DNA of 64,000 nt from positions 62,001 through 126,000 of the forward strand of contig JAFWJL010000002.1 of assembly GCA_017511605.1 (NCBI GenBank). The letters run 5' to 3'. The notes under the pieces were generated by a model that was not told where the DNA came from, did no database searches, and was given only the letters and a program-made list of their open reading frames with translations. Made by a program: the position numbers and the translations under genes. Shown here in pieces: positions 1 to 64,000 of this stretch. The stretch's first letter is position 1; each line of letters opens with the position of its first letter. This DNA comes from Bacilli bacterium. GTDB taxonomy: Bacteria; Bacillota_I; Bacilli_A; RF39; UBA660.

Positions 1-301
1 TTACTCTTCTTACTTTTACCCAACTATTTTCAATTGAACAAGTCTTATTTGTATATGGAATATATAAATCATTCTTAATAAATGCTTTATGATATAAAGT
101 CTTTAATGTAACTGTCTTAACATTCTCACCTGTTGGTAGTTGATTACTATTAAGTTCAAAATATCTTTTTGCAGCATCTTCTAAACTTTTTTCATTTCTA
201 TGAAAAGTAATCATAGGTGAAACAATTAAAAACCATACAAATACCAAAATAAGTGCAATAGTAATAATTAACTTAATTTTCTTCCACACCTCTTTATTCA
301 T
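1..301 (-). CDS. exported or membrane-anchored protein, 3' end cut by window edge
   Basis: The reading frame starts at the ATG at 301 behind GGAGG and stays open for 100 codons to the left edge, so the C-terminus is missing. Residues about 8-29 form one hydrophobic segment near a Lys-rich N-terminus, predicting a signal anchor or uncleaved signal. The exported part begins with a sequence rich in Asn and Lys that includes PTGENVKTVTLKTLY and a Cys in NKTCSIENSW. I recognise the style of exported proteins of AT-rich gut Firmicutes but no named family. It lies 10 bases downstream of the neighbouring membrane protein gene and is probably co-transcribed with it. Confidence 0.75.
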   Translation of the reverse strand, partial: MNKEVWKKIKLIITIALILVFVWFLIVSPMITFHRNEKSLEDAAKRYFELNSNQLPTGENVKTVTLKTLYHKAFIKNDLYIPYTNKTCSIENSWVKVRRV

Positions 302-310
302 AAATGCCTC

Positions 311-1852
311 CTAAAACAATTTATAAACATAATGCTTATCACGAACAATTAAATCAATGCTCATTTCTTTATACTCGACCCCGCCTGGTATTTTAATAAA
401 AACAGTTTTTCCGTAGTAAGTTTTACTGATAGGATTTACTATATCTATCATACCTTCTACATCATTACTATCCTTATATATAAGTTTACCATATTGAGTC
501 AAAAAGTCAATCATATTTTTAGATTCCCAAAGCTCAGAACCGAAATCTAATTTAAGTATTTTTTGGTCCCCTCCATATAGTGTATTTTTTTCATTACTAC
601 ATCCACTAACAGTACACTCCCTAGTACTATATTCGAACCAATCTCCTATTGAATAATTATCAATAGAAATAATATCTCCTTTACTCATAAAATCAAGTTT
701 TAAATCATCCTCTAAATTTAATTTAATAGGATCACTAATCTTACTCAAATCATTTATTTTTAATTTAATTTTTCTTAAATAACCATTTGATTCTTGATAA
801 TATAATACAAAGCTATTTTTATCTAAATAATTATCTACTTTATAAACAACAATACAATTTAAAACTTCATCTCTTTTTAATTCTCTAACAGTTTCATAAG
901 TATTACCTAAATCTTGAAATTCTTTAGCAAATACCTTATTTGTAGTCGTATAATCTTTTGTCTTATTCTTAATATGGAAATAATCTAATTTAACCTTTCT
1001 AGGAACAGAATTATTCTTAATAGTTAAATCTAGTATTATATAATTACTCTTTTTACTAATAATATTTCCTGTATAATCTTTATCAGTAAAATAAGTATTA
1101 TTTACTCTAAATGAATAACCATTTACATTATAGAACTGTCCCTCTTTATAAGATTTATGAGTTATAAAAACACTAGTATAAATTAACACTACAGTAATAA
1201 AAATAATTATTCCAAATACCCAATTACATATAAACTTATGTTCCTGATAAAAGTAATTTAAATATCTAGTAAATTTCTTAAAACCTCTCTTAAAACTATC
1301 TTTATCTAAAGAAATACCTATTTCTATTTCTTCCCTATCTTCTTCACTTAATTCTAAAAATTCTTGATCTGAATTAAAATTGAATTTCTTCATATCTAAC
1401 CCAAATACTCTCATAACATATATTCCAATAACAGGTAATTGAATTATTAAAAACATCGTTAATAAGTCTTTAGCCATTCTCAAATCTGTAGTTTCAACAT
1501 CAGTAGAATAAGAATTAAAGAAACTCTTGATTACTCCCAAAACTAAAAGTAATACAAAATATTGTATTATTGGCACTAAATATATTTTCCAAGGTTTTTT
1601 CTTATGATTTAATAAAAATAATATAGCTATACTTCCAACTATTAATAAAACTATTGAAAGAGTTAATAGCCAAGTAATGTGATTAGTTATAGGATCACTA
1701 AAAAAATCATATGTCCCTAACCTCATAAATTCATTAACGAAATTATTAACGTTAATTAATTGGTATAGGACATACAAACTAAGTATAAGTAAAAAGATAT
1801 GAATTTTTTTAAAATTCTTAATTAGGAAAGCATATGGTTTTCTAATAATCAT
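311..1852 (-). CDS. multi-pass membrane protein with C-terminal exported domain, unknown function
   Basis: 513 residues. Four hydrophobic segments lie in the first third (about residues 14-33, 58-80, 88-110, 128-148), followed by an acidic and then basic cytoplasmic stretch and a fifth membrane segment at about 208-232. The rest, about 280 residues, is hydrophilic and beta-rich by eye and contains a close Cys pair (CTVSGC), which fits an extracytoplasmic beta-sandwich of the DUF4352-like kind; that family assignment is only a suggestion. The start is supported by GGGGTGG upstream of the ATG. It precedes the truncated exported protein at the left edge by 10 bases, suggesting an operon. Confidence 0.75.
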   Translation of the reverse strand: MIIRKPYAFLIKNFKKIHIFLLILSLYVLYQLINVNNFVNEFMRLGTYDFFSDPITNHITWLLTLSIVLLIVGSIAILFLLNHKKKPWKIYLVPIIQYFVLLLVLGVIKSFFNSYSTDVETTDLRMAKDLLTMFLIIQLPVIGIYVMRVFGLDMKKFNFNSDQEFLELSEEDREEIEIGISLDKDSFKRGFKKFTRYLNYFYQEHKFICNWVFGIIIFITVVLIYTSVFITHKSYKEGQFYNVNGYSFRVNNTYFTDKDYTGNIISKKSNYIILDLTIKNNSVPRKVKLDYFHIKNKTKDYTTTNKVFAKEFQDLGNTYETVRELKRDEVLNCIVVYKVDNYLDKNSFVLYYQESNGYLRKIKLKINDLSKISDPIKLNLEDDLKLDFMSKGDIISIDNYSIGDWFEYSTRECTVSGCSNEKNTLYGGDQKILKLDFGSELWESKNMIDFLTQYGKLIYKDSNDVEGMIDIVNPISKTYYGKTVFIKIPGGVEYKEMSIDLIVRDKHYVYKLF

Positions 1853-1908
1853 ATCTATCCACCCCTATTCTCATCTTCTTTAAGTATACAATAAAATATT
1901 AAAAAATA

Positions 1909-2358
1909 CTAGATTTTTCTAGCATTTCTTTTAAGCCTAATTTTTATATCATAATTACTATTATAATTAATAAAATCTTCTCTTTCTAAGTTAAGTACTA
2001 TATCATTAGAATCATTACTAAAATTAATATTTCTAATAACTTTATTTTTATTATCAACAATATCAATAGTATCTATTTTATAATCCTCATCAACACTTAA
2101 ATTAATAAAAAAACTATTAATATTACTAATATCCTTGTAATGATATATACTAGAAAGTATCTTAGAATAAACATCAATACTATTATCAATAACACTATTA
2201 TCAACATTAATAGTATATTTCATTCCCTTTATCTCATCATAATCCCTAATAGGAATAGCTTCTTCATAAATTAAATACTTATAATCTTTTTTATTACTAT
2301 AGAAAAACAATAATAAACAAATTAAAATAAAGAAATAGAATAAAATATACTTTTTCAT
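1909..2358 (-). CDS. small membrane-anchored protein, unknown function
   Basis: 149 residues with a single N-terminal hydrophobic segment (about 4-21) and an Asp/Asn/Ile-rich remainder, so probably exported and anchored by its N-terminus. No lipobox cysteine and no catalytic motif is visible. The ATG is preceded by GGAGG at ideal distance, directly after the T-run of the greA terminator. Expression would therefore need read-through or a promoter inside that short gap. The neighbour on the 3' side is a five-segment membrane protein 56 bases away. Confidence 0.65.
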   Translation of the reverse strand: MKKYILFYFFILICLLLFFYSNKKDYKYLIYEEAIPIRDYDEIKGMKYTINVDNSVIDNSIDVYSKILSSIYHYKDISNINSFFINLSVDEDYKIDTIDIVDNKNKVIRNINFSNDSNDIVLNLEREDFINYNSNYDIKIRLKRNARKI

Positions 2359-2366
2359 AATTCCTC

Positions 2367-2402
2367 CAAAAAAAATAACTTACTCTTTAAGAATAAGTTA
2401 TT
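2367..2402 (-). terminator. intrinsic terminator of greA
   Basis: On the minus strand an AATAACTTA...TAAGTTATT hairpin is followed directly by eight T. It begins 24 bases past the greA stop. Confidence 0.8.
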
Positions 2403-2425
2403 AAATACAAATATTATGTCGAAAA

Positions 2426-2896
2426 TTATTGAATAGAAATAATTTCTACTTCATAACTTCCGTTAGGACTTTCTACTGTTACGATATCTCCTACTTTATG
2501 ATCAAATAAAGCTTGAGCAATTGGAGATTCATTAGATATTTTACTTGCGAATGGATCAGCTTCTTGTGAACCAACTATTTTATATGTATCTTCTTCATCA
2601 TCATCAACATATTTAATAGAAACTGTATTACCAATACTTACTACATCAGTATTAGCTTCATCTATAATTGAAACGTTTTCTAACATTTTTTCAAGTTGTA
2701 CAATTCTTGCTTCTATTTGAGCTTGCTCATTTCTAGCAGCATCATATTCAGCATTTTCAGATAAGTCTCCTAAAGAACGTGCTTCTTTTATAGCTTGTAC
2801 GTTTGCAGGACGTCTTACATTTATTAAATCTTCTAATTCCTTCTTTAAATCATCTAAACCTTGTTGAGTTAAATATACAGTGTTTTTATTTGTCAT
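2426..2896 (-). CDS. greA: transcription elongation factor GreA
   Basis: GreA rescues backtracked RNA polymerase by stimulating cleavage of the nascent RNA 3' end. The 156-residue protein has the family's usual length and order: an N-terminal antiparallel coiled coil with the acidic tip sequence SLGDLSENAEYDAA (about residues 42-55), then the C-terminal FKBP-like domain ending in VGDIVTVESPNGSYEVEIISI. An upstream in-frame ATG at 2941 would add 15 residues, but it falls in the -10 region of a promoter. The ATG at 2896 follows GAGGTG at proper distance and is chosen. In B. subtilis greA also closes the ruvX-mltG-trmR-trhP region, which matches the order here. Confidence 0.97.
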   Translation of the reverse strand: MTNKNTVYLTQQGLDDLKKELEDLINVRRPANVQAIKEARSLGDLSENAEYDAARNEQAQIEARIVQLEKMLENVSIIDEANTDVVSIGNTVSIKYVDDDEEDTYKIVGSQEADPFASKISNESPIAQALFDHKVGDIVTVESPNGSYEVEIISIQ

Positions 2897-2942
2897 TTTA
2901 ATTTCACCTCTTATATGATTATACTTATTGTCAACATGCAAA

Positions 2943-3039
2943 AGTATAACATAGTATTTTTATAATTTCAAGTGTTTTTTATATACCTCTTTCAAGTAGA
3001 AAGCACGTATATTATATCATAAAACCCTTAAAAAATCAA
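2943..3039 (-). promoter_or_regulatory. tandem sigma-A promoters for greA
   Basis: Two minus-strand promoters are readable: TTGATT, 17 bases, TATAAT (3011-3039, overlapping the end of the dNTPase gene) and TTGAAA, 17 bases, TATACT (2943-2971). The second would start transcription a few tens of bases before the greA ribosome binding site. Confidence 0.65.
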
Positions 3040-4157
3040 TCATTTTCTTCTATTTCATTAATAAATAAATCATCAGTCATACCAGCTATAAAATCTATTA
3101 CTTTACGTTTATTATTAGTATTTTCTAAATATGATTTATCCATATCATTTAAAAACATAGTATAAATGATACTTTTTTTATTACCATTTTCTATATCATT
3201 TAAGTATCTATCATATATTTTATTCATACCAACCCTATAATATTCTATCTCATTAGAAGTCATTGCTTTACTATAAATATGTTTACCATTAAACTTCTTT
3301 AAAGCAAATAATGCTTTATATACATCATCACTTAATTTAATATATGGCTTATCCATACTATTTTCTATTATATCCAAAATAATAGTATTTACTATATCTC
3401 TATTAGTAGTACCTAAAACACTACTTATTTCAATAGGTATTTCTTCACGTTTAATCTTTCCTATCATTACAGCATCTTCAATATCTCTACCAATATATCC
3501 AATAATATCACTAATTCTAACTACACAACCTTCTAATGTCATAGGTCTATTCTTATTAGATGTTTTTAAATCAGTATAAGCTGAATTATATTCCCTTAAA
3601 AATTCATCTTTATCTTTCTTCATAGGAACATACTTACTATCTAACATTTCTCCATTATGACACATTATTCCATCGTATACTTGAACACTTAAATTAAGCC
3701 CAAGTCCCTTATTTTCTACAACCATTAAGTGTCTAACACTTTGAATATTATGAGCAAAAAACTCTCCTAATTCTCTTAATGATATTTCATTAAGTAATGC
3801 TTCTCCAGTATGTCCTAGTGGAGTATGTCCTATATCATGTCCTAAAGCAATAGCTTCACATAAATCTTCATTTAACTTTAAAGCCCTACCAATAGTTCTA
3901 GCAATCTTACTAACTAATTGAACATGTGTAATTCTCTTACTTAAATGATCATTCTCATACATTGTAAATACTTGAGTTTTATCCAAATACCTTGTATAAG
4001 AAAGACTATGTATTATTCTATCTATATCTCTAAAATAATTAGGACGTATATCTTCTTCATATTTTTCTATTCTAATCGCATCACTACTTTTAGTAGCAAA
4101 TTCACCAAGACATTCTTCTTTTAATAAATTTTTCTTAGCTATATCTAAATTACTCAT
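3036..4157 (-). CDS. HD-domain deoxyguanosinetriphosphate triphosphohydrolase-like protein
   Basis: Predicted dNTP triphosphohydrolase of the Dgt/YwfO-like HD superfamily, which cleaves dNTPs to nucleoside and triphosphate. The N-terminal RPNYFRDIDRIIHSLSYTR motif (about residues 38-56) is characteristic. The metal site shows as ITHVQLV followed by ALGHDIGHTPLGHTGE (HD with flanking His). Length of 373 residues fits the single-domain family. The start was placed at the ATG at 4157, 8 bases after AAAGGAG, giving an 8-base overlap with the upstream U32 gene and probable translational coupling. An in-frame ATG 18 bases earlier overlaps the ribosome binding site. In B. subtilis the corresponding position between yrrO and greA holds udk. 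Confidence 0.9.
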   Translation of the reverse strand: MSNLDIAKKNLLKEECLGEFATKSSDAIRIEKYEEDIRPNYFRDIDRIIHSLSYTRYLDKTQVFTMYENDHLSKRITHVQLVSKIARTIGRALKLNEDLCEAIALGHDIGHTPLGHTGEALLNEISLRELGEFFAHNIQSVRHLMVVENKGLGLNLSVQVYDGIMCHNGEMLDSKYVPMKKDKDEFLREYNSAYTDLKTSNKNRPMTLEGCVVRISDIIGYIGRDIEDAVMIGKIKREEIPIEISSVLGTTNRDIVNTIILDIIENSMDKPYIKLSDDVYKALFALKKFNGKHIYSKAMTSNEIEYYRVGMNKIYDRYLNDIENGNKKSIIYTMFLNDMDKSYLENTNNKRKVIDFIAGMTDDLFINEIEEND

Positions 4158-5343
4158 TACCATTACTCCTTTCAACTATCTTAATCATAGAATACTCTGG
4201 TATTGATATATTACTATCTAATTTTAAATAATATATATCATCAGGATGACGACATACATCTACTCTATTCATATCAATATCATATATTTCTTCAGCAACA
4301 AAACTAATATGTTCACCACTAGGAGTAAATAATTCTACTAAATCACCTTTTTCAAAATAATTTCTTTCATAGAACTTAACTAATCCATCTTTGTATTCTA
4401 TTACTTGTCCTAAATAGTCTTGATTAGATACTTCACTTCTACCTGTGTAGTATTGATCAGTCCAGTCCGCCTCTTTCATAAAGTAATGTGTAGATGTCTC
4501 ACGATTAGCTACTCTATCTAATCTTTCTTGTAAAACTTCCATAATTTCAGGTGTTAGTGTCTTATCATAATATCTATCAATAATCTCTCTATAAGTACCA
4601 ATAACAGTAGCTAAGTAATATAAAGATCTCATTCTACCTTCTACTTTTAAACTAGTAACACCAATATCTATCAAGTCACCAATATACTCTGCCATATTCA
4701 TATCTTTCAAAGCCATAGTAAATTCTTTACTTTCATTAGTATCAAAACTAAATCTACATACTTGAGCACATCCACCTCTATTAGCATCTCTATTTGTAAC
4801 GTAATTTGATAAAGCACATCTACCACTAAAACAAGTACACATAGCTCCATGAATAAATACTTCTATGTCACAATTAACTTTATTTATTATTTCACTAATC
4901 TCAGATTTACCTAATTCCCTCGCAAGTACTACTCTATCAATGCCCTCTTTTTCAAAAAATTCTATTGCTTTATAATTACTTGTAGAATTTTGAGTACTTA
5001 AATGTACTTGTACATTAGGATAATTCTTCTTTATATGTGAAATGATAAATGGATCACTTACTATAAATGCATCTATTCCAGCATCTACTACATCTTTAAT
5101 AAACTTCTCAACTTCTTCCATATCTTCATTATGGAAAACTATATTTAAAGTAAGATGTACTTTCTTACCTAGTTTATGTGCAAAACTACATCCCTCTCTA
5201 ATCTCTTCAATACTAAAATTATTTGCATTAGCTCTTAAACTATAACTTTGTCCTCCAATATACACTGCATCTGCCCCATATAAAAGAGTAACTTTTAATC
5301 TCTCTAAGTCTCCTGCTGGAGATAATAATTCTATTCTTTTCAT
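4150..5343 (-). CDS. trhP2: peptidase U32-family tRNA uridine 5-hydroxylase subunit (TrhP2/YrrO-like)
   Basis: U32-family protein of 397 residues. B. subtilis TrhP1/TrhP2 (YrrN/YrrO) carry out prephenate-dependent hydroxylation of tRNA wobble uridine (ho5U34). Seen in the sequence: the N-terminal ELLSPAGDLERLK motif, a central EVFIHGAMC segment, and the cysteine cluster CTCFSGRCALSNY with GGCAQVC that is expected to hold an iron-sulfur cluster. The C-terminal beta-barrel part is present. The gene overlaps the U32 gene upstream by 4 bases (ATGA) and the HD dNTPase downstream by 8. With that U32 partner and the O-methyltransferase TrmR in the same cluster, the mo5U pathway is complete. Which paralogue corresponds to YrrO is judged by length and order. 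Confidence 0.88.
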   Translation of the reverse strand: MKRIELLSPAGDLERLKVTLLYGADAVYIGGQSYSLRANANNFSIEEIREGCSFAHKLGKKVHLTLNIVFHNEDMEEVEKFIKDVVDAGIDAFIVSDPFIISHIKKNYPNVQVHLSTQNSTSNYKAIEFFEKEGIDRVVLARELGKSEISEIINKVNCDIEVFIHGAMCTCFSGRCALSNYVTNRDANRGGCAQVCRFSFDTNESKEFTMALKDMNMAEYIGDLIDIGVTSLKVEGRMRSLYYLATVIGTYREIIDRYYDKTLTPEIMEVLQERLDRVANRETSTHYFMKEADWTDQYYTGRSEVSNQDYLGQVIEYKDGLVKFYERNYFEKGDLVELFTPSGEHISFVAEEIYDIDMNRVDVCRHPDDIYYLKLDSNISIPEYSMIKIVERSNGNE

Positions 5344-6188
5344 TTCTTCACCTTATAAATAGTCTTCTTAAAAAAGAAATTTGTACTATCCCCTAACTTT
5401 TTATATTTATTTACATAATTATCATCTATACAACCATTACTAATATAATTCTTAGTATCAGTAATTAACTCACTAAAACAATCAATACCAAATTCTCTCA
5501 TAATTATATATTCACAATTATTCTCAAATAAACTCTTAATTACACTAGTACCATTAGTAATAATATCTAAATAGAAACTAGTACCATTATTATCTTCTAC
5601 TAAATGATAATTAGAATCAGTAACCTTCTCATGAATAATTAATTCATCATTCTTTTCTTTACCTAAATCTTTATAGTAATTAGTAATTAACTTTCTCTTT
5701 GAAAAAGCTACACTAGGTTTACTTACTACCTCAACCATACTAGTAATCTTACTTTTATTAATTATTTCAATTATTTCATCAAGTGTTATTTCTTTACCAA
5801 GTAAAGCATATTTAACACCCTTACTATAATAATAATCACATGTCTTATAATTATTAACCATATGAGTTTGATTCCATACTAATTCTAAACTTAAATTCAA
5901 TTCTCTTTTTAATTCTAAAACAGCTAAGTCATAAAAGAATACTCCATTAATTCCTATTTTATCTAATTCAATTAATATACTTTTAACCTTTTCAATATCC
6001 TCATTCATTAGATTCTTATTAATTTTGACAAATATCTCTTTATTAGACTTATTTTTAATATCTTTTATTTCATCAATACTAAAAGAAACTATAGATTCAA
6101 CACTATAATTATCTAAGGCTAATATTAATCCATCTACATCACTAAGATATAAATTATTCTTTCCACTTACTTCAATTAATAACTTCAT
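5340..6188 (-). CDS. trhP1: peptidase U32-family protein (TrhP1/YrrN-like)
   Basis: 282 residues, the shorter partner of the U32 pair. It starts with a divergent barrel beginning MKLLIEVSGKN and contains the MVNNYKTCDYY and EYIIMREFGIDCFSELI segments typical of the YrrN side. Compared with the longer neighbour it lacks the full Cys cluster; only isolated Cys remain. Known role of the pair: wobble-uridine hydroxylation of tRNA ahead of methylation by TrmR. It overlaps the next gene by 4 bases. Upstream, a terminator and two duplicated NlpC cassettes separate it from trmR, whereas in Bacillus the genes are adjacent. Confidence 0.8.
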   Translation of the reverse strand: MKLLIEVSGKNNLYLSDVDGLILALDNYSVESIVSFSIDEIKDIKNKSNKEIFVKINKNLMNEDIEKVKSILIELDKIGINGVFFYDLAVLELKRELNLSLELVWNQTHMVNNYKTCDYYYSKGVKYALLGKEITLDEIIEIINKSKITSMVEVVSKPSVAFSKRKLITNYYKDLGKEKNDELIIHEKVTDSNYHLVEDNNGTSFYLDIITNGTSVIKSLFENNCEYIIMREFGIDCFSELITDTKNYISNGCIDDNYVNKYKKLGDSTNFFFKKTIYKVKK

Positions 6189-6221
6189 AGAGCACCTCGA
6201 ACATATTATAAATCAATTCAT

Positions 6222-6245
6222 AAAAAAAAGAAAGTTTTAACTTTC
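6222..6245 (-). terminator. intrinsic terminator after the first cassette
   Basis: GAAAGTT/AACTTTC hairpin followed by eight T on the minus strand. The hairpin includes the stop codon of the upstream membrane-anchored protein and separates it from trhP1. Confidence 0.75.
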
Positions 6246-6971
6246 TTCTTTAGCTATTATAAATTTTAAATCTTCCTCTTTAAAATAATTCTCTTCTCCT
6301 ATAATCGAATAGAATACAAATGGCTTATATGCAACTAATTTACCATTCTCTATATAATAAGACACATCATCCATGTAATCTTCTACACCTCTATTTTCTA
6401 AGAAGCATTCATATTCACATTCCTCTTCATCGAAATATTCTTGTTCTATAAGGTCTTTATAAAAATACTGAAACCTTTTTTCAATTATTTCTTTAACAGA
6501 TTCATAATTAGTATTATAAATTCTTAATAAATAATCATCACTCAATAATACCAATGTATCTAAATTAACATTATAAGTCTTAAAATATATTTCAGGTACA
6601 TCATCAGTATTATAATTAGCTACCTTGATAACCAATGATAAAACCTTTCCATTAATCTCATATTCATACGTTAATCTTACCATTTCTTCATTAATAAACT
6701 CTTCTACATATGAATTGATATCCTCATTAACACTCTTAATATAATCTCCCTTAATATTTATATAAGGAACATCTATAAAGAAATCCTTATTCTTCTTAGA
6801 ATTAATAGTATAAACTAATTCTTTATCTTCATTTTCTTTTATATTTTTAAACCCAGAATTTTCATTTTTAAAATACACATATAAAATAATTCCTACAATT
6901 AATATTACCGCTAAAGAAACAACAATTAATATTTTCTTATTATTATCTAATTCATTAAACTTTTTAATCAT
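6237..6971 (-). CDS. membrane-anchored exported protein, cassette copy B (DUF4163/DUF3298-like)
   Basis: 244 residues: short basic N-terminus MIKKFNELDNNKK, one membrane segment (about 14-32), then an exported domain. The opening VYTINSKKNKDFFIDVPYIN and the closing YFKEEDLKF resemble the paired DUF4163/DUF3298 fold seen in RsiV-like proteins; this is a resemblance by eye. It is a clear paralogue of the gene at 7901-8635: same length, same N-terminal and C-terminal motifs (VAYKPFVFYSI). It overlaps the NlpC/P60 gene upstream by one base (TAATG) and is surely co-translated with it. Two conserved Cys in an EECEYECF stretch could form a disulfide. Confidence 0.75.
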   Translation of the reverse strand: MIKKFNELDNNKKILIVVSLAVILIVGIILYVYFKNENSGFKNIKENEDKELVYTINSKKNKDFFIDVPYINIKGDYIKSVNEDINSYVEEFINEEMVRLTYEYEINGKVLSLVIKVANYNTDDVPEIYFKTYNVNLDTLVLLSDDYLLRIYNTNYESVKEIIEKRFQYFYKDLIEQEYFDEEECEYECFLENRGVEDYMDDVSYYIENGKLVAYKPFVFYSIIGEENYFKEEDLKFIIAKEES

Positions 6972-7849
6972 TATTTTACCCCTTTAATTCTTAAAAATCC
7001 TATAGGTTTTCCCCATCTAGAAGCCTTATTATAATTCTTATCAATTAGTATTCCATAACCTGTTCCTTTGGCATGAATTATTTCTTTACCTTTACCTGTA
7101 TATATACCTACATGTCTTTTATACATAATAACATCTCCAGGTTGAAGATTTTTTTCTGATACAGGATCCCATAAATCTTTTCTTCTATACAATTCATGAG
7201 TACCATGAGGTAAATTTACTCCAATAACATGTTTGAAAACACCTTTTACAAATCCACTACAATCTGTAGGCGTATATTTAGTAGAACCATCCCAATTACC
7301 TTTAAACTTATACTTTTTACCTAAAAACTTTTTAGCATATGACACAATTTCTTTTTGCTTATTTGTACTTGTCTTAGTTGTATCTTTTTGACTTTCAGCA
7401 ATTCTTTTTTCATTACTCTTATAAGTATCTGAATTCATTACTTCATCATACTTTTCATTATTCAACAATAAAGAATTATCACTATCTTTAACATATTTAG
7501 TAGCCTTTGTCACTTTAGTTGAAGTAATAATTTTAGCCTGTTGCCAACAAGAAGCTATAGTAAAATTACCAGATGCCACATTTAAGAATACATCTACAAT
7601 AGATGGTAATAAAAATATTATAATCACCGCAATAAGTTTATTTAGTATTTTTTTAAATCCATCTTTTAAATCTGGATTAATAGTCATTTGTATAAATTGA
7701 ATGGTACCAGTAATGATTAATATAATAGGTACTACAAATTGAATTATATCTATGATTCGTTTAAGAATAGATAAAAAACCTACTAATGCCGTATTACTAC
7801 AGCAAGTAGCTAAATCATTAGTACAACTCAATATTTGAAACATCTCCAT
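6971..7849 (-). CDS. NlpC/P60 endopeptidase with N-terminal pilin-like (TrbC/VirB2-like) membrane module, copy B
   Basis: 292 residues. Residues 1-100 hold two long membrane helices (about 24-55 and 68-92) joined by a short basic loop with TINPDLKDGFKKILNKLIA, resembling TrbC/VirB2 pilin-like subunits. Cys 9, 16, 17 and 101 lie at the two outer ends. Residues about 163-292 form an NlpC/P60 domain with catalytic Cys197 (TDCSGFV), His246 (KRHVGIY) and a third polar residue His259 (IIHAKG). With both helices traversing, the hydrolase would sit outside and cut peptidoglycan stem peptides. The start follows AGGTGATAGC. It is paired with the gene immediately downstream. Paralogue at 8639-9469; the membrane module alone recurs at 36257-36610. 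Confidence 0.85.
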   Translation of the reverse strand: MEMFQILSCTNDLATCCSNTALVGFLSILKRIIDIIQFVVPIILIITGTIQFIQMTINPDLKDGFKKILNKLIAVIIIFLLPSIVDVFLNVASGNFTIASCWQQAKIITSTKVTKATKYVKDSDNSLLLNNEKYDEVMNSDTYKSNEKRIAESQKDTTKTSTNKQKEIVSYAKKFLGKKYKFKGNWDGSTKYTPTDCSGFVKGVFKHVIGVNLPHGTHELYRRKDLWDPVSEKNLQPGDVIMYKRHVGIYTGKGKEIIHAKGTGYGILIDKNYNKASRWGKPIGFLRIKGVK

Positions 7850-7887
7850 GCTATCACCTACTATAAATAATTATATCATTTTTTAAT

Positions 7888-7912
7888 AAAAAAAGAAGAC
7901 TTATTTATCTTC
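7888..7912 (-). terminator. intrinsic terminator between cassette copies
   Basis: GAAGA/TCTTC hairpin followed by seven T on the minus strand, at the end of the copy A partner gene and before the copy B hydrolase. A short stem, so possibly partial termination. Confidence 0.6.
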
Positions 7913-8635
7913 CTTTGTTATTTCAAATTTAAAATCTTTTTCCTTAAAATACTCTTCTTCTCCAAATATAGAATAGAATACGAATGGTTTATAAGCAACT
8001 AAATTACCACGTTCTACATAGTAAACTACATCATCTAAATAATCTTCTACTTCACGATATTCTAGAAAACAAATATAATCGCATTCTTTCTCTTCAACAT
8101 AACCTTGTTTAACAACGTCCTTATACCAGTATGTAAACTTTTTCTCAATAAAATTACTAACATCAGTAGTAGTAATATTATAAATAGATAATAATTCTTC
8201 ATCACTTAATAACTTTTGATTTTCTAAATCAATATTATAAGTTCTAAAATATACTTTAGGAACATATTTAACATCATAATCAACACATTTAACAAGTAAT
8301 GATAAAATTCTTCCATTAATATCATATTCATATGATAACATTATTTTTTCATTATTAGAAAACTCTGCAGCAAATGAATCTACATCTTCATTTACTTCTT
8401 TTGCTACAGCACCTTGTATATTTACATATGGTACATTCATAAAATATGTATCATTTTTTTCAGAATTAATAGTATATACAAAAGCCTTAGTACTGTCTTC
8501 TTTTAAATCACTATACCCTACATTTTTATTTTTAAAATAATAAAATAGAGTAACAAATACTATCAATACTATTGCCACACCTATAACTATAGGTATTTTT
8601 TTACTATTATCTAATTTATCAAATGCTTTTATCAT
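7901..8635 (-). CDS. membrane-anchored exported protein, cassette copy A (DUF4163/DUF3298-like)
   Basis: 244 residues, paralogue of the 6237-6971 product: MIKAFDKLDNSKK start, single membrane segment at about 14-32, VYTINSEKNDTYFMNVPYVN, and the near-identical end VAYKPFVFYSIFGEEEYFKE. The same Cys pair sits in ECDYICF. It begins 3 bases after the stop of its NlpC/P60 partner. The two cassettes differ at many positions throughout, so the duplication is not recent and both copies appear maintained. Function unknown; a chaperone, inhibitor or binding partner of the adjacent hydrolase is a reasonable guess from the repeated pairing. Confidence 0.75.
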   Translation of the reverse strand: MIKAFDKLDNSKKIPIVIGVAIVLIVFVTLFYYFKNKNVGYSDLKEDSTKAFVYTINSEKNDTYFMNVPYVNIQGAVAKEVNEDVDSFAAEFSNNEKIMLSYEYDINGRILSLLVKCVDYDVKYVPKVYFRTYNIDLENQKLLSDEELLSIYNITTTDVSNFIEKKFTYWYKDVVKQGYVEEKECDYICFLEYREVEDYLDDVVYYVERGNLVAYKPFVFYSIFGEEEYFKEKDFKFEITKEDK

Positions 8636-8638
8636 ATT

Positions 8639-9469
8639 TTAAACTCCCTTTATTCTTAAAAAACCTAATATTTTATGACTAGAACATTTTGTATAGTCAG
8701 AATCCTTTACTACTCCCCATTTTTTACCTTTAGCATGAATTATTTCTTTTCCTTTACCTGTATATATACCTACATGTTTATCATACATGATAACATCACC
8801 AGGCTGCATCTCACTTTCAGATACAACTGTATATAGTCTAGTATCATAACCAAACATAGTTCTACCTCTAGGTAAATTAATTCCAAAATGGCGATAAACA
8901 CCTGTTACAAAACCACTACAATCTGTTGGAGTATATGGAACTTCTCCATTCCATGAACCTCCCCATAAATATTCTTTCCCTATGAATTGACTTGCATAAG
9001 CTACAATAGCTTTTTGTTTAGCAGAACCAGTTGTGCTTGAACCCATATTGGAAACTTTATTAAAACTAACAGGATCTTCCCATACTGAGTTTTCTTGATC
9101 TGGAGTAGCAACATAATTACCACTACTAAATACAGTTTCAGTTGAAACAGTTTTAGCCTGTTGCCAACAAGTAGCAATACTAAAGTTACTAGAAGAAACT
9201 CCTAAAACAAGATCTATCAATGAAGGTAATAAGAAAATAATTATAGTTGCAATTAACTTGTTTAATACTTTTTTTAATCCATCTTTTAATTCCGGATTAA
9301 TAGTTAATTGAATAAACTGAATAGTTCCAGCAACTATTAAAACAATAGGTACTATAAATTGTATTAAATCAAGTATTCTCCTAGTAATGTTTAAAACACC
9401 AACTAGTCCATAATCAGTACAACAACTACCCAATGCATTATTGCAACTCAATATTTGAAAAAACTCCAT
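8639..9469 (-). CDS. NlpC/P60 endopeptidase with N-terminal pilin-like membrane module, copy A
   Basis: 276 residues with the same architecture as the 6971-7849 product: two membrane helices within residues 1-100, Cys 9, 16, 17 and 101 conserved in position, a shorter linker, and an NlpC/P60 domain with Cys184 (TDCSGFV), His232 (KHVGIY) and His245 (IIHAKG). The linker is different in sequence between copies while both ends are conserved. The gene follows trmR by 8 bases, so it is the first gene inserted into the conserved mltG-trmR-trhP order. Same leader (AGGTGATAGT) as the other copy. Confidence 0.85.
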   Translation of the reverse strand: MEFFQILSCNNALGSCCTDYGLVGVLNITRRILDLIQFIVPIVLIVAGTIQFIQLTINPELKDGLKKVLNKLIATIIIFLLPSLIDLVLGVSSSNFSIATCWQQAKTVSTETVFSSGNYVATPDQENSVWEDPVSFNKVSNMGSSTTGSAKQKAIVAYASQFIGKEYLWGGSWNGEVPYTPTDCSGFVTGVYRHFGINLPRGRTMFGYDTRLYTVVSESEMQPGDVIMYDKHVGIYTGKGKEIIHAKGKKWGVVKDSDYTKCSSHKILGFLRIKGV

Positions 9470-9477
9470 ACTATCAC

Positions 9478-10065
9478 CTACGCTCTCTTACTAACAGCAA
9501 TTCCGTCTCCTATATCATAGAACTCTGTAGAAAACTCTTTATTATTTTCTAAAAACTCTCTATATTCTTTTACTTTACGCACTAATTGACGCAAGTTTCT
9601 ACTTTCTATACTTTCTAAATCTTTATTAACTAACCCATGAAAGTTCATGTTGTCTGTAATAATTGTACCATCTTTTGAAAGATTTTTTTCATATCTTTCA
9701 AAAAAATTTCTATTTTGAGCTTTAGCAGCATCAATAAATATTAAATCATATTCTTCATCTAGATTAACATCCAAAGCATCCTTATATATTAAATTAATAC
9801 GATCTTCGTAGTTAGCCTTTTTTATATTCTTTAAAGCTTCTAAATATCTTTTTTCATCTCTTTCAATAGTAGTCACTGTAATTTCTTCATCCACACTACA
9901 CATAAGTATAGAAGAATACCCTATTGCAGTACCTACTTCAAGAATTCTTTTAATATTATTTTTCCTAATATACTTCATTAAATAATTAATTCCACCTTCA
10001 GTCATAATAGGAACATTATTTTCTAAAGCATATTCTTTCATATTTCTAATGAGGTCATCAAGCAT
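9478..10065 (-). CDS. trmR: tRNA 5-hydroxyuridine methyltransferase TrmR (YrrM-like O-methyltransferase)
   Basis: SAM-dependent O-methyltransferase that turns ho5U34 of tRNA into mo5U34. The 195-residue product aligns from memory with B. subtilis YrrM along its length: NVPIM near the N-terminus, SAM motif ILEVGTAIGYSS, TIERDEKRY, DLIFIDAAKAQ (metal-binding Asp), IITDNMNFHGLV, and GDGIAVSKR at the end. The ATG at 10065 lies one base after the mltG stop (TAATATG), so translation is coupled. Upstream in-frame ATGs would overlap mltG by up to 86 bases and are unlikely. It sits between mltG and, after two inserted cassettes, trhP1/trhP2. Confidence 0.93.
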   Translation of the reverse strand: MLDDLIRNMKEYALENNVPIMTEGGINYLMKYIRKNNIKRILEVGTAIGYSSILMCSVDEEITVTTIERDEKRYLEALKNIKKANYEDRINLIYKDALDVNLDEEYDLIFIDAAKAQNRNFFERYEKNLSKDGTIITDNMNFHGLVNKDLESIESRNLRQLVRKVKEYREFLENNKEFSTEFYDIGDGIAVSKRA

Positions 10066-10066
10066 A

Positions 10067-11131
10067 TTACCAAATCCAATCTCCATTTCTCTTAATTTCT
10101 GCAACCTTAGCATTGTGTTCACTAAGTGTCTTAGTAAAATAAACCTTACCATGTTTGTCTGCTACAAAGTAATAATAATCAGATACTTCATGATTAATAC
10201 TAGCTTCTAGTGCTTCTTTACTAGGATTAGAAATAGGTCCTACAGGCATCTTTCCCATCATAGTAGTACTCCTAGTATTATATCCATTAACTGAAGCAAA
10301 CTCATCAGTAGTTAGATCACTTGTCATAGCAACTTGTAATCCGTAATAAGTAGTAACATCACTTCCAAGACTCATTCTACTTTTTAATCTATTTTCAAAT
10401 ACAGATGCAATAGTCTTCATATTTTCACTATTAGTACCTTCTAATTCTACAATAGATGCCATAGTAACATAGTAATGAGGATCACTACTAATTTTATCTT
10501 TATACTTTTCTAATACTTTTTCCTCTTGATTTAACATAGTAGTAATAATTTCTTTAACACTTACTTCCTTATTTTCAAAGAAATAAGTTTCAGGAGCTAA
10601 ATATCCTTCTAAAGGATAATATATATCACTATCAAGTATATTATCAGTTAAAAACCAATACTTAGAAATTAACTCATTTAAATACTTTTTATCACTAATA
10701 GTATTAATAACATCATCATAACTATTGTTAGTTTTCTTATCAATTAACTTCGCATAATCAGTAACTCTTTCACCTTCTTTAAAAGTAAGAACTACTCTAT
10801 TAGGATTATATTTACTGCCCTTTTCTAATTCTTTAATAATAGTATTTACATCCATACTCTTGTTTAAAAGATATGTAGCCGCTTTTAAATTATCTGCTTT
10901 ATTAATTTTAAGATATAATTTGAAAACAGTTTTACTTCTAATTAATCCCTTTTCTTTTAAAATATCCCCTATTTTTTCTCTACTAGTTCCACTAGGTATT
11001 TCTACCTCTATATCTTTCTTATCAAAAGAATTCACAGGTCCAGTTAAAAAGAAAAAACTACCAATAAGAATACTAATTACTAAAACTATTATAATTATAA
11101 AAAATAATGGTTTTATTCTTCTCTTTGTCAT
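10067..11131 (-). CDS. mltG: endolytic murein transglycosylase MltG
   Basis: MltG cuts nascent glycan strands and is proposed to set glycan length. 354 residues: cytoplasmic basic start MTKRRIKP, one membrane helix (about 8-29), a LysM-like region (EIPSGTSREKIGDILKEKGLI), then the YceG catalytic domain with the ASIVELEG segment containing the catalytic Glu, TYYGLQ, and the PVGPISNPSKEALEA signature. GGAGG precedes the ATG. It is the fourth gene of the block ireB-like, ruvX, DUF1292, mltG, trmR, the same order as B. subtilis yrzL-yrrK-yrzB-yrrL-yrrM. Confidence 0.94.
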   Translation of the reverse strand: MTKRRIKPLFFIIIIVLVISILIGSFFFLTGPVNSFDKKDIEVEIPSGTSREKIGDILKEKGLIRSKTVFKLYLKINKADNLKAATYLLNKSMDVNTIIKELEKGSKYNPNRVVLTFKEGERVTDYAKLIDKKTNNSYDDVINTISDKKYLNELISKYWFLTDNILDSDIYYPLEGYLAPETYFFENKEVSVKEIITTMLNQEEKVLEKYKDKISSDPHYYVTMASIVELEGTNSENMKTIASVFENRLKSRMSLGSDVTTYYGLQVAMTSDLTTDEFASVNGYNTRSTTMMGKMPVGPISNPSKEALEASINHEVSDYYYFVADKHGKVYFTKTLSEHNAKVAEIKRNGDWIW

Positions 11132-11155
11132 ACTACCTCCATAAAAAATAAAGAG

Positions 11156-11449
11156 CTATTGCTCATTATTTTCTTGTTCTTTTTTCTTACGAACTTCTTC
11201 TTGTAAAGTTTCTAGTATTGTTTCAATTACTTTCCATTCTTTATCAGTAGTAATTGCTTCTAATTTACTATTAGGATTTTCAGGATCATATATAGAAGCA
11301 TATACTTGTATATTTCCTGTTTCATCCCTTGAATTATCTGTATAAACTATATAATTCTTATGAGTTTCATCACTTTCAAAAGTAAATAAAACATCATATA
11401 TTATTTCCTTACCATTTTCATCAATCATTGAAAAACTATTCTTTTTCAT
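11156..11449 (-). CDS. DUF1292 protein (YrzB-like)
   Basis: 97-residue acidic cytoplasmic protein. The central FTFESDETHKNYIVYTD, the IQVYASIYDP strand and the KEWKVIETILE helix match DUF1292. Function unknown; always a neighbour of ruvX and the IreB-like gene in Firmicutes. The start follows ruvX by one base. A weak hairpin (GAGC/GCTC then TTTATTTTTT, 11141-11165) between it and mltG may tune read-through. Confidence 0.85.
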   Translation of the reverse strand: MKKNSFSMIDENGKEIIYDVLFTFESDETHKNYIVYTDNSRDETGNIQVYASIYDPENPNSKLEAITTDKEWKVIETILETLQEEVRKKKEQENNEQ

Positions 11450-11450
11450 A

Positions 11451-11864
11451 TTAATTTCTCCTATCTAAATAAGTTTGTAATATTATAGTAGCTGCCAAAC
11501 TATCAACTACTTTTTTTCTATTTTTTCTAGATACATCTCCTTGTATTAATGTATCTAATGCACTTTTAGTAGACAATCTTTCATCTTGTAGATAAATTGG
11601 TATATCAATTATCTTCTCTAACTTTTCTTTAAATTCCAAACTAAGCTCTCCCTTAGGACCAATTGTATTGTTCATATTCTTAGGAAATCCTAATACAATA
11701 GCATCTATCTCTAATTCACTAACAAGATTTTTTACATCCTCAACTAATCTGTCATATTCTTCAACATGCCTAATAACTTTTAAACTAGACGCAATTAACC
11801 CTGTCTTATCACTTATAGCTACACCTAAAGTACGACTACCTAAATCAAGACCTAAATATCTCAT
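11451..11864 (-). CDS. ruvX: Holliday junction resolvase-like RuvX/YqgF
   Basis: RNase H-fold nuclease implicated in pre-16S rRNA 5' processing (YqgF). 137 residues, the usual length. Seen: LGLDLGSRTLGVAISD with the first catalytic Asp, VLGFPKNMNNTIGP, and IYLQDERLSTKSA with acidic residues, followed by DSLAATIILQTYLD. The gene overlaps the IreB-like gene upstream by 4 bases (ATGA), indicating coupling. Confidence 0.93.
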   Translation of the reverse strand: MRYLGLDLGSRTLGVAISDKTGLIASSLKVIRHVEEYDRLVEDVKNLVSELEIDAIVLGFPKNMNNTIGPKGELSLEFKEKLEKIIDIPIYLQDERLSTKSALDTLIQGDVSRKNRKKVVDSLAATIILQTYLDRRN

Positions 11865-12115
11865 TTATTATTATTTTGAAATTCAGTTAATAGAATCTCT
11901 ACTATCTTAGCACGATCAATCTCTTGAATCTTATTTCTAGCATCTTGATAACTAGAAATATATCCTGGATCACCACTAATTAAGTAACCAACTATTTGAT
12001 TAGTTGGATTATAACCTCTTTCTTCTAGAGACTTATAAACACTACTAATTGTTTCTCTAACAACTTCAGCATCTAATTTCTCTATATCAAATAAACTAGT
12101 TTGTTCAGAAGACAT
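11861..12115 (-). CDS. IreB-family regulatory protein (UPF0297, YrzL-like)
   Basis: 84 residues, nearly the full conserved UPF0297 length, with VYKSLEERGYNPTNQIVGYLISGDPGYISSYQDARNKI-type sequence spanning most of the protein. In Enterococcus IreB is a substrate of the Ser/Thr kinase IreK and affects cephalosporin tolerance; that role is known from the family only. First gene of the operon, 28 bases from a sigma-A promoter, with GAGGTG before the ATG. Confidence 0.9.
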   Translation of the reverse strand: MSSEQTSLFDIEKLDAEVVRETISSVYKSLEERGYNPTNQIVGYLISGDPGYISSYQDARNKIQEIDRAKIVEILLTEFQNNNK

Positions 12116-12142
12116 AATATCACCTCTACTATTTATAATATT

Positions 12143-12171
12143 ATTTTATCATTTCAATTTATTATTTACAA
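12143..12171 (-). promoter_or_regulatory. sigma-A promoter of the ireB-ruvX-mltG-trmR operon
   Basis: Minus strand TTGTAA, 17 bases, TAAAAT, just upstream of the first gene of the block. Confidence 0.55.
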
Positions 12172-12176
12172 TATAT

Positions 12177-13226
12177 TTATTTTTTTCTATTGCCTACTAT
12201 AGAATCAACTTTTCTAAGAACTTTATCCCTAAATACAATACCCCTAATTTTTTTAATAGGCATTACCATAACATCTTGCATATTTGGAATAGATTCAGAA
12301 ATTTTCATCTTAGCATCATCACTAAGTTCAACTATTTCCTCATCACTAAGTATTCTAAATATTTCTTCTCTTATAAAAGATTTTGGACAATTAAAATTAG
12401 GATTCATACTCAATATATTTTTAATTCTATCTAATAAATTATTCTTAATAGCAGCCTTATATAATATTGAATCTTTCTTACTCATTAAATCTATTTCTTC
12501 AACACTAAAATTATTTAACAACTCACTACTTAATTTAACAATACCCCTATAATCAGGATATCTAATAAGTAATTCCTTAATTTTCAAAGCATCTTCTTCA
12601 CTTATATTAAAATCAATACCATTTATAATATTTCTTCTATTACTATCCATTCTTAATAAAAAATCTTTTCCAAAAAACTCAATATTCTTTCTAGTTAAAT
12701 AATTATAATGATTATCATCTCCATAACCATCATTACATACCTTCAAAGTAGTCTGATCAGTACGAACTATATCACTAAAATCTTTAGCATATTTCTCTTT
12801 TTCCTCAATGTCTATTCCCTTCAATGTAAAATAAAATCTTGAAATAGGCTCTTCATATCTAATTAACAAATTCTTATACTCATTTTTTTTAAAATTACCA
12901 GTCATAATTCTATCCAAAGCATAAAACTTAATAACATGATTTTCATAAAATATATAACCATCATTTGATAATTCTTCATATAAACCCATATTATCTTCTA
13001 TATATGCAAAATACCTAATAAATAAAGGAATTATTCTCCTATCATAAGAAAGTTTAGGAGCTCCCGCAGTTATAAATCTAAATTCTTTTTCATCTATATC
13101 AAGATCACCTACAAATGGAATAATATATTCATCAGCTTTTGATAGTTGTTTATCTGTAAACTTAAATTCATTATGTTCTAAAATATAATGGATTGCCTCT
13201 AATACATTTTTCTCTACTACATTCAT
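12177..13226 (-). CDS. hypothetical protein, soluble
   Basis: 349 residues without membrane segments or signal. Charged, helix-rich by eye, with no motif I recognise. Possible cytoplasmic adaptor: the N-terminal third contains FRFITAGAPKLSYDRR, and the C-terminal third has short helical repeats (LLDRIKNILSMNP, EEIVELSDDAKMKI). It follows the rhomboid protease gene by 3 bases, with GAGG near that stop serving as ribosome binding site, so the two are co-transcribed. A link to the rhomboid's cytoplasmic domain is conceivable but not shown. Confidence 0.7.
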   Translation of the reverse strand: MNVVEKNVLEAIHYILEHNEFKFTDKQLSKADEYIIPFVGDLDIDEKEFRFITAGAPKLSYDRRIIPLFIRYFAYIEDNMGLYEELSNDGYIFYENHVIKFYALDRIMTGNFKKNEYKNLLIRYEEPISRFYFTLKGIDIEEKEKYAKDFSDIVRTDQTTLKVCNDGYGDDNHYNYLTRKNIEFFGKDFLLRMDSNRRNIINGIDFNISEEDALKIKELLIRYPDYRGIVKLSSELLNNFSVEEIDLMSKKDSILYKAAIKNNLLDRIKNILSMNPNFNCPKSFIREEIFRILSDEEIVELSDDAKMKISESIPNMQDVMVMPIKKIRGIVFRDKVLRKVDSIVGNRKK

Positions 13227-13229
13227 ATA

Positions 13230-14387
13230 TTAACCTCTAACACTATAGATAAATGCTATATATAAAATTACTGCTGTAAATATAATAGTAAGTATCCATC
13301 CATTTACTATATCAAAAGTAGTTGATTTATCCTTTACCCCAACTGCTTTAGCAATTAATACTCCACCTATTAATCCACCAATATGTGCAAAATTATCTAC
13401 ACCATTTAAAATAAATCCTAAAAATAAGTTAAATATAATTAATGGAATTAATTGAGTCTTTAATACATTACCTAAATAAACTCTATAATGATATCCAAAA
13501 TAAAGTAAAGCTCCCATTAATCCAAATATAGCCCCACTAGCTCCAATAGATGCAATATTACCACCAAATATCATAGAAAATATTGCTCCCATTAATCCAG
13601 AAAATAAATATATAATTAAATATTTAATTCTTCCAAAATAATTTTCTATTTGTGAACCAATTACATATAAAGCATATGCATTAAAGAATAAATGAATAAG
13701 ACTACCATGTAAAAATATACCTGTTATTAATCTATAATATTCACCAGCTCTAATACTAGGCCCATGTACACAAAATGCATTAATTATATATTCATATTTA
13801 TCTAATAATATCGGTATCAAATATAATAAAACATTAATTGCTATTAATGCATAAGTAATATAAGGACCTTTATCTTTAAATACCTTCTCTATCTTAGAAG
13901 CATCCTTCATATTATGTTCATTAATATCATTAGTTATCTTAGCAAATAATTCCATACCATCTTCAGTATATTTCATTTTCTTACCCATATCAGGAAATAA
14001 CTTTTTAACAAACTCATTTTTATCTATATCTGTTTCATCAGTAACTTTAATACCCATTAATTTAGAATCAGTATTAATATCTTGAGTAACATTATCACCC
14101 ATATCTAAAAAGAAACTCATAACATTAACATTAAATGAAAATGTCTTTTTCTTTATTTTCTTAAGAATTCTTTTAGTCTTAAACACATCAAAATCGTATT
14201 GTTCATCATTATGAATATAACCAGATACAATACGAATAACTTTACAATCAGCATCTAAGTTTTCTAACCAAATTTCATTATCTACACCCTGTAAGATAAT
14301 AGGATTATAATTCTTTTCAGTTATAAAATAATGAAGCAATTTCATTGTAAGTACATTTTTCTCATCTTGCATTATATCATTTTCCAT
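13230..14387 (-). CDS. rhomboid-family intramembrane serine protease (GluP-like)
   Basis: 385 residues. A soluble N-terminal region of about 175 residues precedes six or seven membrane helices, as in Bacillus GluP/YqgP. The catalytic dyad is visible: Ser284 in GASGAIFG and His335 in NFAHIGG. The LHGSLIHLFFNAYAL segment supplies the conserved His/Asn of the oxyanion region. Rhomboids cleave membrane protein helices; in Bacillus GluP affects a magnesium transporter together with FtsH. GGAGGG lies upstream of the start. Divergent from tspO across about 70 bases that must contain both promoters. Confidence 0.92.
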   Translation of the reverse strand: MENDIMQDEKNVLTMKLLHYFITEKNYNPIILQGVDNEIWLENLDADCKVIRIVSGYIHNDEQYDFDVFKTKRILKKIKKKTFSFNVNVMSFFLDMGDNVTQDINTDSKLMGIKVTDETDIDKNEFVKKLFPDMGKKMKYTEDGMELFAKITNDINEHNMKDASKIEKVFKDKGPYITYALIAINVLLYLIPILLDKYEYIINAFCVHGPSIRAGEYYRLITGIFLHGSLIHLFFNAYALYVIGSQIENYFGRIKYLIIYLFSGLMGAIFSMIFGGNIASIGASGAIFGLMGALLYFGYHYRVYLGNVLKTQLIPLIIFNLFLGFILNGVDNFAHIGGLIGGVLIAKAVGVKDKSTTFDIVNGWILTIIFTAVILYIAFIYSVRG

Positions 14388-14456
14388 AAAATCCCTCCAA
14401 AAACACTAATAATATTATACAACACTACATACAATAATAAAAGAGGAGATGACTAA

Positions 14457-14915
14457 ATGATAAAAAAGATTTCACTATTTGCAGTATCACTTTTACCATG
14501 GTTTCTAAGTAGTATCATTCCATTAAATTATAAATACTACGATACTATAAATAAACCATTCTTTGCACCACCAAAAATATTTTACCCAATAGCTTGGACT
14601 ATTATGTATATATTAATAGCTATAACTATTTACACAATACTAAGAAATTATAAATTTAAAGAAATAAAAACTTCATATAAAATAACTCTATTAATAAATT
14701 ATATCTTTAATCAGAGCTTTACTTTATTATTTTTTGGATTAAATAATCCATTCCTAGGATTTGTAGCGTGTCTCGGAACATTCCTATCAGCGTTATTTCT
14801 ATATGAAGAAACTTCCCTATTAAATAGTAAAATATCTAAATTACTTTACCCATATATATTGCTATTAGTATTTGCTACAGTATTATCGTTATCAATTTAT
14901 TTATTAAATTTATAA
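14457..14915 (+). CDS. TspO/MBR family membrane protein
   Basis: 152 residues with five hydrophobic helices. Family signature visible: NKPFFAPPKIFYPIAWTIMY (residues about 33-52), LNNPFLGF and the following helix. Known members bind porphyrins or sterol-like ligands and take part in stress responses; the ligand here cannot be told. Rare plus-strand gene, with AGAGGAG before the ATG and its own terminator. Alternative function unlikely given the signature. Confidence 0.88.
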   Translation: MIKKISLFAVSLLPWFLSSIIPLNYKYYDTINKPFFAPPKIFYPIAWTIMYILIAITIYTILRNYKFKEIKTSYKITLLINYIFNQSFTLLFFGLNNPFLGFVACLGTFLSALFLYEETSLLNSKISKLLYPYILLLVFATVLSLSIYLLNL

Positions 14916-14934
14916 GCACAAACGTGCTTTTTTT
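14914..14934 (+). terminator. intrinsic terminator of tspO
   Basis: AAGCAC/GTGCTT hairpin with AAAC loop followed by a run of seven T, overlapping the last base of the tspO frame. Confidence 0.85.
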
Positions 14935-14936
14935 AG

Positions 14937-14966
14937 TTGCAAAGATAAATTTTTTTCGAATAATAT
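14937..14966 (+). promoter_or_regulatory. promoter of tiny membrane peptide locus 1
   Basis: TTGCAA, 18 bases, TAATAT. Transcription would begin near 14971 with GGGAGTA, which is exactly complementary to TACTCCC at 15168-15174 in the 3' region of the same RNA. Confidence 0.6.
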
Positions 14967-15011
14967 TATAGGGAGTATAATTGAGTGCTTCCTCTGAAAG
15001 GAGGTGATGAT

Positions 15012-15089
15012 ATGACTAAGAAAGATTTTTTAATCATTTCTTTAATCATTATCATATACATACTCCAAGTTATTCTATTATTAAAATGA
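15012..15089 (+). CDS. tiny hydrophobic peptide, candidate type I toxin, locus 1
   Basis: 25 residues: basic/acidic head MTKKD and one hydrophobic run FLIISLIIIIYILQVILLL ending in Lys, enough for one membrane helix. A very strong AAAGGAGGTG lies 5 bases before the ATG; its GAGG can pair with CCTC at 14991-14994, hiding the ribosome binding site. The mRNA 5' leader ATTGAGTGCTT (14980-14990) is perfectly complementary to 15107-15117 beyond the stop. The peptide shares M.KKD[FI]LI.SLIIII with the ones at 23692 and 57091. Function is inferred from architecture: membrane-acting toxin controlled by antisense RNA. A harmless small membrane protein is the alternative. Confidence 0.75.
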   Translation: MTKKDFLIISLIIIIYILQVILLLK

Positions 15090-15101
15090 TAATGAAAACA
15101 A

Positions 15102-15175
15102 CAAAAAAGCACTCAATCATCTAGATTAAGTGCAACACCCAAACGGTAAGCACTTATAACATATAAGTACTCCCT
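15102..15175 (-). ncRNA. candidate antisense RNA (antitoxin), locus 1
   Basis: Predicted RNA of about 74 nt on the minus strand. It would start near 15175 (GGGAGTAC...) just after a consensus promoter, fold a 5' hairpin (AGTACTTAT/ATAAGTGCT), and end in a strong terminator hairpin GCACTTAATC/GATTGAGTGC followed by six T (stem at 109-133 of the 15.1 kb block, that is 15109-15133). It is fully complementary to the 3' untranslated region of the peptide mRNA, as RatA is to txpA. Transcription itself is predicted, not shown. Confidence 0.7.
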
Positions 15176-15181
15176 ATAAAT

Positions 15182-15210
15182 ATTATATTATAATAATAAA
15201 CTATTATCAA
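15182..15210 (-). promoter_or_regulatory. promoter of antisense RNA, locus 1
   Basis: Minus strand TTGATA, 17 bases, TATAAT: near-perfect sigma-A promoter with start point at about 15174-15175. It lies in the gap downstream of the hybrid kinase gene, which needs no promoter there. Confidence 0.75.
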
Positions 15211-15212
15211 GA

Positions 15213-17780
15213 TTATCCTTCTACTTTGTTATGTTCTACATAGTTTCTAGCAATTTCTAACACTTTTTTATATTCTGTTTCTAAAGGTTCAAAATTACTA
15301 AATACAAATTCTGTATCATTTTCTTTACTTTTTAATTCGTGTTGGTAAGCAATATCTGCAAGTTTCATAAATCCTAAGTATTTACAATCACTCTTTAATG
15401 AATGAACTTCAATCGCATAATCAGGCATATTATTATTATTCTTATATTCAACTATCTTAGCCCATTTACCTTCAACATCATTCATAAAATCAGATATAGT
15501 CATATTATACATATCCATATCACCAAGTAATTCTAAAGCATGATCTACATCTACACCATTATCTTCTAGATATTTTCTATCATATAAATTAGGCATATTA
15601 GGAACTTCAGGTATTGGTGGAACATCTACTACAGGAATTGTTTGAACATTTTGTACAGGTGATATTACCGGTTCAACAACAGGTACTACAGGTATAACAG
15701 TTGGTACTGTAGGCACCTCAGTAGGATTTTCTTCTAATATCTCTATTTCATCTACATGAACAGGCTTAAATCCAGTAGAAGTCTTTTCTAAATAATTCAT
15801 ATCTAATTGATCCCCTAATATTTCTTCAATATTTTCTTCAACAGGAATAATTTCAGGATCAGTCTTCTTTTCTCTTTCAGCCTCAGCTTTTTCTTGATCT
15901 GCTACATTAGGTATTTCTTCACTTCTAATATTATCATTTTCTTTAATAACTTCTTTAACATCAATATCTTCAGTAGCACTTCTACCAAGTATTTGATTAA
16001 ATACTTGAATTAATTGGCTTTGCTCAATTGGCTTAGCCAAATAGTCATCAAAACCATCAGCTAAGTATTTTTCTCTCATACCAGTAATTGCATTAGCAGT
16101 TAATGCCACAGTAGGTATTTTGAAATTTGGATTCTCTTTTAGTTTTTTTAATGTCTCAACACCACTCATCTTAGGCATCATATCATCAAGTAAAATGGCA
16201 TCATAAACTTCACCACGATTAATTCTATCCAAACACTCAAATCCACTAGCACATGTAGCAATATCAGTAGCTCCATATTTACTTAATATTTTACATCCTA
16301 CCTTTAAATTCAAAGGAGTATCATCAACCATTAATATCTTAATACCAGTTAAATCCAAAGTAGTTTTAACTTTTTTAGTTTCAACATCTGCAGTAGTTAT
16401 CTTTTGATTCAAAACAACAGTAAACTTAGAACCTTGTCCATATATAGTATGAACTATAATTCTACCACCCATCATTTCAATTAATTGTTTTGTAATAGCA
16501 AGTCCTAATCCAGTACCCTCAATAGTTGTATTCCTATCTTCATCAAGTCTTTGGAATTTAGTAAACATTTTATCAATACTTTCTTTTCTAATTCCACGAC
16601 CAGAATCTTCTACTGAAATAATTAACTTAGATACATCTTTTGTATTAATACAATTAACTTCATAATGTACAAATCCTTTATCAGTATACTTACAAGCATT
16701 ACTTAAAAGGTTAGTAACAATCTTCTTTAAATTAGCATGATCTCCAAATAAATTTGTAGGTAAATCAGGGGCTATACTATATGAAAAATCTAATCCCTTT
16801 TCATTCATTCTAGGAGTTATTAACTTAGCTAAATCCTCAAATGTTTCAGGAGCATTATACTTAGTATTAATAATCTCTAACTTACCAGCTTCAATTTTAC
16901 TAATATCTAATATACCATTAACTATCTCAAGTAATGTTTGAGAAGCATTAACTATATCCTTAGCATTCTCTTGTGCTTCCCCTAAATTTTGAGCATCAGC
17001 GATACAATCACTAAAACCAACTATTGCATTCAAAGGAGTTCTAATTTCATGAGACATACTAGAAAGGAAGTCTGTCTTAGCTCTATTAGCTTTGTCAGCC
17101 TGTTCACGAGCTATTTCTAACTCTCTTACCATCTTCATATCAGGATTTTCAATAGTATGATACATTAATAAACAAATCAATGTTTGTGAATAAGTCAAAA
17201 GCAAAAACTGTGGATAATTTTTTTGTATAGCAATTGCAAATGTACCTATTATAAAGAACATAAATACTGGTAAATATTTCTTTGTTCTAATATTTTTAAT
17301 ATTTATAATTAACATAGCAATTATTGTTAAGACATAAATAAAACTAACTGAATAAGCAAAATTTACAGATAAACCGGTAGTATAAAAAACTTGATAATTA
17401 TTTTCTACTACTATATCGATCGGCAATACATATATTGCCGCAACTACTAGTGAAACAATTACAGCATGAACTATTTGCACTGCTTTTTTCTTTTCTTTAA
17501 AAGATATTCTATAGATGTATGAAGTAAATAGAGACGTCCAAATAATAAGGTATACCAAATACGATTTCAATATAGCTACACTTAGTAAATAATAATTTTC
17601 ATATATTCTACATGCAACCGCACACAATATTTCAATAATCAACCCAACAAAATTAGATATAATCAATAAATTGTATATTCTTGTCTCCTGATTTTTTACA
17701 TGCCCTTTTACATTAAATAATACTAATACTATAATTATTATTGGCAACGCACTAATAGGAAAAAATACACCACTACCCAT
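15213..17780 (-). CDS. hybrid sensor histidine kinase with REC and HPt domains
   Basis: 855 residues, four-step phosphorelay in one chain. Residues about 5-210 form roughly seven membrane helices of an unnamed sensor. A coiled coil leads to HisKA with His244 (SMSHEIRTPLN), then HATPase (NACKYTDKG, DSGRGI, GTGLGL). The receiver has phospho-acceptor Asp532 (LLDDMMP), ILMVDDTP and a Lys in DYLAKP. An acidic and then Pro/Val-rich linker (about 610-735) follows, and a C-terminal HPt domain with His793 (IEVHSLKSD). No partner response regulator lies nearby, so output goes to a distant gene or is by HPt alone. Such complete hybrid kinases are less usual in low-GC Firmicutes. Confidence 0.92.
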   Translation of the reverse strand: MGSGVFFPISALPIIIIVLVLFNVKGHVKNQETRIYNLLIISNFVGLIIEILCAVACRIYENYYLLSVAILKSYLVYLIIWTSLFTSYIYRISFKEKKKAVQIVHAVIVSLVVAAIYVLPIDIVVENNYQVFYTTGLSVNFAYSVSFIYVLTIIAMLIINIKNIRTKKYLPVFMFFIIGTFAIAIQKNYPQFLLLTYSQTLICLLMYHTIENPDMKMVRELEIAREQADKANRAKTDFLSSMSHEIRTPLNAIVGFSDCIADAQNLGEAQENAKDIVNASQTLLEIVNGILDISKIEAGKLEIINTKYNAPETFEDLAKLITPRMNEKGLDFSYSIAPDLPTNLFGDHANLKKIVTNLLSNACKYTDKGFVHYEVNCINTKDVSKLIISVEDSGRGIRKESIDKMFTKFQRLDEDRNTTIEGTGLGLAITKQLIEMMGGRIIVHTIYGQGSKFTVVLNQKITTADVETKKVKTTLDLTGIKILMVDDTPLNLKVGCKILSKYGATDIATCASGFECLDRINRGEVYDAILLDDMMPKMSGVETLKKLKENPNFKIPTVALTANAITGMREKYLADGFDDYLAKPIEQSQLIQVFNQILGRSATEDIDVKEVIKENDNIRSEEIPNVADQEKAEAEREKKTDPEIIPVEENIEEILGDQLDMNYLEKTSTGFKPVHVDEIEILEENPTEVPTVPTVIPVVPVVEPVISPVQNVQTIPVVDVPPIPEVPNMPNLYDRKYLEDNGVDVDHALELLGDMDMYNMTISDFMNDVEGKWAKIVEYKNNNNMPDYAIEVHSLKSDCKYLGFMKLADIAYQHELKSKENDTEFVFSNFEPLETEYKKVLEIARNYVEHNKVEG

Positions 17781-17822
17781 AAATCACACACCCTTATGAT
17801 AAAAATTATATCACACATAAAC

Positions 17823-17849
17823 AAAAAAAAGAACCGTATTTAACGATTC
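17823..17849 (-). terminator. intrinsic terminator of the acyl-CoA synthetase-like gene
   Basis: GAATCGT/ACGGTTC hairpin (one G-T pair) followed by eight T on the minus strand, right after the stop codon. Confidence 0.8.
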
Positions 17850-17851
17850 TT

Positions 17852-19648
17852 TTATCTTTTTATTGATTTATTATCTTCTGACTCTTCTAATAGTCTTTTT
17901 TCTAAAACTTGATAATCGATTTTTTCAGTTCCTTCTTTTCTAGGTAACTCATCAACAAATATAATATCTTTCGGAAGTTCATACTCCTTAAGTTGCATTG
18001 TTTTATCAGCTGTAACAACCGGTAATAATAATCTATCAAGCATTTCTCTTTTTAATTCTTCTGATGGTTCAACACCTGGTTCTAACACTACAAATGCCTT
18101 ATTTATAAACAATTCATTTTCATCTGGTTGTTTAACAGCAGCACAGTCAGCTATTCTAGCATCTGACGCATTTATTATATTTTGAACATTGTCTAAATAA
18201 ACCTTATGTCCTGTACTTCTAATATAGAATCTCGATTTTCTATCAGTAGGTGTAAAATAACCATCTGTATCTATAAAACCTAATGTTCCAGTTCTAAAGA
18301 ATGTCTTTCCATTTTTAACAAACTTAGCACATTGTGTTTTTTCTGGTTCTCCAAAATATTCTTTGAATACATGTTCACCTGCTATACACAATTCTCCAAC
18401 TTCATAATATTTCTTTTCATCACTTAAATCTATTTTTTCAATTGGCTTATCGTCTGGAATGTCTTTATCAATAATCATAGCAGTTGATCCAACCAAAATT
18501 TTTCCAGCAGTAGATTGTTTTAATGGCACACCTACTGGTGTAGAACCAATACTAACAGTCTCCGCATTACCACATCCATTACCAATAATAATAGAATCAT
18601 TATCACGACTTCTAAAGAATTTATAACCTCTATCTGCATGTTGAACAGTTAAGAAATCACCACCTGAAATAAAGTGTGAAATAAATGGAACCATCATTTC
18701 CTCTGGTAAAAATTTCATTGTAAGATCTAATACGGCTGGACTACCAAATATAATATTAGGTTTTTTCATATAATAATATCCAACACTACCAACACTACCC
18801 CAACCAGGTGTCATAATAGCTTCTTTACCCCATAATAATGATGTCAACAATGATGTAACCATTCCATATGGATATCTCAAAGGAACACAAGTCATTGTTT
18901 TTGTTCCTGTAATATTTTCAGTATGACTTGTATTACCAGCATACATTTGAGCAGCTAATACATTTTTATTAGTAAGAACAACAGCTTTTGGTTGTCCTGT
19001 TGATCCACTTGTATATAGTATTAATGAATCATCACTACCCTTATTTGGAAGAATAATAGAACCTTTTTTATGTTCTGCAATACTTCCTAATGAATTAAAA
19101 TCTATAAAATCATCACTACAAGTAAAATGATAATCATTATCAAAATCTCTTGAATTTGTCATTTCATTACTTAAAGTAATTATATAAGAAACTTTTGTTT
19201 TATCTTTTATTTCCTTATTCTCTTCAGGCGATTTATTAAAATTAATAAATATTGGTGATTCATAATTATTCAAATATGATATAACTTCTTCTTTATTAGA
19301 GAAATTATCAATAAATGTAGTAATAGCCCCTAATTTATTTAGAGCTAAAAAACATACAATAGCTTGATAGTTACTTGGCAATGAAATAGTAACTATATCA
19401 TGTTTTTTTACGCCTAATTCCTTAAATGCTAAACACAATTTATCAGCATCATCTAACAATTGTTGATATGTAGCACGTAACATATCTGAATCAATCGCAG
19501 GAAAATCTCTATGATTTTTACTTAACAATTTTAAAATTGTATATGTATCAATTCCTGGTATTATTGGATGCTTTTCAGAAAAACTAGCATTTTTACTTTG
19601 TGGATTGTCTATTGAAGGATAACCTGTAATATTACTCTTCTTTATCAT
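17852..19648 (-). CDS. AMP-binding (ANL superfamily) acyl-CoA synthetase-like enzyme
   Basis: 598 residues. ANL enzymes activate carboxylic acids with ATP. Seen: the phosphate-binding LYTSGSTGQPKAV motif (about residue 213), the large N-terminal domain, SGGDFLT, a core GNGCGNAET region, the hinge region and a C-terminal Lys in GTEKIDYQ. The ribose-binding motif reads FFRTGTLGFID, with Thr where most family members have Asp (RTGD), so either the site is altered or the enzyme is specialised. Substrate cannot be named. It stands alone, with 170 bases upstream and its own terminator, so it is not clearly part of a pathway cluster. Confidence 0.85.
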   Translation of the reverse strand: MIKKSNITGYPSIDNPQSKNASFSEKHPIIPGIDTYTILKLLSKNHRDFPAIDSDMLRATYQQLLDDADKLCLAFKELGVKKHDIVTISLPSNYQAIVCFLALNKLGAITTFIDNFSNKEEVISYLNNYESPIFINFNKSPEENKEIKDKTKVSYIITLSNEMTNSRDFDNDYHFTCSDDFIDFNSLGSIAEHKKGSIILPNKGSDDSLILYTSGSTGQPKAVVLTNKNVLAAQMYAGNTSHTENITGTKTMTCVPLRYPYGMVTSLLTSLLWGKEAIMTPGWGSVGSVGYYYMKKPNIIFGSPAVLDLTMKFLPEEMMVPFISHFISGGDFLTVQHADRGYKFFRSRDNDSIIIGNGCGNAETVSIGSTPVGVPLKQSTAGKILVGSTAMIIDKDIPDDKPIEKIDLSDEKKYYEVGELCIAGEHVFKEYFGEPEKTQCAKFVKNGKTFFRTGTLGFIDTDGYFTPTDRKSRFYIRSTGHKVYLDNVQNIINASDARIADCAAVKQPDENELFINKAFVVLEPGVEPSEELKREMLDRLLLPVVTADKTMQLKEYELPKDIIFVDELPRKEGTEKIDYQVLEKRLLEESEDNKSIKR

Positions 19649-19801
19649 TCAACATTCCCCCTTATTTGACTGCATATTATAACATATTTTCCTATTTTTT
19701 GCAAGTTCATCAACTCCTAACTATATTTTAAACCAATTTTAAATACTTTAAAATATTTTTACAAACATTTTACAAAACACATTGTCAAATGTTTACATAA
19801 T

Positions 19802-19820
19802 AAAAAGAGGTTAAACCTCT
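19802..19820 (-). terminator. intrinsic terminator of the queuosine-salvage operon
   Basis: AGAGGTT/AACCTCT hairpin overlapping the stop codon, followed by TTTTTA on the minus strand. The gap from here to 19648 shows no further gene. Confidence 0.75.
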
Positions 19821-20724
19821 AATAATAAATAGTTATTGTATGATGAGAATTACTTTTTCTAGGTATTTTATGTCCCATATCCCATATAATACTATCTAAT
19901 TCAATGGAATTGATATTTACTTTTTCTTTTATTAATTCTATTAAATAAAGCATATTAGCTCTTATTTCTATTTCCATTTCACTATCATGTTCAATCAACT
20001 CTTCATTATCTATTAAATTACTTAATTCATCATTATAAACTAATAATCCATAATCTCTAAATATTCTAGGTATTGCATAATCAGCACATCCTGTAAGATT
20101 ATCTACATTACCTATATTATTTTTAATAGTATTAGATACTCTATATAAATCATTAACAAGTAATGTAGCTCTTTTATTAAAATGAATCTCTTTATCTTTA
20201 TAAATAGACTTATCATTAAAATGACTAAAATTATTCACAATATAACTTCTTAATTCAATATCACTTTTAATAGAAAATAATTCATTATAAAAATCATGAT
20301 TCTTAATATAACTAATTGTCTCTTTAAAATTATTATATCTTTCTTCTAATAAGGGACAAACTTCTTCTCCTTCAAATATATCTTTAAAAGAATTAAAATC
20401 TAAATTATTTAAATAATCTATATTAAGGAAATTCTTATCTTTTTCTACACACTTAATCACACTATAAAATAATGCATTACTTCCACTCATTAATTCATTA
20501 TTATATTCGATTTTCCATTTAGGTTTTTTCCAAAAACAAAAATTCATTGATTCAATAATAAATGATAAAAGAATCCATTCTTTTTCGTTTAAATCTACAT
20601 TAACTTCTTCGCTCCAATGAACATATTTAATATCACCTAAACTATTAATAAAATTATCTATTTTACTCATATCTATATGTACATATTTACTATTATCTAA
20701 AACATATTTAAATTCTTCTATCAT
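19819..20724 (-). CDS. queuosine 5'-phosphate N-glycosylase/hydrolase (Qng1, DUF2419 family)
   Basis: Family members release the base queuine from queuosine 5'-monophosphate, allowing salvage of the modified tRNA base. The whole protein shows the DUF2419 pattern: KYVHID near the start, LLSFIIESMNFCFW, GSNALFYSVIKCVE, CPLLEERYNNF, FNKRATLLVNDLYR, LTGCADYAIPRIFRDYGLLVY, EMEIEIRANMLYLI and the terminal LDSIIWDMG...HHTITIYY. 301 residues is close to the usual length. The ATG at 20724 is preferred (5 bases past the preceding stop, AAGGA upstream); an in-frame ATG at 20763 would overlap the neighbour by 35 bases. The eukaryotic version is well known, bacterial ones are sparse. It ends the five-gene operon. 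Confidence 0.9.
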   Translation of the reverse strand: MIEEFKYVLDNSKYVHIDMSKIDNFINSLGDIKYVHWSEEVNVDLNEKEWILLSFIIESMNFCFWKKPKWKIEYNNELMSGSNALFYSVIKCVEKDKNFLNIDYLNNLDFNSFKDIFEGEEVCPLLEERYNNFKETISYIKNHDFYNELFSIKSDIELRSYIVNNFSHFNDKSIYKDKEIHFNKRATLLVNDLYRVSNTIKNNIGNVDNLTGCADYAIPRIFRDYGLLVYNDELSNLIDNEELIEHDSEMEIEIRANMLYLIELIKEKVNINSIELDSIIWDMGHKIPRKSNSHHTITIYY

Positions 20725-20728
20725 AATG

Positions 20729-21835
20729 TCATCTATTCCTTGTATCTTTTTCCACATCTTCAAATACTCTTAATTCTCTTTCATGTTCAAAAATTTTGTC
20801 TAAAGCAATATTCTTTTCATATCCATTAGCTTCTTCACTTATTTTCTTTTGTCTATTAATATCTTTTTGCAACTCTTCCATTACTCCACTAGCGCCTTTA
20901 TTATCATAAAAAAATTCTCCAACGTCTCTTCTTTCTGTTTTTTTCTTATTTACTACATTTTCATACATCTTTTTAACTATTTCAAAAGCAATCATTCTAG
21001 GTGGAATTTTACTAAAATAATTATCTAACAAATGATAATACTTAGTTTTTTCTAAGAATCTACAATCTATATATGTAATACCATATTTCTTACACAGTTC
21101 TTCTAATGCCTCATTATACATAAGAATTGCTTCTTTAAATTTTTGTTCATAATCTTCTTTCATTTCTGTATAAAAATATGCACTTAAAGGATAAATCTCA
21201 GCATCTTTATTTAATCCCAAAATCTTTTCAAAATTTTTTTCATGACCCTCAATTACTTTACCTATAGTTTCTTTATTAACTCTTTCACAAGCATAATCAT
21301 ATTTAGGATTAGTACTTCTTTCCATATATGATTTTTTTAAATTAAATGGATCTATATGTAATTCATACATAATATCATTTAATCCACTAGCATAAACTAT
21401 AAGAGGCAATTCAGCTTCTTTAATACTATCAGATATTCTTATATCTTTTCTTTCTCCACTAATTGGTGTCTTTGTTAACATCAATTTATTAAATGTCTTA
21501 GATATCCCACTCATAAATGGAATATTAAATCCTACGGCATGATTTAATTCATCAGTAGTTCCATATTCTTGCATTAATCTTACTTCTTCCATGCTCAAAT
21601 TATGTTGTAGATAATAATCAATATGTCTAGTTTTGTTAAAAAATAATGAACATAAATCTAGTAATTCAACATTATAATTATCGGAATCTAATAAATCTTT
21701 TAAATTCATCAATACATTTTTATGTACATTAAAACCCCTATCATCATTCATACCAATTATTGTAATATTTTCTTTATCTTTATAATAATCTTTTAAATAA
21801 CTTACATAATAATTAAACTCTGCCTCTATACTCAT
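20729..21835 (-). CDS. SGNH-hydrolase-like protein, unknown substrate
   Basis: 368 residues, no signal or membrane helix. The fold is suggested by IIGMNDDRGFNV near the N-terminus, IVYASGLNDIMYE (a GxND-like block III) in the middle, and YNEALEELCKKYGITYIDC, a typical SGNH ending. The classical GDS nucleophile block is not evident (GMNDDRG sits in its place), so activity is uncertain. The last 90 residues are a charged helical extension. Same operon as the Qng1 gene (5 bases to its start), the ASCH gene (8 bases) and Nudix, which suggests a nucleotide- or RNA-related role. The assignment is inference. Confidence 0.6.
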   Translation of the reverse strand: MSIEAEFNYYVSYLKDYYKDKENITIIGMNDDRGFNVHKNVLMNLKDLLDSDNYNVELLDLCSLFFNKTRHIDYYLQHNLSMEEVRLMQEYGTTDELNHAVGFNIPFMSGISKTFNKLMLTKTPISGERKDIRISDSIKEAELPLIVYASGLNDIMYELHIDPFNLKKSYMERSTNPKYDYACERVNKETIGKVIEGHEKNFEKILGLNKDAEIYPLSAYFYTEMKEDYEQKFKEAILMYNEALEELCKKYGITYIDCRFLEKTKYYHLLDNYFSKIPPRMIAFEIVKKMYENVVNKKKTERRDVGEFFYDNKGASGVMEELQKDINRQKKISEEANGYEKNIALDKIFEHERELRVFEDVEKDTRNR

Positions 21836-21843
21836 AATATCTC

Positions 21844-22188
21844 CTATTTTTCTAATTCAAACTCTATCGCAACAACACCATATTCCTTTACTTCTTCATC
21901 ACTATAAAATCTTTTCATAAGATTAATATACTCTTCTTTAGAAGTATTATCTAAATATATTTTTTTCATATCATAAGCATCAACTACTTCTTCAAAACTA
22001 TTAAAATAAACTAAATTAGTTACTTTAGCATATAACTTTTCAATCTCTTCAGGTCTTTTTAAAAATACTAAAGTATCACCTACATGTAATCTTCTTCTTT
22101 TTTCATCATTTACTCTTACTTCTACATCCTTAACACCATTTGCTACTATTTCAAATACTTCTGGATGTAAGTGTACCAACATTTCCAT
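21844..22188 (-). CDS. ASCH-domain protein
   Basis: 114 residues, essentially one ASCH (PUA-like) domain: LHPEVFEIVANGVKDVEVRVND, RRRLHVGDTLVFLK, a central acidic helix, YGVVAIEFEL at the end. ASCH proteins bind RNA or act on modified nucleosides (for example N4-acetylcytidine amidohydrolase). A conserved Lys/Arg/Asp-rich pocket is present in the first strands. It sits between an SGNH-like and a Nudix gene, with AAAGGAG before its ATG and 3 bases from the Nudix stop. Confidence 0.82.
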   Translation of the reverse strand: MEMLVHLHPEVFEIVANGVKDVEVRVNDEKRRRLHVGDTLVFLKRPEEIEKLYAKVTNLVYFNSFEEVVDAYDMKKIYLDNTSKEEYINLMKRFYSDEEVKEYGVVAIEFELEK

Positions 22189-22191
22189 AAA

Positions 22192-22674
22192 CTACTCCTT
22201 TTCTATAATTCCATGTATACTATAATCATCTTTTATTATTTCTTGTTTTATTTCTTCAGGAATTAATTTAATGTCCTTTAAATCTTTCAAATCAACCCAT
22301 TTATAATTATGTTTAACCTCATTACCATGGTCAATTTCTACTCTATTTAAATCAACACTACCAATATCACTTTCATTTTTAAATTTCATTTTATAATAGA
22401 AATTTATATGATGATTTTTTAATCCATTAACTTTACTAATATAAAATTCTTCTTTTATTGATACTAATTTATCTATTACAAAATCTTTATCTAATTCTTC
22501 TTTTAATTCTCTTACTATAGCATCTTCACTAGTTTCATATAAATTAATTGTTCCTCCAGGTAAGAAATAAACTTTATCATCATATTTTTCAATTAATATT
22601 TTATTATCATGAATAATAATACCTGTAGTTCTTAATTTTAATCTATATTCATCAATTACAATTCTTGCATCCAT
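22192..22674 (-). CDS. Nudix hydrolase
   Basis: 160 residues with a full Nudix box: FLPGGTINLYETSED followed by AIVRELKEELDK (GX5EX7REUXEEXGU pattern, last Gly replaced). It hydrolyses a nucleoside diphosphate linked to another moiety; substrate unknown. One base separates its start from the rluD-like stop, and three bases its stop from the ASCH start, so it is in the middle of the operon. Confidence 0.9.
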   Translation of the reverse strand: MDARIVIDEYRLKLRTTGIIIHDNKILIEKYDDKVYFLPGGTINLYETSEDAIVRELKEELDKDFVIDKLVSIKEEFYISKVNGLKNHHINFYYKMKFKNESDIGSVDLNRVEIDHGNEVKHNYKWVDLKDLKDIKLIPEEIKQEIIKDDYSIHGIIEKE

Positions 22675-22675
22675 A

Positions 22676-23557
22676 TTATTCTCCTTTTATAGATTCTAAC
22701 CTAGATTTAAACTCTTCTGGAATATCTACTGTATAAAATAATTCTTTACCTGTTCTTGGATGTTTTAATTTAATTGAATATGAATGAAGTAATTGACCAT
22801 ATAGATCAGCCTTACCTCTTCCATATAATGGATCATTACTAACAGGATATCCAATATATGCCATATGAACTCTAATTTGATGAGTTCTACCAGTATCTAG
22901 AATACATTCAATTAAAGTATGATTATTAAATCTATCTAATACTTTAAAATGAGTAATAGCATTCTTACTATTAACATCAGTTACAGCCATCTTTTGTCTA
23001 TTATTTCTATCTCTTCCAATAGGTGCATCAATTTCTCCACTATCCTCTTTAATAATTCCATCTACTAAAGCAATATACTTTCTTTCAACTTCTTTTTTAG
23101 AAATCATTTCAGATAGTTTTTCTAAAGTAAAAAGATTTTTAGCTACTAACATTAATCCACTAGTATCTTTATCTAATCTATGAACAATCCCAGGTCTAAA
23201 CTTATCTCCCGCAAGATCTTTATATCTAAATAATAAAGCATTAACTAAAGTACCAGTATAATGCCCTGGAGCAGGATGTACTACCATACCACTTTCTTTA
23301 TTTATAATTAATAAATCATCATCTTCATAAATAATATTTAAAGGTATATCTTCAGGATCTACTTTAATTTCATAATCTAATTCATCATCAACAATAATTT
23401 CATCATCAATTTTTACAGAATAAGAGCTATTAACTACTTTACCATTTACTAATACTTTCTCATCTTTTATAAGTTTTTGAATCTTACTACGAGAAAGTTC
23501 TAATTTCTCTGATAAATAACTATCTAATCTCATTCCTTCATTATCTTCTACTATCAT
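22676..23557 (-). CDS. RluD-family 23S rRNA pseudouridine synthase
   Basis: 293 residues: N-terminal S4 RNA-binding domain (MRLDSYLSEKLELSRSKIQ), then the RluA/RluD catalytic domain with GIVHRLDKDTSGLMLVAK carrying the catalytic Asp, and HQIRVHMAYIGYPVSNDPLYG. Known RluD modifies helix 69 of 23S rRNA; the B. subtilis equivalent is YlyB. First gene of the operon with Nudix, ASCH, SGNH-like and Qng1 genes. A second RluA-type enzyme is at 46161-46820. Confidence 0.92.
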   Translation of the reverse strand: MIVEDNEGMRLDSYLSEKLELSRSKIQKLIKDEKVLVNGKVVNSSYSVKIDDEIIVDDELDYEIKVDPEDIPLNIIYEDDDLLIINKESGMVVHPAPGHYTGTLVNALLFRYKDLAGDKFRPGIVHRLDKDTSGLMLVAKNLFTLEKLSEMISKKEVERKYIALVDGIIKEDSGEIDAPIGRDRNNRQKMAVTDVNSKNAITHFKVLDRFNNHTLIECILDTGRTHQIRVHMAYIGYPVSNDPLYGRGKADLYGQLLHSYSIKLKHPRTGKELFYTVDIPEEFKSRLESIKGE

Positions 23558-23601
23558 GAAATCACCTCAATCGCTTAAATTATAACATAAAATATCCTAT
23601 A

Positions 23602-23629
23602 TTGACATAGAACATATATTTGATATAAT
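23602..23629 (+). promoter_or_regulatory. promoter of tiny membrane peptide locus 2
   Basis: TTGACA, 16 bases, TATAAT: strong sigma-A promoter with start point near 23636. The first bases GGAATACTTAA (23637-23647) are perfectly complementary to TTAAGTATTCC at 23843-23853. Confidence 0.75.
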
Positions 23630-23691
23630 GAACTTAGGAATACTTAATAAGTTGGGTGGAGCCAAACTTCTAAAAGAAGGGAGGCGATAAA

Positions 23692-23775
23692 ATGAAAAAG
23701 AAAGATATATTAATATCTTCCCTAATCATAATTATCTTCCTTTTATTATTTTTACTATTTATAGTATTAATATAA
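23692..23775 (+). CDS. tiny hydrophobic peptide, candidate type I toxin, locus 2
   Basis: 27 residues: MKKKD followed by an uninterrupted hydrophobic run (ILISSLIIIIFLLLFLLFI and VLI). GGGAGGCG precedes the ATG; a CTTC/GAAG hairpin sits immediately upstream of it. The leader GTTGGGTGG can pair with CCACCTAA or CACCCAAC in the 3' region, besides the 11-base end-to-end pairing. Core identical in pattern to loci 1 and 3 but the DNA is the most diverged of the three. It lies between rluD-like and hsp20 genes, both on the other strand. Toxin function is inference. Confidence 0.75.
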   Translation: MKKKDILISSLIIIIFLLLFLLFIVLI

Positions 23776-23856
23776 AAGCAAACCACCTAATTCATCACTG
23801 ATTTAGGTGGAACCAATAACGGCAACACCCAACACTGTGACGTTAAGTATTCCCTT
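23774..23856 (-). ncRNA. candidate antisense RNA (antitoxin), locus 2
   Basis: Predicted RNA of about 80 nt beginning near 23855 with GGGAATACTT and ending in the hairpin CCACCTAA/TTAGGTGG (23783-23810) followed by TTTGCTTTT on the minus strand. The -10 TAAAAT (23862-23867) is good, the -35 poor (TGAATA), so the antisense promoter is less convincing than in locus 1. It covers the 3' untranslated region of the peptide mRNA. The plus strand also shows CCC followed by seven T at 23852-23860, a likely end for the sense RNA. Confidence 0.55.
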
Positions 23857-23898
23857 TTTTTATTTTATGAAGTTTCCTTCAACGTATTCATTATAACA

Positions 23899-23926
23899 TA
23901 AAAAGAGTCTTTTAACAAGACTCTTT
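23899..23926 (-). terminator. intrinsic terminator of the hsp20 gene
   Basis: AAAGAGTCTT/AAGACTCTTT hairpin followed by TTATG on the minus strand, beginning a few bases past the stop. Confidence 0.75.
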
Positions 23927-23929
23927 ACA

Positions 23930-24343
23930 TTACTCACTTATTTCGATGTATTTTTTGTCTTTCTTTTGATCTTCTAGACTTAATTTAGGTACTTCCAAAG
24001 TTAAAATTCCATTTTTAAAATTAGCTTTAACTTCGTCTTCTTTGATATCTTCTCCTACATAGAATGATCTAGTTACTTCACCAGTAAATCTTTCACGTCT
24101 TACATAGTTTTTATTTTCATCATTATCTTCTTTTTCTACTTTAGCATTAATAGTAAGATATCCATCAGTAATATCAATCTTAATATCATCTTTACTATAA
24201 CCTGGTAGATCAACTTCTAATAGATAAGAATTTTCATCTTCTCTAATATCAGTCTTCATTAGATTATAATTCATTCTATCCTTTCTATCAAAGAAATCAT
24301 CCCTAAAGAAATCATCATCGAATATTTTTGGCATTAACATCAT
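23930..24343 (-). CDS. small heat-shock protein Hsp20
   Basis: ATP-independent chaperone that holds unfolding proteins. 137 residues: short disordered N-terminal arm (DDDFFRDDFFDRKDR), then an alpha-crystallin domain with YLLEVDLPGYSKDDIKI, ITDGYLTINA, RRERFTGEVTRSF, and the terminal ANFKNGILTLEVPK. Start ATG at 24343 follows AGGAAG by 8 bases. A CIRCE operator overlaps its promoter, so HrcA control is expected. In many Firmicutes CIRCE is confined to groESL and dnaK operons, so a CIRCE-controlled hsp20 is notable. Confidence 0.94.
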   Translation of the reverse strand: MMLMPKIFDDDFFRDDFFDRKDRMNYNLMKTDIREDENSYLLEVDLPGYSKDDIKIDITDGYLTINAKVEKEDNDENKNYVRRERFTGEVTRSFYVGEDIKEDEVKANFKNGILTLEVPKLSLEDQKKDKKYIEISE

Positions 24344-24419
24344 AATATCAACTTCCTTTCATATAAGTGTCGTTAATAGCACTTTCAATTAATACCTGTA
24401 GTTTTCTTACTACATCTTA

Positions 24420-24461
24420 ATAGTACCACTAAAATTAGCACTTGTCAAGTGTAAGTGCTAA
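24420..24461 (-). promoter_or_regulatory. CIRCE element overlapping the hsp20 promoter
   Basis: TTAGCACTT, 9 bases, AAGTGCTAA at 24435-24461 is a CIRCE inverted repeat (consensus TTAGCACTC-N9-GAGTGCTAA). The promoter TTGACA, 17 bases, TACTAT (24420-24448, minus strand) has its -35 inside the element, so HrcA binding would block polymerase. Confidence 0.9.
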
Positions 24462-24496
24462 TTTATATTATTATATGCAAAATAAAACAATATATA

Positions 24497-25267
24497 CTAA
24501 TCAAGCACATATTGTTTTATTGTTTCTAATTCCCTTGAAACAACATAATCTAAATCACTATTATATATGTCTAACATATTTAATAAATCTAAAGTACTTA
24601 TTTCTCCATTTAATACTCTAGATATTAATCTAAGAACCAATATCTTATCTTTTTTATATCTTGTGTATAATGCAAGAGCATAATAATAACTATTAAATTC
24701 TTTCAATTGATCTGTACAATCATCATTGTCTAATTCTCTTATATCCTCTAATAATATTAATCTTCTTTTTAATATTTCTTTAGAAACTTTTTCTTCTTTT
24801 TCTTCAAAAGCACAAACCCTTTCGTAAAACATTGGTATAACATCAACCAATCTATCTTTAACTATTCTTTCTTTTATATTTAAGTCCTTAAGTGCATGAT
24901 GAAATTCATGTCCTAAAAAAGCATATGATGTTTTATCAAATACTTCTGGACATATAATTACAGGAATCATAGTTCCACTTTCCCCAGGCTGCATTGTAGT
25001 ACCAAACACAAATGATGCATCACCAATAGACATAAATTGTATAGTCCTATTTTCTATACCTTTATCTAATTTATTAAATAATTTAATATCTTGATATGAT
25101 TTAAAAGTAGATATTGATTTTCTAATCGATTCTTCAATTGATACTTCTGGAATATAATCTTCTTCATACCCATTATATCCTAATAACTCATGCATAAATA
25201 ATCCGTTTCTCTTATCAATATCACTCTGATCATCAATTTTTACTGCATAATATTCAATCATATCCAT
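24497..25267 (-). CDS. cytoplasmic zincin-like protein with HExxH motif
   Basis: 256 residues from the ATG at 25267, which follows GGAAG by 8 bases; an in-frame ATG at 25300 is excluded because it lies within the -10 region of the gene's own promoter. A metalloprotease-type HEFHH is present at residues about 120-124 (FLGHEFHHALKD), with acidic residues downstream in an ERVCAFEEKEEK helix that might supply a third ligand. No signal peptide or membrane helix, so it acts inside the cell. Family not recognised. A hairpin with AAAACAATAT arms overlaps its 3' end. Confidence 0.7.
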   Translation of the reverse strand: MDMIEYYAVKIDDQSDIDKRNGLFMHELLGYNGYEEDYIPEVSIEESIRKSISTFKSYQDIKLFNKLDKGIENRTIQFMSIGDASFVFGTTMQPGESGTMIPVIICPEVFDKTSYAFLGHEFHHALKDLNIKERIVKDRLVDVIPMFYERVCAFEEKEEKVSKEILKRRLILLEDIRELDNDDCTDQLKEFNSYYYALALYTRYKKDKILVLRLISRVLNGEISTLDLLNMLDIYNSDLDYVVSRELETIKQYVLD

Positions 25268-25290
25268 ACTATCACTTCCAGGTAAAGTGT

Positions 25291-25319
25291 AGTATAGCAT
25301 ACAGCCTTATAAGTGTAAA
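25291..25319 (-). promoter_or_regulatory. sigma-A promoter of the HExxH protein gene
   Basis: Minus strand TTTACA, 17 bases, TATACT. Start point near 25284, leaving a leader of about 17 bases that carries the GGAAG ribosome binding site. Confidence 0.65.
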
Positions 25320-25387
25320 GTATCAATTATCTTTGTTGATTATAATAAAAACTTATGATAATTTATATATAAAGTAAGGTGTTTTAT

Positions 25388-26620
25388 ATGAGTAAAAATT
25401 ATATAGAAATAGATGAGAATATAGTTAAAATTCATAAAGATGGAAAAGTATGTACATTAACTAATCCAAATAGTATAAAAGTATTACTAAACATTTGTCA
25501 TAAAAATAATTTTTATTTTAAAAGCAAAAAAGCAACCCTACGTAATGCTGATAAAATTATAAGAGAATTTGATGCATATCGTGCAAATAAAAATACTAAA
25601 AAGAAAAAACTTAATATCAATCCTGATAATATTAAAAAAGTAATACAAAATTCAAAATTAGTTAGAATAAACCCAATAGGCAAAGCTGTGATAATTACAG
25701 GGTTAGCCTATGTCATAGGATTTACCTCATTAGGATTAAATAATAGTAGCAAAAAAGATAAAAATTACATAGCATTTGAATCACAAAATATAGTTGAAGA
25801 ATTACCAGAATATATTGATGAAACAGAAACAAGCGAAACAATTTCACCTACTATAAACATCCAAGATGATTTATATAAATATAATACAGGTGGTGAAGAT
25901 GGAATTATCTTTGAAGAAAGCAAGGTAATTGAATCTAGATATGAAATGAATGAGATGTTAGAAGAAAAAAATGCTTTTCATTTTGAATATACCGATAGAA
26001 CAAACGAAGCAAGTTTAACTAACGCCAAAAAATATGAAGATTTATTTATAAAATATGGTAATATGTACGGAGTAGATCCTAACCTATTAATGGCTATGGC
26101 TGCTCAAGAAAGTGCTGGAAATCACTACGATAATTTAAAAGGTAATTATGGAATTGGTATTATGCAAATAGAAAAAAGTGCACATCTAGGCTCAACACTT
26201 AAAGCATATAATTTTGAAACTGGTGAAATAGATTCAATAAAAGTAACTCAAGACGCCATCGAAGATTTAGAAACTAATATCCAATTAGGAACTATAATTC
26301 TTAGAAACAACATAGAAGCAAATAACTATAATATTGCCCTAGCTCTTCAAAGCTATAACTTTGGTCCCGGTAATATGTCTAAAGTACTTAACAACTGCTG
26401 CGAAAGTGAAGGTCTAACAAAAGGAGACTTAAAAAGTAATTTTACCAATCCAGAATGGATGAGATATAGAAATACTATTAATGTAGGAGATTCAAAATAC
26501 GTTGAACATGTATTTAGTTATATTCCAAGTAATACTATAATAACTATGAAAGATAGAGATGGCAATAATCATTCATTAAAAATAGTAAATGATAACGTCA
26601 ATACTTTTCAATATAATTAG
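25388..26620 (+). CDS. membrane-anchored lytic transglycosylase (SLT domain)
   Basis: 410 residues from the ATG at 25388, 6 bases past AAGGTG; a GTG at 25379 is in frame but overlaps that site. About 95 basic cytoplasmic residues (Lys/Asn-rich) precede one membrane helix (about 99-116), an acidic linker, and a C-terminal SLT domain: YGVDPNLLMAMAAQESAG with catalytic Glu241, GIGIMQIEKSA, LALQSYNFGPGN. It would cleave glycan strands outside the membrane. The long cytoplasmic head with a possible helix-turn region is unusual for such enzymes and could tether it to a cytoplasmic partner. Confidence 0.88.
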   Translation: MSKNYIEIDENIVKIHKDGKVCTLTNPNSIKVLLNICHKNNFYFKSKKATLRNADKIIREFDAYRANKNTKKKKLNINPDNIKKVIQNSKLVRINPIGKAVIITGLAYVIGFTSLGLNNSSKKDKNYIAFESQNIVEELPEYIDETETSETISPTINIQDDLYKYNTGGEDGIIFEESKVIESRYEMNEMLEEKNAFHFEYTDRTNEASLTNAKKYEDLFIKYGNMYGVDPNLLMAMAAQESAGNHYDNLKGNYGIGIMQIEKSAHLGSTLKAYNFETGEIDSIKVTQDAIEDLETNIQLGTIILRNNIEANNYNIALALQSYNFGPGNMSKVLNNCCESEGLTKGDLKSNFTNPEWMRYRNTINVGDSKYVEHVFSYIPSNTIITMKDRDGNNHSLKIVNDNVNTFQYN

Positions 26621-26625
26621 AAAAT

Positions 26626-26655
26626 AAAAACTATTGCCTAAGCAATAGTTTTTTA
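26626..26655. terminator. bidirectional intrinsic terminator
   Basis: AACTATTGC/GCAATAGTT hairpin with T-runs in both directions, between the convergent transglycosylase gene and the DUF5684 gene. Confidence 0.85.
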
Positions 26656-26665
26656 TTCGTATTAA

Positions 26666-27181
26666 TTACTTAACTAAATCTTTTTCAACAGCAAAAATTC
26701 CGTTTTTATCAGTATTAGCTTTAACATCATATTTAGCACTACCAAATCCTAAGATTGGAAGACCAATAAATGGTAAAAATGTACATAATACTGCAAATCC
26801 GTTTGATTTACCAAACTTCTTAGCTAAATTATAGTTATAGTTGAATGAAATAAGGATTACCCCTATTCCAGCAATTGGAGCAATTCCTTTGAAATCACTT
26901 AATGCTGAAACCCCAATAAAGATTGGGAACCACCACCAAGCAAGACCAGTGATTTTTGTTTGAATCCAACTATTATATAGAGGAATAAACATCTTCCACC
27001 ATTTTTCTCCTGCCTTTGTGAATATTTTACATTCTGCAATAATCATGATGATAGCAATTGCTAATGCAATAAGTGCAATAAATCCAATAAGAATAATTAC
27101 GCCTAATGCCATTCCTCCAAATAACGCATCAAAATCTGGTGTATTGTTTGGAGTAATCAAACTGTTATTATAACTATACAT
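26666..27181 (-). CDS. DUF5684-type small membrane protein
   Basis: 171 residues, four hydrophobic helices. The segment ECKIFTKAGEKWWKMFIPLYN followed by ITGLAWWWFPIF is the DUF5684 hallmark (found also beside signal peptidase genes in Firmicutes). Function unknown. The start has AAAGGAGGAG upstream. It lies downstream of a small RNA unit that has its own terminator, so a separate promoter in 27182-27245 is likely. Confidence 0.8.
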   Translation of the reverse strand: MYSYNNSLITPNNTPDFDALFGGMALGVIILIGFIALIALAIAIIMIIAECKIFTKAGEKWWKMFIPLYNSWIQTKITGLAWWWFPIFIGVSALSDFKGIAPIAGIGVILISFNYNYNLAKKFGKSNGFAVLCTFLPFIGLPILGFGSAKYDVKANTDKNGIFAVEKDLVK

Positions 27182-27245
27182 TCTTTCTCCTCCTTTGTCA
27201 TAATTATATCATATATTTACAAAATACAATTATTTTTTTATACAT

Positions 27246-27345
27246 AAAAAAAGTGATAGGCCTTGCGGCCTATCCAGGGGGTTCGGTTGAATATACTCTA
27301 ACACTTAGATAGTTAGAGAATATCAGGCGTGATATGTACCACGCA
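27246..27345 (-). ncRNA. putative small non-coding RNA, about 100 nt
   Basis: Minus-strand unit with its own promoter and a strong terminator hairpin GATAGGCC/GGCCTATC (loop GCAA) followed by seven T. Predicted fold: 5' hairpin GCGTG/CACGC, a second hairpin CTCTAAC/GTTAGAG, a single-stranded stretch AACCGAACCCCCU, then the terminator. No open frame with a ribosome binding site. It does not carry the GGAAGCAGC core of signal recognition particle RNA and matches no riboswitch I know. A leader of the DUF5684 gene is possible, but the terminator argues for an independent RNA. The C-rich loop could pair with ribosome binding sites. Confidence 0.6.
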
Positions 27346-27350
27346 TCTTA

Positions 27351-27379
27351 ATCATATATGAAAAGACTCAAAAAGTCAA
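27351..27379 (-). promoter_or_regulatory. sigma-A promoter of the 27.3 kb small RNA
   Basis: Minus strand TTGACT, 17 bases, TATGAT with start point near 27344. Confidence 0.65.
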
Positions 27380-27399
27380 TTGCTTTATACAAATTAATT

Positions 27400-29397
27400 T
27401 TAGTTTACAGTAGTAATAGAATTAATTAAAACTTTCTTTAATTCATCACTATCAGTATCCTTATTTTCTAAGTATTCCTTAGAATCTTTTTTTGCTTGAA
27501 GAAGTATTTTATAATCATTTCTAATAGAAGCAATCTTAAATGCCATATCACCGCTTTGTTTAGTACCAAACAAATCTCCATGACCTCTTAATTTAAAATC
27601 TTCTTCTGAAATAACGAATCCATCATCTTCTCTTTCCATAATTTTAAGTCTTTCTGTATCACTATCACTTATAAGTATACATTGACTCTTAGATGTACCT
27701 CTTCCAACACGTCCTCTTAATTGATGAAGTGTAGAAAGTCCAAATCTATCAGCATCAAATATTACCATAGTAGTAGCATTAGGAACATCCACTCCAACCT
27801 CTACTACTGTTGTAGATATAAGTATTTGTACTTCATTCTTTTTAAATTGATCCATAATTAAGTCTTTAGCACCACTTGCCATCTTACCATGAACTATATC
27901 AATCTTATATTTATCTTTGAAAGCTAATTTCATCTTATCTTTAAGCTCATTAACAGTAGTTAAATCACTATTTTCACTTTCTTCAATTAATGGTGCAATT
28001 ACATAGATTTGATGTTTATTTTTTAATTCTTCATACATCATTTCAAGTACTTCTTTAATTTCACTAGTCTTTTTAACAACTGTATCTATCTTTTGACGAC
28101 CTTTAGGTTTCTCTTTAATAGTAGATACATCCATATCACCAAATATAGTTAATGCATAAGTTCTAGGAATTGGTGTAGCACTCATATAAAGTACGTCAGG
28201 TTTTACACCTTTATTTTGAAGATTAGCCCTTTGATGAACTCCAAAACGATGTTGTTCATCTGTAATAACTAAACCTAAATTATTATATTCTACTTCATCT
28301 TGGATTAATGCATGTGTACCTATTACCATATTTATAGTACCATCACTTAACCCTTTATATATTTCATTTTTATCTTTCTTAGAAGTACTTCCTGTAAGTA
28401 AAGCTACTTTAACTTTAGTTCCTTTTAAAAATTGAACTAAGTTATTATAATGTTGTGTAGCAAGTATTTCAGTAGGTGCCATTAAAGCGCTTTGATATCC
28501 ACATAAGAAATTTGCATACATTCCTATAAAAGAAACAATTGTCTTACCACTACCTACATCACCTTGTAATAATCTATTCATTCTAGTAGGACTTTCTAAA
28601 TCATTTAATATTTCCTCTATTGCTATATTTTGATCATTAGTAAGTTTAAAAGGAATCTTTTCAATAAACTTATTTAACTTATCTCTATCAATTACTCTAA
28701 CAAGTCCATTCTTTTCTTTTTTATTTTGTTGTTTTAAGTAATTAATCTTAAACATAAATTCAAATAACTCTTCATATTTTAATCTAATAGTAACTTCTTT
28801 TAATTTTTCTGCAGTACTAGGATTATGAATAATATTTAAAGCTGTCTTTTTATTAACAAAATTATACTTTTCTTGATATTCAGTAGGAATATAATCTCTA
28901 ACTTCTTTACCATACATTAATAAAGCCATATTAATATAAGTAGACATATTCTTATTAGTTAATCCACTAGTACAATGATATACTGGTTCTATTTTAACTT
29001 TATTAGATAATTGGTCTAATTTGATATCACTAGCTGTAATTATATTTTTACCTTTATCAAGTTTACCTATTACTATAACATCAGTACCAACAAGTAATTT
29101 ACTCTTTAAGAAAGCTCTATTAAATATAGATACTCCTACTACTCCACTTTGAGTAACAAGTCTAAAATTCATTTTATTTAAACCTGCTTTAAATCTCATT
29201 AAAATAGGCATACTTTCAATTTTACCATCTATAATTATTTTCTCTCCATCATCTATACTAGATAATTCATCACGTTTTAATACATCATATCTAAATGGAT
29301 AATGAGTAACTAAATCTTCTATGGTATTTATATTTATTTTATTTAATAAAGAAAGGGATTTTGGTCCAATACCTTTAACGTCTTTTAACTCTGCCAT
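27400..29397 (-). CDS. recG: ATP-dependent DNA helicase RecG
   Basis: RecG remodels branched DNA at stalled forks and Holliday junctions. 665 residues: N-terminal wedge/OB domain (ELKDVKGIGPKSL, TIEDLVTHYPFRY), DEAD-type helicase with Walker A LLQGDVGSGKT, TDEQHRFGVHQR, SATPIPRT, and C-terminal helicase domain with VGVDVPNA and LHQLRGRVGRG. The ATG at 29397 follows AAAGGAG; an ATG 33 bases upstream adds a non-conserved Lys/Arg-rich head and is rejected. Both sides of the gene are occupied by small RNA units. Confidence 0.97.
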   Translation of the reverse strand: MAELKDVKGIGPKSLSLLNKININTIEDLVTHYPFRYDVLKRDELSSIDDGEKIIIDGKIESMPILMRFKAGLNKMNFRLVTQSGVVGVSIFNRAFLKSKLLVGTDVIVIGKLDKGKNIITASDIKLDQLSNKVKIEPVYHCTSGLTNKNMSTYINMALLMYGKEVRDYIPTEYQEKYNFVNKKTALNIIHNPSTAEKLKEVTIRLKYEELFEFMFKINYLKQQNKKEKNGLVRVIDRDKLNKFIEKIPFKLTNDQNIAIEEILNDLESPTRMNRLLQGDVGSGKTIVSFIGMYANFLCGYQSALMAPTEILATQHYNNLVQFLKGTKVKVALLTGSTSKKDKNEIYKGLSDGTINMVIGTHALIQDEVEYNNLGLVITDEQHRFGVHQRANLQNKGVKPDVLYMSATPIPRTYALTIFGDMDVSTIKEKPKGRQKIDTVVKKTSEIKEVLEMMYEELKNKHQIYVIAPLIEESENSDLTTVNELKDKMKLAFKDKYKIDIVHGKMASGAKDLIMDQFKKNEVQILISTTVVEVGVDVPNATTMVIFDADRFGLSTLHQLRGRVGRGTSKSQCILISDSDTERLKIMEREDDGFVISEEDFKLRGHGDLFGTKQSGDMAFKIASIRNDYKILLQAKKDSKEYLENKDTDSDELKKVLINSITTVN

Positions 29398-29518
29398 GAT
29401 ATCACTCCTTTTCTTTCGTCTCCATGGCATATTATACCATATTTCATTAAAACTTCAAAGAAAAAAAAACTCTTTATTTAATGTTTTTTAAAAAAGTTAA
29501 ATTTTTTTCATTTTTTTG

Positions 29519-29547
29519 TTGACAAATTAAAATTAATCGATTAGTAT
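29519..29547 (+). promoter_or_regulatory. sigma-A promoter of the 29.6 kb small RNA
   Basis: TTGACA, 17 bases, TAGTAT on the plus strand, facing away from recG. Start point near 29552. Confidence 0.75.
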
Positions 29548-29551
29548 AAGA

Positions 29552-29692
29552 ACTACCAATTCGGAATTAGGCGAATTGGTCGCTAGTATCACACTAGCCA
29601 ACCCCTTTTTATTCTTTTTGGAAGCGGGCCTCAGGGGGTCCTGCTTCTTAGATAAAAAACGAAAGAGAACATGGCCGATGTTCTCTTTTTGT
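29552..29692 (+). ncRNA. putative structured non-coding RNA, about 140 nt
   Basis: Between a strong promoter and a strong terminator there is no credible gene but dense structure: hairpin ACCAATTCG/CGAATTGGT (29555-29580), hairpin GCTAGT/ACTAGC (29582-29598), hairpin GAAGCGGG/CCTGCTTC (29621-29647), then the terminator stem. ACCCC at 29601-29605 can pair with GGGGG at 29634-29638 in the third hairpin loop, a possible pseudoknot. It is not a tRNA, signal recognition particle RNA or 6S RNA by the features I know. No gene follows on the plus strand, so it is a stand-alone RNA and not a riboswitch leader. Confidence 0.7.
29662..29690 (+). terminator. intrinsic terminator of the 29.6 kb small RNA
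   Basis: AAAGAGAACAT/ATGTTCTCTTT stem of 11 pairs with GGCCG loop and T-run. Confidence 0.88.
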
Positions 29693-29718
29693 GTATATAA
29701 AAAAATAAGTAGTAAAAA

Positions 29719-29976
29719 CTACTTATTTTCATTTAATTTATCTAAACAGAACATAAAGAAATATCCAAAGAAATAAGATATTATTAATCCAACTATAAAT
29801 AATAATAAATTAACTATTTGTAGTTTTACTAAATAATATATTCCTACTATTACCGCAAAAACTATTCCTAAGCGAATAAACCACTTAGCTATAGTTCCTA
29901 ATATAGATAAAGTAGTAGATTTATTATCTTCATAATCTTCATCATCAAAATCTTGATATCTTGCATTATAACTCAT
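29719..29976 (-). CDS. small two-helix membrane protein, unknown function
   Basis: 85 residues from the ATG at 29976, which follows GGGGG by about 8 bases; an in-frame ATG 24 bases upstream lacks a site. Acidic N-terminus (YQDFDDEDYEDNK), then two or three hydrophobic segments with a high Ile/Phe content. No recognised family. It is preceded on the minus strand by the PFOR terminator region and stands alone. Confidence 0.65.
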   Translation of the reverse strand: MSYNARYQDFDDEDYEDNKSTTLSILGTIAKWFIRLGIVFAVIVGIYYLVKLQIVNLLLFIVGLIISYFFGYFFMFCLDKLNENK

Positions 29977-30027
29977 AATAATCCCCCATTTGTAGGACAT
30001 ATTATATCATAAAGCACTTATAAAGTC

Positions 30028-30052
30028 AAAAAAGAAGCTATTCTGCTTCTTT
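30028..30052 (-). terminator. intrinsic terminator of the PFOR gene
   Basis: AAAGAAGC/GCTTCTTT hairpin followed by a T-run on the minus strand; the stem overlaps the last codons of the gene. Confidence 0.75.
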
Positions 30053-33000
30053 TTCTTTTTCTTCTAATGATTTATAAAATTCATAAGTTGCTTCCGCATC
30101 TTCCTTATTACGAGCTAATAATTGATCTCCTTCTTTATTAAGTTTCTTCAAAGATCTATATCTATCTTCACCTAAAGTAAAATCTTCATATTTAGAGAAA
30201 TCTGCATTACTATCTACTTTAAATTCTTTAGTTACTGGATTATAGTGGAATAATGGGAAATATCCTGAAGAAGTTGCTTCTTTTTCTTCATTAATAGAAT
30301 TCTTCATTCCCTTAATAATTCCTTGAGCAATACATGGAGCATAAGCAATTATAATACTTGGTCCATCATAAGCTTCTGCTTCTTTCATAACTTTAATAGT
30401 TTGCATTGGATTAGCTCCTAGAGATATTGTTCCTACGTATACATGAGGGTAACTAAGTGCCATCTTAGCAAGATTCTTTTTAGCAGTTTCTTTACCACTA
30501 GCAGCAAACTTAGCCACAGCACCAGGTCGCGTTGATTTAGAAGCCTGACCTCCAGTATTAGAATATACCTCAGTATCAAGTACTAATATATTAACATTTT
30601 CTCTATTAGATAATACATGGTCTATTCCATTATATCCAATATCATAAGCCCAACCATCTCCACCAATCATCCATACTGATTTAGGCATTATAAAGTCTTT
30701 TAATTTCTTTAATCTATCTATCTTAGTATCATCCACTACTTCAAGTAATGCTTTAGCATTATCTTCATTTATTTCAGTAGTATAGTTTTTATAAATACTT
30801 TTTTCACTCTTCTTAACTTTATCCATGTTATTTTTAATTAGAGTAACTATTTGATTCTTAATAGTAGAGTCAGCTATTCTCATACCAAATCCAAATTCAG
30901 CATTATCTTCAAATAAGGAATTAGCCCATGGAACAGAATAAGGCATAGATGGCATACTAGCTCCATATATTGAAGAACAACCTGTAGCATTAGCAATAAT
31001 CATTCTATCTCCAAATAATTGAGTTAAAAGTTTAAGATAAGGTGTTTCTCCACAACCAGCACAAGCTCCAGGGAATTCAAATTTAGGTTTAACAAATTGA
31101 CTACCTTTAACTGTATTAGTTGGCATTACATCTTTCTTTTCTTTTACTTCATTAAATAAATATTTATACTCTTCATCACGTTTATCCTTTAATAATTCTT
31201 CCTTCATTTTCATTACTAGAGCCTTAGCTCCATTCTTACCTGGACAAACTTCACTACATAAACTACATCCTGTACAGTCTGGTAAACTAACTCCAACTGT
31301 AAATTTAAGATTTTGATCCTTTATCTTTGCATCAACTAAATGTCTAGTAACACTTTCAGGTGCATCCATTTCTTCTTTTTCATCTAATAAGAATGGTCTA
31401 ATAACACCATGAGGACATACTAAACTACATAAGTTACAATTAATACAATTTTCACTATTATAACAAGGTGCTACATCACTACTATCTCTCTTATCTAATT
31501 TAGAAGTACCTGCTTCCATTTCTCCATTAGCCATTTTTATAAAGCTACTAACAGGTAAACTATCTCCTTCCATAGAATCTATTACTTCAAATAAACTCTT
31601 CTTTGGAGTAATCTCATTATCATAATCTACAAATGGTACTTTTACAGGAATTAAACACTCTAAAGATGAATCAATAGCTTTAATATTCTTTTCTATTACA
31701 TTTCCACCTTTATTAGCAAACTTAGTATTTAAGTTTTCTTTAATCTTAGCAACTGCAAAAGTAAAGTCTACTATTTTACCAAGTTTAAATACAATAGTTT
31801 CCATAATAGTACTAATTTTTCCAGGAAGTCCCGCTTCATTAGCAATCTTATTAGCATCTACTATAAACATCTTAACATGCTTATTTTGAAGTATCTTTTT
31901 ATCATGACTACTCATCATAGCAAGTACTTCATCTGGATTTTTACTAGTATTTAAAATAAATACTCCCTTATCCACAATCTTCTCAAGCATTTTAAGTCTT
32001 TTTAAGTAACTATCTTTTGTACAAACAACAATGTTAGCTTTTTCTACATAATATGTACTAGTAATAGGTTTCTTACCAAATCTTAAATTAGATAAAGTAA
32101 TTCCCCCACTCTTCTTAGAATCGTATTGGAAATATCCTTGTACATAAGCATTAGTATAAGTACCTGTAATTTTCATTATATCTTTAGAAGCAGATACCAT
32201 ACCATCACTACCATAACCATATATTAAGAATTCAGCATTATCACTAGGTATCATAAACTTAGGATCATATGAAATACTTAAATTAGTAATATCATCTAGA
32301 ATACCAACAGTAAAGTTAGTATGATTTTCTCTTGTATCTAGAAAATCAAATACCCCTTTAATCATAGCTGGAGTTGTATTTTTACTAGATAATCCATATC
32401 TACCACCAATTACATTAACACGTGCATCAGCATTCTTTATAGTTTGAACTACATCTAAGTATAATGGTTCACCACTACTACCAGGTTCTTTAGTACGATC
32501 AAGTACTGCAATCTTCTTAATAGTTTTAGGTAATTCTTTTAAGAAATATTTAGCACTAAATGGCCTATATAAGTGTACTTCCATTAAACCAACATTTTCT
32601 TTTTTTACTTTCCATAAGTACTCTACAGTTTCTCTTATAGTCTCACAAACTGACCCCATAGCAACTATTACTTTAGTAGCATTTGGACTACCATAATAAT
32701 TAAATGGTTTATAGTCTTTACCAGTTAATTTATTAATTTCAATCATATAATTATTAACTATATCAGGAAGTTTATCATAGTATTCATTTCTTACTTCTGT
32801 AGCTTGGAAATAAATATCTTCATTTTGTGCTGTACCTCTAATACTAGGTTTATTAGGATTCATTGCTCTAGATCTAAACTCATTTAAACTCTTTTCATCA
32901 ATTAATTTCTTTAATTTATCTGTATCAATTAATTCTACTTTTTGAAGTTCATGACTTGTTCTAAATCCATCAAAGAAATTAACAAATGGAACTTTTCCTT

Positions 33001-33475
33001 TAATAGTAGAAAGATGTGCTACTCCAGTTAAATCCATTACTTGTTGAACTGAACTAGATGCAAGCATTGCAAAACCAGTTTGTCTAACTGCATATATATC
33101 TTGATGATCTCCAAATATTGATAAAGCATGTGTTGCTAAACTTCTTGCTGCTACATTAATTACACAAGGTAATTGTTCTCCCGCTATTTTATACATATTA
33201 GGAATCATTAAAAGTAATCCTTGACTGGCTGTATAAGTAGTTGTTAAAGCTCCTGCTTGAAGAGAACCATGTACCATACCTGCTGCACCTGCTTCGCTTT
33301 CCATTTCTACTACTTTTACTGGTGTATCAAAATAGTTAAGTTTTCCTTCACTACTCCATTTATCAGTTAATTCAGCCATTGGACTTGCTGGTGTAATTGG
33401 ATATATTCCAGCTACTTCAGTAAAGTTATAAGACACATAGGCTGCTGCTTCATTACCATCCATTATTTTCATCAT
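30038..33475 (-). CDS. nifJ: pyruvate:ferredoxin (flavodoxin) oxidoreductase, single-chain
   Basis: Converts pyruvate and CoA to acetyl-CoA and CO2, reducing ferredoxin or flavodoxin; central to anaerobic energy metabolism. 1145 residues, the normal fused length. Domain order is complete: N-terminal GNEAAAYVSYNFTEVAGIYP, CoA/transketolase-like core domain, EKR-type linker, two 4Fe-4S motifs (CINCNLCSLVCPHG and CTGCSLCSEVCPG), and a C-terminal thiamine diphosphate part with CAGCGETPY, GGDGWAYDIG and EVYSNTGGQ. The ATG at 33475 lies 9 bases after AAGGA; an ATG at 33493 overlaps that site. Single-gene transcript with its own terminator. Confidence 0.97.
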   Translation of the reverse strand: MMKIMDGNEAAAYVSYNFTEVAGIYPITPASPMAELTDKWSSEGKLNYFDTPVKVVEMESEAGAAGMVHGSLQAGALTTTYTASQGLLLMIPNMYKIAGEQLPCVINVAARSLATHALSIFGDHQDIYAVRQTGFAMLASSSVQQVMDLTGVAHLSTIKGKVPFVNFFDGFRTSHELQKVELIDTDKLKKLIDEKSLNEFRSRAMNPNKPSIRGTAQNEDIYFQATEVRNEYYDKLPDIVNNYMIEINKLTGKDYKPFNYYGSPNATKVIVAMGSVCETIRETVEYLWKVKKENVGLMEVHLYRPFSAKYFLKELPKTIKKIAVLDRTKEPGSSGEPLYLDVVQTIKNADARVNVIGGRYGLSSKNTTPAMIKGVFDFLDTRENHTNFTVGILDDITNLSISYDPKFMIPSDNAEFLIYGYGSDGMVSASKDIMKITGTYTNAYVQGYFQYDSKKSGGITLSNLRFGKKPITSTYYVEKANIVVCTKDSYLKRLKMLEKIVDKGVFILNTSKNPDEVLAMMSSHDKKILQNKHVKMFIVDANKIANEAGLPGKISTIMETIVFKLGKIVDFTFAVAKIKENLNTKFANKGGNVIEKNIKAIDSSLECLIPVKVPFVDYDNEITPKKSLFEVIDSMEGDSLPVSSFIKMANGEMEAGTSKLDKRDSSDVAPCYNSENCINCNLCSLVCPHGVIRPFLLDEKEEMDAPESVTRHLVDAKIKDQNLKFTVGVSLPDCTGCSLCSEVCPGKNGAKALVMKMKEELLKDKRDEEYKYLFNEVKEKKDVMPTNTVKGSQFVKPKFEFPGACAGCGETPYLKLLTQLFGDRMIIANATGCSSIYGASMPSMPYSVPWANSLFEDNAEFGFGMRIADSTIKNQIVTLIKNNMDKVKKSEKSIYKNYTTEINEDNAKALLEVVDDTKIDRLKKLKDFIMPKSVWMIGGDGWAYDIGYNGIDHVLSNRENVNILVLDTEVYSNTGGQASKSTRPGAVAKFAASGKETAKKNLAKMALSYPHVYVGTISLGANPMQTIKVMKEAEAYDGPSIIIAYAPCIAQGIIKGMKNSINEEKEATSSGYFPLFHYNPVTKEFKVDSNADFSKYEDFTLGEDRYRSLKKLNKEGDQLLARNKEDAEATYEFYKSLEEKEKEAE

Positions 33476-33513
33476 AAACATCAATCCTTCCATTATATAA
33501 ATTATATAACAAA

Positions 33514-33548
33514 ATAAAAAAAATTAAAAGAGCAATGCTCTTTTAATT
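33514..33548 (-). terminator. intrinsic terminator of the first phosphodiester glycosidase gene
   Basis: AATTAAAAGAGC/GCTCTTTTAATT, 12 pairs with a 3-base loop, then eight T on the minus strand; includes the stop codon. Confidence 0.88.
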
Positions 33549-34631
33549 ATAATTACTTTTTACTGGAGCCTTAGCTGGTTTATTTTGTTTATTAGTAACT
33601 ATCCATGCATTAGAAACAGTTCTACCACCATACTCTCCACCAGCACTAGGTCTATTCCAAAGTTTTCCTTCAATAGACATTGTTGATGAAGCACCACCAT
33701 CTAAGTTAGCTGCATTATAAGCTTTATATCTTAATAATACATCAATTACATCATTCATAGATGCACCTGTACTATATCCTGGAAGTCTACCTTCAATAAT
33801 TAATATTAATACAACTCCATCTTTTCTTTGAGCAATGATACTTCTTGGAGCAATACCCCATCCACCATCACCATGAATTTTACTTGTTTTACCATTAACT
33901 ATTAAGAAAGGTCCAAAGTCTACAGCATCTACCATACCTTCAGCAATAGCTTCTTGAGGTGATTTATAAGTTAACCACATCTTATGATCTTTAGTAAATC
34001 CTATTAATCCACCAGAACCACCTGAATGTTGCCAAATAAGTTCTCCATCTTTAATAATAGCCCCATAAGGAATAGATCCATTTCCCCAACCATCTAAGTC
34101 TTCGAAACCTCCACCATTAATTCCTACAAGTCCTCCATTATTTTTAACCAATGTATTAACATTTTGTCCCATTCTACCAAGTTTAGAACTAACCGCAAGA
34201 TCAATATCACTAGGATCATAAACTCCTATCAACCAACCTTTATAATTAGGTTCTATAATTCTTATAGTTTTATAAACATCATTTCCCTCATCTTTAGTAA
34301 ATAATTCTTTTTCATATTTATTAGAATAATGTTTCTTTTCACTTATTTGTCCGATAACTATATCATCTAGATTAGCTTCTTCATCTACTTTTTCAATATA
34401 GTTTTCACTCATTATTTTCCATACAAGATCCTCATCATATAAAGTATACGCTAAATATTTATGAGATTTAGTAGTCATAGCAGTAGGTATCCAAAAAGAT
34501 TTAAATTTATTAGTATTAATAACTACTAATCCAGCTATAACTAAAAGATCCATTAAGAAAATAATAATTGTGATAAAACCAACTTTTCTAAACTTAGGTT
34601 TTTTAATTCTTAACTTCTTTTTAACTTTCAT
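33543..34631 (-). CDS. phosphodiester glycosidase family protein (NAGPA-like), membrane-anchored, copy 1
   Basis: 362 residues: basic cytoplasmic head, one membrane helix (about 18-38), then a NAGPA/DUF2233 domain. Motifs: VKNNGGLVGINGGGFED, PYGAIIKDGE, APRSIIAQRKDGVVLILIIEGR, and NAANLDGGASSTM near the end. The family includes the mammalian uncovering enzyme and bacterial exopolysaccharide or teichoic-acid related phosphodiester glycosidases. The exported domain likely acts on cell-wall glycopolymers. Paralogue at 36647-37690 shares the MTTKSHKYLA versus MTTMSHKYLA segment after the helix. Five bases from the upstream gene, so one operon. Confidence 0.88.
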   Translation of the reverse strand: MKVKKKLRIKKPKFRKVGFITIIIFLMDLLVIAGLVVINTNKFKSFWIPTAMTTKSHKYLAYTLYDEDLVWKIMSENYIEKVDEEANLDDIVIGQISEKKHYSNKYEKELFTKDEGNDVYKTIRIIEPNYKGWLIGVYDPSDIDLAVSSKLGRMGQNVNTLVKNNGGLVGINGGGFEDLDGWGNGSIPYGAIIKDGELIWQHSGGSGGLIGFTKDHKMWLTYKSPQEAIAEGMVDAVDFGPFLIVNGKTSKIHGDGGWGIAPRSIIAQRKDGVVLILIIEGRLPGYSTGASMNDVIDVLLRYKAYNAANLDGGASSTMSIEGKLWNRPSAGGEYGGRTVSNAWIVTNKQNKPAKAPVKSNYN

Positions 34632-34636
34632 CTATA

Positions 34637-36190
34637 TCACTCCACTTTATAAGGATTATTAAGAGTTCCTTCCCCATTCTTAATACTATCTTTTTTAATA
34701 CATACAACAGGTACTATATGTTTAGAATCTCTAACATCAGCTTCTTCAAGTAAACCATTTGAATATATATTATATTCCATACTACCTACTTCACTAGTTA
34801 AATTAATATGGAAATAATCACTTAATTCATTATTAGATACATAATCAAATATATTTAATAATCCTACTTTAGCATTTACATTTCTATTATATATATTAGT
34901 AAAATTATATCCAGCATCATCACTAATTTCACCAGTATAGAAATTACAATTAACTAATGTGTCTTTATAAGGTAAACTATTAAGATAACCATTATTTAAA
35001 TAATTACCAATATTACCCCATTCATTAATATTATAAATACTATTATAACTACTATAATTACGATACACTTCTTGTCCATTAGATTTTAAATATCCATTCA
35101 AATAAAGTCTTAATGTATCTCCTTCAATAGAAGAAACTTTCCAAGTATCCTCCCCTAATTTAACATAAGAATCAACATAATTCTTTTTACTACTCTTAAC
35201 TACATATGGATCTTCCTTAGTACCAGAACCCTTAGTTACTTCTACATTTTTCTTTAATGTAATAACTGGTCTAATACCATATCCTGATAATGAATCAGTA
35301 CTTTGAATACTTCCATCTTCTTCTACATAAAGATTTTCATTATCTTCATTTAAACCTAGTAAGAAGAACATTTTACCATTATTTAAATAACTACTCTTAC
35401 CATTAGCTAATGTATAATCTTTTACTGTTAGAATAGTTACATAATCACTTTCTTTTTTATTTTCTTTCTTCTCTGTCTTCTTATCTGATTCTTTATTTTT
35501 TTCTTTAACCTCTTCAGATGTCTCTTCACTAGATTCTTCTTTTACTTCTTCTTTTGTTTCTTCTTTAGATGATTCTAATTTCTTTTCTTCCTTTTCTTTT
35601 TCTTCATTAAATTCTTCTAAAGAAATAATCTTACCATCTTTTAAAACATCTTCTTCATAATTAGTTTTTACTAATAGTTTTGAATTTTCAAAAGTATTAT
35701 AATAAACTCCTGAATGTTCCAAATCTTTCTTATTCAACCAATTTTGAACATTAGAATCTTTATAACTAGAATTTTCTCCCCACATAAATGAAGTAGCAAA
35801 ATCCTCACTAATTAATTTAACCGTATCATCATTATTAACTCTCATAACTCTAAATAATCTATTTTCAATCATTACATAGTTATTATCAACATTACCCTTA
35901 AAATAATAACCCTCGCTATCTTGATGAAGTCCATCAGTATTTTCTTTAGCAAGATTATTATTTTGTACAATAAGTCCATTTACAGTCATAGCTTCTTCTT
36001 TTATTTTAACATTTTGTTTACTATAGTAATATAAACTACGACCACCAAAATACAATGCTACTCCTAGCATAAATACTAAACTCACAAAATTAAAAATGAA
36101 CTCTATTGGTCCCATTATATGTTTCTTTTTTGTTTTCTTTGTTTTAGGTAATTCTTCCCTCTTCTTTTTCTTTAACATATGATACTTCAC
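34637..36190 (-). CDS. membrane-anchored exported protein with DUF6273-like domains and charged linker
   Basis: 517 residues: basic head with KKKKREELPKTKKTKKKH, one membrane helix (about 29-48), an exported region VMIENRLFRVMRVNNDDTVK with WGENSSYKDSNVQNWLN that resembles DUF6273, a Lys/Glu-rich linker of about 60 residues (around 195-255), and a second similar module (KLGEDTWKVSSIEGDTLRLY, GNYLNNGYLNSL). Twice a short GTKEDPYVV or GTLNNPYKVE motif closes a module; the same style ends the large protein at 61235-63649. Probably a surface protein. Function unknown. Confidence 0.7.
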   Translation of the reverse strand: MKYHMLKKKKREELPKTKKTKKKHIMGPIEFIFNFVSLVFMLGVALYFGGRSLYYYSKQNVKIKEEAMTVNGLIVQNNNLAKENTDGLHQDSEGYYFKGNVDNNYVMIENRLFRVMRVNNDDTVKLISEDFATSFMWGENSSYKDSNVQNWLNKKDLEHSGVYYNTFENSKLLVKTNYEEDVLKDGKIISLEEFNEEKEKEEKKLESSKEETKEEVKEESSEETSEEVKEKNKESDKKTEKKENKKESDYVTILTVKDYTLANGKSSYLNNGKMFFLLGLNEDNENLYVEEDGSIQSTDSLSGYGIRPVITLKKNVEVTKGSGTKEDPYVVKSSKKNYVDSYVKLGEDTWKVSSIEGDTLRLYLNGYLKSNGQEVYRNYSSYNSIYNINEWGNIGNYLNNGYLNSLPYKDTLVNCNFYTGEISDDAGYNFTNIYNRNVNAKVGLLNIFDYVSNNELSDYFHINLTSEVGSMEYNIYSNGLLEEADVRDSKHIVPVVCIKKDSIKNGEGTLNNPYKVE

Positions 36191-36212
36191 CTTTACAAAT
36201 TATATCAAAATT

Positions 36213-36236
36213 AAAAAGAAAGGACAACCCTTTCTT
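36213..36236 (-). terminator. intrinsic terminator after the stand-alone pilin-like gene
   Basis: AAGAAAGG/CCTTTCTT hairpin followed by TTTAATT on the minus strand. Confidence 0.7.
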
Positions 36237-36256
36237 AGTATTTATTCTATTAAAGT

Positions 36257-36610
36257 TTATTCTGTAGTTTCATCTGGAATATATGAACCACCGCTCCATA
36301 TACTTTCTGCGCTACCGGCATTATTCCAGCAAGTACTAAACTCTGTTTTTTCTCCAACTAATCCCATAACAACATTTATAAGTATTGGAATAATAAAAAC
36401 AATGATTGCCGCAATTAACTTATTTAAAATTTTCCTAAATCCATCTTTTTGTTCCGGATTAATAGTCATTTGTACAAATTGAATAGTAAACGCAATAAGT
36501 AAAGCAACCGGTACAAGTATTTGAATTACAAGCATAATATTTTTTACTATTGGTAAAATTGTTGAAAGTGTTGCACTATTACAAGTATCCATTACATCTA
36601 ATATATACAT
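36257..36610 (-). CDS. stand-alone pilin-like (TrbC/VirB2-like) two-helix membrane protein
   Basis: 117 residues. Two hydrophobic helices (about 18-47 and 64-86) flank the loop TINPEQKDGFRKILNKLIA, nearly the same as in the NlpC/P60 proteins at 6971-7849 and 8639-9469. Cys10 and Cys94 (FSTCWNNAG) match the outer cysteines of those proteins. The hydrolase domain is absent. It might form a homo- or hetero-oligomer with them or act as an independent pilin-like or pore subunit; no type IV secretion ATPase is present in the window. GGAGG precedes the ATG. Confidence 0.75.
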   Translation of the reverse strand: MYILDVMDTCNSATLSTILPIVKNIMLVIQILVPVALLIAFTIQFVQMTINPEQKDGFRKILNKLIAAIIVFIIPILINVVMGLVGEKTEFSTCWNNAGSAESIWSGGSYIPDETTE

Positions 36611-36646
36611 AAAGGCCTCCTATACATATATTTTAACATAAAATAG

Positions 36647-37690
36647 TTATTTTACTACCCAAAAAGTAGACATATTCCTTAATCCATTACTTCCACCAGC
36701 AACTGGAGTATTAATAATTTTACCATTTATTACTAATTCTGAAGAACTTCCCCCATCTAGATTAGCTGCATTATATGCACCATAATTTTCCATGATATCA
36801 CATAAGTCAATCATATCTGCGCCTATGCTATTAGCAAGTCTACCATTTATTACTAAAAATAATACTATTCCATCTTTTCTTTGTCCAATAGCAGTTCTAG
36901 GGGCTATTCCCCATCCTCCATTTCCTCTAACAAAACTTCTCTTTCCATTTATTATTAAGAATGGTCCAAATTGAACTGCATCTCTCATCCCCATCGCTTG
37001 AGCTTCATATTTACTCATACTACCTAAGACAAATTTATCTTCTTTTGTAAAACCAATAAATCCTCCGCCAACATTAGCCTCTACATATTCACTAACTATC
37101 TCACCATTAGAGAATACCACACCATGAGGAAGAGCGCCATTACCATTCCAATCAGGATCATAAAATCCCCCTGCATTCATCGCAATAATTGCTTTTTCCC
37201 TTTCACTAACTGTAAGAATAGATTCACCTGTTACACCTAAATACGCTGTAGTAGCTATATGTATTCTAGAAGGATCATATATCGCAACTAAAAAGCCTTG
37301 ATATCCCTTACCACTAACATTTATTACTTTATATAAATCATTACCTTCATCTTTTTGTAATATTGCTTTTTCATACTGATTTCTATAGATAGTTGTTGTA
37401 TATTTACGAAACTGTATTTCATCAGGATTAGTAATCTCATCAACTTCAATAATGCTATTATCCTCAAGAACTTTTTGAATATATTCTTCACTATATATTG
37501 AAGTAGCCAAATATTTATGAGACATAGTAGTCATTGCACTAGTTATCCAGAATTCTTTAAAACTATCAAACGGTCCATAAAAAAGCAATAAAAAAGAAGA
37601 AAAACAAAAAATATAAACTAAACATATCGCTCTAACTATCTTTCTCTTAAGTGGCATTTTATATTTAATCTTTTGTCTTCTCTTAAACAT
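36647..37690 (-). CDS. phosphodiester glycosidase family protein (NAGPA-like), membrane-anchored, copy 2
   Basis: 347 residues with the same plan as the protein at 33543-34631: basic head, one membrane helix (about 18-35), then the catalytic domain with AIIAMNAGGFYDPDWNGNG, LPHGVVFSNGE, APRTAIGQRKDGIVLFLVINGR and NAANLDGGSSSELV. The two differ widely except at these motifs, so divergence is old. The gene follows the one at 37693-38253 by 2 bases and is separated from the pilin-like gene by 36 bases. Likely role: hydrolysis of a phosphodiester in a wall or exopolysaccharide polymer. Confidence 0.87.
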   Translation of the reverse strand: MFKRRQKIKYKMPLKRKIVRAICLVYIFCFSSFLLLFYGPFDSFKEFWITSAMTTMSHKYLATSIYSEEYIQKVLEDNSIIEVDEITNPDEIQFRKYTTTIYRNQYEKAILQKDEGNDLYKVINVSGKGYQGFLVAIYDPSRIHIATTAYLGVTGESILTVSEREKAIIAMNAGGFYDPDWNGNGALPHGVVFSNGEIVSEYVEANVGGGFIGFTKEDKFVLGSMSKYEAQAMGMRDAVQFGPFLIINGKRSFVRGNGGWGIAPRTAIGQRKDGIVLFLVINGRLANSIGADMIDLCDIMENYGAYNAANLDGGSSSELVINGKIINTPVAGGSNGLRNMSTFWVVK

Positions 37691-37692
37691 CT

Positions 37693-38253
37693 TTACTCCT
37701 CTTTACCATCAAATTCTTTGTCACCATTATAATCTATATACTTTTTACTAGTTTTATACTTATCAACTCTTAATATAGAATTACTATTTTTCTGATATTC
37801 ATTATATTTATTTACATTATTATTATAAACATTAATATCATTAACAAAATAATTAACTACTTGTTCATAAATACTTTTATAGTTATTACACTTAGTATTA
37901 ACTTTACTATCAGGATAATATACATCAGTACATAACTTATCTAATTTTTTAGTATTCTTAGTAAGTTCATCAACTAAATTTTCATAATTAGACAACTTAT
38001 TTTTAACAGACTTATCTTCATCATACATAGTATCATAATAAACATTACTTAATACAACATTATATAATTCATCTCTAAAATTCTCAAATACACTAGTATT
38101 AGTACTAAAAACCTCAAATTCATCATTAACATCATTAATACGATTATATATTTCTTCTTTATCTCTTTGTAATCCTAAAACAAAAGAAGATACTCCTCCA
38201 GAAATAATTAATATAAAGCTTAATGTCATCATAGCCATTGCTATTTTTTTCAT
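37693..38253 (-). CDS. exported anchored protein with helical domain and EF-hand-like tail
   Basis: 186 residues: N-terminal signal anchor (about 5-27), a largely helical exported region with an internal Cys pair (DKLCTDVYYPDSKVNTKC), and a C-terminal DYNGDKEFDGKE segment that matches a 12-residue calcium loop (acidic or Asn at 1, 3, 5, 9, 12). A single EF-hand-like loop needs a partner or dimer. AGGTGG precedes the ATG. Co-transcribed with glycosidase copy 2. Function unknown. Confidence 0.65.
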   Translation of the reverse strand: MKKIAMAMMTLSFILIISGGVSSFVLGLQRDKEEIYNRINDVNDEFEVFSTNTSVFENFRDELYNVVLSNVYYDTMYDEDKSVKNKLSNYENLVDELTKNTKKLDKLCTDVYYPDSKVNTKCNNYKSIYEQVVNYFVNDINVYNNNVNKYNEYQKNSNSILRVDKYKTSKKYIDYNGDKEFDGKEE

Positions 38254-38288
38254 ACTACCACCTATTATAATTTTAACAAAAATAAGTC

Positions 38289-38316
38289 AAAAAGAAAAGA
38301 AGAAAACTCTTCTTTT
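38289..38316 (-). terminator. intrinsic terminator of the 38.3 kb exported protein gene
   Basis: AAAAGAAGA/TCTTCTTTT hairpin followed by C and five T on the minus strand. Confidence 0.7.
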
Positions 38317-38785
38317 ACTTTATAATTGATTTTATTTCTTCCTTAGTTAATTTTTCTAATTTATAATCATTTTTATCAGTTATTTCCATCCCCATATATT
38401 GTGAAGAACTTTTTACAGTTCGCTTAGGAAATAAATCTTTATAAACTATAACTAAAGATTGATCATTAAAAACCATCTTCATATAACCACTAACTGTTTT
38501 ATCAGAATTATTAGTAATAGTATACTCTACTCTACCAACTTCATTATTATAATAGAAAGTAGCATCTTCTATACAAACATCATTTAAACAATGTTTAGAA
38601 GATAACTTCTCATTCTTATAACTAACAGTATTAGGTAATTCTATTTCTTCACTATTAAATTTATAAGAATTCCCTATATTAGCTAATTTTGGTTTACTAT
38701 TTAAATATAATATTACTCCTACTATTATTAATATAACTATCAATACTATTATTATTGCAATTAAATGTTTTCTAATAAATTTCAT
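38315..38785 (-). CDS. membrane-anchored exported protein, unknown function
   Basis: 156 residues from the ATG at 38785, preceded by GGTGA; an ATG 12 bases upstream is in frame but overlaps the site. Basic head, one membrane helix (about 9-29), and a beta-rich exported domain with a Cys pair (KHCLNDVC), VEYTITNNSDKTVSGYMKMV and FPKRTVKSSSQY, which reads like a small immunoglobulin-type or FxLYD-type fold. It follows the giant prepilin-like gene by 14 bases and is likely expressed with it. Confidence 0.65.
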   Translation of the reverse strand: MKFIRKHLIAIIIVLIVILIIVGVILYLNSKPKLANIGNSYKFNSEEIELPNTVSYKNEKLSSKHCLNDVCIEDATFYYNNEVGRVEYTITNNSDKTVSGYMKMVFNDQSLVIVYKDLFPKRTVKSSSQYMGMEITDKNDYKLEKLTKEEIKSIIK

Positions 38786-38799
38786 ATTCTTCACCATCC

Positions 38800-41700
38800 T
38801 TAATCAGCTATCCTAATATATGGATCAGAATCATTTATATTAAAGTTATATTCACCATTATCTAAAGCAACATTACATATCTTAGTATTAGTTTGAGTTA
38901 AAGTAATATTTTCATTACCTTCATTAAAACTACTTAAATATAAATTATAATGTCCTGTACAACTATAAATATGTTGATTTATAGTTGCTATCCAAGGAGT
39001 TTCATCTACATATAATCTTAAACCAATAGCTTTTCTATTATAATTTTCATTTTTATAGAAACAATCTTTAAAATCACATGTAGCTTCATAAACAATTTCT
39101 TCAGGTTCATCTTTATTACAAACAACAGCTGAATTAAATTTATCAGTATATGTAATTGTAGTATTATACTTTGCAAATATATTATTTATTGTATCTGTAT
39201 ATGGATTATAGTAATAACACTTTCCTGCACACTTACTCATACTTATCGGTTCAGTATGACCATAACTAGAATTTGTTAATTCAGAATTAAATTCATATAC
39301 ATAATTTGCTTCTTCTTCATTTCGATAAAGACATTCAGTATATTCCTCATCATATAAAGCTTCTGAGGTAATATTACCATATGAATCTTTAACAAATAAA
39401 TATAAATGAACATCATCACCATCTTTTATAAATCCAGTTTTATCATAATATACAATGTACTCTTTTCTTTGCTTACTGCAATTTGCTCCACTACAATTAT
39501 TTCCTTCATATGATCCTTGATATGTAGGACAAGTAGAAGCATTTTCAGAAACACATACTGAATATTTATCTAATGGATCATCAACAGAAAATCTAATTTT
39601 CAATTTTGTATATTCATTATAAACATTAGGATTTTCTACTCCTTCTAATGAATTAACTATCTCACCATTACCATTTTTATAATATCTAGTTCCACTAATT
39701 ATATTCTTTAAATATATTGATGGATTAGTATCACTATATAATTTATATGTTAATTCTTTAGATTTTGTTTCTTTACCATAAGTATCAATAATTTTAGAGT
39801 AAATAACATAAGTTTCTCCACTAGGACGACTCGTACTAAAGAAATTATTATCTAAAACTCTAGATTCTTGGAAATCCTTAGCACCTGTACAAATATCCAT
39901 AGCTCCATCTTTTTTATAACAATACTTAATCTTAAGACCATCATCTAAATCATCCGTAGCTCTTATAGAATAAGTTATATTTGGAATATTAATACTAGGA
40001 TCATTAGAATTATTAACAATCACTGGATCATCTATAATAACTGGAGCCTTATTCTTATATAACTTATATGTCATAGGTTTTGTTACTACATTACCATCTC
40101 TATCTTTTACAAATAAATATAAAGTTCTCGTTGAACCATCATATGGTCTAGTAGGATCAGTAACATTAAAAGTATAATCCATAGGTTTTGGAGTTTCTCC
40201 ATCTAAATAATTGTCATATGATAAATAATTATGACATGTTGTACTATCCTCAGAAACACAAATATAAATAAAATTATTTTCATCAATATCATCGCTTGCT
40301 TTTGCTAAATATTTAACATGATAATTACCACTATCTTCAATAGGACAATATACTTCATCTTTACAAGCAATACCATTACTATAGACATTAAACAAATTAA
40401 TTGTTGGAGGTAATCCTTGATATACATCATACGTCATTGTTTTAGAATCAGTAGCGCCATCAGTATCTATAACTTTTACTTGGATGTTACGTACTTTTCC
40501 ATCATGCCCACCAAATAATCTATAGTCATTATCACTACCCATAAAATCACTAAGTTTAGCATTATTTAATCTTATAACCCCATCTTCAATAACTTGGAAT
40601 CTTAATGTTTCAGGTGTATCAACATCATCTCTAGCACTTATATTAAATATTGTATCCAAACTACCAGTTACCGGTTTACCATCAGTTCTAGAATTAAATA
40701 CCGCAAAATCCAAAACTGGTGGAATATTAGTATATAGTTTATATGGAAGTGATACCTTCTTATCAATCAATCCATAACTATCTCTTATGAAAACATATAC
40801 CTTTTGTGTACTACCATCATATTCATGAGGCATTGTATAAGTAGGTGTCTTATTATCATAATTTCTATAAGAAGTATATCCCCTACAACTATTTTCATCT
40901 AACGATAAACAAACCATTAAACCATCATAATCAATATCATCTTCTGCTTCTAATGAAACTTTAATAGTTTTATTACCACCTTCTTCAGGAGGACATAATT
41001 CATGATTAAGACAAGCTGGTCCAGAAGAAGAGATTGAATATGATTTGATTTTTGGCGCTTTATTTAAATATAATTTGTAAGATTTAGAATCACTATCAGA
41101 TCCATCTTCAGAATCTATAACATTTACTGTGATAGTTCTAGTTTTTCCATCATAATTACCATTAATCATATAAGATAAAGGTTGATATGCATAATTATAA
41201 AATTGTCCACCAATACCATCACTTACTTTTACACTCATTTGATCATCTTCATCAACATCATCAGTAGCTTCAACATTAACTATTATAGATTTACTTCCCC
41301 CTGATTCAAGCGGACATAATTCAGGATTCAAACACGCTACTCCAGCAGAAGCTATTGTTAATGATTTAATCTCAGGATTTTTATTTACAGAGAATGTATA
41401 ACTAAATTGTTTTTTACTTATACCACCTAAACTATCCTTTACAAAAGCCGTTAAATAATGAGTACTTCCATCTCTTCTACATCTACCACCATCACAATTA
41501 GTAAATGTATATTCCATTGTATTTTCACTACTGAAATAATCATAATAATTACGATAATTATCACAAGATTTAAAATCTTCATCTGTAGAACTTTCTCTAA
41601 AGCATACAGAAAGATTATTATTATCATCAATATCATCTGTTACAACAAGAGTTACTTTAGCAGTAAGCATATTTAAAGGAACCCCATGATATACATCTCT

Positions 41701-42669
41701 ATCTCGTCTTGTGACAGAAGAAGAATCATCTATTTCCGGAGGTACATTATCATGAATTTTATATGTTAATGTTTTCTTTGTCTCATTACCTTCAGGATCT
41801 TTAACAATTATATATATACGTACACCAGCACCATCATAAGTCTTACCATAATTAGCAAAATTAATATTATAACTAAATGTATCATTGTCACCATATGGCA
41901 TTGGCGTAGTAGCATCCTCATAACTACTATTTATTGCTAGATATACTTCTAAAGCAGATCTTGGAGTATCCTTATCTTCAACTCTTATTTGTAATGTCGC
42001 ATCTAGTGAGTTATAGTCTCTACTAGAAGATGATAATAATGAAGCTAACACAATCTTAGGAGCTCCAGGTATATCTGTAGATGCACCTTGTTCATCTAAA
42101 TCTGGATAATTATAAATAGCTGATATCTTATTATCTCTACTAATATAACCTTCACCTAAAAAATCATTAAGGTATCCTCTATTAACATCAGTTTCAACAT
42201 TAAGAATATCATCATCTTTAAAAACTACTACATATTTTATTGAATCATTAGATATAAGAGATGCTTTCTTAACTAATTTTACTCCCTTATATCCACCTTT
42301 TTTTACTTTTTCAACTATAGTAACAGAATACTCTAAATTTCCTCCATCATTCTTAACAACAACATAAGAACTTTCTTTTAAGTATCTTCCCTCTCCCGGA
42401 GGATTATCAAAATCCGAACTATCTAAATAAAGCATACTAATAAGAATACAATCACCCTCATCAGGCTTTTCTATTTCTGAACTAGCAGCTTTCATTTTAT
42501 ATTCTGCAAGGGAAACTAACTTTTTAGCATCACTTACATACATTTTACTTTTACTAGTATCAAACAAGTTCATAATAACAGGTATACTAACGCCTACTAA
42601 AATCGCTAATATTACGACAGCAGCTAAAAGTTCAATTAAAGTAAACCCTTTATTGTTATTCCCCTTCAT
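38800..42669 (-). CDS. giant prepilin-like repeat protein (type IV pilin N-terminus plus tandem extracellular modules)
   Basis: 1289 residues. The N-terminus is a textbook class III signal: NNKG, cleavage, FTLIELLAAVVILAILVG with Glu at +5. After about 190 residues, some eight modules of 90-110 residues follow, each with an acidic D-D-x-D element (EATDDVDEDDQM, EAEDDIDYDGLM, KASDDIDENNFI), a YDGxT..V/L..F/V segment, and closing YKLY.NKAP linkers. Several modules carry paired Cys (CLNPELCP, CLNHELCP, CKDEVYCP). Acidic clusters suggest Ca2+-dependent rigid rods. It probably serves as an adhesin or minor pilin tip. No pilus ATPase, platform or prepilin peptidase gene is in the window. Normal length for pilins is 130-200, so this is exceptional. 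AGGAGG precedes the start. Confidence 0.88.
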   Translation of the reverse strand: MKGNNNKGFTLIELLAAVVILAILVGVSIPVIMNLFDTSKSKMYVSDAKKLVSLAEYKMKAASSEIEKPDEGDCILISMLYLDSSDFDNPPGEGRYLKESSYVVVKNDGGNLEYSVTIVEKVKKGGYKGVKLVKKASLISNDSIKYVVVFKDDDILNVETDVNRGYLNDFLGEGYISRDNKISAIYNYPDLDEQGASTDIPGAPKIVLASLLSSSSRDYNSLDATLQIRVEDKDTPRSALEVYLAINSSYEDATTPMPYGDNDTFSYNINFANYGKTYDGAGVRIYIIVKDPEGNETKKTLTYKIHDNVPPEIDDSSSVTRRDRDVYHGVPLNMLTAKVTLVVTDDIDDNNNLSVCFRESSTDEDFKSCDNYRNYYDYFSSENTMEYTFTNCDGGRCRRDGSTHYLTAFVKDSLGGISKKQFSYTFSVNKNPEIKSLTIASAGVACLNPELCPLESGGSKSIIVNVEATDDVDEDDQMSVKVSDGIGGQFYNYAYQPLSYMINGNYDGKTRTITVNVIDSEDGSDSDSKSYKLYLNKAPKIKSYSISSSGPACLNHELCPPEEGGNKTIKVSLEAEDDIDYDGLMVCLSLDENSCRGYTSYRNYDNKTPTYTMPHEYDGSTQKVYVFIRDSYGLIDKKVSLPYKLYTNIPPVLDFAVFNSRTDGKPVTGSLDTIFNISARDDVDTPETLRFQVIEDGVIRLNNAKLSDFMGSDNDYRLFGGHDGKVRNIQVKVIDTDGATDSKTMTYDVYQGLPPTINLFNVYSNGIACKDEVYCPIEDSGNYHVKYLAKASDDIDENNFIYICVSEDSTTCHNYLSYDNYLDGETPKPMDYTFNVTDPTRPYDGSTRTLYLFVKDRDGNVVTKPMTYKLYKNKAPVIIDDPVIVNNSNDPSINIPNITYSIRATDDLDDGLKIKYCYKKDGAMDICTGAKDFQESRVLDNNFFSTSRPSGETYVIYSKIIDTYGKETKSKELTYKLYSDTNPSIYLKNIISGTRYYKNGNGEIVNSLEGVENPNVYNEYTKLKIRFSVDDPLDKYSVCVSENASTCPTYQGSYEGNNCSGANCSKQRKEYIVYYDKTGFIKDGDDVHLYLFVKDSYGNITSEALYDEEYTECLYRNEEEANYVYEFNSELTNSSYGHTEPISMSKCAGKCYYYNPYTDTINNIFAKYNTTITYTDKFNSAVVCNKDEPEEIVYEATCDFKDCFYKNENYNRKAIGLRLYVDETPWIATINQHIYSCTGHYNLYLSSFNEGNENITLTQTNTKICNVALDNGEYNFNINDSDPYIRIAD

Positions 42670-42679
42670 AATATTCCTC

Positions 42680-43549
42680 CTATCTTTTTTTAAAGATAAA
42701 AACTTTACTAAATATGTAATTTATAATAATTACAAATACATTAGAAACAATTTTTGATAATAGATCATTAACATTAAATACATCAACTAATAAATACATA
42801 AATCCCATATCAAACACTAATGATAATAATCTAAAAGCAAAAAACGATATTCCCTCTTTTATTGCATTACCTTTACTTTCAAATACAAATAATTTATTTG
42901 TTATAAAAGCAAATAATACAGATATTATCCAAGCAATAACATTACTTGTATAAACACCTATTTTTAATAATCTTAATACCCAAAAAGTAACTATATTAAC
43001 TAAAGTTGTACATCCCCCAAAAAATAAATATGATAGTACTTCATAATATTTATTAAACCATGATGTATGATTAGTATCTTCTATATAATCTTCTATTAAT
43101 TTTATCATATTATTAGTATTACTTTCAAATTTTTTAGGTTTAAAACTCTTAATTTTTTCTAGCATCTTACCTAGTTTATTAAAATCTCTTAATTCAAGTA
43201 TATAACCTTGATCAGCAAATTCTTTAATAATTTGTCTTTGATGATCATTATGATGTTCCTTATATTTTGCAAGACGAGCAGCAGCTATTATCTTTTTACC
43301 TTTTTTAATAGCACTTAATATACTACCAGCCCCACCATGTGTAATAACAAGATCAGCTTTATCTAATAATTTATCAAACTCAGGTGCTGGTATTAAATCA
43401 AATATTTCCATATTCTTTGATTCATACTTAGTTTGTCCCGCTTGAACTACTACTTTATCTTTTATATTTCCTTTTTCAATTTCTTTATCAACAGCCTCTA
43501 GTAATCTAGGAAATTCTTTATCTTGAGTCCCCAATACAACAAGTATCAT
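42680..43549 (-). CDS. fusion of Alg13-like glycosyltransferase domain and GtrA-like membrane domain
   Basis: 289 residues. The first 150 match the GT28 C-terminal (Alg13/PssE) domain: VVLGTQDKEFPRLL, DLVITHGGAGSILSAI, IAAARLAKYKEHHNDHQ. Residues about 160-289 contain four hydrophobic helices of GtrA/DPMS-type (LSYLFFGGCTTLVNIVTFW, FAFITNKLFVFES), which usually take part in lipid-linked sugar transfer. Start at 43549 shares one base with the Alg14-like stop (TAATG), after GGGGGG. The catalytic half and the Alg14-like partner form a two-protein enzyme for the second sugar of a lipid-linked glycan. The C-terminal GtrA fusion is unusual and may fix the complex to the flippase step. Confidence 0.85.
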   Translation of the reverse strand: MILVVLGTQDKEFPRLLEAVDKEIEKGNIKDKVVVQAGQTKYESKNMEIFDLIPAPEFDKLLDKADLVITHGGAGSILSAIKKGKKIIAAARLAKYKEHHNDHQRQIIKEFADQGYILELRDFNKLGKMLEKIKSFKPKKFESNTNNMIKLIEDYIEDTNHTSWFNKYYEVLSYLFFGGCTTLVNIVTFWVLRLLKIGVYTSNVIAWIISVLFAFITNKLFVFESKGNAIKEGISFFAFRLLSLVFDMGFMYLLVDVFNVNDLLSKIVSNVFVIIINYIFSKVFIFKKR

Positions 43550-44025
43550 TAGAAAATCCACCCCCCAAAGTCAGCCTTAGGATAAACTTTCTTCATACTT
43601 TCCCATTGAACTATAAATTTATCACTAATTGGATATAACAATTTACCTGTAGATGTCTTAGTAACCATATTAGCAAAAGTCTCAATATAAATAATCTTAC
43701 TTCCAAATATTTTACCTAGGCAACACATTGGTCCAGCTGTATGGACTCCAGTGGTAATAATATAATTTGGTCTATACATCAAATAGTAACGTAAACTTAT
43801 AAAGCAATTAGCCAATAATTTAAAAGGATATGTTAAAAAATGATGTTTAGTTCCATATATTAAATAATGCACTTTATCTTTATAAATATCTTTTAAATAC
43901 ATATTAGATTTAGTCTTTTCAGTAATTAAACTATAATCATAATCTTCAAACATTTTTTTTAATTGAAGTAATTCTTCTAAATGTCCACCAGTTGATGCAA
44001 TGAACATTACTTTGTTTTTAGTCAT
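43549..44025 (-). CDS. Alg14/PssD-like membrane-anchoring glycosyltransferase subunit
   Basis: 158 residues from ATG at 44025, with GAAGAGAG upstream and an 8-base overlap with the glycosyltransferase gene before it. Pattern: MFIASTGGHLEELLQL, PNYIITTGVHTAGPMCCLGKI, IIYIETFANMVTKTSTGKLLY, and KFIVQWESMKKVYPKADFGGWIF, all standard for Alg14/PssD. It recruits the catalytic Alg13-like protein encoded next, to extend a lipid-linked sugar in exopolysaccharide or cell-wall glycan synthesis. Confidence 0.92.
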   Translation of the reverse strand: MTKNKVMFIASTGGHLEELLQLKKMFEDYDYSLITEKTKSNMYLKDIYKDKVHYLIYGTKHHFLTYPFKLLANCFISLRYYLMYRPNYIITTGVHTAGPMCCLGKIFGSKIIYIETFANMVTKTSTGKLLYPISDKFIVQWESMKKVYPKADFGGWIF

Positions 44026-45169
44026 AAATATCACTCTCTTCTATTAATGTAATCCATTCTTCAGATACAACATCACTAGTAAACTTTTTAACACTTTCTC
44101 GAGCTTGTGCCCCTATTTTTATTCTTTCTTCTTTGTCTTTTATTAAATCTTCAATTTTCTTAACCATAGCATCCAAATTTCTATGTTTAATTAAATAACC
44201 ATTTTCTCCACTATTTATTATTTCACGAGCACCTTCTGCCGAATCATATGCTATACAAGGAACGCCATGACTCATTGCCTCTATTAAAACAATTCCAAAT
44301 GATTCAGTATATGAAGTCATTAAATAAATTGAAGATTGATTTAATAATTTATCAATATACTCTTTTCCTTGAAAACCATGTAATGTAACCTTTCCATCTA
44401 AATCATTCTTCTTAATAAAGTCTTCAATATTTTCTCTTTCAGCACCATCGCCAACTATATCAAGAGTCCACTCTGGATAATCACTAACTACTTTCTTATA
44501 CACTTTTAATAAATCAATATAACCTTTTTCTGGAGCCAGCCTACCAACAGAAATAAATTTTTTATTTTCTAATGCCGCTTTTTTATTAGGTAGACTTTCT
44601 ATAGAATTAGGTATATATATACACATACAATCACTGTTTCTTAATTCTTTTGCATAAAACTTTTGTAATTCAGAAGATACTAATACTAAATAATCTAATC
44701 TCTTAGCACTTCTTGAAACATTATTAGCATACTTATAATTTTCATGGAAGTGATTATGTTCCCAACCAATTTTTAAAGTTCCATCTTTTCCATATCCACT
44801 TAACCAATAATTAAATATATCTCTTGTAGAAATAATAACATCACTATCACTATTAATAATATATTTAACCATTGTGTTCTTTCTACGATATAAAACCTTC
44901 AAACCGAAAACTACTTCTTTAATAATCCTAAAAGGGTTTTTACTTTTAAAAGCATTCCTTAAAGCATCATGATTAGGCTTTAAGTCTTTATTTAAATATT
45001 TTATTTTTACTCTATCATCAATATAAAATGCCGGTTTATCATAAAGTTTATAACAAACCGCAATTTCTACGTCATATTTAGAGCATAGTGCATTAGCTAG
45101 TGTAACAACACATTTTTCAATACCACCATACCCTAAATGTAATGATAATATGGATACTTTCTTCATCAT
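44018..45169 (-). CDS. GT4-family glycosyltransferase
   Basis: 383 residues, GT-B fold: N-terminal LSLHLGYGGIEKCVVTLANAL, DVIISTRD, and C-terminal KFISVGRLAPEKGYIDLLK, GDGAERENIEDF, LMTSYTESFGIVLIEAMSHGVPCIAYD (in two conserved pieces). Transfers an activated sugar onto a lipid-linked or polymer acceptor; sugar unknown. First gene of a three-gene set with the Alg14-like and Alg13-GtrA proteins; spacing and overlaps show tight coupling. Confidence 0.93.
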   Translation of the reverse strand: MMKKVSILSLHLGYGGIEKCVVTLANALCSKYDVEIAVCYKLYDKPAFYIDDRVKIKYLNKDLKPNHDALRNAFKSKNPFRIIKEVVFGLKVLYRRKNTMVKYIINSDSDVIISTRDIFNYWLSGYGKDGTLKIGWEHNHFHENYKYANNVSRSAKRLDYLVLVSSELQKFYAKELRNSDCMCIYIPNSIESLPNKKAALENKKFISVGRLAPEKGYIDLLKVYKKVVSDYPEWTLDIVGDGAERENIEDFIKKNDLDGKVTLHGFQGKEYIDKLLNQSSIYLMTSYTESFGIVLIEAMSHGVPCIAYDSAEGAREIINSGENGYLIKHRNLDAMVKKIEDLIKDKEERIKIGAQARESVKKFTSDVVSEEWITLIEESDIYD

Positions 45170-45203
45170 ACCACCCTATTTCAATTATAACATTTTATAG
45201 CAT

Positions 45204-45228
45204 AAAAAAAAAGCATATTTAATGCTTT
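45204..45228 (-). terminator. intrinsic terminator of the Pro/Val repeat protein gene
   Basis: AAAGCAT/ATGCTTT hairpin followed by nine T on the minus strand, just past the stop. Confidence 0.82.
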
Positions 45229-45229
45229 C

Positions 45230-46063
45230 TTATTGTTGATTTGTATTAATAGGAGCAACTGGTGCCACTGGCTCAATTTGTGGGATAGCCACTGGTGCCA
45301 CTGGAGCTACTTCTACTGGAGCAACAGGTGCAACTACTGGAACTACTGGTTTTACTTCAGTTGGTTGAACCATAACTGGTTCAGTAACCGTTGGAACTAC
45401 TTCAGTAGGTTGTCCTGCAAGTGTTGGAATTGGTTGAGTATTTTCTAATGGATCTGCCCCACCATAAATTTGATGATTTTGAGGTTGTTCAAAATTAACT
45501 TCTACAGTTGGACTAACTCCTCCGTAAATTACTGGAGCAGTTTCTACTGGAGCTACTGGTGTAACTTCGATTGGTGCAACTGGTGCAACTTCAACAGGAG
45601 CAACTTCAACAGGTGTTACTGGAACTGGTTCTACAGCAACTGGTGCTACCTCTACTGGAGCTACTTCGATTGGTGCAACTGGTGCAACTTCAACAGGAGC
45701 AACTTCAACAGGTGCTACAGGTGCAACTTCAACAGGTGTTACTGGAACTGGTTCTACAGCAACTGGTGCTACCTCTACTGGATTAACAGCAACAGGTTCT
45801 ACATTAACTGGAGCAACAGCTACTTCTGGAGCAACTGGAGCTACTGAAACTGGTTCAGGTTGAACCATTGTAGGTTGTGCTGCAAATGGATTTGGTTGTA
45901 CTGCTTCTTGACTAGCAGCTGCCATTTGTTTTTCCTTTTCCTTCTTAGATTTTTTACCTGTAATAACTAAAATTATTAAAGCAATAAGTAATAATACAAC
46001 TCCTCCTGTAATGAACATTCCTGGAACAGTTGTGAACCACGTAAAATCGTAAAATTCTTCCAT
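45230..46063 (-). CDS. membrane-anchored Pro/Val repeat protein
   Basis: 277 residues: an N-terminal membrane helix (about 14-35) followed by KKSKKEKEK and then an extended low-complexity region built from VAPVEVAP, VEPVPVTP and similar units, interrupted by VIYGGVSPTVEVNF and NHQIYGGADPLENTQP. The positive-inside rule puts the repeats in the cytoplasm or, if the orientation is reversed, in the wall; the basic patch after the helix argues for a cytoplasmic tail with an outside N-terminus. DNA repeats of 60 bases are perfect. Similar PV-rich linker is seen in the hybrid kinase at 15213-17780. Function unknown. Confidence 0.7.
   Translation of the reverse strand: MEEFYDFTWFTTVPGMFITGGVVLLLIALIILVITGKKSKKEKEKQMAAASQEAVQPNPFAAQPTMVQPEPVSVAPVAPEVAVAPVNVEPVAVNPVEVAPVAVEPVPVTPVEVAPVAPVEVAPVEVAPVAPIEVAPVEVAPVAVEPVPVTPVEVAPVEVAPVAPIEVTPVAPVETAPVIYGGVSPTVEVNFEQPQNHQIYGGADPLENTQPIPTLAGQPTEVVPTVTEPVMVQPTEVKPVVPVVAPVAPVEVAPVAPVAIPQIEPVAPVAPINTNQQ
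45564..45782 (-). repeat. nested direct repeats inside the Pro/Val repeat gene
   Basis: A 60-base segment at 45600-45659 recurs without change at 45723-45782 (offset 123 bases, 41 codons). A second segment of about 50 bases beginning at 45564 recurs 99 bases later (33 codons). All offsets keep the frame. Such perfect repeats suggest recent slippage or unequal recombination and predict length variation between strains. Confidence 0.85.
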
Positions 46064-46113
46064 AAATCATACTCCCTTTATTCTATAATATATATAATCT
46101 ATTACAATAATAA

Positions 46114-46137
46114 CAAAAAAAGTTTGCAAATGCAAAC
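46114..46137 (-). terminator. intrinsic terminator of the RluA-like gene
   Basis: GTTTGC/GCAAAC hairpin followed by seven T on the minus strand. Confidence 0.75.
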
Positions 46138-46160
46138 ATTTTATTTTCTGTACATTTTAT

Positions 46161-46820
46161 TTACAGTGTAAATATTGTCCAATAATCTTTTTTATCAGGC
46201 ATTCTCCTAAATTCCAACACTTCTTTTGTAACTGGATGAGTAAATGATAAATAATATGAAAACAAACTAATTTGCTTATTATCAAGCACCCCATATCTTT
46301 GATCCCCTAATAAGTAATGACCACGACTTGCAAATTGAACTCTTATTTGATGATGTCTTCCTGTCTTCAAAACAATACTTACTAAACTGCAATCTTTTTC
46401 TTTATTATATTCTAATACTTCATAATCAAGAATTGCCTCTTTACCATTCTCACTGATAATACTATTCCCATCAGATGTTTTTTCAATTTTATCAACTAAA
46501 GTATCTTTTTCTTTTTCCATCTTACCATGAACAATAGCCAAATATTTTTTAGTTATTTTATGTTCATTAAACGCTTTAGTAAGTCTAGCTGCCGCTTTAC
46601 TACTACGAGCAAATACCATTATTCCTCCAACAGGTCTATCAAGTCTATGAACAAGTCCTAAATAAACATTGCCTGGCTTATGATATTTTACTTTAATATA
46701 TTCCTTAACCATATCCATAATAGAAGTATCACCAGTACTATCACCTTGACTAAGTACATTATAAGGTTTAACTACTACTATAATATGATTATCTTCATAT
46801 AATACTTCTAACTTATTCAT
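46161..46820 (-). CDS. RluA-family pseudouridine synthase
   Basis: 219 residues from the ATG at 46820, which overlaps the methyltransferase stop by 8 bases and follows GGGAAG. No S4 domain. Catalytic region LVHRLDRPVGGIMVFARS with the Asp nucleophile; SIVLKTGRHHQIRVQFA and RRMPDKKDYW at the end. It isomerises a uridine in rRNA or tRNA; target unknown. Paired with an RNA or rRNA methyltransferase gene in one operon. Confidence 0.9.
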   Translation of the reverse strand: MNKLEVLYEDNHIIVVVKPYNVLSQGDSTGDTSIMDMVKEYIKVKYHKPGNVYLGLVHRLDRPVGGIMVFARSSKAAARLTKAFNEHKITKKYLAIVHGKMEKEKDTLVDKIEKTSDGNSIISENGKEAILDYEVLEYNKEKDCSLVSIVLKTGRHHQIRVQFASRGHYLLGDQRYGVLDNKQISLFSYYLSFTHPVTKEVLEFRRMPDKKDYWTIFTL

Positions 46821-47685
46821 TTTCTTCCCATCTTCCATAAATACCACAAGGTAATACTAAATTATTATCAGTAATAGGAATACCTACTTCTCCACAAGAA
46901 ACTATTCCCTTATGTTTTTTATCCACAAATATTGTTAATAAGTTTTGAAGTACTTGAGGACTTAATCCAGTAGTATAAGAATTTATTAAAAAGAATAATG
47001 GCTTATCACTTAATATTTCACTACATATACTAACTAAGTAATTTAAATTCTTTTCTATATCCCAAACTTCTCCATTAGCACCACGTCCATAACTAGGAGG
47101 ATCCATTATAATAGCATCATACTTATTTCCACGTCTTATCTCTCTTTGAACAAACTTAATAACATCATCTACTATATACCTTATGTTTTCCCCTTGATAT
47201 CCAGAATCTCCTACATTTTCCTTGCACCAATCCACCATACCACGACTAGAATCAACATGCGTAACATGAGCCCCAGCAGAAAGACACGCAACAGTAGCTC
47301 CACCAGTATATGCAAATAAATTTAATACTTTTATCTTTCTTCCACTATTTTTAATTTTATTAATCATAAAATTCCAATTAATAGCTTGTTCTGGAAATAA
47401 ACCAGTATGTTTAAATCCCATTTGTTTAATATTAAAAGTTAAATCTTTATAATTAATTTTCCAACTAGCTGGTACATTCTTTAAATTTTCCCAACTACCT
47501 CCACCTTTATTACTTCTATGATAAACTGCGTCTATTTTACCATTATATTTTTCTATTAAATTACCATTATCCCATATTACCTGAGGATCTGGTCTTAACA
47601 AATAAATATTTCCCCATCTTTCATATTTTTCTCCATTAGATGCATCTATAAGCTCATAGTCTTTAAAATCTTCTAGTAATAACAT
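46813..47685 (-). CDS. class I SAM-dependent methyltransferase (RlmI/PF10672-like)
   Basis: 290 residues. N-terminal strand region (SNGEKYERWGNIYLLRPDPQ), then a Rossmann methyltransferase with VLNLFAYTGGATVACLSAGA (SAM motif I), THVDSS, RYIVDDVIKFV and the catalytic-type IIMDPPSYGRG. This combination is typical of large-subunit rRNA cytosine methyltransferases of the RlmI group, though without an obvious PUA domain. GGAGTG precedes the ATG. Coupled to the pseudouridine synthase. Confidence 0.87.
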   Translation of the reverse strand: MLLLEDFKDYELIDASNGEKYERWGNIYLLRPDPQVIWDNGNLIEKYNGKIDAVYHRSNKGGGSWENLKNVPASWKINYKDLTFNIKQMGFKHTGLFPEQAINWNFMINKIKNSGRKIKVLNLFAYTGGATVACLSAGAHVTHVDSSRGMVDWCKENVGDSGYQGENIRYIVDDVIKFVQREIRRGNKYDAIIMDPPSYGRGANGEVWDIEKNLNYLVSICSEILSDKPLFFLINSYTTGLSPQVLQNLLTIFVDKKHKGIVSCGEVGIPITDNNLVLPCGIYGRWEENE

Positions 47686-47775
47686 ATAATCACTCCGTTT
47701 CGCATATTATAACACAGAATTAATATTTTTTTAATTATTATTATATACAATATAATCTTATCATAATAAATATAA

Positions 47776-47806
47776 ATAAAAAAATAAGAAAGTAAACTTT
47801 CTTATT
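47776..47806 (-). terminator. intrinsic terminator of the lipoprotein gene
   Basis: AATAAGAAAGT/ACTTTCTTATT hairpin followed by seven T on the minus strand; overlaps the stop region. Confidence 0.8.
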
Positions 47807-48632
47807 GGTTAACAGTAAATACCTGTTTATAATCTGTTATTAAAGTATTACCATTAAAAGCAATTATTTTATTATCATATTTTTCTAATACTTCATCTTT
47901 TAACATACTATATCTACATTCAACATCTGCATATTTCTTACACTCTTCATTTGTTATTGTCATTCTATATAAACTGTTTTCTGTTTTAATATATGTAGAA
48001 ATATCTTCACCCACATAATTAAAATCAATAATTCTAGCTTTATAATCATATCTATCATAAACAACATTTCTACTAACTACTCTTAATGGCGAATTATGTT
48101 CTGCTCTAGTAATAGTATAACTATATACATTACCATCATTCTTTAATACATAATAAATCCCTTTATTACTATCAACAGTCATAACTTTAATAATAGAATC
48201 TTCTTTTAATATTAAATTATATAATTCCATTGATTTATCTGTATCAGGTATTAATCCATATCTAGGAATATTATTTTCCCCAATTAAATGATAATATTTA
48301 TTATCTGTACCCTTAACTACTTTATTATCGAAAATAGCTTTAACTGTAATATCAGTATTAGCCTTCTTACAATTTTCTTTATTAGAATAAATTTGATCTA
48401 AAGACACTTCATATAGATGACCTTCTGTATCAATTATATTACTATCTGTTAAATACTTAACTTTCTTATATCCTGTATCTCTATTATTTTTAGGATAAAA
48501 ATCTTCACATATAAACTTTTTTGCAACATTAAATCCATCATGTCTAAGATCTCTAGTAACATTTCCATTACATGCAGTACATAATAATAAAACTATAGAT
48601 AATAAACTAAATTTAACTATTCTGTTTTTCAT
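47802..48632 (-). CDS. putative lipoprotein, unknown function
   Basis: 276 residues with a signal peptide and lipobox LLCTAC (Cys about 21), so lipid-anchored on the outside. The mature part has repeated strands such as VVKGTDNKYYHLIGE, KGIYYVLKNDGNVYSYTI, KTENSLYRMTI and KIIAFNGNTLITDYKQVF, which look like blades of a small beta-propeller; this is impression only. It is 2 bases from the 97-residue protein gene upstream and belongs to the four-gene group that includes two signal-peptidase-like proteins. Confidence 0.75.
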   Translation of the reverse strand: MKNRIVKFSLLSIVLLLCTACNGNVTRDLRHDGFNVAKKFICEDFYPKNNRDTGYKKVKYLTDSNIIDTEGHLYEVSLDQIYSNKENCKKANTDITVKAIFDNKVVKGTDNKYYHLIGENNIPRYGLIPDTDKSMELYNLILKEDSIIKVMTVDSNKGIYYVLKNDGNVYSYTITRAEHNSPLRVVSRNVVYDRYDYKARIIDFNYVGEDISTYIKTENSLYRMTITNEECKKYADVECRYSMLKDEVLEKYDNKIIAFNGNTLITDYKQVFTVNQ

Positions 48633-48634
48633 AA

Positions 48635-48928
48635 CTATCTCCTATATTTCTTTAATCTTTCTTTTATCAAAAATACTAAATCCATTGGTCCCTTAATTAT
48701 ATTCAATACCAATAAAGCATCTTGTAATTTTACTCTTTCACTAACAGTCTCTTTTACTTTAATATGTTCTTCATAATAATTAAAATTATCAATAGGATTC
48801 TGTTTTACATAATCTTTAATATAATTTTCTATATCTTTAAGAATATATTCTTTTAATGGATATTCGTCCATTAAATTAACTCCATAATATCCACCAACTA
48901 AATATCTAAATTGATCTTCTAATTCCAT
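48635..48928 (-). CDS. small soluble hypothetical protein
   Basis: 97 residues, no signal. Aromatic/acidic first half (FRYLVGGYYGVNLMDEYPLKEY), helical second half ending in Lys/Arg. No family recognised. Placed between a lipoprotein and two signal-peptidase-like membrane proteins with gaps of 2 and 8 bases, so it is part of one transcription unit. Confidence 0.65.
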   Translation of the reverse strand: MELEDQFRYLVGGYYGVNLMDEYPLKEYILKDIENYIKDYVKQNPIDNFNYYEEHIKVKETVSERVKLQDALLVLNIIKGPMDLVFLIKERLKKYRR

Positions 48929-48936
48929 TAAATCAC

Positions 48937-49497
48937 CTATAATATTTCAGTTTCTTCTTTTATATCCTTTTTATTTTCTTTTTTAATATCTTTAATAGTT
49001 CTTATTATTTGTATTATAATAACTACCATTAATGGTAAAAATATTACTATAAAGAATCCTATATAATTCTTTAATATATGATGTAGAAAACTAATTACTG
49101 GTAATATTCCTACTACTTTACCTATTACTTGTTTATATTTTATTTCAGGATCTTCAATACTAGAATTAAGACATTTAGTAACAATCTTATTTGCTTCTTT
49201 ATCTATTCTAACTATTCTATGATGAATAAGCATTCCACCTTGTCCACAACAATCACCTAAATATGTTATATCATTACCTACTTTTAACTTATCTGGATTA
49301 TAATCTTTAACTACTACTATATCGTTAACTTTATATTTAGGATACATTTCATTATTATTTATAGTAAATACTCTATACCCTAAAATACTAGTATCAACAC
49401 TCAATCTATGAATACAAATAAATATTAAATAAATAACCAATATAAATAGATATAAGTACTTAGCAATATCAAAAATAATCTTAAGAAATTTCTTCAT
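48937..49497 (-). CDS. signal peptidase I-like (SipW/S26B type) protein lacking the catalytic serine
   Basis: 186 residues: N-terminal membrane helix (about 10-29), S26 fold core, C-terminal helix (about 145-165) and charged tail. Family landmarks align as GYRVFTINNNEMYPKYKVNDIVVVKD against the usual SGSM.P..GD; the nucleophile Ser is replaced by Glu. The S26B-type His remains in MLIHHRIVRI, and KCLNSSIEDPEIKYKQVIGKVVG corresponds to the conserved TKGDAN..D region with KCLN. Either a pseudo-peptidase that binds substrates, or another residue is used. Known SipW cleaves TasA-type proteins. Next to a second degenerate copy. Confidence 0.8.
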   Translation of the reverse strand: MKKFLKIIFDIAKYLYLFILVIYLIFICIHRLSVDTSILGYRVFTINNNEMYPKYKVNDIVVVKDYNPDKLKVGNDITYLGDCCGQGGMLIHHRIVRIDKEANKIVTKCLNSSIEDPEIKYKQVIGKVVGILPVISFLHHILKNYIGFFIVIFLPLMVVIIIQIIRTIKDIKKENKKDIKEETEIL

Positions 49498-49501
49498 ATA
49501 A

Positions 49502-49975
49502 TCACAAACCCATTCTTTTATTCTTTATTATACCTTTAATAAATATATATGTCCTGTATCCAAATACTAATAATACTGGAACTGATACAAACAATAGAAA
49601 AAAGAAACTATTTTTTAATCTATTTAGTATAAATCCAACTACTGGTACTTTTTTACTAGTCTTACCAATTAATTTAGAAGCAGGTATTTTATCCCCATTA
49701 CTAAATATATATGATTTACCTTTCTCTACTACTTTACTAGAAAATATTCTGTATTTTTCATTTCTTACAGAATAATAATATACAGTATCTCCCACTTTAA
49801 ATTTAGTACTTTTCTTAATAACAGATAACTGATCTTTATCAACATTTAATACATAATTACTTGTTTCACTAAAACCATATCTATTAGAAATAGACATATA
49901 TGAAACTATTAATATAACGTATATAATTATAATAATTTGTATAATATTCCATATTACTTTAAATGCCTTTTTCAT
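49502..49975 (-). CDS. second degenerate signal peptidase-like membrane protein
   Basis: 157 residues: N-terminal helix (about 10-30), a small beta domain (DQLSVIKKSTKFKVGDTVYYYSV, then SKVVEKGKSYIFSNGDKIPASKLIGKTSKKVPVVGF) and a C-terminal helix. The KVGDTVYYYS and KLIGKT elements match S26 positions, but neither the Ser-Met motif nor the His is present. It precedes the other signal-peptidase-like gene by 4 bases. A heterodimer of non-catalytic S26 subunits is one reading. First gene of its transcription unit; sits after a gap of about 100 bases. Confidence 0.65.
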   Translation of the reverse strand: MKKAFKVIWNIIQIIIIIYVILIVSYMSISNRYGFSETSNYVLNVDKDQLSVIKKSTKFKVGDTVYYYSVRNEKYRIFSSKVVEKGKSYIFSNGDKIPASKLIGKTSKKVPVVGFILNRLKNSFFFLLFVSVPVLLVFGYRTYIFIKGIIKNKRMGL

Positions 49976-50084
49976 TACATCACCTATTCTAAAAAAATTA
50001 TAACAAATAATAAAAAAATAGACAACAAAGATTGTTTCATATTAATATTTTATGATACAATTTTAAATATAAAGGAGATAAAAA

Positions 50085-50642
50085 ATGAAAGCAGAAGATA
50101 AAGCTAAACAATTTTTGAAAACATCCCTAAGATATTATGATAAAGAAATTGCAATACCTTCAAACCGAGTTTTCAGTATTACAGAATTATTAAATGAAAG
50201 AGATGCACACAATCATAAAACAGCTTTTATAATACAGTATGGTTTCCCACAATCAGGAGCAGTTTGCCTTTCTTTTATATTAGATACTTCAAGTGAAAAA
50301 CCTCATGCTACTATAACAGATTTTTCTATTTATACACAACCAGCTGATAAAAATTTAGTAGTAGCAAACTTTTCAACTAAAAATCAAAATAGTATACTTG
50401 ATGAGCTTAATATAGACAATAGTTTTGGATTAGATACTAAAACTGTAAAATTTTCGAGTTATGAAGAAATAGATAATAACCCTAATGCACTACATATGAT
50501 AGACATGGCTATAGATGACTTGAATAATGCCTTAGTATTAGGAGACTGTAGAGAATGCAGTTCCATTGGATCAGATCGTATTCCATATTGTAATACCGTG
50601 CCTTATCCAGAAAAAGAAGAAGAAAATAACCACAAAAAATAA
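50085..50642 (+). CDS. hypothetical soluble protein
   Basis: 185 residues, no signal or membrane helix, acidic/Lys-rich tail. Motif-like stretches TAFIIQYGFPQSGAVCLSFIL and ALVLGDCRECSSIG (two Cys) do not match any family I know. AAAGGAG precedes the ATG, and a terminator follows directly. Isolated plus-strand gene between the signal-peptidase-like pair and tRNA-Leu. Confidence 0.65.
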   Translation: MKAEDKAKQFLKTSLRYYDKEIAIPSNRVFSITELLNERDAHNHKTAFIIQYGFPQSGAVCLSFILDTSSEKPHATITDFSIYTQPADKNLVVANFSTKNQNSILDELNIDNSFGLDTKTVKFSSYEEIDNNPNALHMIDMAIDDLNNALVLGDCRECSSIGSDRIPYCNTVPYPEKEEENNHKK

Positions 50643-50666
50643 AAAGATGAGTAATCATCTTTTTTA
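50641..50666 (+). terminator. intrinsic terminator
   Basis: AAAAGATGA/TCATCTTTT hairpin with T-run after the 50.1 kb gene; its mirror could also act after the tRNA on the other strand. Confidence 0.78.
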
Positions 50667-50676
50667 TTTTAAATAA

Positions 50677-50763
50677 ATGGTGCTCCCATCCGGACTTGAA
50701 CCGGAACTCTATTGCTAGAAGCAGATTTTGAGTCTGCCGCGTCTACCAATTCCGCCATGGGAG
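50677..50763 (-). tRNA. tRNA-Leu (anticodon CAA), CCA encoded
   Basis: On the minus strand the acceptor stem GCTCCCA/TGGGAGC with discriminator A and genomic CCA is intact. The D-arm has GCGGAATTGGTAGACGC; the anticodon stem GCAGA/TCTGC holds the loop CTCAAAA, anticodon CAA, reading UUG. The long variable arm (TTCTAGCAATAGAG region) marks a class II tRNA. TTCCGGTTCAAGTCCGG is the T-arm. It sits 27 bases past the scpB stop. Confidence 0.97.
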
Positions 50764-50790
50764 CAGCTATAAAAGATTATAGCATAAATT

Positions 50791-51375
50791 TTATTCTTCT
50801 ACTACATCTTTTTCAGTATATTTAGAAGTATATAAATCATTACTTTCGTCAACATCATCCACTTCTTCTGATACAAACTCTGAAATATCAGGTAAATCTT
50901 CTGTAGAAGAAAGCCCAAAGTAATCTAAAAACTCATTTGTTGTTTCATATAAAATAGGACGTCCTGGCAAATCACTTCTACCACTTTCTTTAATAAATCC
51001 TTTAGCAACAAGCTTTCTTATTATATTAACAGATCCTACACCTCTAATTGCATCAACTTGAACTCTTGTAATTGGTTCATTATACGCAATAATCGCAAGT
51101 GTCTCAAGCGCTGCCTGACTTAAAGTATTAGTTTCTGGATTTTCTATTAATTTTTGATAATACTCTTTATGTTCAAACTTAGTAGTTAATTTAAATCTAT
51201 TTCCAAGAAAATCTATTCTTAAACCACGACTTTCATCTTCATAATCTTTTTTCAATTCCATAATTAAACTCTTAGAAGCTTCTTCATCTATTTCTAAAAC
51301 ATCTTCTATTTGTTCAAGAGTTAATCCTTCTTCACCAACTACGAATAATAACCCTTCTAATACAGCTTTATGCAT
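50791..51375 (-). CDS. scpB: segregation and condensation protein B
   Basis: Subunit of the SMC-ScpA-ScpB condensin complex, a dimer of winged helices that binds ScpA. 194 residues from the ATG at 51375 (GAGGTG upstream, 8-base overlap with scpA). MHKAVLEGLLFVVGEEGLTLEQI, TLSQAALETLAIIAYNEPITR and RGVGSVNIIRKLVAKGFI are the family hallmarks. The acidic C-terminal tail is common. Confidence 0.96.
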   Translation of the reverse strand: MHKAVLEGLLFVVGEEGLTLEQIEDVLEIDEEASKSLIMELKKDYEDESRGLRIDFLGNRFKLTTKFEHKEYYQKLIENPETNTLSQAALETLAIIAYNEPITRVQVDAIRGVGSVNIIRKLVAKGFIKESGRSDLPGRPILYETTNEFLDYFGLSSTEDLPDISEFVSEEVDDVDESNDLYTSKYTEKDVVEE

Positions 51376-52087
51376 CTTTATACACCTCACAAATTATATC
51401 ATCAAAATTCTCTTCTTGTATAATTCTTATTTCTCTATTCTTAGCCATTTCAAGTATAGCTAAAAATGTAGCTACAACATATTCTTTTGTCATAACAGGA
51501 AACAACTCAAAGAAACTCATTCTGCTTTTCTTCTTCAATAAATGCTTAATTTCACTTCTTCTTGATGATACACTTATTTCATTTATAGTTACCTTTGTCT
51601 TTAAAGGTTTATTGTCTAGTTTTCTTTGATAATATTTTTGAAAAGCACTAAGTAAATCATCTAATGTAACATCACTATGTATTTCATGAACTTCTTCCAT
51701 ATAATTATTTATATTTTCTGGAAGCTTAGTAAATATATCACGTCTTAATAATTCTTTTTCTTGTAATACTTTAGTAATATCTTTATATGCTTGATATTCT
51801 AATAATCTATTAACTAAATCAGTACGAGGATCAACTTCTTCTTCCTCATCCATCTTATTATTTGGAAGTAACATTTTAGATTTAATCTCAATTAACTCAG
51901 AAGCAAGTACTAAATACTCACTAGATACTTCTAAATTCATCTTCTCTTGAGCATTTAAAAAATCAACATATTGTTTAGTAATTGATTCAATCTCTATATT
52001 CATAATATCCATCTTAGATTCTTTTATTAAATGTAATAATAAATCTAATGGACCTTCAAAGTCATTAATTCTAAATTCCATTTCCAT
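51368..52087 (-). CDS. scpA: segregation and condensation protein A
   Basis: Kleisin subunit that bridges the SMC heads in bacterial condensin. 239 residues: INDFEGPLDLLLHLIKESKMDI at the N-terminus, YLVLASELIEIKSKMLLP in the middle, and a C-terminal winged helix (FFELFPVMTKEYVVATFLAILEMAKN). GGAAG lies 8 bases before the ATG. First gene of the scpA-scpB pair. Confidence 0.96.
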   Translation of the reverse strand: MEMEFRINDFEGPLDLLLHLIKESKMDIMNIEIESITKQYVDFLNAQEKMNLEVSSEYLVLASELIEIKSKMLLPNNKMDEEEEVDPRTDLVNRLLEYQAYKDITKVLQEKELLRRDIFTKLPENINNYMEEVHEIHSDVTLDDLLSAFQKYYQRKLDNKPLKTKVTINEISVSSRRSEIKHLLKKKSRMSFFELFPVMTKEYVVATFLAILEMAKNREIRIIQEENFDDIICEVYKDA

Positions 52088-52176
52088 CTTATCACTTCCG
52101 AACTATTAAGATTATATCATAAAACATTAAAATAATAAAACAACTATTTTATGTTATAATTGACTTAGGTGAAATT

Positions 52177-52479
52177 ATGAAAAGATTTAATGAGTTAGAT
52201 GAAGGATTCATCTGTGAAAATTGTGGAAAAGAAGTTTCCCCACTAGGATATACTTCTAGAGACCATTGTCCCTATTGTTTATATTCAAAACATGTAGATA
52301 TTAATCCTGGTGATAGAGAAAATACATGTTTAGGTTTATTAAAACCAATAGAAATAGAAAAATTTAAAGATACATACAAAATAGTCTATAAGTGTACAAA
52401 ATGTAATCAATTACATAAAAACATCATTGCTAAAGATGATGACATGAATGAAATTATAAAAATATCTAATATAAATTAA
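52177..52479 (+). CDS. RNHCP-domain zinc-binding protein
   Basis: 100 residues, essentially one RNHCP domain: FICENCGKEVSPLGY, RDHCPYCLYSKHVDINPGDR, and VYKCTKCNQLHKN. The signature Arg-Asn-His-Cys-Pro reads RDHCP here. Seven Cys and several His suggest a zinc site. Function unknown; possibly RNA binding. Promoter TATAAT (52155-52160) and AGGTG right before the ATG. Divergent from scpA. Confidence 0.87.
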   Translation: MKRFNELDEGFICENCGKEVSPLGYTSRDHCPYCLYSKHVDINPGDRENTCLGLLKPIEIEKFKDTYKIVYKCTKCNQLHKNIIAKDDDMNEIIKISNIN

Positions 52480-52510
52480 AAAACTTTCCAATCGGAAAGT
52501 TTTATTTTTT
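52478..52510. terminator. bidirectional intrinsic terminator
   Basis: AAAACTTTCC/GGAAAGTTTT hairpin with T-runs on both strands between the convergent RNHCP and sortase genes. Confidence 0.85.
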
Positions 52511-53428
52511 TATTAATTTAGCATGTACTACATTTCTATTTTGATTATCACTAGTACATGTTGATAAAGTAATTATCTTATCATTCTTCCATAAATCTAC
52601 TTTAAAATCATATATACTTCTAGATTTTAATGTATTTAAGAAAGTAAGATATCCTTCTTTATCTCCAAAATTATTTTGTAGATAGTATACTTCAGGATCT
52701 ATTGTATAAACAGAGAATACCTCATATACAAATTTACCTTTTTCAGATAAAACAACTATATAGTGATTAGAATTCTTTACCCATTCTTCTGTAAATAAAT
52801 TATCTAAACTACCAAAAGCAGTTTTATTAGCTAAATTATGACCATAGAAAATAGTATTATCATCTGATAAGTCGATAGCATTACGATAATCCATGAAAGT
52901 CCATCCACTAAATTTTAAATTTCTATTAATATCGTGATTTAGATAAAAACTATTATCATTTCCCTTAACAATAGGATAATTAATATTAGTTCCATCTACA
53001 GTTAACCATGAAACTATAGATTCATTAGTTTTTCTTAATTTCTTTATAGATATAGAATTTATATCTAACTTAGCATATCTTTTATATAAATTTAATTCTG
53101 TTTCATCTAATTCAGCAACTTCAGTCTCTACTAATTTATTATTCATTGTATTTGAAGAAACATGAGTAAGACTATTATTACCTGAATAAAAACGAATATA
53201 TACATTAACTCCTAATAAAAAAACTACTACTATAAACAAGAATGCCGCAGCATCATCTTGTTTTCTATGAAAGTATTCTTTTAGATTTTTAAATGCTGAT
53301 AGAGGAAATATTTTGTGAAGTAGACTTGCAAATAAAGAAAGATAAAAGAAGAATCCTTTTGAAAAGATAACAAATATTTTATATAAGAACTCTTCTATAG
53401 CATTTATAACTCTAACTATCGTTTTCAT
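52502..53428 (-). CDS. srtB: class B sortase
   Basis: Transpeptidase that links sorted surface proteins to peptidoglycan. 308 residues: a membrane helix (about 62-79), then the sortase domain with catalytic His197 (FYGHNLANKTAFGSL), Cys291 (TLSTC) and Arg298. NYPIVKGNDNSFYLNHD is a class B signature. The N-terminal 50 residues add another hydrophobic region (about 20-42), so two-pass topology is possible. No clear sortase substrate with an LPxTG/NPxTN motif is in the window. It is coupled to a 45-residue gene by one base. Confidence 0.93.
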   Translation of the reverse strand: MKTIVRVINAIEEFLYKIFVIFSKGFFFYLSLFASLLHKIFPLSAFKNLKEYFHRKQDDAAAFLFIVVVFLLGVNVYIRFYSGNNSLTHVSSNTMNNKLVETEVAELDETELNLYKRYAKLDINSISIKKLRKTNESIVSWLTVDGTNINYPIVKGNDNSFYLNHDINRNLKFSGWTFMDYRNAIDLSDDNTIFYGHNLANKTAFGSLDNLFTEEWVKNSNHYIVVLSEKGKFVYEVFSVYTIDPEVYYLQNNFGDKEGYLTFLNTLKSRSIYDFKVDLWKNDKIITLSTCTSDNQNRNVVHAKLIKK

Positions 53429-53565
53429 TATATTATTTCCTCATCAAAAATAATACTTTCTTTATGTCTCTTTACGTTACGTTTATGTTCTACAACTAAT
53501 ACAATATTTCCAGTAACAAAAGACATAGCTAGTATAATAGCAAATATAATATACACTGTATACAT
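53428..53565 (-). CDS. small membrane protein coupled to sortase
   Basis: 45 residues: MYTVYIIFAIILAMSFVTGN forms a membrane helix, VVEHKRNVKRHKES a basic patch, IIFDEEII an acidic end. GAGGTG lies 5 bases before the ATG. The stop TAA overlaps the sortase ATG by one base (TAATG). That coupling argues for a true gene. A function as an accessory of the sortase is possible. The gap from 53566 to 53652 contains no other gene. Confidence 0.75.
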   Translation of the reverse strand: MYTVYIIFAIILAMSFVTGNIVLVVEHKRNVKRHKESIIFDEEII

Positions 53566-53652
53566 AAACTCACCTCTTATCTAACCCAATTATACATCAC
53601 AAAAGTAAATCTGTGTAAATAATTATGTAAATATTTTGTTAATTTACGTAAA

Positions 53653-54003
53653 TTAGTCTCTAGGTTTACATATAAGAGTAAAGAAAAAAGATATTACTAT
53701 TACCGCAGCTATACCGGTTGCCGTTAAATCAAACATTCCCATAAATAAACCAATAACTCCATGTTCAGATGTATGGGAAATAGCCCCATGTACTAACGAA
53801 TGTCCAAAAGAAGTAATAGGAAGTTGAGCTCCTCCTCCTACTACTTTTATTATCATATCGTATATATGAAAAATATCTAAAAAAGCACCTATTATCACAA
53901 ACATAGAAGTAATATGTCCAGGAGTTAATTTTGTATTATCCAAAATTATTTGTCCAATTAAACAAATCACTCCACAAAACAAAAATGAATATATAAGTTT
54001 CAT
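53653..54003 (-). CDS. spoVAE: stage V sporulation protein AE
   Basis: 116 residues with four hydrophobic segments. LTPGHITSMFVIIGAFLDI and GGGAQLPITSFGHSLVHGA are typical of SpoVAE(b). SpoVA proteins form the channel for dipicolinic acid in spores. Start shares one base with the spoVAD stop. Confidence 0.93.
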   Translation of the reverse strand: MKLIYSFLFCGVICLIGQIILDNTKLTPGHITSMFVIIGAFLDIFHIYDMIIKVVGGGAQLPITSFGHSLVHGAISHTSEHGVIGLFMGMFDLTATGIAAVIVISFFFTLICKPRD

Positions 54004-54989
54004 TAAACCACCTCCAAACTAATCGCATGACAAATAGAATTAATATTTTCTTTTTGATATAGAAGAAGTGGTGAAAATAAAGCTCCTGTAGCTAAAAACA
54101 AAACTCTCTTAAATTTCTTTTTTTTCATCATTTCATAAATATATGAATAAACTACTAAAGCACTACATACAGGTCCACTACCTCCTGCATGTACTTCTTT
54201 TTGTTTTTCTAAATCATAAAGCATAACCCCGCAATCATTATAATTAGAAAGATCTATATTATGCTCACAACACATATAATCTTTTACTATTTCTAAACCA
54301 TATTTACCTAAATCACCTGTAAGAATTAAATCATAATAATTAGGGTTTCTCCCAGTATCCTCAAAGTGTCTAAGCAAAGTATCTATGGCACTAGGCGCCA
54401 TTACACGCCCCATATCATTAGGATCATTTTGACTATAATCTATTATTCTGCCTAAAGTAGCACAATCTATTTTTATCTTACTTTTTTCATTACTAAGTAA
54501 ACAACTAGCTGCACCTGTCGCTGTAAAAGTAGAACTATTAGGTCTAGGTGCACCATATTCCGTAGGATACCTAAATTGTTTTTCACTTGTCATATTATGT
54601 GATGATACCAAAGAAATACCATTCTTAATAAAACCAGCTTCTATAAAATTAGAAATAATAATCATCCCTAAAACACTACTACTACAAGCCCCATATACAC
54701 CTATAAAATTTCCTACTCCTAAAGCTCCATAAGTAGAAGCAGTTATTTGATTTAGTAAATCTCCTCCTACTACTAAATCTATATTCTCTTTAGATATATT
54801 ACTTTTCTTCAACACTGTATTTAATGAATCCTTAACTAATTTTATTTCACCCTTCTCAAAAGATTTTTCACCAATATATAAATCTTTATAGCTTTTATCA
54901 AAATATTTTCCAATTGGTCCCTTTTTCTCATATGGACCAGTTATACAAGATGTTTCTTTAAGATAAACATTATTATAATAAAAAGTCAT
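54003..54989 (-). CDS. spoVAD: stage V sporulation protein AD
   Basis: 328 residues, thiolase-like fold that binds dipicolinic acid at the spore inner membrane. Motifs: GPYEKKGPIGKYFD, VVGGDLLNQITAS, VYGACSSS, EYGAPRPNSSTFTATGAA, DLILTGDLGKYGLEI, HAGGSGPVCSALV. Middle gene of spoVAC-AD-AE with one-base overlaps at both ends. Confidence 0.95.
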   Translation of the reverse strand: MTFYYNNVYLKETSCITGPYEKKGPIGKYFDKSYKDLYIGEKSFEKGEIKLVKDSLNTVLKKSNISKENIDLVVGGDLLNQITASTYGALGVGNFIGVYGACSSSVLGMIIISNFIEAGFIKNGISLVSSHNMTSEKQFRYPTEYGAPRPNSSTFTATGAASCLLSNEKSKIKIDCATLGRIIDYSQNDPNDMGRVMAPSAIDTLLRHFEDTGRNPNYYDLILTGDLGKYGLEIVKDYMCCEHNIDLSNYNDCGVMLYDLEKQKEVHAGGSGPVCSALVVYSYIYEMMKKKKFKRVLFLATGALFSPLLLYQKENINSICHAISLEVV

Positions 54990-55429
54990 TATATTCCCCC
55001 AATCAAATATCTAATGAGTCCAAACACAAAAGCACTTACTATCCCATAGACAATAACACTACCTGCTAGTTTAAACATATTAGAACCAATCCCATATATA
55101 GGTCCCTCATTCTTAGAATCCAAAGTACTACTCATAATAGAATGTGCAAAACCAGTAATAGGTATTATTAATCCACACTTAAATTTAGTAACCAATTTAT
55201 CAAAAAAGCCTAAAGAGGTACATAAACAAGCAACAAATATAAATATCACAATCATATATATAGAACTAATTTGTCTACTCATCTTAAACCAATTCATTAA
55301 ACACTCTATTATTAATTCAGCTAACATTCCCATAAATCCACCACAAAGAAAAGAAATAATCGCATTCCCTAACCTGTTTTCTTTAGGTTTATGAAAATCA
55401 GCTATTTTATCATACTTAGTATTTTTCAT
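54989..55429 (-). CDS. spoVAC: stage V sporulation protein AC
   Basis: 146 residues from the ATG at 55429, with AGGTGA upstream; an earlier ATG at 55456 lies in the sigma-gene terminator. Multiple helices with the LCGGFMGMLAELI and PITGFAHSIMSSTLDSKNEGPIYGIGSNMFKLAG signature. SpoVAC is a mechanosensitive-type channel subunit in dipicolinate uptake and release. A terminator separates it from the sigma gene, so the spoVA operon must have its own promoter or depend on read-through. Confidence 0.94.
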   Translation of the reverse strand: MKNTKYDKIADFHKPKENRLGNAIISFLCGGFMGMLAELIIECLMNWFKMSRQISSIYMIVIFIFVACLCTSLGFFDKLVTKFKCGLIIPITGFAHSIMSSTLDSKNEGPIYGIGSNMFKLAGSVIVYGIVSAFVFGLIRYLIGGI

Positions 55430-55454
55430 ATAATCACCTATAATTATTTTTTCC

Positions 55455-55483
55455 AAAAAAAAGAAAACTATAACCTAGTTTTC
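55455..55483 (-). terminator. intrinsic terminator between sigma gene and spoVAC
   Basis: GAAAACTA/TAGTTTTC hairpin followed by eight T on the minus strand. Confidence 0.8.
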
Positions 55484-56076
55484 AATTTATTAAGTATTTT
55501 AGCCTCATTCCTAGATACCTGTACTTGACTAATTCCAAGAACATCACTAGTTTCACTTTGAGTTAATTCTTCAAAGTATCTTGCATATATTAATTGTTTC
55601 TCCTTTTCAGGTAACTTTTCTAATTCATTCTTTAAGTCAAGAACTTCTGCACTAGTATTATCATAACTCATAGGATCCAAATAACTATCTTCTAAAGAAG
55701 CTACTTCATCTGTGGAAATCAATGCTTCATCAACTAAATTTTCATCTACCTCTAAGTATAAAGATATTTCTAAATTAGTAGCCTCTCGTCCTAATCTTTG
55801 AGAAATTTCTTCTTTAGCCTTTAATACTTTTTTCTTTAATTCAACTAAATTTCTACTTACCTTTATACAACTATTTTCTCTTATATATTTATTGACCTCT
55901 CCTACAATATAGTAATAAGCAAAAGAAGAAAACTTAGTATTATAATCATTTTTATAATGTTTTAAGGCATCTATTAATCCTATCATAGCCACTTGATATA
56001 AGTCTTCTTTATCATATCTTTTATACCTATTTATAATACTATATATTAACCCATCATATTCTAAGAGCTCGTCCAT
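55468..56076 (-). CDS. sporulation sigma factor of the SigF/SigG type
   Basis: 202 residues from the ATG at 56076 after AAAGGAGG. Sigma-70 regions 2 (LYQVAMIGLIDALKHY, FSSFAYYYIVGEVNKYIREN), 3 (LVELKKKVLKAKEEISQRLGREATN) and 4 (ELTQSETSDVLGISQVQVSRNEAKIL) are present; region 1.1 is missing as in SigB/F/G. In B. subtilis sigF lies next to the spoVA operon, as here, so SigF is the first guess; SigG cannot be excluded. The anti-sigma genes spoIIAA and spoIIAB are not adjacent. Two TGTCGAA sequences upstream fit Spo0A boxes. Confidence 0.85.
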   Translation of the reverse strand: MDELLEYDGLIYSIINRYKRYDKEDLYQVAMIGLIDALKHYKNDYNTKFSSFAYYYIVGEVNKYIRENSCIKVSRNLVELKKKVLKAKEEISQRLGREATNLEISLYLEVDENLVDEALISTDEVASLEDSYLDPMSYDNTSAEVLDLKNELEKLPEKEKQLIYARYFEELTQSETSDVLGISQVQVSRNEAKILNKLKTRL

Positions 56077-56127
56077 TATCCTCCTTTCACTAACAATATA
56101 AATCAAGGAAGAAAATGTTTCTATATA

Positions 56128-56160
56128 TTCGACAAAACAAGATAAAAAAAGAATTCGACA
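56128..56160 (-). promoter_or_regulatory. two candidate Spo0A boxes upstream of the sigma gene
   Basis: TTTGTCGAA (minus strand, 56128-56136) and TGTCGAA (56154-56160) match the 0A-box core TGTCGAA, 26 bases apart. The second is also part of the CPBP terminator stem. A TGTCGAA is expected about every 20 kb by chance here, so the evidence is the pair and the position. Confidence 0.4.
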
Positions 56161-56174
56161 TATATGTAGAATCC
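56144..56174 (-). terminator. intrinsic terminator of the CPBP protease gene
   Basis: GGATTC..ACAT/ATGT..GAATTC hairpin (one mismatch) followed by seven T on the minus strand. Confidence 0.7.
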
Positions 56175-56198
56175 TTTTCTAGATAAAATTTATTTGTA

Positions 56199-56894
56199 TT
56201 ATAAAACTCCTAAAATAAAAATAATTGTAGAAAACAAATTGCAAATGCAATGAAATCCAATAGATATTCTTATGTCTTTATATTTATATGCTAATAATGA
56301 TGGTAATATAAACACTGCTATCCTAAACAAATTATCAAATGGTAACCAAAAATGATATAGCGAGAAAACAACTGTTACAAATATTGGAGCTAAATATCCA
56401 TAACGCTCTAGTTTATTTGTTAACACTCCCCTAAAAAAGAATTCTTCTATAACTGGATAAACTATAACATTAAGCAAAAAGTAAAATAAACAAGTAATTA
56501 TTACCATTACATTTGAATAATTTATTAAATTACTAGAATCCCAACTAAAGTAAGCAGGAATTATTTTATTTAATTTATCTATTTGATTAGAAAATAAACT
56601 ATGTTCTAATGGAGTTACTATAACCATCATTAATCCAGCAAAGCTAAATAATAGTCCTACAATTAGAACTAGCTGCCACCATTTTAAATCACTTTTATTA
56701 AATAACTTCTTATCATTTTTACGAATAACATATATTTCAAAAGGAAATAATACTCCACCAACACATATTAGAAACAATAATAAAGATGGAATACTATTTT
56801 GCATTTTTCCTAAGAATGCATATAATAGCATTGCTATAAAAGATGGTACAAAAGCCAATAATGCCACTTTTAAAAATATACTTTTTTCTTTCAT
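56199..56894 (-). CDS. CPBP-family intramembrane metalloprotease
   Basis: 231 residues, about seven helices. Catalytic motif YPVIEEFFFRGVL (EExxxR), FSLYHFWLP (second motif His) and HCICNLFS (third) are visible. Members are Rce1-like proteases, sometimes linked to bacteriocin immunity or signalling. Single gene between the spore sigma factor and tiny peptide locus 3. Confidence 0.88.
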   Translation of the reverse strand: MKEKSIFLKVALLAFVPSFIAMLLYAFLGKMQNSIPSLLLFLICVGGVLFPFEIYVIRKNDKKLFNKSDLKWWQLVLIVGLLFSFAGLMMVIVTPLEHSLFSNQIDKLNKIIPAYFSWDSSNLINYSNVMVIITCLFYFLLNVIVYPVIEEFFFRGVLTNKLERYGYLAPIFVTVVFSLYHFWLPFDNLFRIAVFILPSLLAYKYKDIRISIGFHCICNLFSTIIFILGVL

Positions 56895-57002
56895 ATTAAA
56901 CCTCTTTCACCAATTATTCATCTAATTCAATTATAACATACACTATATCATCATAATAGTATTAAAAACTCGAAACTATACGTAAAATTCTTGTTTGTTC
57001 GA

Positions 57003-57031
57003 TTGTATTTTATTAGTATACATGTTAGTAT
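57003..57031 (+). promoter_or_regulatory. promoter of tiny membrane peptide locus 3
   Basis: TTGTAT, 17 bases, TAGTAT, start near 57038-57042. The first transcribed bases GGGAATAC (57042-57049) are complementary to GTATTCCC at 57250-57257. Apart from this promoter, 56895-57040 holds only a possible CPBP promoter. Confidence 0.6.
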
Positions 57032-57090
57032 AGTGTGTTAAGGGAATACAAAGTTGTTGGGTGCTTGCCTCCGGAAAGGAGGTGGTGTTA

Positions 57091-57168
57091 ATGGCAAAGA
57101 AAGATTTTTTAATCTCATCTTTAATCATTATCATCTTCTTACTTATCCTATTACTTATGAAATGGTAA
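57091..57168 (+). CDS. tiny hydrophobic peptide, candidate type I toxin, locus 3
   Basis: 25 residues: MAKKD, then FLISSLIIIIFLLILLL and MKW. GGAAAGGAGGTGG precedes the ATG, and CCTCC (57069-57073) can pair with GGAGG (57078-57082) to hide it. The leader TTGGGTGCTT (57057-57066) pairs with AAGCACTCAA (57185-57194) beyond the stop, with one G-U. Over the first 40 coding bases it differs from locus 1 at only a few positions, so these two are close copies. It is located between CPBP protease and dut. No other protein-coding frame on the plus strand is present. Confidence 0.75.
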   Translation: MAKKDFLISSLIIIIFLLILLLMKW

Positions 57169-57174
57169 TGATAA

Positions 57175-57267
57175 TAAAAAGAAAAAGCACTCAAGCATAG
57201 CTTAAGTGCATAACCCAATTGAGGTGAGTACTCAACTTGCAATAACTGAGTATTCCCTTTTTCTTAT
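57175..57267 (-). ncRNA. candidate antisense RNA (antitoxin), locus 3
   Basis: Predicted minus-strand RNA of about 90 nt starting near 57267, containing GGGAATACTCAG and a GAGTACTCA/TGAGTATTC hairpin region, ending in a strong terminator GCACTTAAGC/GCTTGAGTGC (57187-57209) followed by five T. It covers the 3' untranslated region of the peptide mRNA. The GAGTACTCA hairpin followed by CCCTTTTT can also end the sense RNA near 57262. Confidence 0.68.
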
Positions 57268-57273
57268 GTATTA

Positions 57274-57302
57274 ATATTAACACATTTTTATATTTTATGC
57301 AA
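57274..57302 (-). promoter_or_regulatory. promoter of antisense RNA, locus 3
   Basis: Minus strand TTGCAT, 17 bases, TAATAT, immediately past the dut stop. Confidence 0.65.
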
Positions 57303-57303
57303 A

Positions 57304-57759
57304 TTATTTATCTGTAGAACCAAATCCACCAGTTCTGTCTCCACCTGCTACATCATTATCAGTAACTAGGTATTTAGAGAAAACCCCTTGTCCTATAGCA
57401 TCACCTTTTTTAATAGTAATATCTTCATCCTTTATATTAAAGAATGCAAACATGATATGACCATCATTCTCAGGATTACCATAATAATCTTTATCTATTA
57501 CTCCTACACTATTTGCAAGGATTAATCCTTTTTTCTTTGGATTAGAACTTCTATTATATAAATATAATACTTCATCATCTTCCATATATGCTTTAACACC
57601 AGTTGGTATCAAAGTAGGAGCCATACCTTTTTTAAAACTAGGCACAACTATATCTTCAGCTGCTTCTATATCATATCCTGCAGCAAATTTAGTTTTTCTT
57701 ACTGGTAAATTAATACACTTGTCTTCAAATCCTTTTGCGATTTCAAATCCTCTTCCCAT
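57304..57759 (-). CDS. dut: deoxyuridine 5'-triphosphate nucleotidohydrolase
   Basis: dUTPase removes dUTP and supplies dUMP. 151 residues with all five motifs: AAGYDIEAAEDI, YLYNRSSNPKKKGL, GVIDKDYYGNP, GDAIGQGVFSKYL and the C-terminal GGDRTGGFGSTDK. AGGAGGAAGT precedes the ATG. The start lies 61 bases inside the end of nrdG, an unusually long overlap in a different frame, suggesting coupling. It forms an operon nrdD-nrdG-dut concerned with dNTP supply. Confidence 0.95.
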   Translation of the reverse strand: MGRGFEIAKGFEDKCINLPVRKTKFAAGYDIEAAEDIVVPSFKKGMAPTLIPTGVKAYMEDDEVLYLYNRSSNPKKKGLILANSVGVIDKDYYGNPENDGHIMFAFFNIKDEDITIKKGDAIGQGVFSKYLVTDNDVAGGDRTGGFGSTDK

Positions 57760-58262
57760 ACTTCCTCCTCATTTGAATATAAAACAACTTCTTCTCTTTT
57801 TAAAGATTCTTGTACATCAATAACTCTTTGATTAGATGAACCTCTCCATTTTAAACTAGGATTTCTTAACTCATCAACAAATTGTCCATCTACTAATACA
57901 TCTAAGTATTTACATACCTCTTTATTCTTCACATAAGTATCAAACAAAAATCCTGACCAAGCCCATATAGTTTTATTTGGATATACCTCTTTAAACTTCT
58001 TAGCTAACTTTGTAGTACCAGATATATTATTAGGATGCATTGGCTCACCACCTAAGATTGATAATCCACTAACATAGTCAGCCTTACAAAGTTCAATGAT
58101 TTCATCTATTTCTTTATCAGTAAACTCTTGTCCACCATCAAAATCCCATGTATCAGGATTAAAACAGTTCTTACAATGAAATTCACATCCTTGAAAGAAT
58201 ACGGATACTCTTATACCCTCTCCGTTAGCAATGTCCATTTTTCTTATCTTATTATATCTCAT
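57699..58262 (-). CDS. nrdG: anaerobic ribonucleotide reductase activating protein
   Basis: Radical-SAM enzyme that puts the glycyl radical on NrdD. 187 residues: FFQGCEFHCKNCFNPDTWDF holds the CxxxCxxC-type iron-sulfur motif; SGLSILGGEPMHPNN and VLVDGQFV follow. The C-terminal 35 residues (about VIDVQESLKREEVV onward) extend past the usual domain and overlap dut. One base follows the nrdD stop (TAATATG). Confidence 0.94.
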   Translation of the reverse strand: MRYNKIRKMDIANGEGIRVSVFFQGCEFHCKNCFNPDTWDFDGGQEFTDKEIDEIIELCKADYVSGLSILGGEPMHPNNISGTTKLAKKFKEVYPNKTIWAWSGFLFDTYVKNKEVCKYLDVLVDGQFVDELRNPSLKWRGSSNQRVIDVQESLKREEVVLYSNEEEVWEEDLKSQKDLKTSVLIYQ

Positions 58263-58263
58263 A

Positions 58264-60453
58264 TTACAAATCCTTATTATCTAAGTGAATAACTCTTTCC
58301 TTAATTTCTTGAGTTCTTCCCTTATTCCAGAAGTTAGCTCCAATATATCCACATGTACGTCTAGCAACATTTAAAGTATTATGATCCCTATTTCCACAGT
58401 TTGGGCAATACCATTCTAGATTGTCATCTATTAGTATTTCTCCATCAAATCCACATTTTTGACAATAATCAGATTTAGTATTAAGTTCAGCATACATAAT
58501 ATTATCATATATAAACTTAATAACTTCCATTACTGAATCAAGATTATTAGTCAAATTAGCAGTTTCAATATAACTAATAGCTCCACCTGGACTTAATCTT
58601 TGGAATTCACTTTCTAATTTTAACTTAGTAAATGCATCTATTTCTTCAAATACAGGCACGTGATATGAATTAGTAATATAATCTCTATCAGTAATACCTT
58701 TAATTACACCAAATCTTTCTCTTAAAGCTTTAGCAAATTTATAAGTAGTAGATTCAATTGGAGTACCATATACTGAGTAATCAATATCCTCTTCTTCTTT
58801 CCATTTCTTACATGCATCATTTAAATGTTGCATAACTTTAAGACCAAATTCTTTACCTTCACCATTATCAGTATGAGAATGACCTGTCATATATTTAACA
58901 CATTCATAAAGTCCTGCATATCCTAAAGATATTGTAGAATATCCGTGATGTAATAAATCGTGAATTGATTCACCCTTATCAAGACGAGCTAAAGCTCCAT
59001 ATTGCCATAATATAGGTGCAACATCACTTGTAACCTTAGATAAACGTTTATGACGAATTTGTAATGCTCTATGACATAACTCTAATCTTTCATCCATAAT
59101 ATGCCAAAAATTATCCATATCTTTATCACTAGATAAAGCAACATCAACAAGATTTAATGTAACAACACCTTGATTAAATCTACCATAATATTTTCCTTTA
59201 CCAGGAACATAATTCTTAGCCTTAGCAATATTACCTAAAGAAATACTTCTATCAGGAGTAAGGAATGAACGACACCCCATACAAGGATAACAGTCCCCTT
59301 CTCCATACTCATTTTTCTTTAATTCTAACATTACTTTTTCAGATATATAATCTGGTACCATTCTCTTAGCAGTACATTTAGCTGCTAATTTAGTTAAATA
59401 ATAATATTTAGATTTAGGCTTAATATTATCTTCTTCAAGAACGTATAAAAGTTTAGGAAATGCCGGAGTAATATAAGCTCCTTGCTCATTTTTAATACCT
59501 TGAATTCTTTGTTTTAAGAATTCCTCTATAATCATAGCTAATTCATCTTTATACTCTTCTGTTTCTCCCAAATACATACAAACGCTTAAAAAAGGTGCTT
59601 GTCCATTAGTATTAGTCATCGAATTTATTTGATATTGGAATGTTTGAACTCCATCATTAATTTCTTTTCTTAAATCTTCATCAACAAATTGTTCAATTTG
59701 TTCTTTAGTAAGCTTTCTAGCCTTATATTTCTTTTCTAATCTCTCTTTACTAGATCTAACAAAAGGAGCAAGATGTGTAAGTGTAATAGTAGCTCCACCA
59801 TATTGACTAGATGTAACTGCCGTAATTAATTGAGTAGCAATAGTCATAGCTGTTAAGAATCTATGAGGTTTCTCAATCATAACTCCATTCATATTAGTTC
59901 CATTTTGTAACATATCATCTAAGTTAATTAAATCACAGTTATGTAATGCATTTTGTGCAAAATAATCAGCATCATGGAAATGAATTATACCTTCATCATG
60001 TGCTTTTACTATATCCTCAGGTAATAAGAAACGTCTAGTAATATCTGTACTAGTAATACCTGCTAAATAATCTCTTTGTGTAGTAACGACTTGTGCATTC
60101 TTATTAGAATTTTCTGTATTCCAATACTCATTTTCACCGTCTATTAATTCCTTAATTGATTGGTCAGTTGTATTAGCCTTTCTTACCATCTCTCTAGTAT
60201 AACGATAAGTAATATACTTCTTAGCTAATTCATACTTACCAATACTCATAAGCTTCATCTCTATGATATCTTGAATGTCTTCGACCAACATTCTTTTCTT
60301 ACCAAGAGACTCAATATACTTAATTATATTTTTGATTTGTATTGGTGATGCTTGCTCTTCTTCACAAACATCCCTGTTTGCCTTAGTAATTGCTTGTTCA
60401 ATCTTTTCTGGACAATAATCGACCATATGTCCATCTCTCTTAATGATTTTCAT
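58264..60453 (-). CDS. nrdD: anaerobic ribonucleoside-triphosphate reductase
   Basis: Oxygen-sensitive class III reductase. 729 residues: ATP-cone at the N-terminus (MKIIKRDGHMVDYCPEKIE), catalytic barrel with HDADYFAQNALHNCDL, MGCRSFL and GNIAKAKNYVPGKGKYYGRFNQG, the zinc site CQKCGFDG..CPNCGN, and the glycyl radical region RTCGYIGANFW with Gly702. GGGAGG before the ATG. Divergent from a Crp/Fnr gene; the shared palindrome overlaps its -35. Confidence 0.97.
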   Translation of the reverse strand: MKIIKRDGHMVDYCPEKIEQAITKANRDVCEEEQASPIQIKNIIKYIESLGKKRMLVEDIQDIIEMKLMSIGKYELAKKYITYRYTREMVRKANTTDQSIKELIDGENEYWNTENSNKNAQVVTTQRDYLAGITSTDITRRFLLPEDIVKAHDEGIIHFHDADYFAQNALHNCDLINLDDMLQNGTNMNGVMIEKPHRFLTAMTIATQLITAVTSSQYGGATITLTHLAPFVRSSKERLEKKYKARKLTKEQIEQFVDEDLRKEINDGVQTFQYQINSMTNTNGQAPFLSVCMYLGETEEYKDELAMIIEEFLKQRIQGIKNEQGAYITPAFPKLLYVLEEDNIKPKSKYYYLTKLAAKCTAKRMVPDYISEKVMLELKKNEYGEGDCYPCMGCRSFLTPDRSISLGNIAKAKNYVPGKGKYYGRFNQGVVTLNLVDVALSSDKDMDNFWHIMDERLELCHRALQIRHKRLSKVTSDVAPILWQYGALARLDKGESIHDLLHHGYSTISLGYAGLYECVKYMTGHSHTDNGEGKEFGLKVMQHLNDACKKWKEEEDIDYSVYGTPIESTTYKFAKALRERFGVIKGITDRDYITNSYHVPVFEEIDAFTKLKLESEFQRLSPGGAISYIETANLTNNLDSVMEVIKFIYDNIMYAELNTKSDYCQKCGFDGEILIDDNLEWYCPNCGNRDHNTLNVARRTCGYIGANFWNKGRTQEIKERVIHLDNKDL

Positions 60454-60506
60454 AATTTCCTCCCTTTGACCTTTTCTCTATTTTCGACATTTTAATTATA
60501 TAATTT

Positions 60507-60559
60507 TTTATATAATAATAAATGTTGCATTTGCAACATTTTACATAATTTGATAAAAT
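60507..60559. promoter_or_regulatory. divergent nrdD / Crp promoters sharing a palindromic operator
   Basis: AAATGTTGC-ATTT-GCAACATTT is a perfect 9-base inverted repeat at 60520-60541. TTGCAA at 60531-60536 is its own complement and serves as -35 for both directions: plus strand TTGCAA, 17 bases, TAAAAT (60554-60559); minus strand TTGCAA, 18 bases, TATAAA (60507-60512). A dimeric regulator bound here would control both genes, and the adjacent Crp/Fnr protein is the obvious candidate. Confidence 0.7.
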
Positions 60560-60579
60560 AATTTATAAGAGGTGTAAAC

Positions 60580-61209
60580 ATGACTAATTTATTTGAAAAT
60601 ATAAATGAACAAAATATAAAGAAAATCAAACGTTTCCTAAGAGCTACAACTGTAACATATCCTAAAAATGTAAACATATTGTCTAATGTAAACCAAGATG
60701 ATTTTATTGCGATAGTTGACCTCGGCAGTATTCAATTCGAATCAACAGACTACGATGGCAATAAATCAATAATAGAGACAATAAACACCGGAGGTACATT
60801 TGGTAGTTTAACATTTCCAATAAAAAACGAAGAAGTTAGTTGCATCACTAAAGAAGTAACTCAAATTACATATATTGAATATGACAGTATCACTAATGAT
60901 GAAATAAGCAAAACAGATTCATATATTATATTCATCAAAAACTTAATAAAAATGCTTAGTGATCAAGTAAGTGAAAAGAATAATAGAATTGAAATACTTA
61001 CTAAAAAGACGACAAGAGACAAACTCCTAGAATATTTCAAACAACAAGCAAGCGAAAAAGGAACAAAAGCATTCACTATACCTATGTCATTTACAGAACT
61101 AGCTAATTACTTATCTGTAGATAGAAGTGCCATGACAAGAGAAATATCATATCTAAGAGATGATGGATTTATTAAAACCAATGGTAGACGAATAACTTTA
61201 TTGTATTAA
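60580..61209 (+). CDS. Crp/Fnr-family transcriptional regulator
   Basis: 209 residues: N-terminal cyclic-nucleotide-binding-like fold (FIAIVDLGSIQFES, ETINTGGTFGSLTF), long dimer helix (SQVSEKNNRIEILTKKT-like region about 128-150) and a C-terminal winged helix with FTELANYLSVDRSAMTREISYLRDDGFI. Fnr-type N-terminal Cys for an iron-sulfur cluster are not present; only one Cys (SCITKE) occurs, so redox sensing by a classic cluster is unlikely. GAGGTG upstream. Probably regulates nrdD-nrdG-dut and itself. Confidence 0.9.
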   Translation: MTNLFENINEQNIKKIKRFLRATTVTYPKNVNILSNVNQDDFIAIVDLGSIQFESTDYDGNKSIIETINTGGTFGSLTFPIKNEEVSCITKEVTQITYIEYDSITNDEISKTDSYIIFIKNLIKMLSDQVSEKNNRIEILTKKTTRDKLLEYFKQQASEKGTKAFTIPMSFTELANYLSVDRSAMTREISYLRDDGFIKTNGRRITLLY

Positions 61210-61238
61210 AAAAAGAGAATTATTATTCTCTTTTTTAA
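61208..61238. terminator. bidirectional intrinsic terminator
   Basis: AAAAAGAGAAT/ATTCTCTTTTT hairpin between the convergent Crp/Fnr gene and the large exported protein gene. Confidence 0.85.
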
Positions 61239-63649
61239 TCCATTCTTACTATATAAGGATTAGTCATACTTCCATCTCCCTTAGTATACTCAGTACCCGC
61301 TATCAAAGAAATTACAGGGCGATAATCAGAAAAAGTGTTAGTTTTAACATTAGAAGTAGAAAAACTACCATCTCCTTTAACTTCACTAATATAAGAACCA
61401 GTGTGATCCATAGAAGATGGTGATAGAAGTATATATCCATACTGAGATGCTGTAACTCTCGCACTTGCCTGATTTAACAAATTTGCTTCCGGTGCAGTTA
61501 ACAATCCTATTTTATACGTCAATTTTGCTTCGTTATTCGAGACACTAAATCGATCCGTAATATTTTTACAACTTAAATTTTTTGATACACTACCCTCATT
61601 GAAATATAATATGGTGTCAATTTTTCCACCATTTGGATTCCACCCACTTTTTTCAAATGTATATTCTCCAGTTTTAGCAAAACTTCTATCATTACAGTAT
61701 ATTGTATCATCAATTTTTGCTTCATATACCGTATCTTTTAAATTTCTCTCATACCATTCATCAATTTTTTTCTTTGCATTCGAATTTTTTGTATTTTTTG
61801 CAAGCATATTATCTATAGCAGTATTTATATCCGTTACATTTGGGTCGTCAATTTTTATATAATTCATAGTGCTTAAGCCTGTGGAAAATAGATATACATA
61901 TGCAACAAATGCACATTCACTTTCGCCCGAATCAATGCATGTATAATGATGTGTTGATAACGTATTCATATTTTCAATTGCTTCTAACCCCTCCACATTT
62001 TGCAACTTGTATTTACCATCCTCATAAATAACACTTGCACCAAAATTATAATTTTTAGCATACTTATATCCTGATGAATCCTTTGATAAAATATACCTTA
62101 AATTTGATTTAGTACATGTAGTATCATTATTACCACATGTATAAACATAATCATTATAAGTGGTATTATATCCGCGGAAAAAATCACCTAAACTAATAGT
62201 AATATAATCAATAAGTTCTAATCCATTTCGCGCTTTTGCTAATGTTATTTCTTGAGATTCATCAATATATTTATAATAATTGGACGCTGTTTGTGTTATA
62301 CGTCTAGGCAAAACGCATGTTGTTGCCGAATTACCACATGTATATTTTCCTAAATATTGGCTTGAGTTATCATACCATGTTTTTAACTCAACAGTAGTTA
62401 CTTGGTTGCTTAATGAATAAGTTCCATCCCCATTATCTATGATATCATCACTTAAAGATATACTAACATCACTATCCCCGCCAGATAATTTCTTAACATA
62501 TGCACCACTACCAAATCCAGCCCAATAAATTGAACCACCCACATACATAATACTAGATCCTGATGTGGCACCAACTATCACATATTTTCCTTTTAATTTT
62601 TCGTGTTCTGATAAACTTTTTAGTTTCGTAGGATTTATCAAAGTATACGTACCAGGAGTTGTTTCTCCATAATCATATGAGTCTGCATAATAATAATTTG
62701 TACTCAATGGAGAGACTAATTCTAATACGCTATCTTCTGATGGTGAAAAATCCTCATTCTCCATTACTCTAAAGGTATCTTTTACATATTCATCACCATG
62801 CATGTATCCTACTAATAACATAGGATTAGTTGAATTATAAAACTTGTCACCGCCTATCAAATCCCTAAGAGTTGACTTATAACCCTTAGCATAAGTAGAC
62901 GAAGCATAACTATCGATCCTATAAAAATCACCACTATCATACCTGTCATATGCACACGTACCACTAGTATTTCTACATGTATATGGATAATTTTCTATTA
63001 TATCTTCTATAACAGATTGTGCATTAGATTCATTTACTGTTATAGTTTTACAATCATTTGGATCATTAGGATCATCCACAAGTGTAAATGTTGTTTTAGC
63101 ACCACTTGTTGTTGCTGTATAGTTTTTAGCATATTTATATGTTCCACTTAGATTTAATTCTTTTAAAATTCCACCAATATGATGAAGAGTTCTAGTATCT
63201 CCACAATTATACTGAGTTTCACCATTAACTGTAGATGTTTCAGGTTCTCCATTATAAAGTAGTTTTACTCCACCTGTATCAGTAGTTCTTATCATTTGCC
63301 AACATTTATCTGCAAATAATACATTATTTTTATTTAATATTTCTGTTCCTTTAGCAGCAGTAGATCCATAAAAATGATATATGTCTTCTGTTGATTTAGA
63401 TGGATCCATTGAATCTTGATGAGCCCCTGTATATTTTAAAGCATATCCTTTACTTACTTCTTTCTTTAATGCAGTATAAAGTGTTCTATCATATTTACTT
63501 ACTTCTAAAGTCCCAAATATCTCTAAATTAGATTCTAATATAGCATAGCCTAATCCGACAAACAAAGAAACTCCTAGTATAACTAATACTAAGATTTTTT
63601 TTCTAAGATTGATTCTATATTTCCATTTATGTTTCTTTATTTTTTTCAT
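61235..63649 (-). CDS. large exported Cys-repeat surface protein
   Basis: 804 residues. A basic head is followed by a hydrophobic segment (about 18-37) ending GLGYAILESNLEIFGTLEV, a start pattern often seen in exported proteins of this group and reminiscent of SipW-dependent TasA-like proteins. The mature region contains at least four units with the pattern YTC-x6-C (YTCRNTSGTC, YTCGNSATTC, YTCGNNDTTC, YTCIDSGESEC), likely disulfide loops, and ends in YRPVISLIAGTEYTKGDGSMTNPYIV, the style also seen in the 34637-36190 product. Function unknown; a surface-exposed role is likely. Mildly less AT-rich than its neighbours in places. Confidence 0.75.
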   Translation of the reverse strand: MKKIKKHKWKYRINLRKKILVLVILGVSLFVGLGYAILESNLEIFGTLEVSKYDRTLYTALKKEVSKGYALKYTGAHQDSMDPSKSTEDIYHFYGSTAAKGTEILNKNNVLFADKCWQMIRTTDTGGVKLLYNGEPETSTVNGETQYNCGDTRTLHHIGGILKELNLSGTYKYAKNYTATTSGAKTTFTLVDDPNDPNDCKTITVNESNAQSVIEDIIENYPYTCRNTSGTCAYDRYDSGDFYRIDSYASSTYAKGYKSTLRDLIGGDKFYNSTNPMLLVGYMHGDEYVKDTFRVMENEDFSPSEDSVLELVSPLSTNYYYADSYDYGETTPGTYTLINPTKLKSLSEHEKLKGKYVIVGATSGSSIMYVGGSIYWAGFGSGAYVKKLSGGDSDVSISLSDDIIDNGDGTYSLSNQVTTVELKTWYDNSSQYLGKYTCGNSATTCVLPRRITQTASNYYKYIDESQEITLAKARNGLELIDYITISLGDFFRGYNTTYNDYVYTCGNNDTTCTKSNLRYILSKDSSGYKYAKNYNFGASVIYEDGKYKLQNVEGLEAIENMNTLSTHHYTCIDSGESECAFVAYVYLFSTGLSTMNYIKIDDPNVTDINTAIDNMLAKNTKNSNAKKKIDEWYERNLKDTVYEAKIDDTIYCNDRSFAKTGEYTFEKSGWNPNGGKIDTILYFNEGSVSKNLSCKNITDRFSVSNNEAKLTYKIGLLTAPEANLLNQASARVTASQYGYILLSPSSMDHTGSYISEVKGDGSFSTSNVKTNTFSDYRPVISLIAGTEYTKGDGSMTNPYIVRMD

Positions 63650-63678
63650 AGACTCTCCCTATTATTTATTATACCACT

Positions 63679-63706
63679 AAAAAAAAGTATATTACTATAC
63701 TTTTTT
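63679..63706 (-). terminator. intrinsic terminator of tex
   Basis: AAAAAAGTATA/TATACTTTTTT hairpin followed by T-rich sequence on the minus strand; symmetrical, but only tex ends here. Confidence 0.8.
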
Positions 63707-63707
63707 A

Positions 63708-64000
63708 TTAATCTCTTGGTAATAAGCTTAAACTTACCTTATTTTTTTGTAAATTTATGTCATCTACATAGCAATCTACTATATCTCCTACACTAAATAA
63801 ATCACTAGGATGTTTAATATATTGATTAGAAAGTTTAGAGATATGTGCAAGACCATCATCATGTAATCCAATATCTATAAATAATCCAAAATCAACTACA
63901 TTTCTTACTGTTCCTTGTAACTTCATCCCAACACTTAAATCTTTAATATCTAAAATATCACTTTTAAGTATTGGTTGTGGATACTCATCTCTTGGATCTA
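63708..64000 (-). CDS. tex: Tex-family RNA-binding protein, C-terminal S1 domain only (5' part beyond window)
   Basis: The frame is open through the right edge, so only about 97 C-terminal residues are seen. DPRDEYPQPILKSDILDIKD followed by VGMKLQGTVRNVVDFGLFID, HISKLSNQYIKHPSDLFSVGD and KVSLSLL match the end of Tex, including the DPR element just before the S1 domain. Tex is a transcription accessory/RNA-binding protein. An internal Met at 63926 is not the start. Confidence 0.92.
   Translation of the reverse strand, partial: DPRDEYPQPILKSDILDIKDLSVGMKLQGTVRNVVDFGLFIDIGLHDDGLAHISKLSNQYIKHPSDLFSVGDIVDCYVDDINLQKNKVSLSLLPRD

Follow-up and report, generated by a model that had tools for sequence, protein, structure and literature searches.

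An apparently undescribed family of putative RNA-restrained toxin genes in uncultured gut bacteria

Type I toxin-antitoxin systems easily escape detection, since both components are very small and as a rule lack annotation. Positions 14937 to 15210 of the window (the whole stretch of DNA analysed, 64,000 nucleotides long) raised the question whether a short hydrophobic reading frame and the paired elements around it, referred to here as locus 1, form such a system. An earlier note, made from the letters alone, had proposed a type I toxin with an RNA antitoxin. The elements it named are present in the sequence: the 25-codon hydrophobic frame (15012-15089) behind AAAGGAGGTG, GGGAGTA at 14971 with TACTCCC at 15168, an exact 11-base complementarity of leader positions 14980-14990 (ATTGAGTGCTT) to 15107-15117, CCTC...GAGG flanking the ribosome binding site, and a convergent unit on the minus strand with the promoter TTGATA-17-TATAAT (15210-15182, 11/12) and a terminator hairpin (15133-15109) with a T-run. 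The extension TATAGGGAGTA/TACTCCCTATA probably runs upstream of +1. The features of locus 1 are:

14937-14964, plus strand: candidate sense promoter TTGCAA-16-AATAAT, 9/12, 6 nt upstream of the leader start
14971-15011, plus strand: mRNA leader GGGAGTATAATTGAGTGCTTCCTC..GGAGG with Shine-Dalgarno (SD) hairpin
15012-15089, plus strand: peptide ORF, 25 codons, MTKKDFLIISLIIIIYILQVILLLK (profile E 3.7e-10, the peptide being among the profile's 30)
15107-15117, plus strand: 3'UTR arm AAGCACTCAAT, fully complementary to leader 14980-14990
15168-15174, plus strand: TACTCCC, 3' partner of the leader start GGGAGTA
15103-15175, minus strand: predicted antisense RNA of about 70 nt with its terminator hairpin at 15133-15109
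15182-15210, minus strand: antisense promoter TTGATA-17-TATAAT, 11/12

The 3'UTR arm at 15107-15117 overlaps one arm of the antisense terminator. Many of the elements were near chance in isolation. Promoter-like sites around the locus numbered 9 compared with 8.6 in shuffles, and the sense promoter score (9/12) alone was no higher than chance. GGGAGTAT was found three times in the window (1.5 expected), GGGAGTA once on the plus strand and TACTCCC six times. Within 1 kb, two terminators were found, the antisense one and one 3' of the neighbouring gene, compared with 0.2 in shuffles. Recurrence takes the layout beyond chance, because it is found again at two further loci of the window and at more than 100 loci elsewhere.

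The three related loci of the window (15012-15089, 23692-23775 and 57091-57168) are all on the plus strand and all lie between genes. A search with a peptide profile, a kind of check that the earlier note had suggested, recovered them at E values of 3.7e-10, 1.7e-11 and 2.6e-12, respectively, with the next best match in the window at 0.27; the three peptides belong to the 30 sequences from which the profile was built. The features of loci 2 and 3, including scores with the antisense RNA model R1 described below, are:

23602-23629, plus strand: locus 2 sense promoter TTGACA-16-TATAAT, read directly
23637-23861, plus strand: locus 2 mRNA as predicted, from the leader GGAATACTTAATAAGTTGGGTGG to the T-run, with pairing of its two ends (-35.2 kcal/mol)
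23692-23775, plus strand: locus 2 peptide MKKKDILISSLIIIIFLLLFLLFIVLI, profile E 1.7e-11
23768-23889, minus strand: locus 2 predicted antisense RNA, R1 103.8 bits, one of the model's 49 sequences
23890-23918, minus strand: locus 2 antisense promoter TTGTTA-17-TATAAT, 10/12
57042-57262, plus strand: locus 3 mRNA as predicted, from the leader GGGAATAC.. to GTATTCCCTTTTT, with pairing of its two ends (-33.4 kcal/mol)
57091-57168, plus strand: locus 3 peptide MAKKDFLISSLIIIIFLLILLLMKW, profile E 2.6e-12
57172-57287, minus strand: locus 3 predicted antisense RNA, R1 81 bits, sequence in the model
57274-57302, minus strand: locus 3 weak antisense promoter TTGCAT-17-TAATAT, read directly (best site by script TTTGCA-18-TAATAT, 8/12)

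The genes on either side encode a TspO-like protein and a hybrid histidine kinase at locus 1, a pseudouridine synthase and an Hsp20 protein at locus 2, and a CAAX protease-like protein and a dUTPase at locus 3, so that no phage or plasmid setting was seen among the adjoining genes.

Relatives were gathered over GTDB species genomes with a degenerate DNA pattern for the first 15 codons of the peptide, and at least 116 stretches matched. Among the 116 matches listed, 110 were labelled Bacilli, Bacillales, Erysipelotrichaceae, Tenericutes, Mollicutes, Mycoplasma or Candidatus Onthousia; the other six comprised two Clostridia and one each of Firmicutes, an unnamed bacterium, Candidatus Coprosoma and Ignavibacteriales. 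The Ignavibacteriales match (L019) was discarded as a chance hit with a stop after the first codon. With the three loci of the window included, the matches listed came to 129, of which 115 were used and 14 were left out for missing context or length. Removal of 12 near-identical loci left 103 non-redundant ones. Seventy-seven of these were parsed into the same layout by a script, with locus 1 added by hand, and the 26 whose mRNA ends were not parsed were left out. Alignment A4 contained 75 of the 77 parsed loci and alignment A5, without locus 1, contained 49; 73 loci entered the pair counts. As the loci had been gathered via the peptide codons alone, their RNA features are independent evidence.

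Codons with a single difference were synonymous in 61.5% of cases compared with 22.3% expected (1103 ORF pairs), and the changes at the three codon positions of these pairs were 6889, 2120 and 9067. A loosely defined ribosome-binding motif was present upstream of 94 of the 103 ORFs, and the peptides had 18 to 35 residues with a median of 27. Judging from the sequences, the loci have the short hydrophobic ORF with SD and coding selection that is expected of a type I toxin. Thirty peptides compared with Pfam, NCBIfam and PHROGs gave chance-level matches only (best E 0.18, 0.01 and 0.022), among them one HokA match at E 0.12, and none of 7 further peptides reached the cut-off of a family model. 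The peptide had been described as unlike TxpA, BsrG, Fst, Ldr, Ibs and Hok, each of which has, to our knowledge, a curated model; no curated model matched any of the 30 and 7 peptides above chance level, in agreement with that description.

The leaders fell into two types, L1 (GGAATACTTAAC-like) and L2 (GTTGRGTGCTTGCC-like), and paired with the 3' end of the mRNA. In unregistered duplexes of 103 loci, the mean energy of a leader with its own 3'UTR was -32.2 kcal/mol, compared with -24.2 for the 3'UTRs of other loci and -15.3 for shuffled ones. The permutation sd was 0.5, and 10,000 permutations never fell below -26.2 kcal/mol. When 3' ends were swapped within leader subtypes only, the value was -28.7 kcal/mol (sd 0.32), and the own 3' end was still better. 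Of the 103 leaders, 12 had their own 3' end as the best partner and 60 had it within the top tenth, the median rank being 7; locus 2 ranked 12th. Among the three window loci every leader favoured its own 3' end, the stretch compared for locus 1 including promoter letters. Leader position 8 faced the first 3'UTR arm as C-G in 31, A-T in 16 and G-C in 14 of 73 loci, i.e. with two- and three-way compensation, while pairing with the far 3' element failed at this position (36 of 73). In these pair counts the register was picked to maximise pairing, and the duplex energies of own versus other 3' ends are the cleaner test. The mean leader-3'UTR pairing probability in folded full-length mRNAs was 0.87 (76 loci, without locus 1). 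The 5'-3' helix was not recovered by RNAalifold from the sense alignment. The best promoter-like site of the sense mRNA lay a median of 7 nt upstream of the leader start in the 77 parsed loci.

At the sequence level, the mRNA has the 5'-3' pairing known from aapA/IsoA-like control. The SD was mostly paired; its predicted unpaired fraction was 0.255 in full-length mRNAs and 0.271 when the 3'UTR was masked (p 0.53, 76 loci). Predicted SD accessibility was unchanged by masking, and an SR4-like switch at the SD was unsupported; removal of the 3' end was not predicted to free the SD as in aapA/IsoA, nor antisense binding to extend SD occlusion as in bsrG/SR4. The long-range helix is conserved, yet it is not predicted to switch the SD, and mRNA stability or blocked ribosome loading are conceivable roles.

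On the opposite strand, an antisense promoter scoring at least 9/12 was found in 63 of 77 loci, compared with 16 of 77 for the same stretch on the plus strand and 28% in mononucleotide shuffles. Its spacer was 17 in 71 of 77 loci, and in the 63 loci scoring 9 or more the -10 element lay a median of 28 nt beyond the T-run of the mRNA (10-90%: 28-31). With +1 set 7 nt after the -10 element, the antisense RNA was about 109 nt long. A terminator on the minus strand was found in 57 of 103 loci, compared with 10 of 515 shuffles and 0 of 103 plus-strand readings; the scan missed the other 46 loci, including locus 2. The alignment of 49 antisense sequences folded as a hairpin plus terminator with 97.2% of cells paired, compared with 26-41% for slid structures, and 10 of 17 pairs were changed on both sides. 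Covariation was 0.443 compared with 0.258 in shuffles, and none of 500 shuffles reached the observed pairing or covariation, the structure being derived from the alignment on which it was tested; further pair types were fewer than in shuffles (23 vs 25.4). Over the shared stretch the antisense strand folded more stably than the sense strand in 74 of 77 loci. A G-U pair in the antisense RNA is a C-A clash in the mRNA, so that the changes seen in the stem suit the antisense strand. The 5' part of the antisense RNA is nearly identical in letters to the mRNA leader, since the two ends of the mRNA are inverted repeats. The antisense RNA could by its sequence compete with the leader for the 3'UTR and could pair with the leader too; leader-antisense duplexes had -28.9 for own, -25.9 (sd 0.38) for swapped and -22.1 for shuffled pairs.

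The covariance model R1 was built from this antisense alignment, with loci 2 and 3 included and locus 1 outside. At E<=0.1, 112 of the 115 peptide loci had a match at their stop codon, including 63 of the 66 outside the model. The three without a match were L021, L088 and L114. In L114 (3254-3337; 4269-4381) the 3'UTR diverges soon after the stop codon and an antisense match occurs about 1 kb downstream, as though toxin and antitoxin had been parted by an insertion. Judged by sequence and covariation, the family has an antisense RNA gene that carries a promoter and a terminator of its own and is complementary to the putative toxin mRNA. Locus 1 gave an R1 match at 15206-15094 (32.1 bits, E 0.0029), which alone is weak since the mirror strand of locus 3 gets 33.0 bits; locus 1 consequently relies more on its own anatomy. 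It is without the T-run that terminates the sense mRNA in most relatives, and its predicted antisense RNA has a nearer start (about 15175) and is without the 5' part found in relatives. It looks like the most divergent of the three window loci.

Further peptide groups were found from the antisense side. Seventy-six regions were taken from R1 matches listed, mostly where the profile of the peptides described above (KKD) missed or scored weakly (L242 and L243, with good KKD matches, being exceptions). They held 94 R1 matches, of which 86 were read; 5 mirror-strand matches, the known KKD locus L179 146-270, the duplicate L240 and the cut L236 were left out. As the 86 loci were chosen mostly for a weak KKD match, their shares are not population estimates. 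By script, 53 of the 86 had an intact hydrophobic ORF: KKD variants, a KTF group (MKTKTFIVKVLKLIAIILFLLIVMIVVIKK and others), a KRE/EKYL group and two doubtful ones (L210, L229). Leader-3'UTR pairing, covering 49 of the 53, was -36.3 kcal/mol in the KTF group (n=24; shuffled -16.1), -35.3 in the KRE/EKYL group (n=15; -13.6), -20.6 in KKD variants (n=8; -13.8) and -34.6 in the others (n=2; -17.1). A TTCC-plus-T-run ending was present in 15 of the 49. When the group profiles were compared, only the first 10-11 columns aligned, with a probability of 50 for KTF and 81 for KRE. Several peptide groups in one RNA frame suggest that the regulator is conserved and the toxin exchangeable.

From this we consider each locus, with a probability of about 0.85, to be a type I toxin-antitoxin pair with an RNA frame common to several peptide groups and an exchangeable toxin. 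The features are those of a type I pair by anatomy. The earlier interpretation as a type I toxin with RNA antitoxin is supported, while its scope was too narrow: locus 1 appears as a divergent member of a superfamily that includes other peptides. The loss of frame and pairings among homologues had been named as an observation that would speak against it; the homologues keep both, as seen from the synonymous bias, the compensatory leader-3'UTR changes and the conserved antisense elements. On the sequence evidence, the frames, the pairings, the antisense promoter, terminator and fold, the co-occurrence, the copy number and the broken-peptide loci are established; from these we infer transcription of both RNAs, a part for RNase III, toxicity and a membrane target. 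In the proposed mechanism the short mRNA would be translated into a membrane peptide about 18-35 residues long. Pairing between the leader and the 3' end of the mRNA, together with a local hairpin that sequesters the ribosome binding site, would leave the full-length mRNA largely shut. The convergent antisense RNA (about 109 nt; about 70 at locus 1) would begin just past the mRNA end and stop at the stop codon of the peptide. By pairing with the 3'UTR it would probably expose the mRNA to degradation by RNase III, and it may contact the leader as well. Loss of the antisense RNA or trimming of the mRNA would allow the peptide to be made and to injure the membrane.

Among the 86 further loci, 33 were not called intact. 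Two of these were intact by eye (L178, L179), 11 had a partial peptide gene without its beginning, 4 contained another kind of short ORF (two in L174 and two in L233), 2 were cut by the contig end and 14 held nothing certain. Loci that kept the antisense gene beside a peptide gene without a beginning included L186, L191, L195, L208, L209, L212 and L225, and such loci are possible stand-alone antitoxins. A broken peptide gene beside a retained RNA would likewise be expected if the RNA is useful and the peptide dispensable. Taken to its end, this would make the antisense RNA a regulator in its own right and the peptide gene a freely decaying decoy, which would agree with antisense genes persisting beside broken or unrecognised peptide genes; with the strong synonymous bias in the KKD peptides, and with intact ORFs beside antisense RNAs falling mainly into alignable hydrophobic groups, we regard it as extremely improbable. 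At L174, L229 and L233 the antisense locus adjoined a different short ORF (..FSIIVLYTIIVLKKD-like), partly overlapped by another SD-led frame; these ORFs are perhaps a further peptide group with coupled reading.

Among known systems, type I pairs are reported from Proteobacteria, Firmicutes and Tenericutes in the part of a 2025 article available to us, where the Tenericutes are not specified further (PMC12390103). Of the Rfam covariance models only a tRNA matched in the whole window, and the nine matches up to E 10 in 14900-15260 were all to unrelated families and below the cut-off. In the available portions of the open-licence PMC literature, including PMC12390103 and PMC8309996, no system recognisable as this family was found. 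By sequence, the family is not a member of any known one. In action it would be most like the 3'-overlapping Bacillus systems combined with an aapA-like mRNA fold, going by the sections of the articles cited here.

According to sections of PMC4147584 and PMC6562991, the antisense RNA of txpA/RatA overlaps the 3' end of the toxin mRNA by about 75 nt and those of B. subtilis systems by 100-140. The present loci resemble txpA/RatA, bsrG/SR4 and bsrE/SR5, as described there, in the convergent pair, the 3'-end overlap and the short membrane peptide; they differ in peptides about half as long, without a family match and without an Rfam family, in an antisense 5' part that repeats the mRNA leader and in the absence of a predicted SD switch. 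In aapA/IsoA of Helicobacter pylori, sections of PMC6733600 describe several chromosomal copies, 5'-3' pairing that shuts the full-length mRNA, and an analysis of covariation, all of which have counterparts here. Unlike in aapA/IsoA, the antisense RNA here covers the 3'UTR, no release of the SD is predicted on 3' trimming, peptides and lineage are different, and several peptide groups share one RNA frame. The par system of the Enterococcus faecalis plasmid pAD1 (Fst, RNAI/RNAII) has, in the account consulted in PMC4147584, convergent 3'-overlapping RNAs, a small hydrophobic toxin and repeats reaching the leader, and the loci described here share the convergent overlap, the small hydrophobic peptide and an antisense RNA also able to reach the leader. 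In contrast to par, the two RNAs share no terminator, that of the antisense RNA is located at the toxin's stop codon, and the peptide has no family match.

The distribution of the family was determined from even draws of genomes. The peptide profile matched in 162 of 288 genomes (E<=1e-4) of the order of the Candidatus Onthousia faecipullorum genome that holds locus L047 (G009), which we take to be RF39. The placement of the window itself relies on the loci it shares with these genomes and on its low G+C. At E<=1e-5, matches came from 19 of 346 genomes of the class and 3 of 344 of the phylum, every one of which had already appeared in the order draw. With R1, matches were obtained for 68 of the 97 genomes drawn from the order and for 23 of the 296 drawn from the class. 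One of these 23 (G465) was absent from the order draw, and its KTF locus L247 lies near a contig end; it may be due to transfer, to a mis-binned contig or to a member of the order not drawn earlier. The peptide profile and the RNA model arrive at the same loci by independent routes, within an order of gut bacteria known only from uncultured members, and the loci look like an apparently undescribed family of RNA-restrained toxin genes. The strict peptide DNA pattern had no match in viral contigs. The only match of the relaxed pattern (L163) was rejected by eye as lying out of frame inside a longer reading frame and without a leader. With a 25-residue alignment, 343 pattern matches in viral contigs were obtained and none was confirmed by tblastn, a step that so short a query makes barely feasible. 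A tblastn search of phage and plasmid sequences gave 0 matches, an uninformative outcome given the low-complexity filter of BLAST.

Up to 22 antisense matches were found within one 1.4-Mb genome. In 14 source genomes, R1 had 1-27 matches each at E<=0.01 among the matches listed, some of them mirror strands or duplicate contigs (G007), and the peptide profile had 1-21 each at E<=1. The nearest neighbour genes formed 142 clusters of 176, so the loci are scattered. These figures bear on a reading that shares the same RNA mechanics, namely that the peptide is a non-toxic small membrane peptide, e.g. a regulator of a membrane protein, tuned by the antisense RNA. Single-span peptides can serve as regulators, and the toxicity in the type I reading is itself deduced. 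The many copies beside unrelated neighbours, however, suit a toxin better, as do several peptide groups under one RNA frame and the rarity of peptides without antisense RNA (3/115) relative to antisense RNAs without an intact peptide (whose number is not a population share). We consider a non-toxic peptide unlikely and retain the toxin-antitoxin pair.

Neighbouring genes read opposite to the toxin, i.e. in the antitoxin direction, in 123 of 176 cases (binomial p 1.4e-7, which ignores the non-independence of two neighbours per locus). In 22 of 115 loci a convergent tRNA or tmRNA gene had its 3' end 150-209 nt beyond the stop codon, compared with 2 of 115 on the upstream side and 1.3% for random places in the same DNA, which include genes, hence the contrast is overstated. 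Dispersed copies with few common neighbours, tandem copies in 10 loci and this near-fixed distance from tRNA/tmRNA 3' ends would be in keeping with a short repetitive mobile element whose inverted repeats mimic RNA pairing and whose ORF is accidental. Its repeat arms, however, vary among copies through compensatory changes, for which a transposable element was rejected; the ORF is under coding selection and the stem changes fit the antisense strand, and we judge this explanation very improbable.

For the toxin-antitoxin reading, the chances are somewhat better than even that one RNA frame (leader, 3'UTR and leader-copying antisense RNA) is a swappable holder for at least three toxic peptide groups, present in up to about 20 copies per 1-1.5-Mb genome of one gut Bacilli order, mostly with nearby genes and tRNAs in the antitoxin direction, and with the broken-toxin copies as stand-alone antitoxins. 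If one RNA regulator does hold different toxins, with broken-toxin loci retaining the antitoxin, toxin exchange and anti-addiction could be studied under RNA control, and the question arises why very small genomes hold so many such loci.

The tRNA/tmRNA-adjoining loci were L007, L016, L037, L038, L040, L041, L049-L052, L058, L064, L065, L067, L075, L097, L099, L101-L103, L105 and L115, many of which share a similar trailer GATTGATA..CTCGAA..TTCGAG. In L003, L061, L063 and L113 the tRNA 3'-end motif ATYAATCTGGTG lay at most 420 nt past the stop codon with no tRNA gene beside it, and by its sequence resembles a leftover tRNA end. An attachment-site reading of the tRNA neighbourhood was dropped, as no integrase was found among six ORFs scanned near these four loci. 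The ten loci in tandem pairs were L012, L030, L066, L071, L072, L076, L078, L083, L091 and L097; the pairs were 348-1115 nt apart and often differed in leader or peptide subtype.
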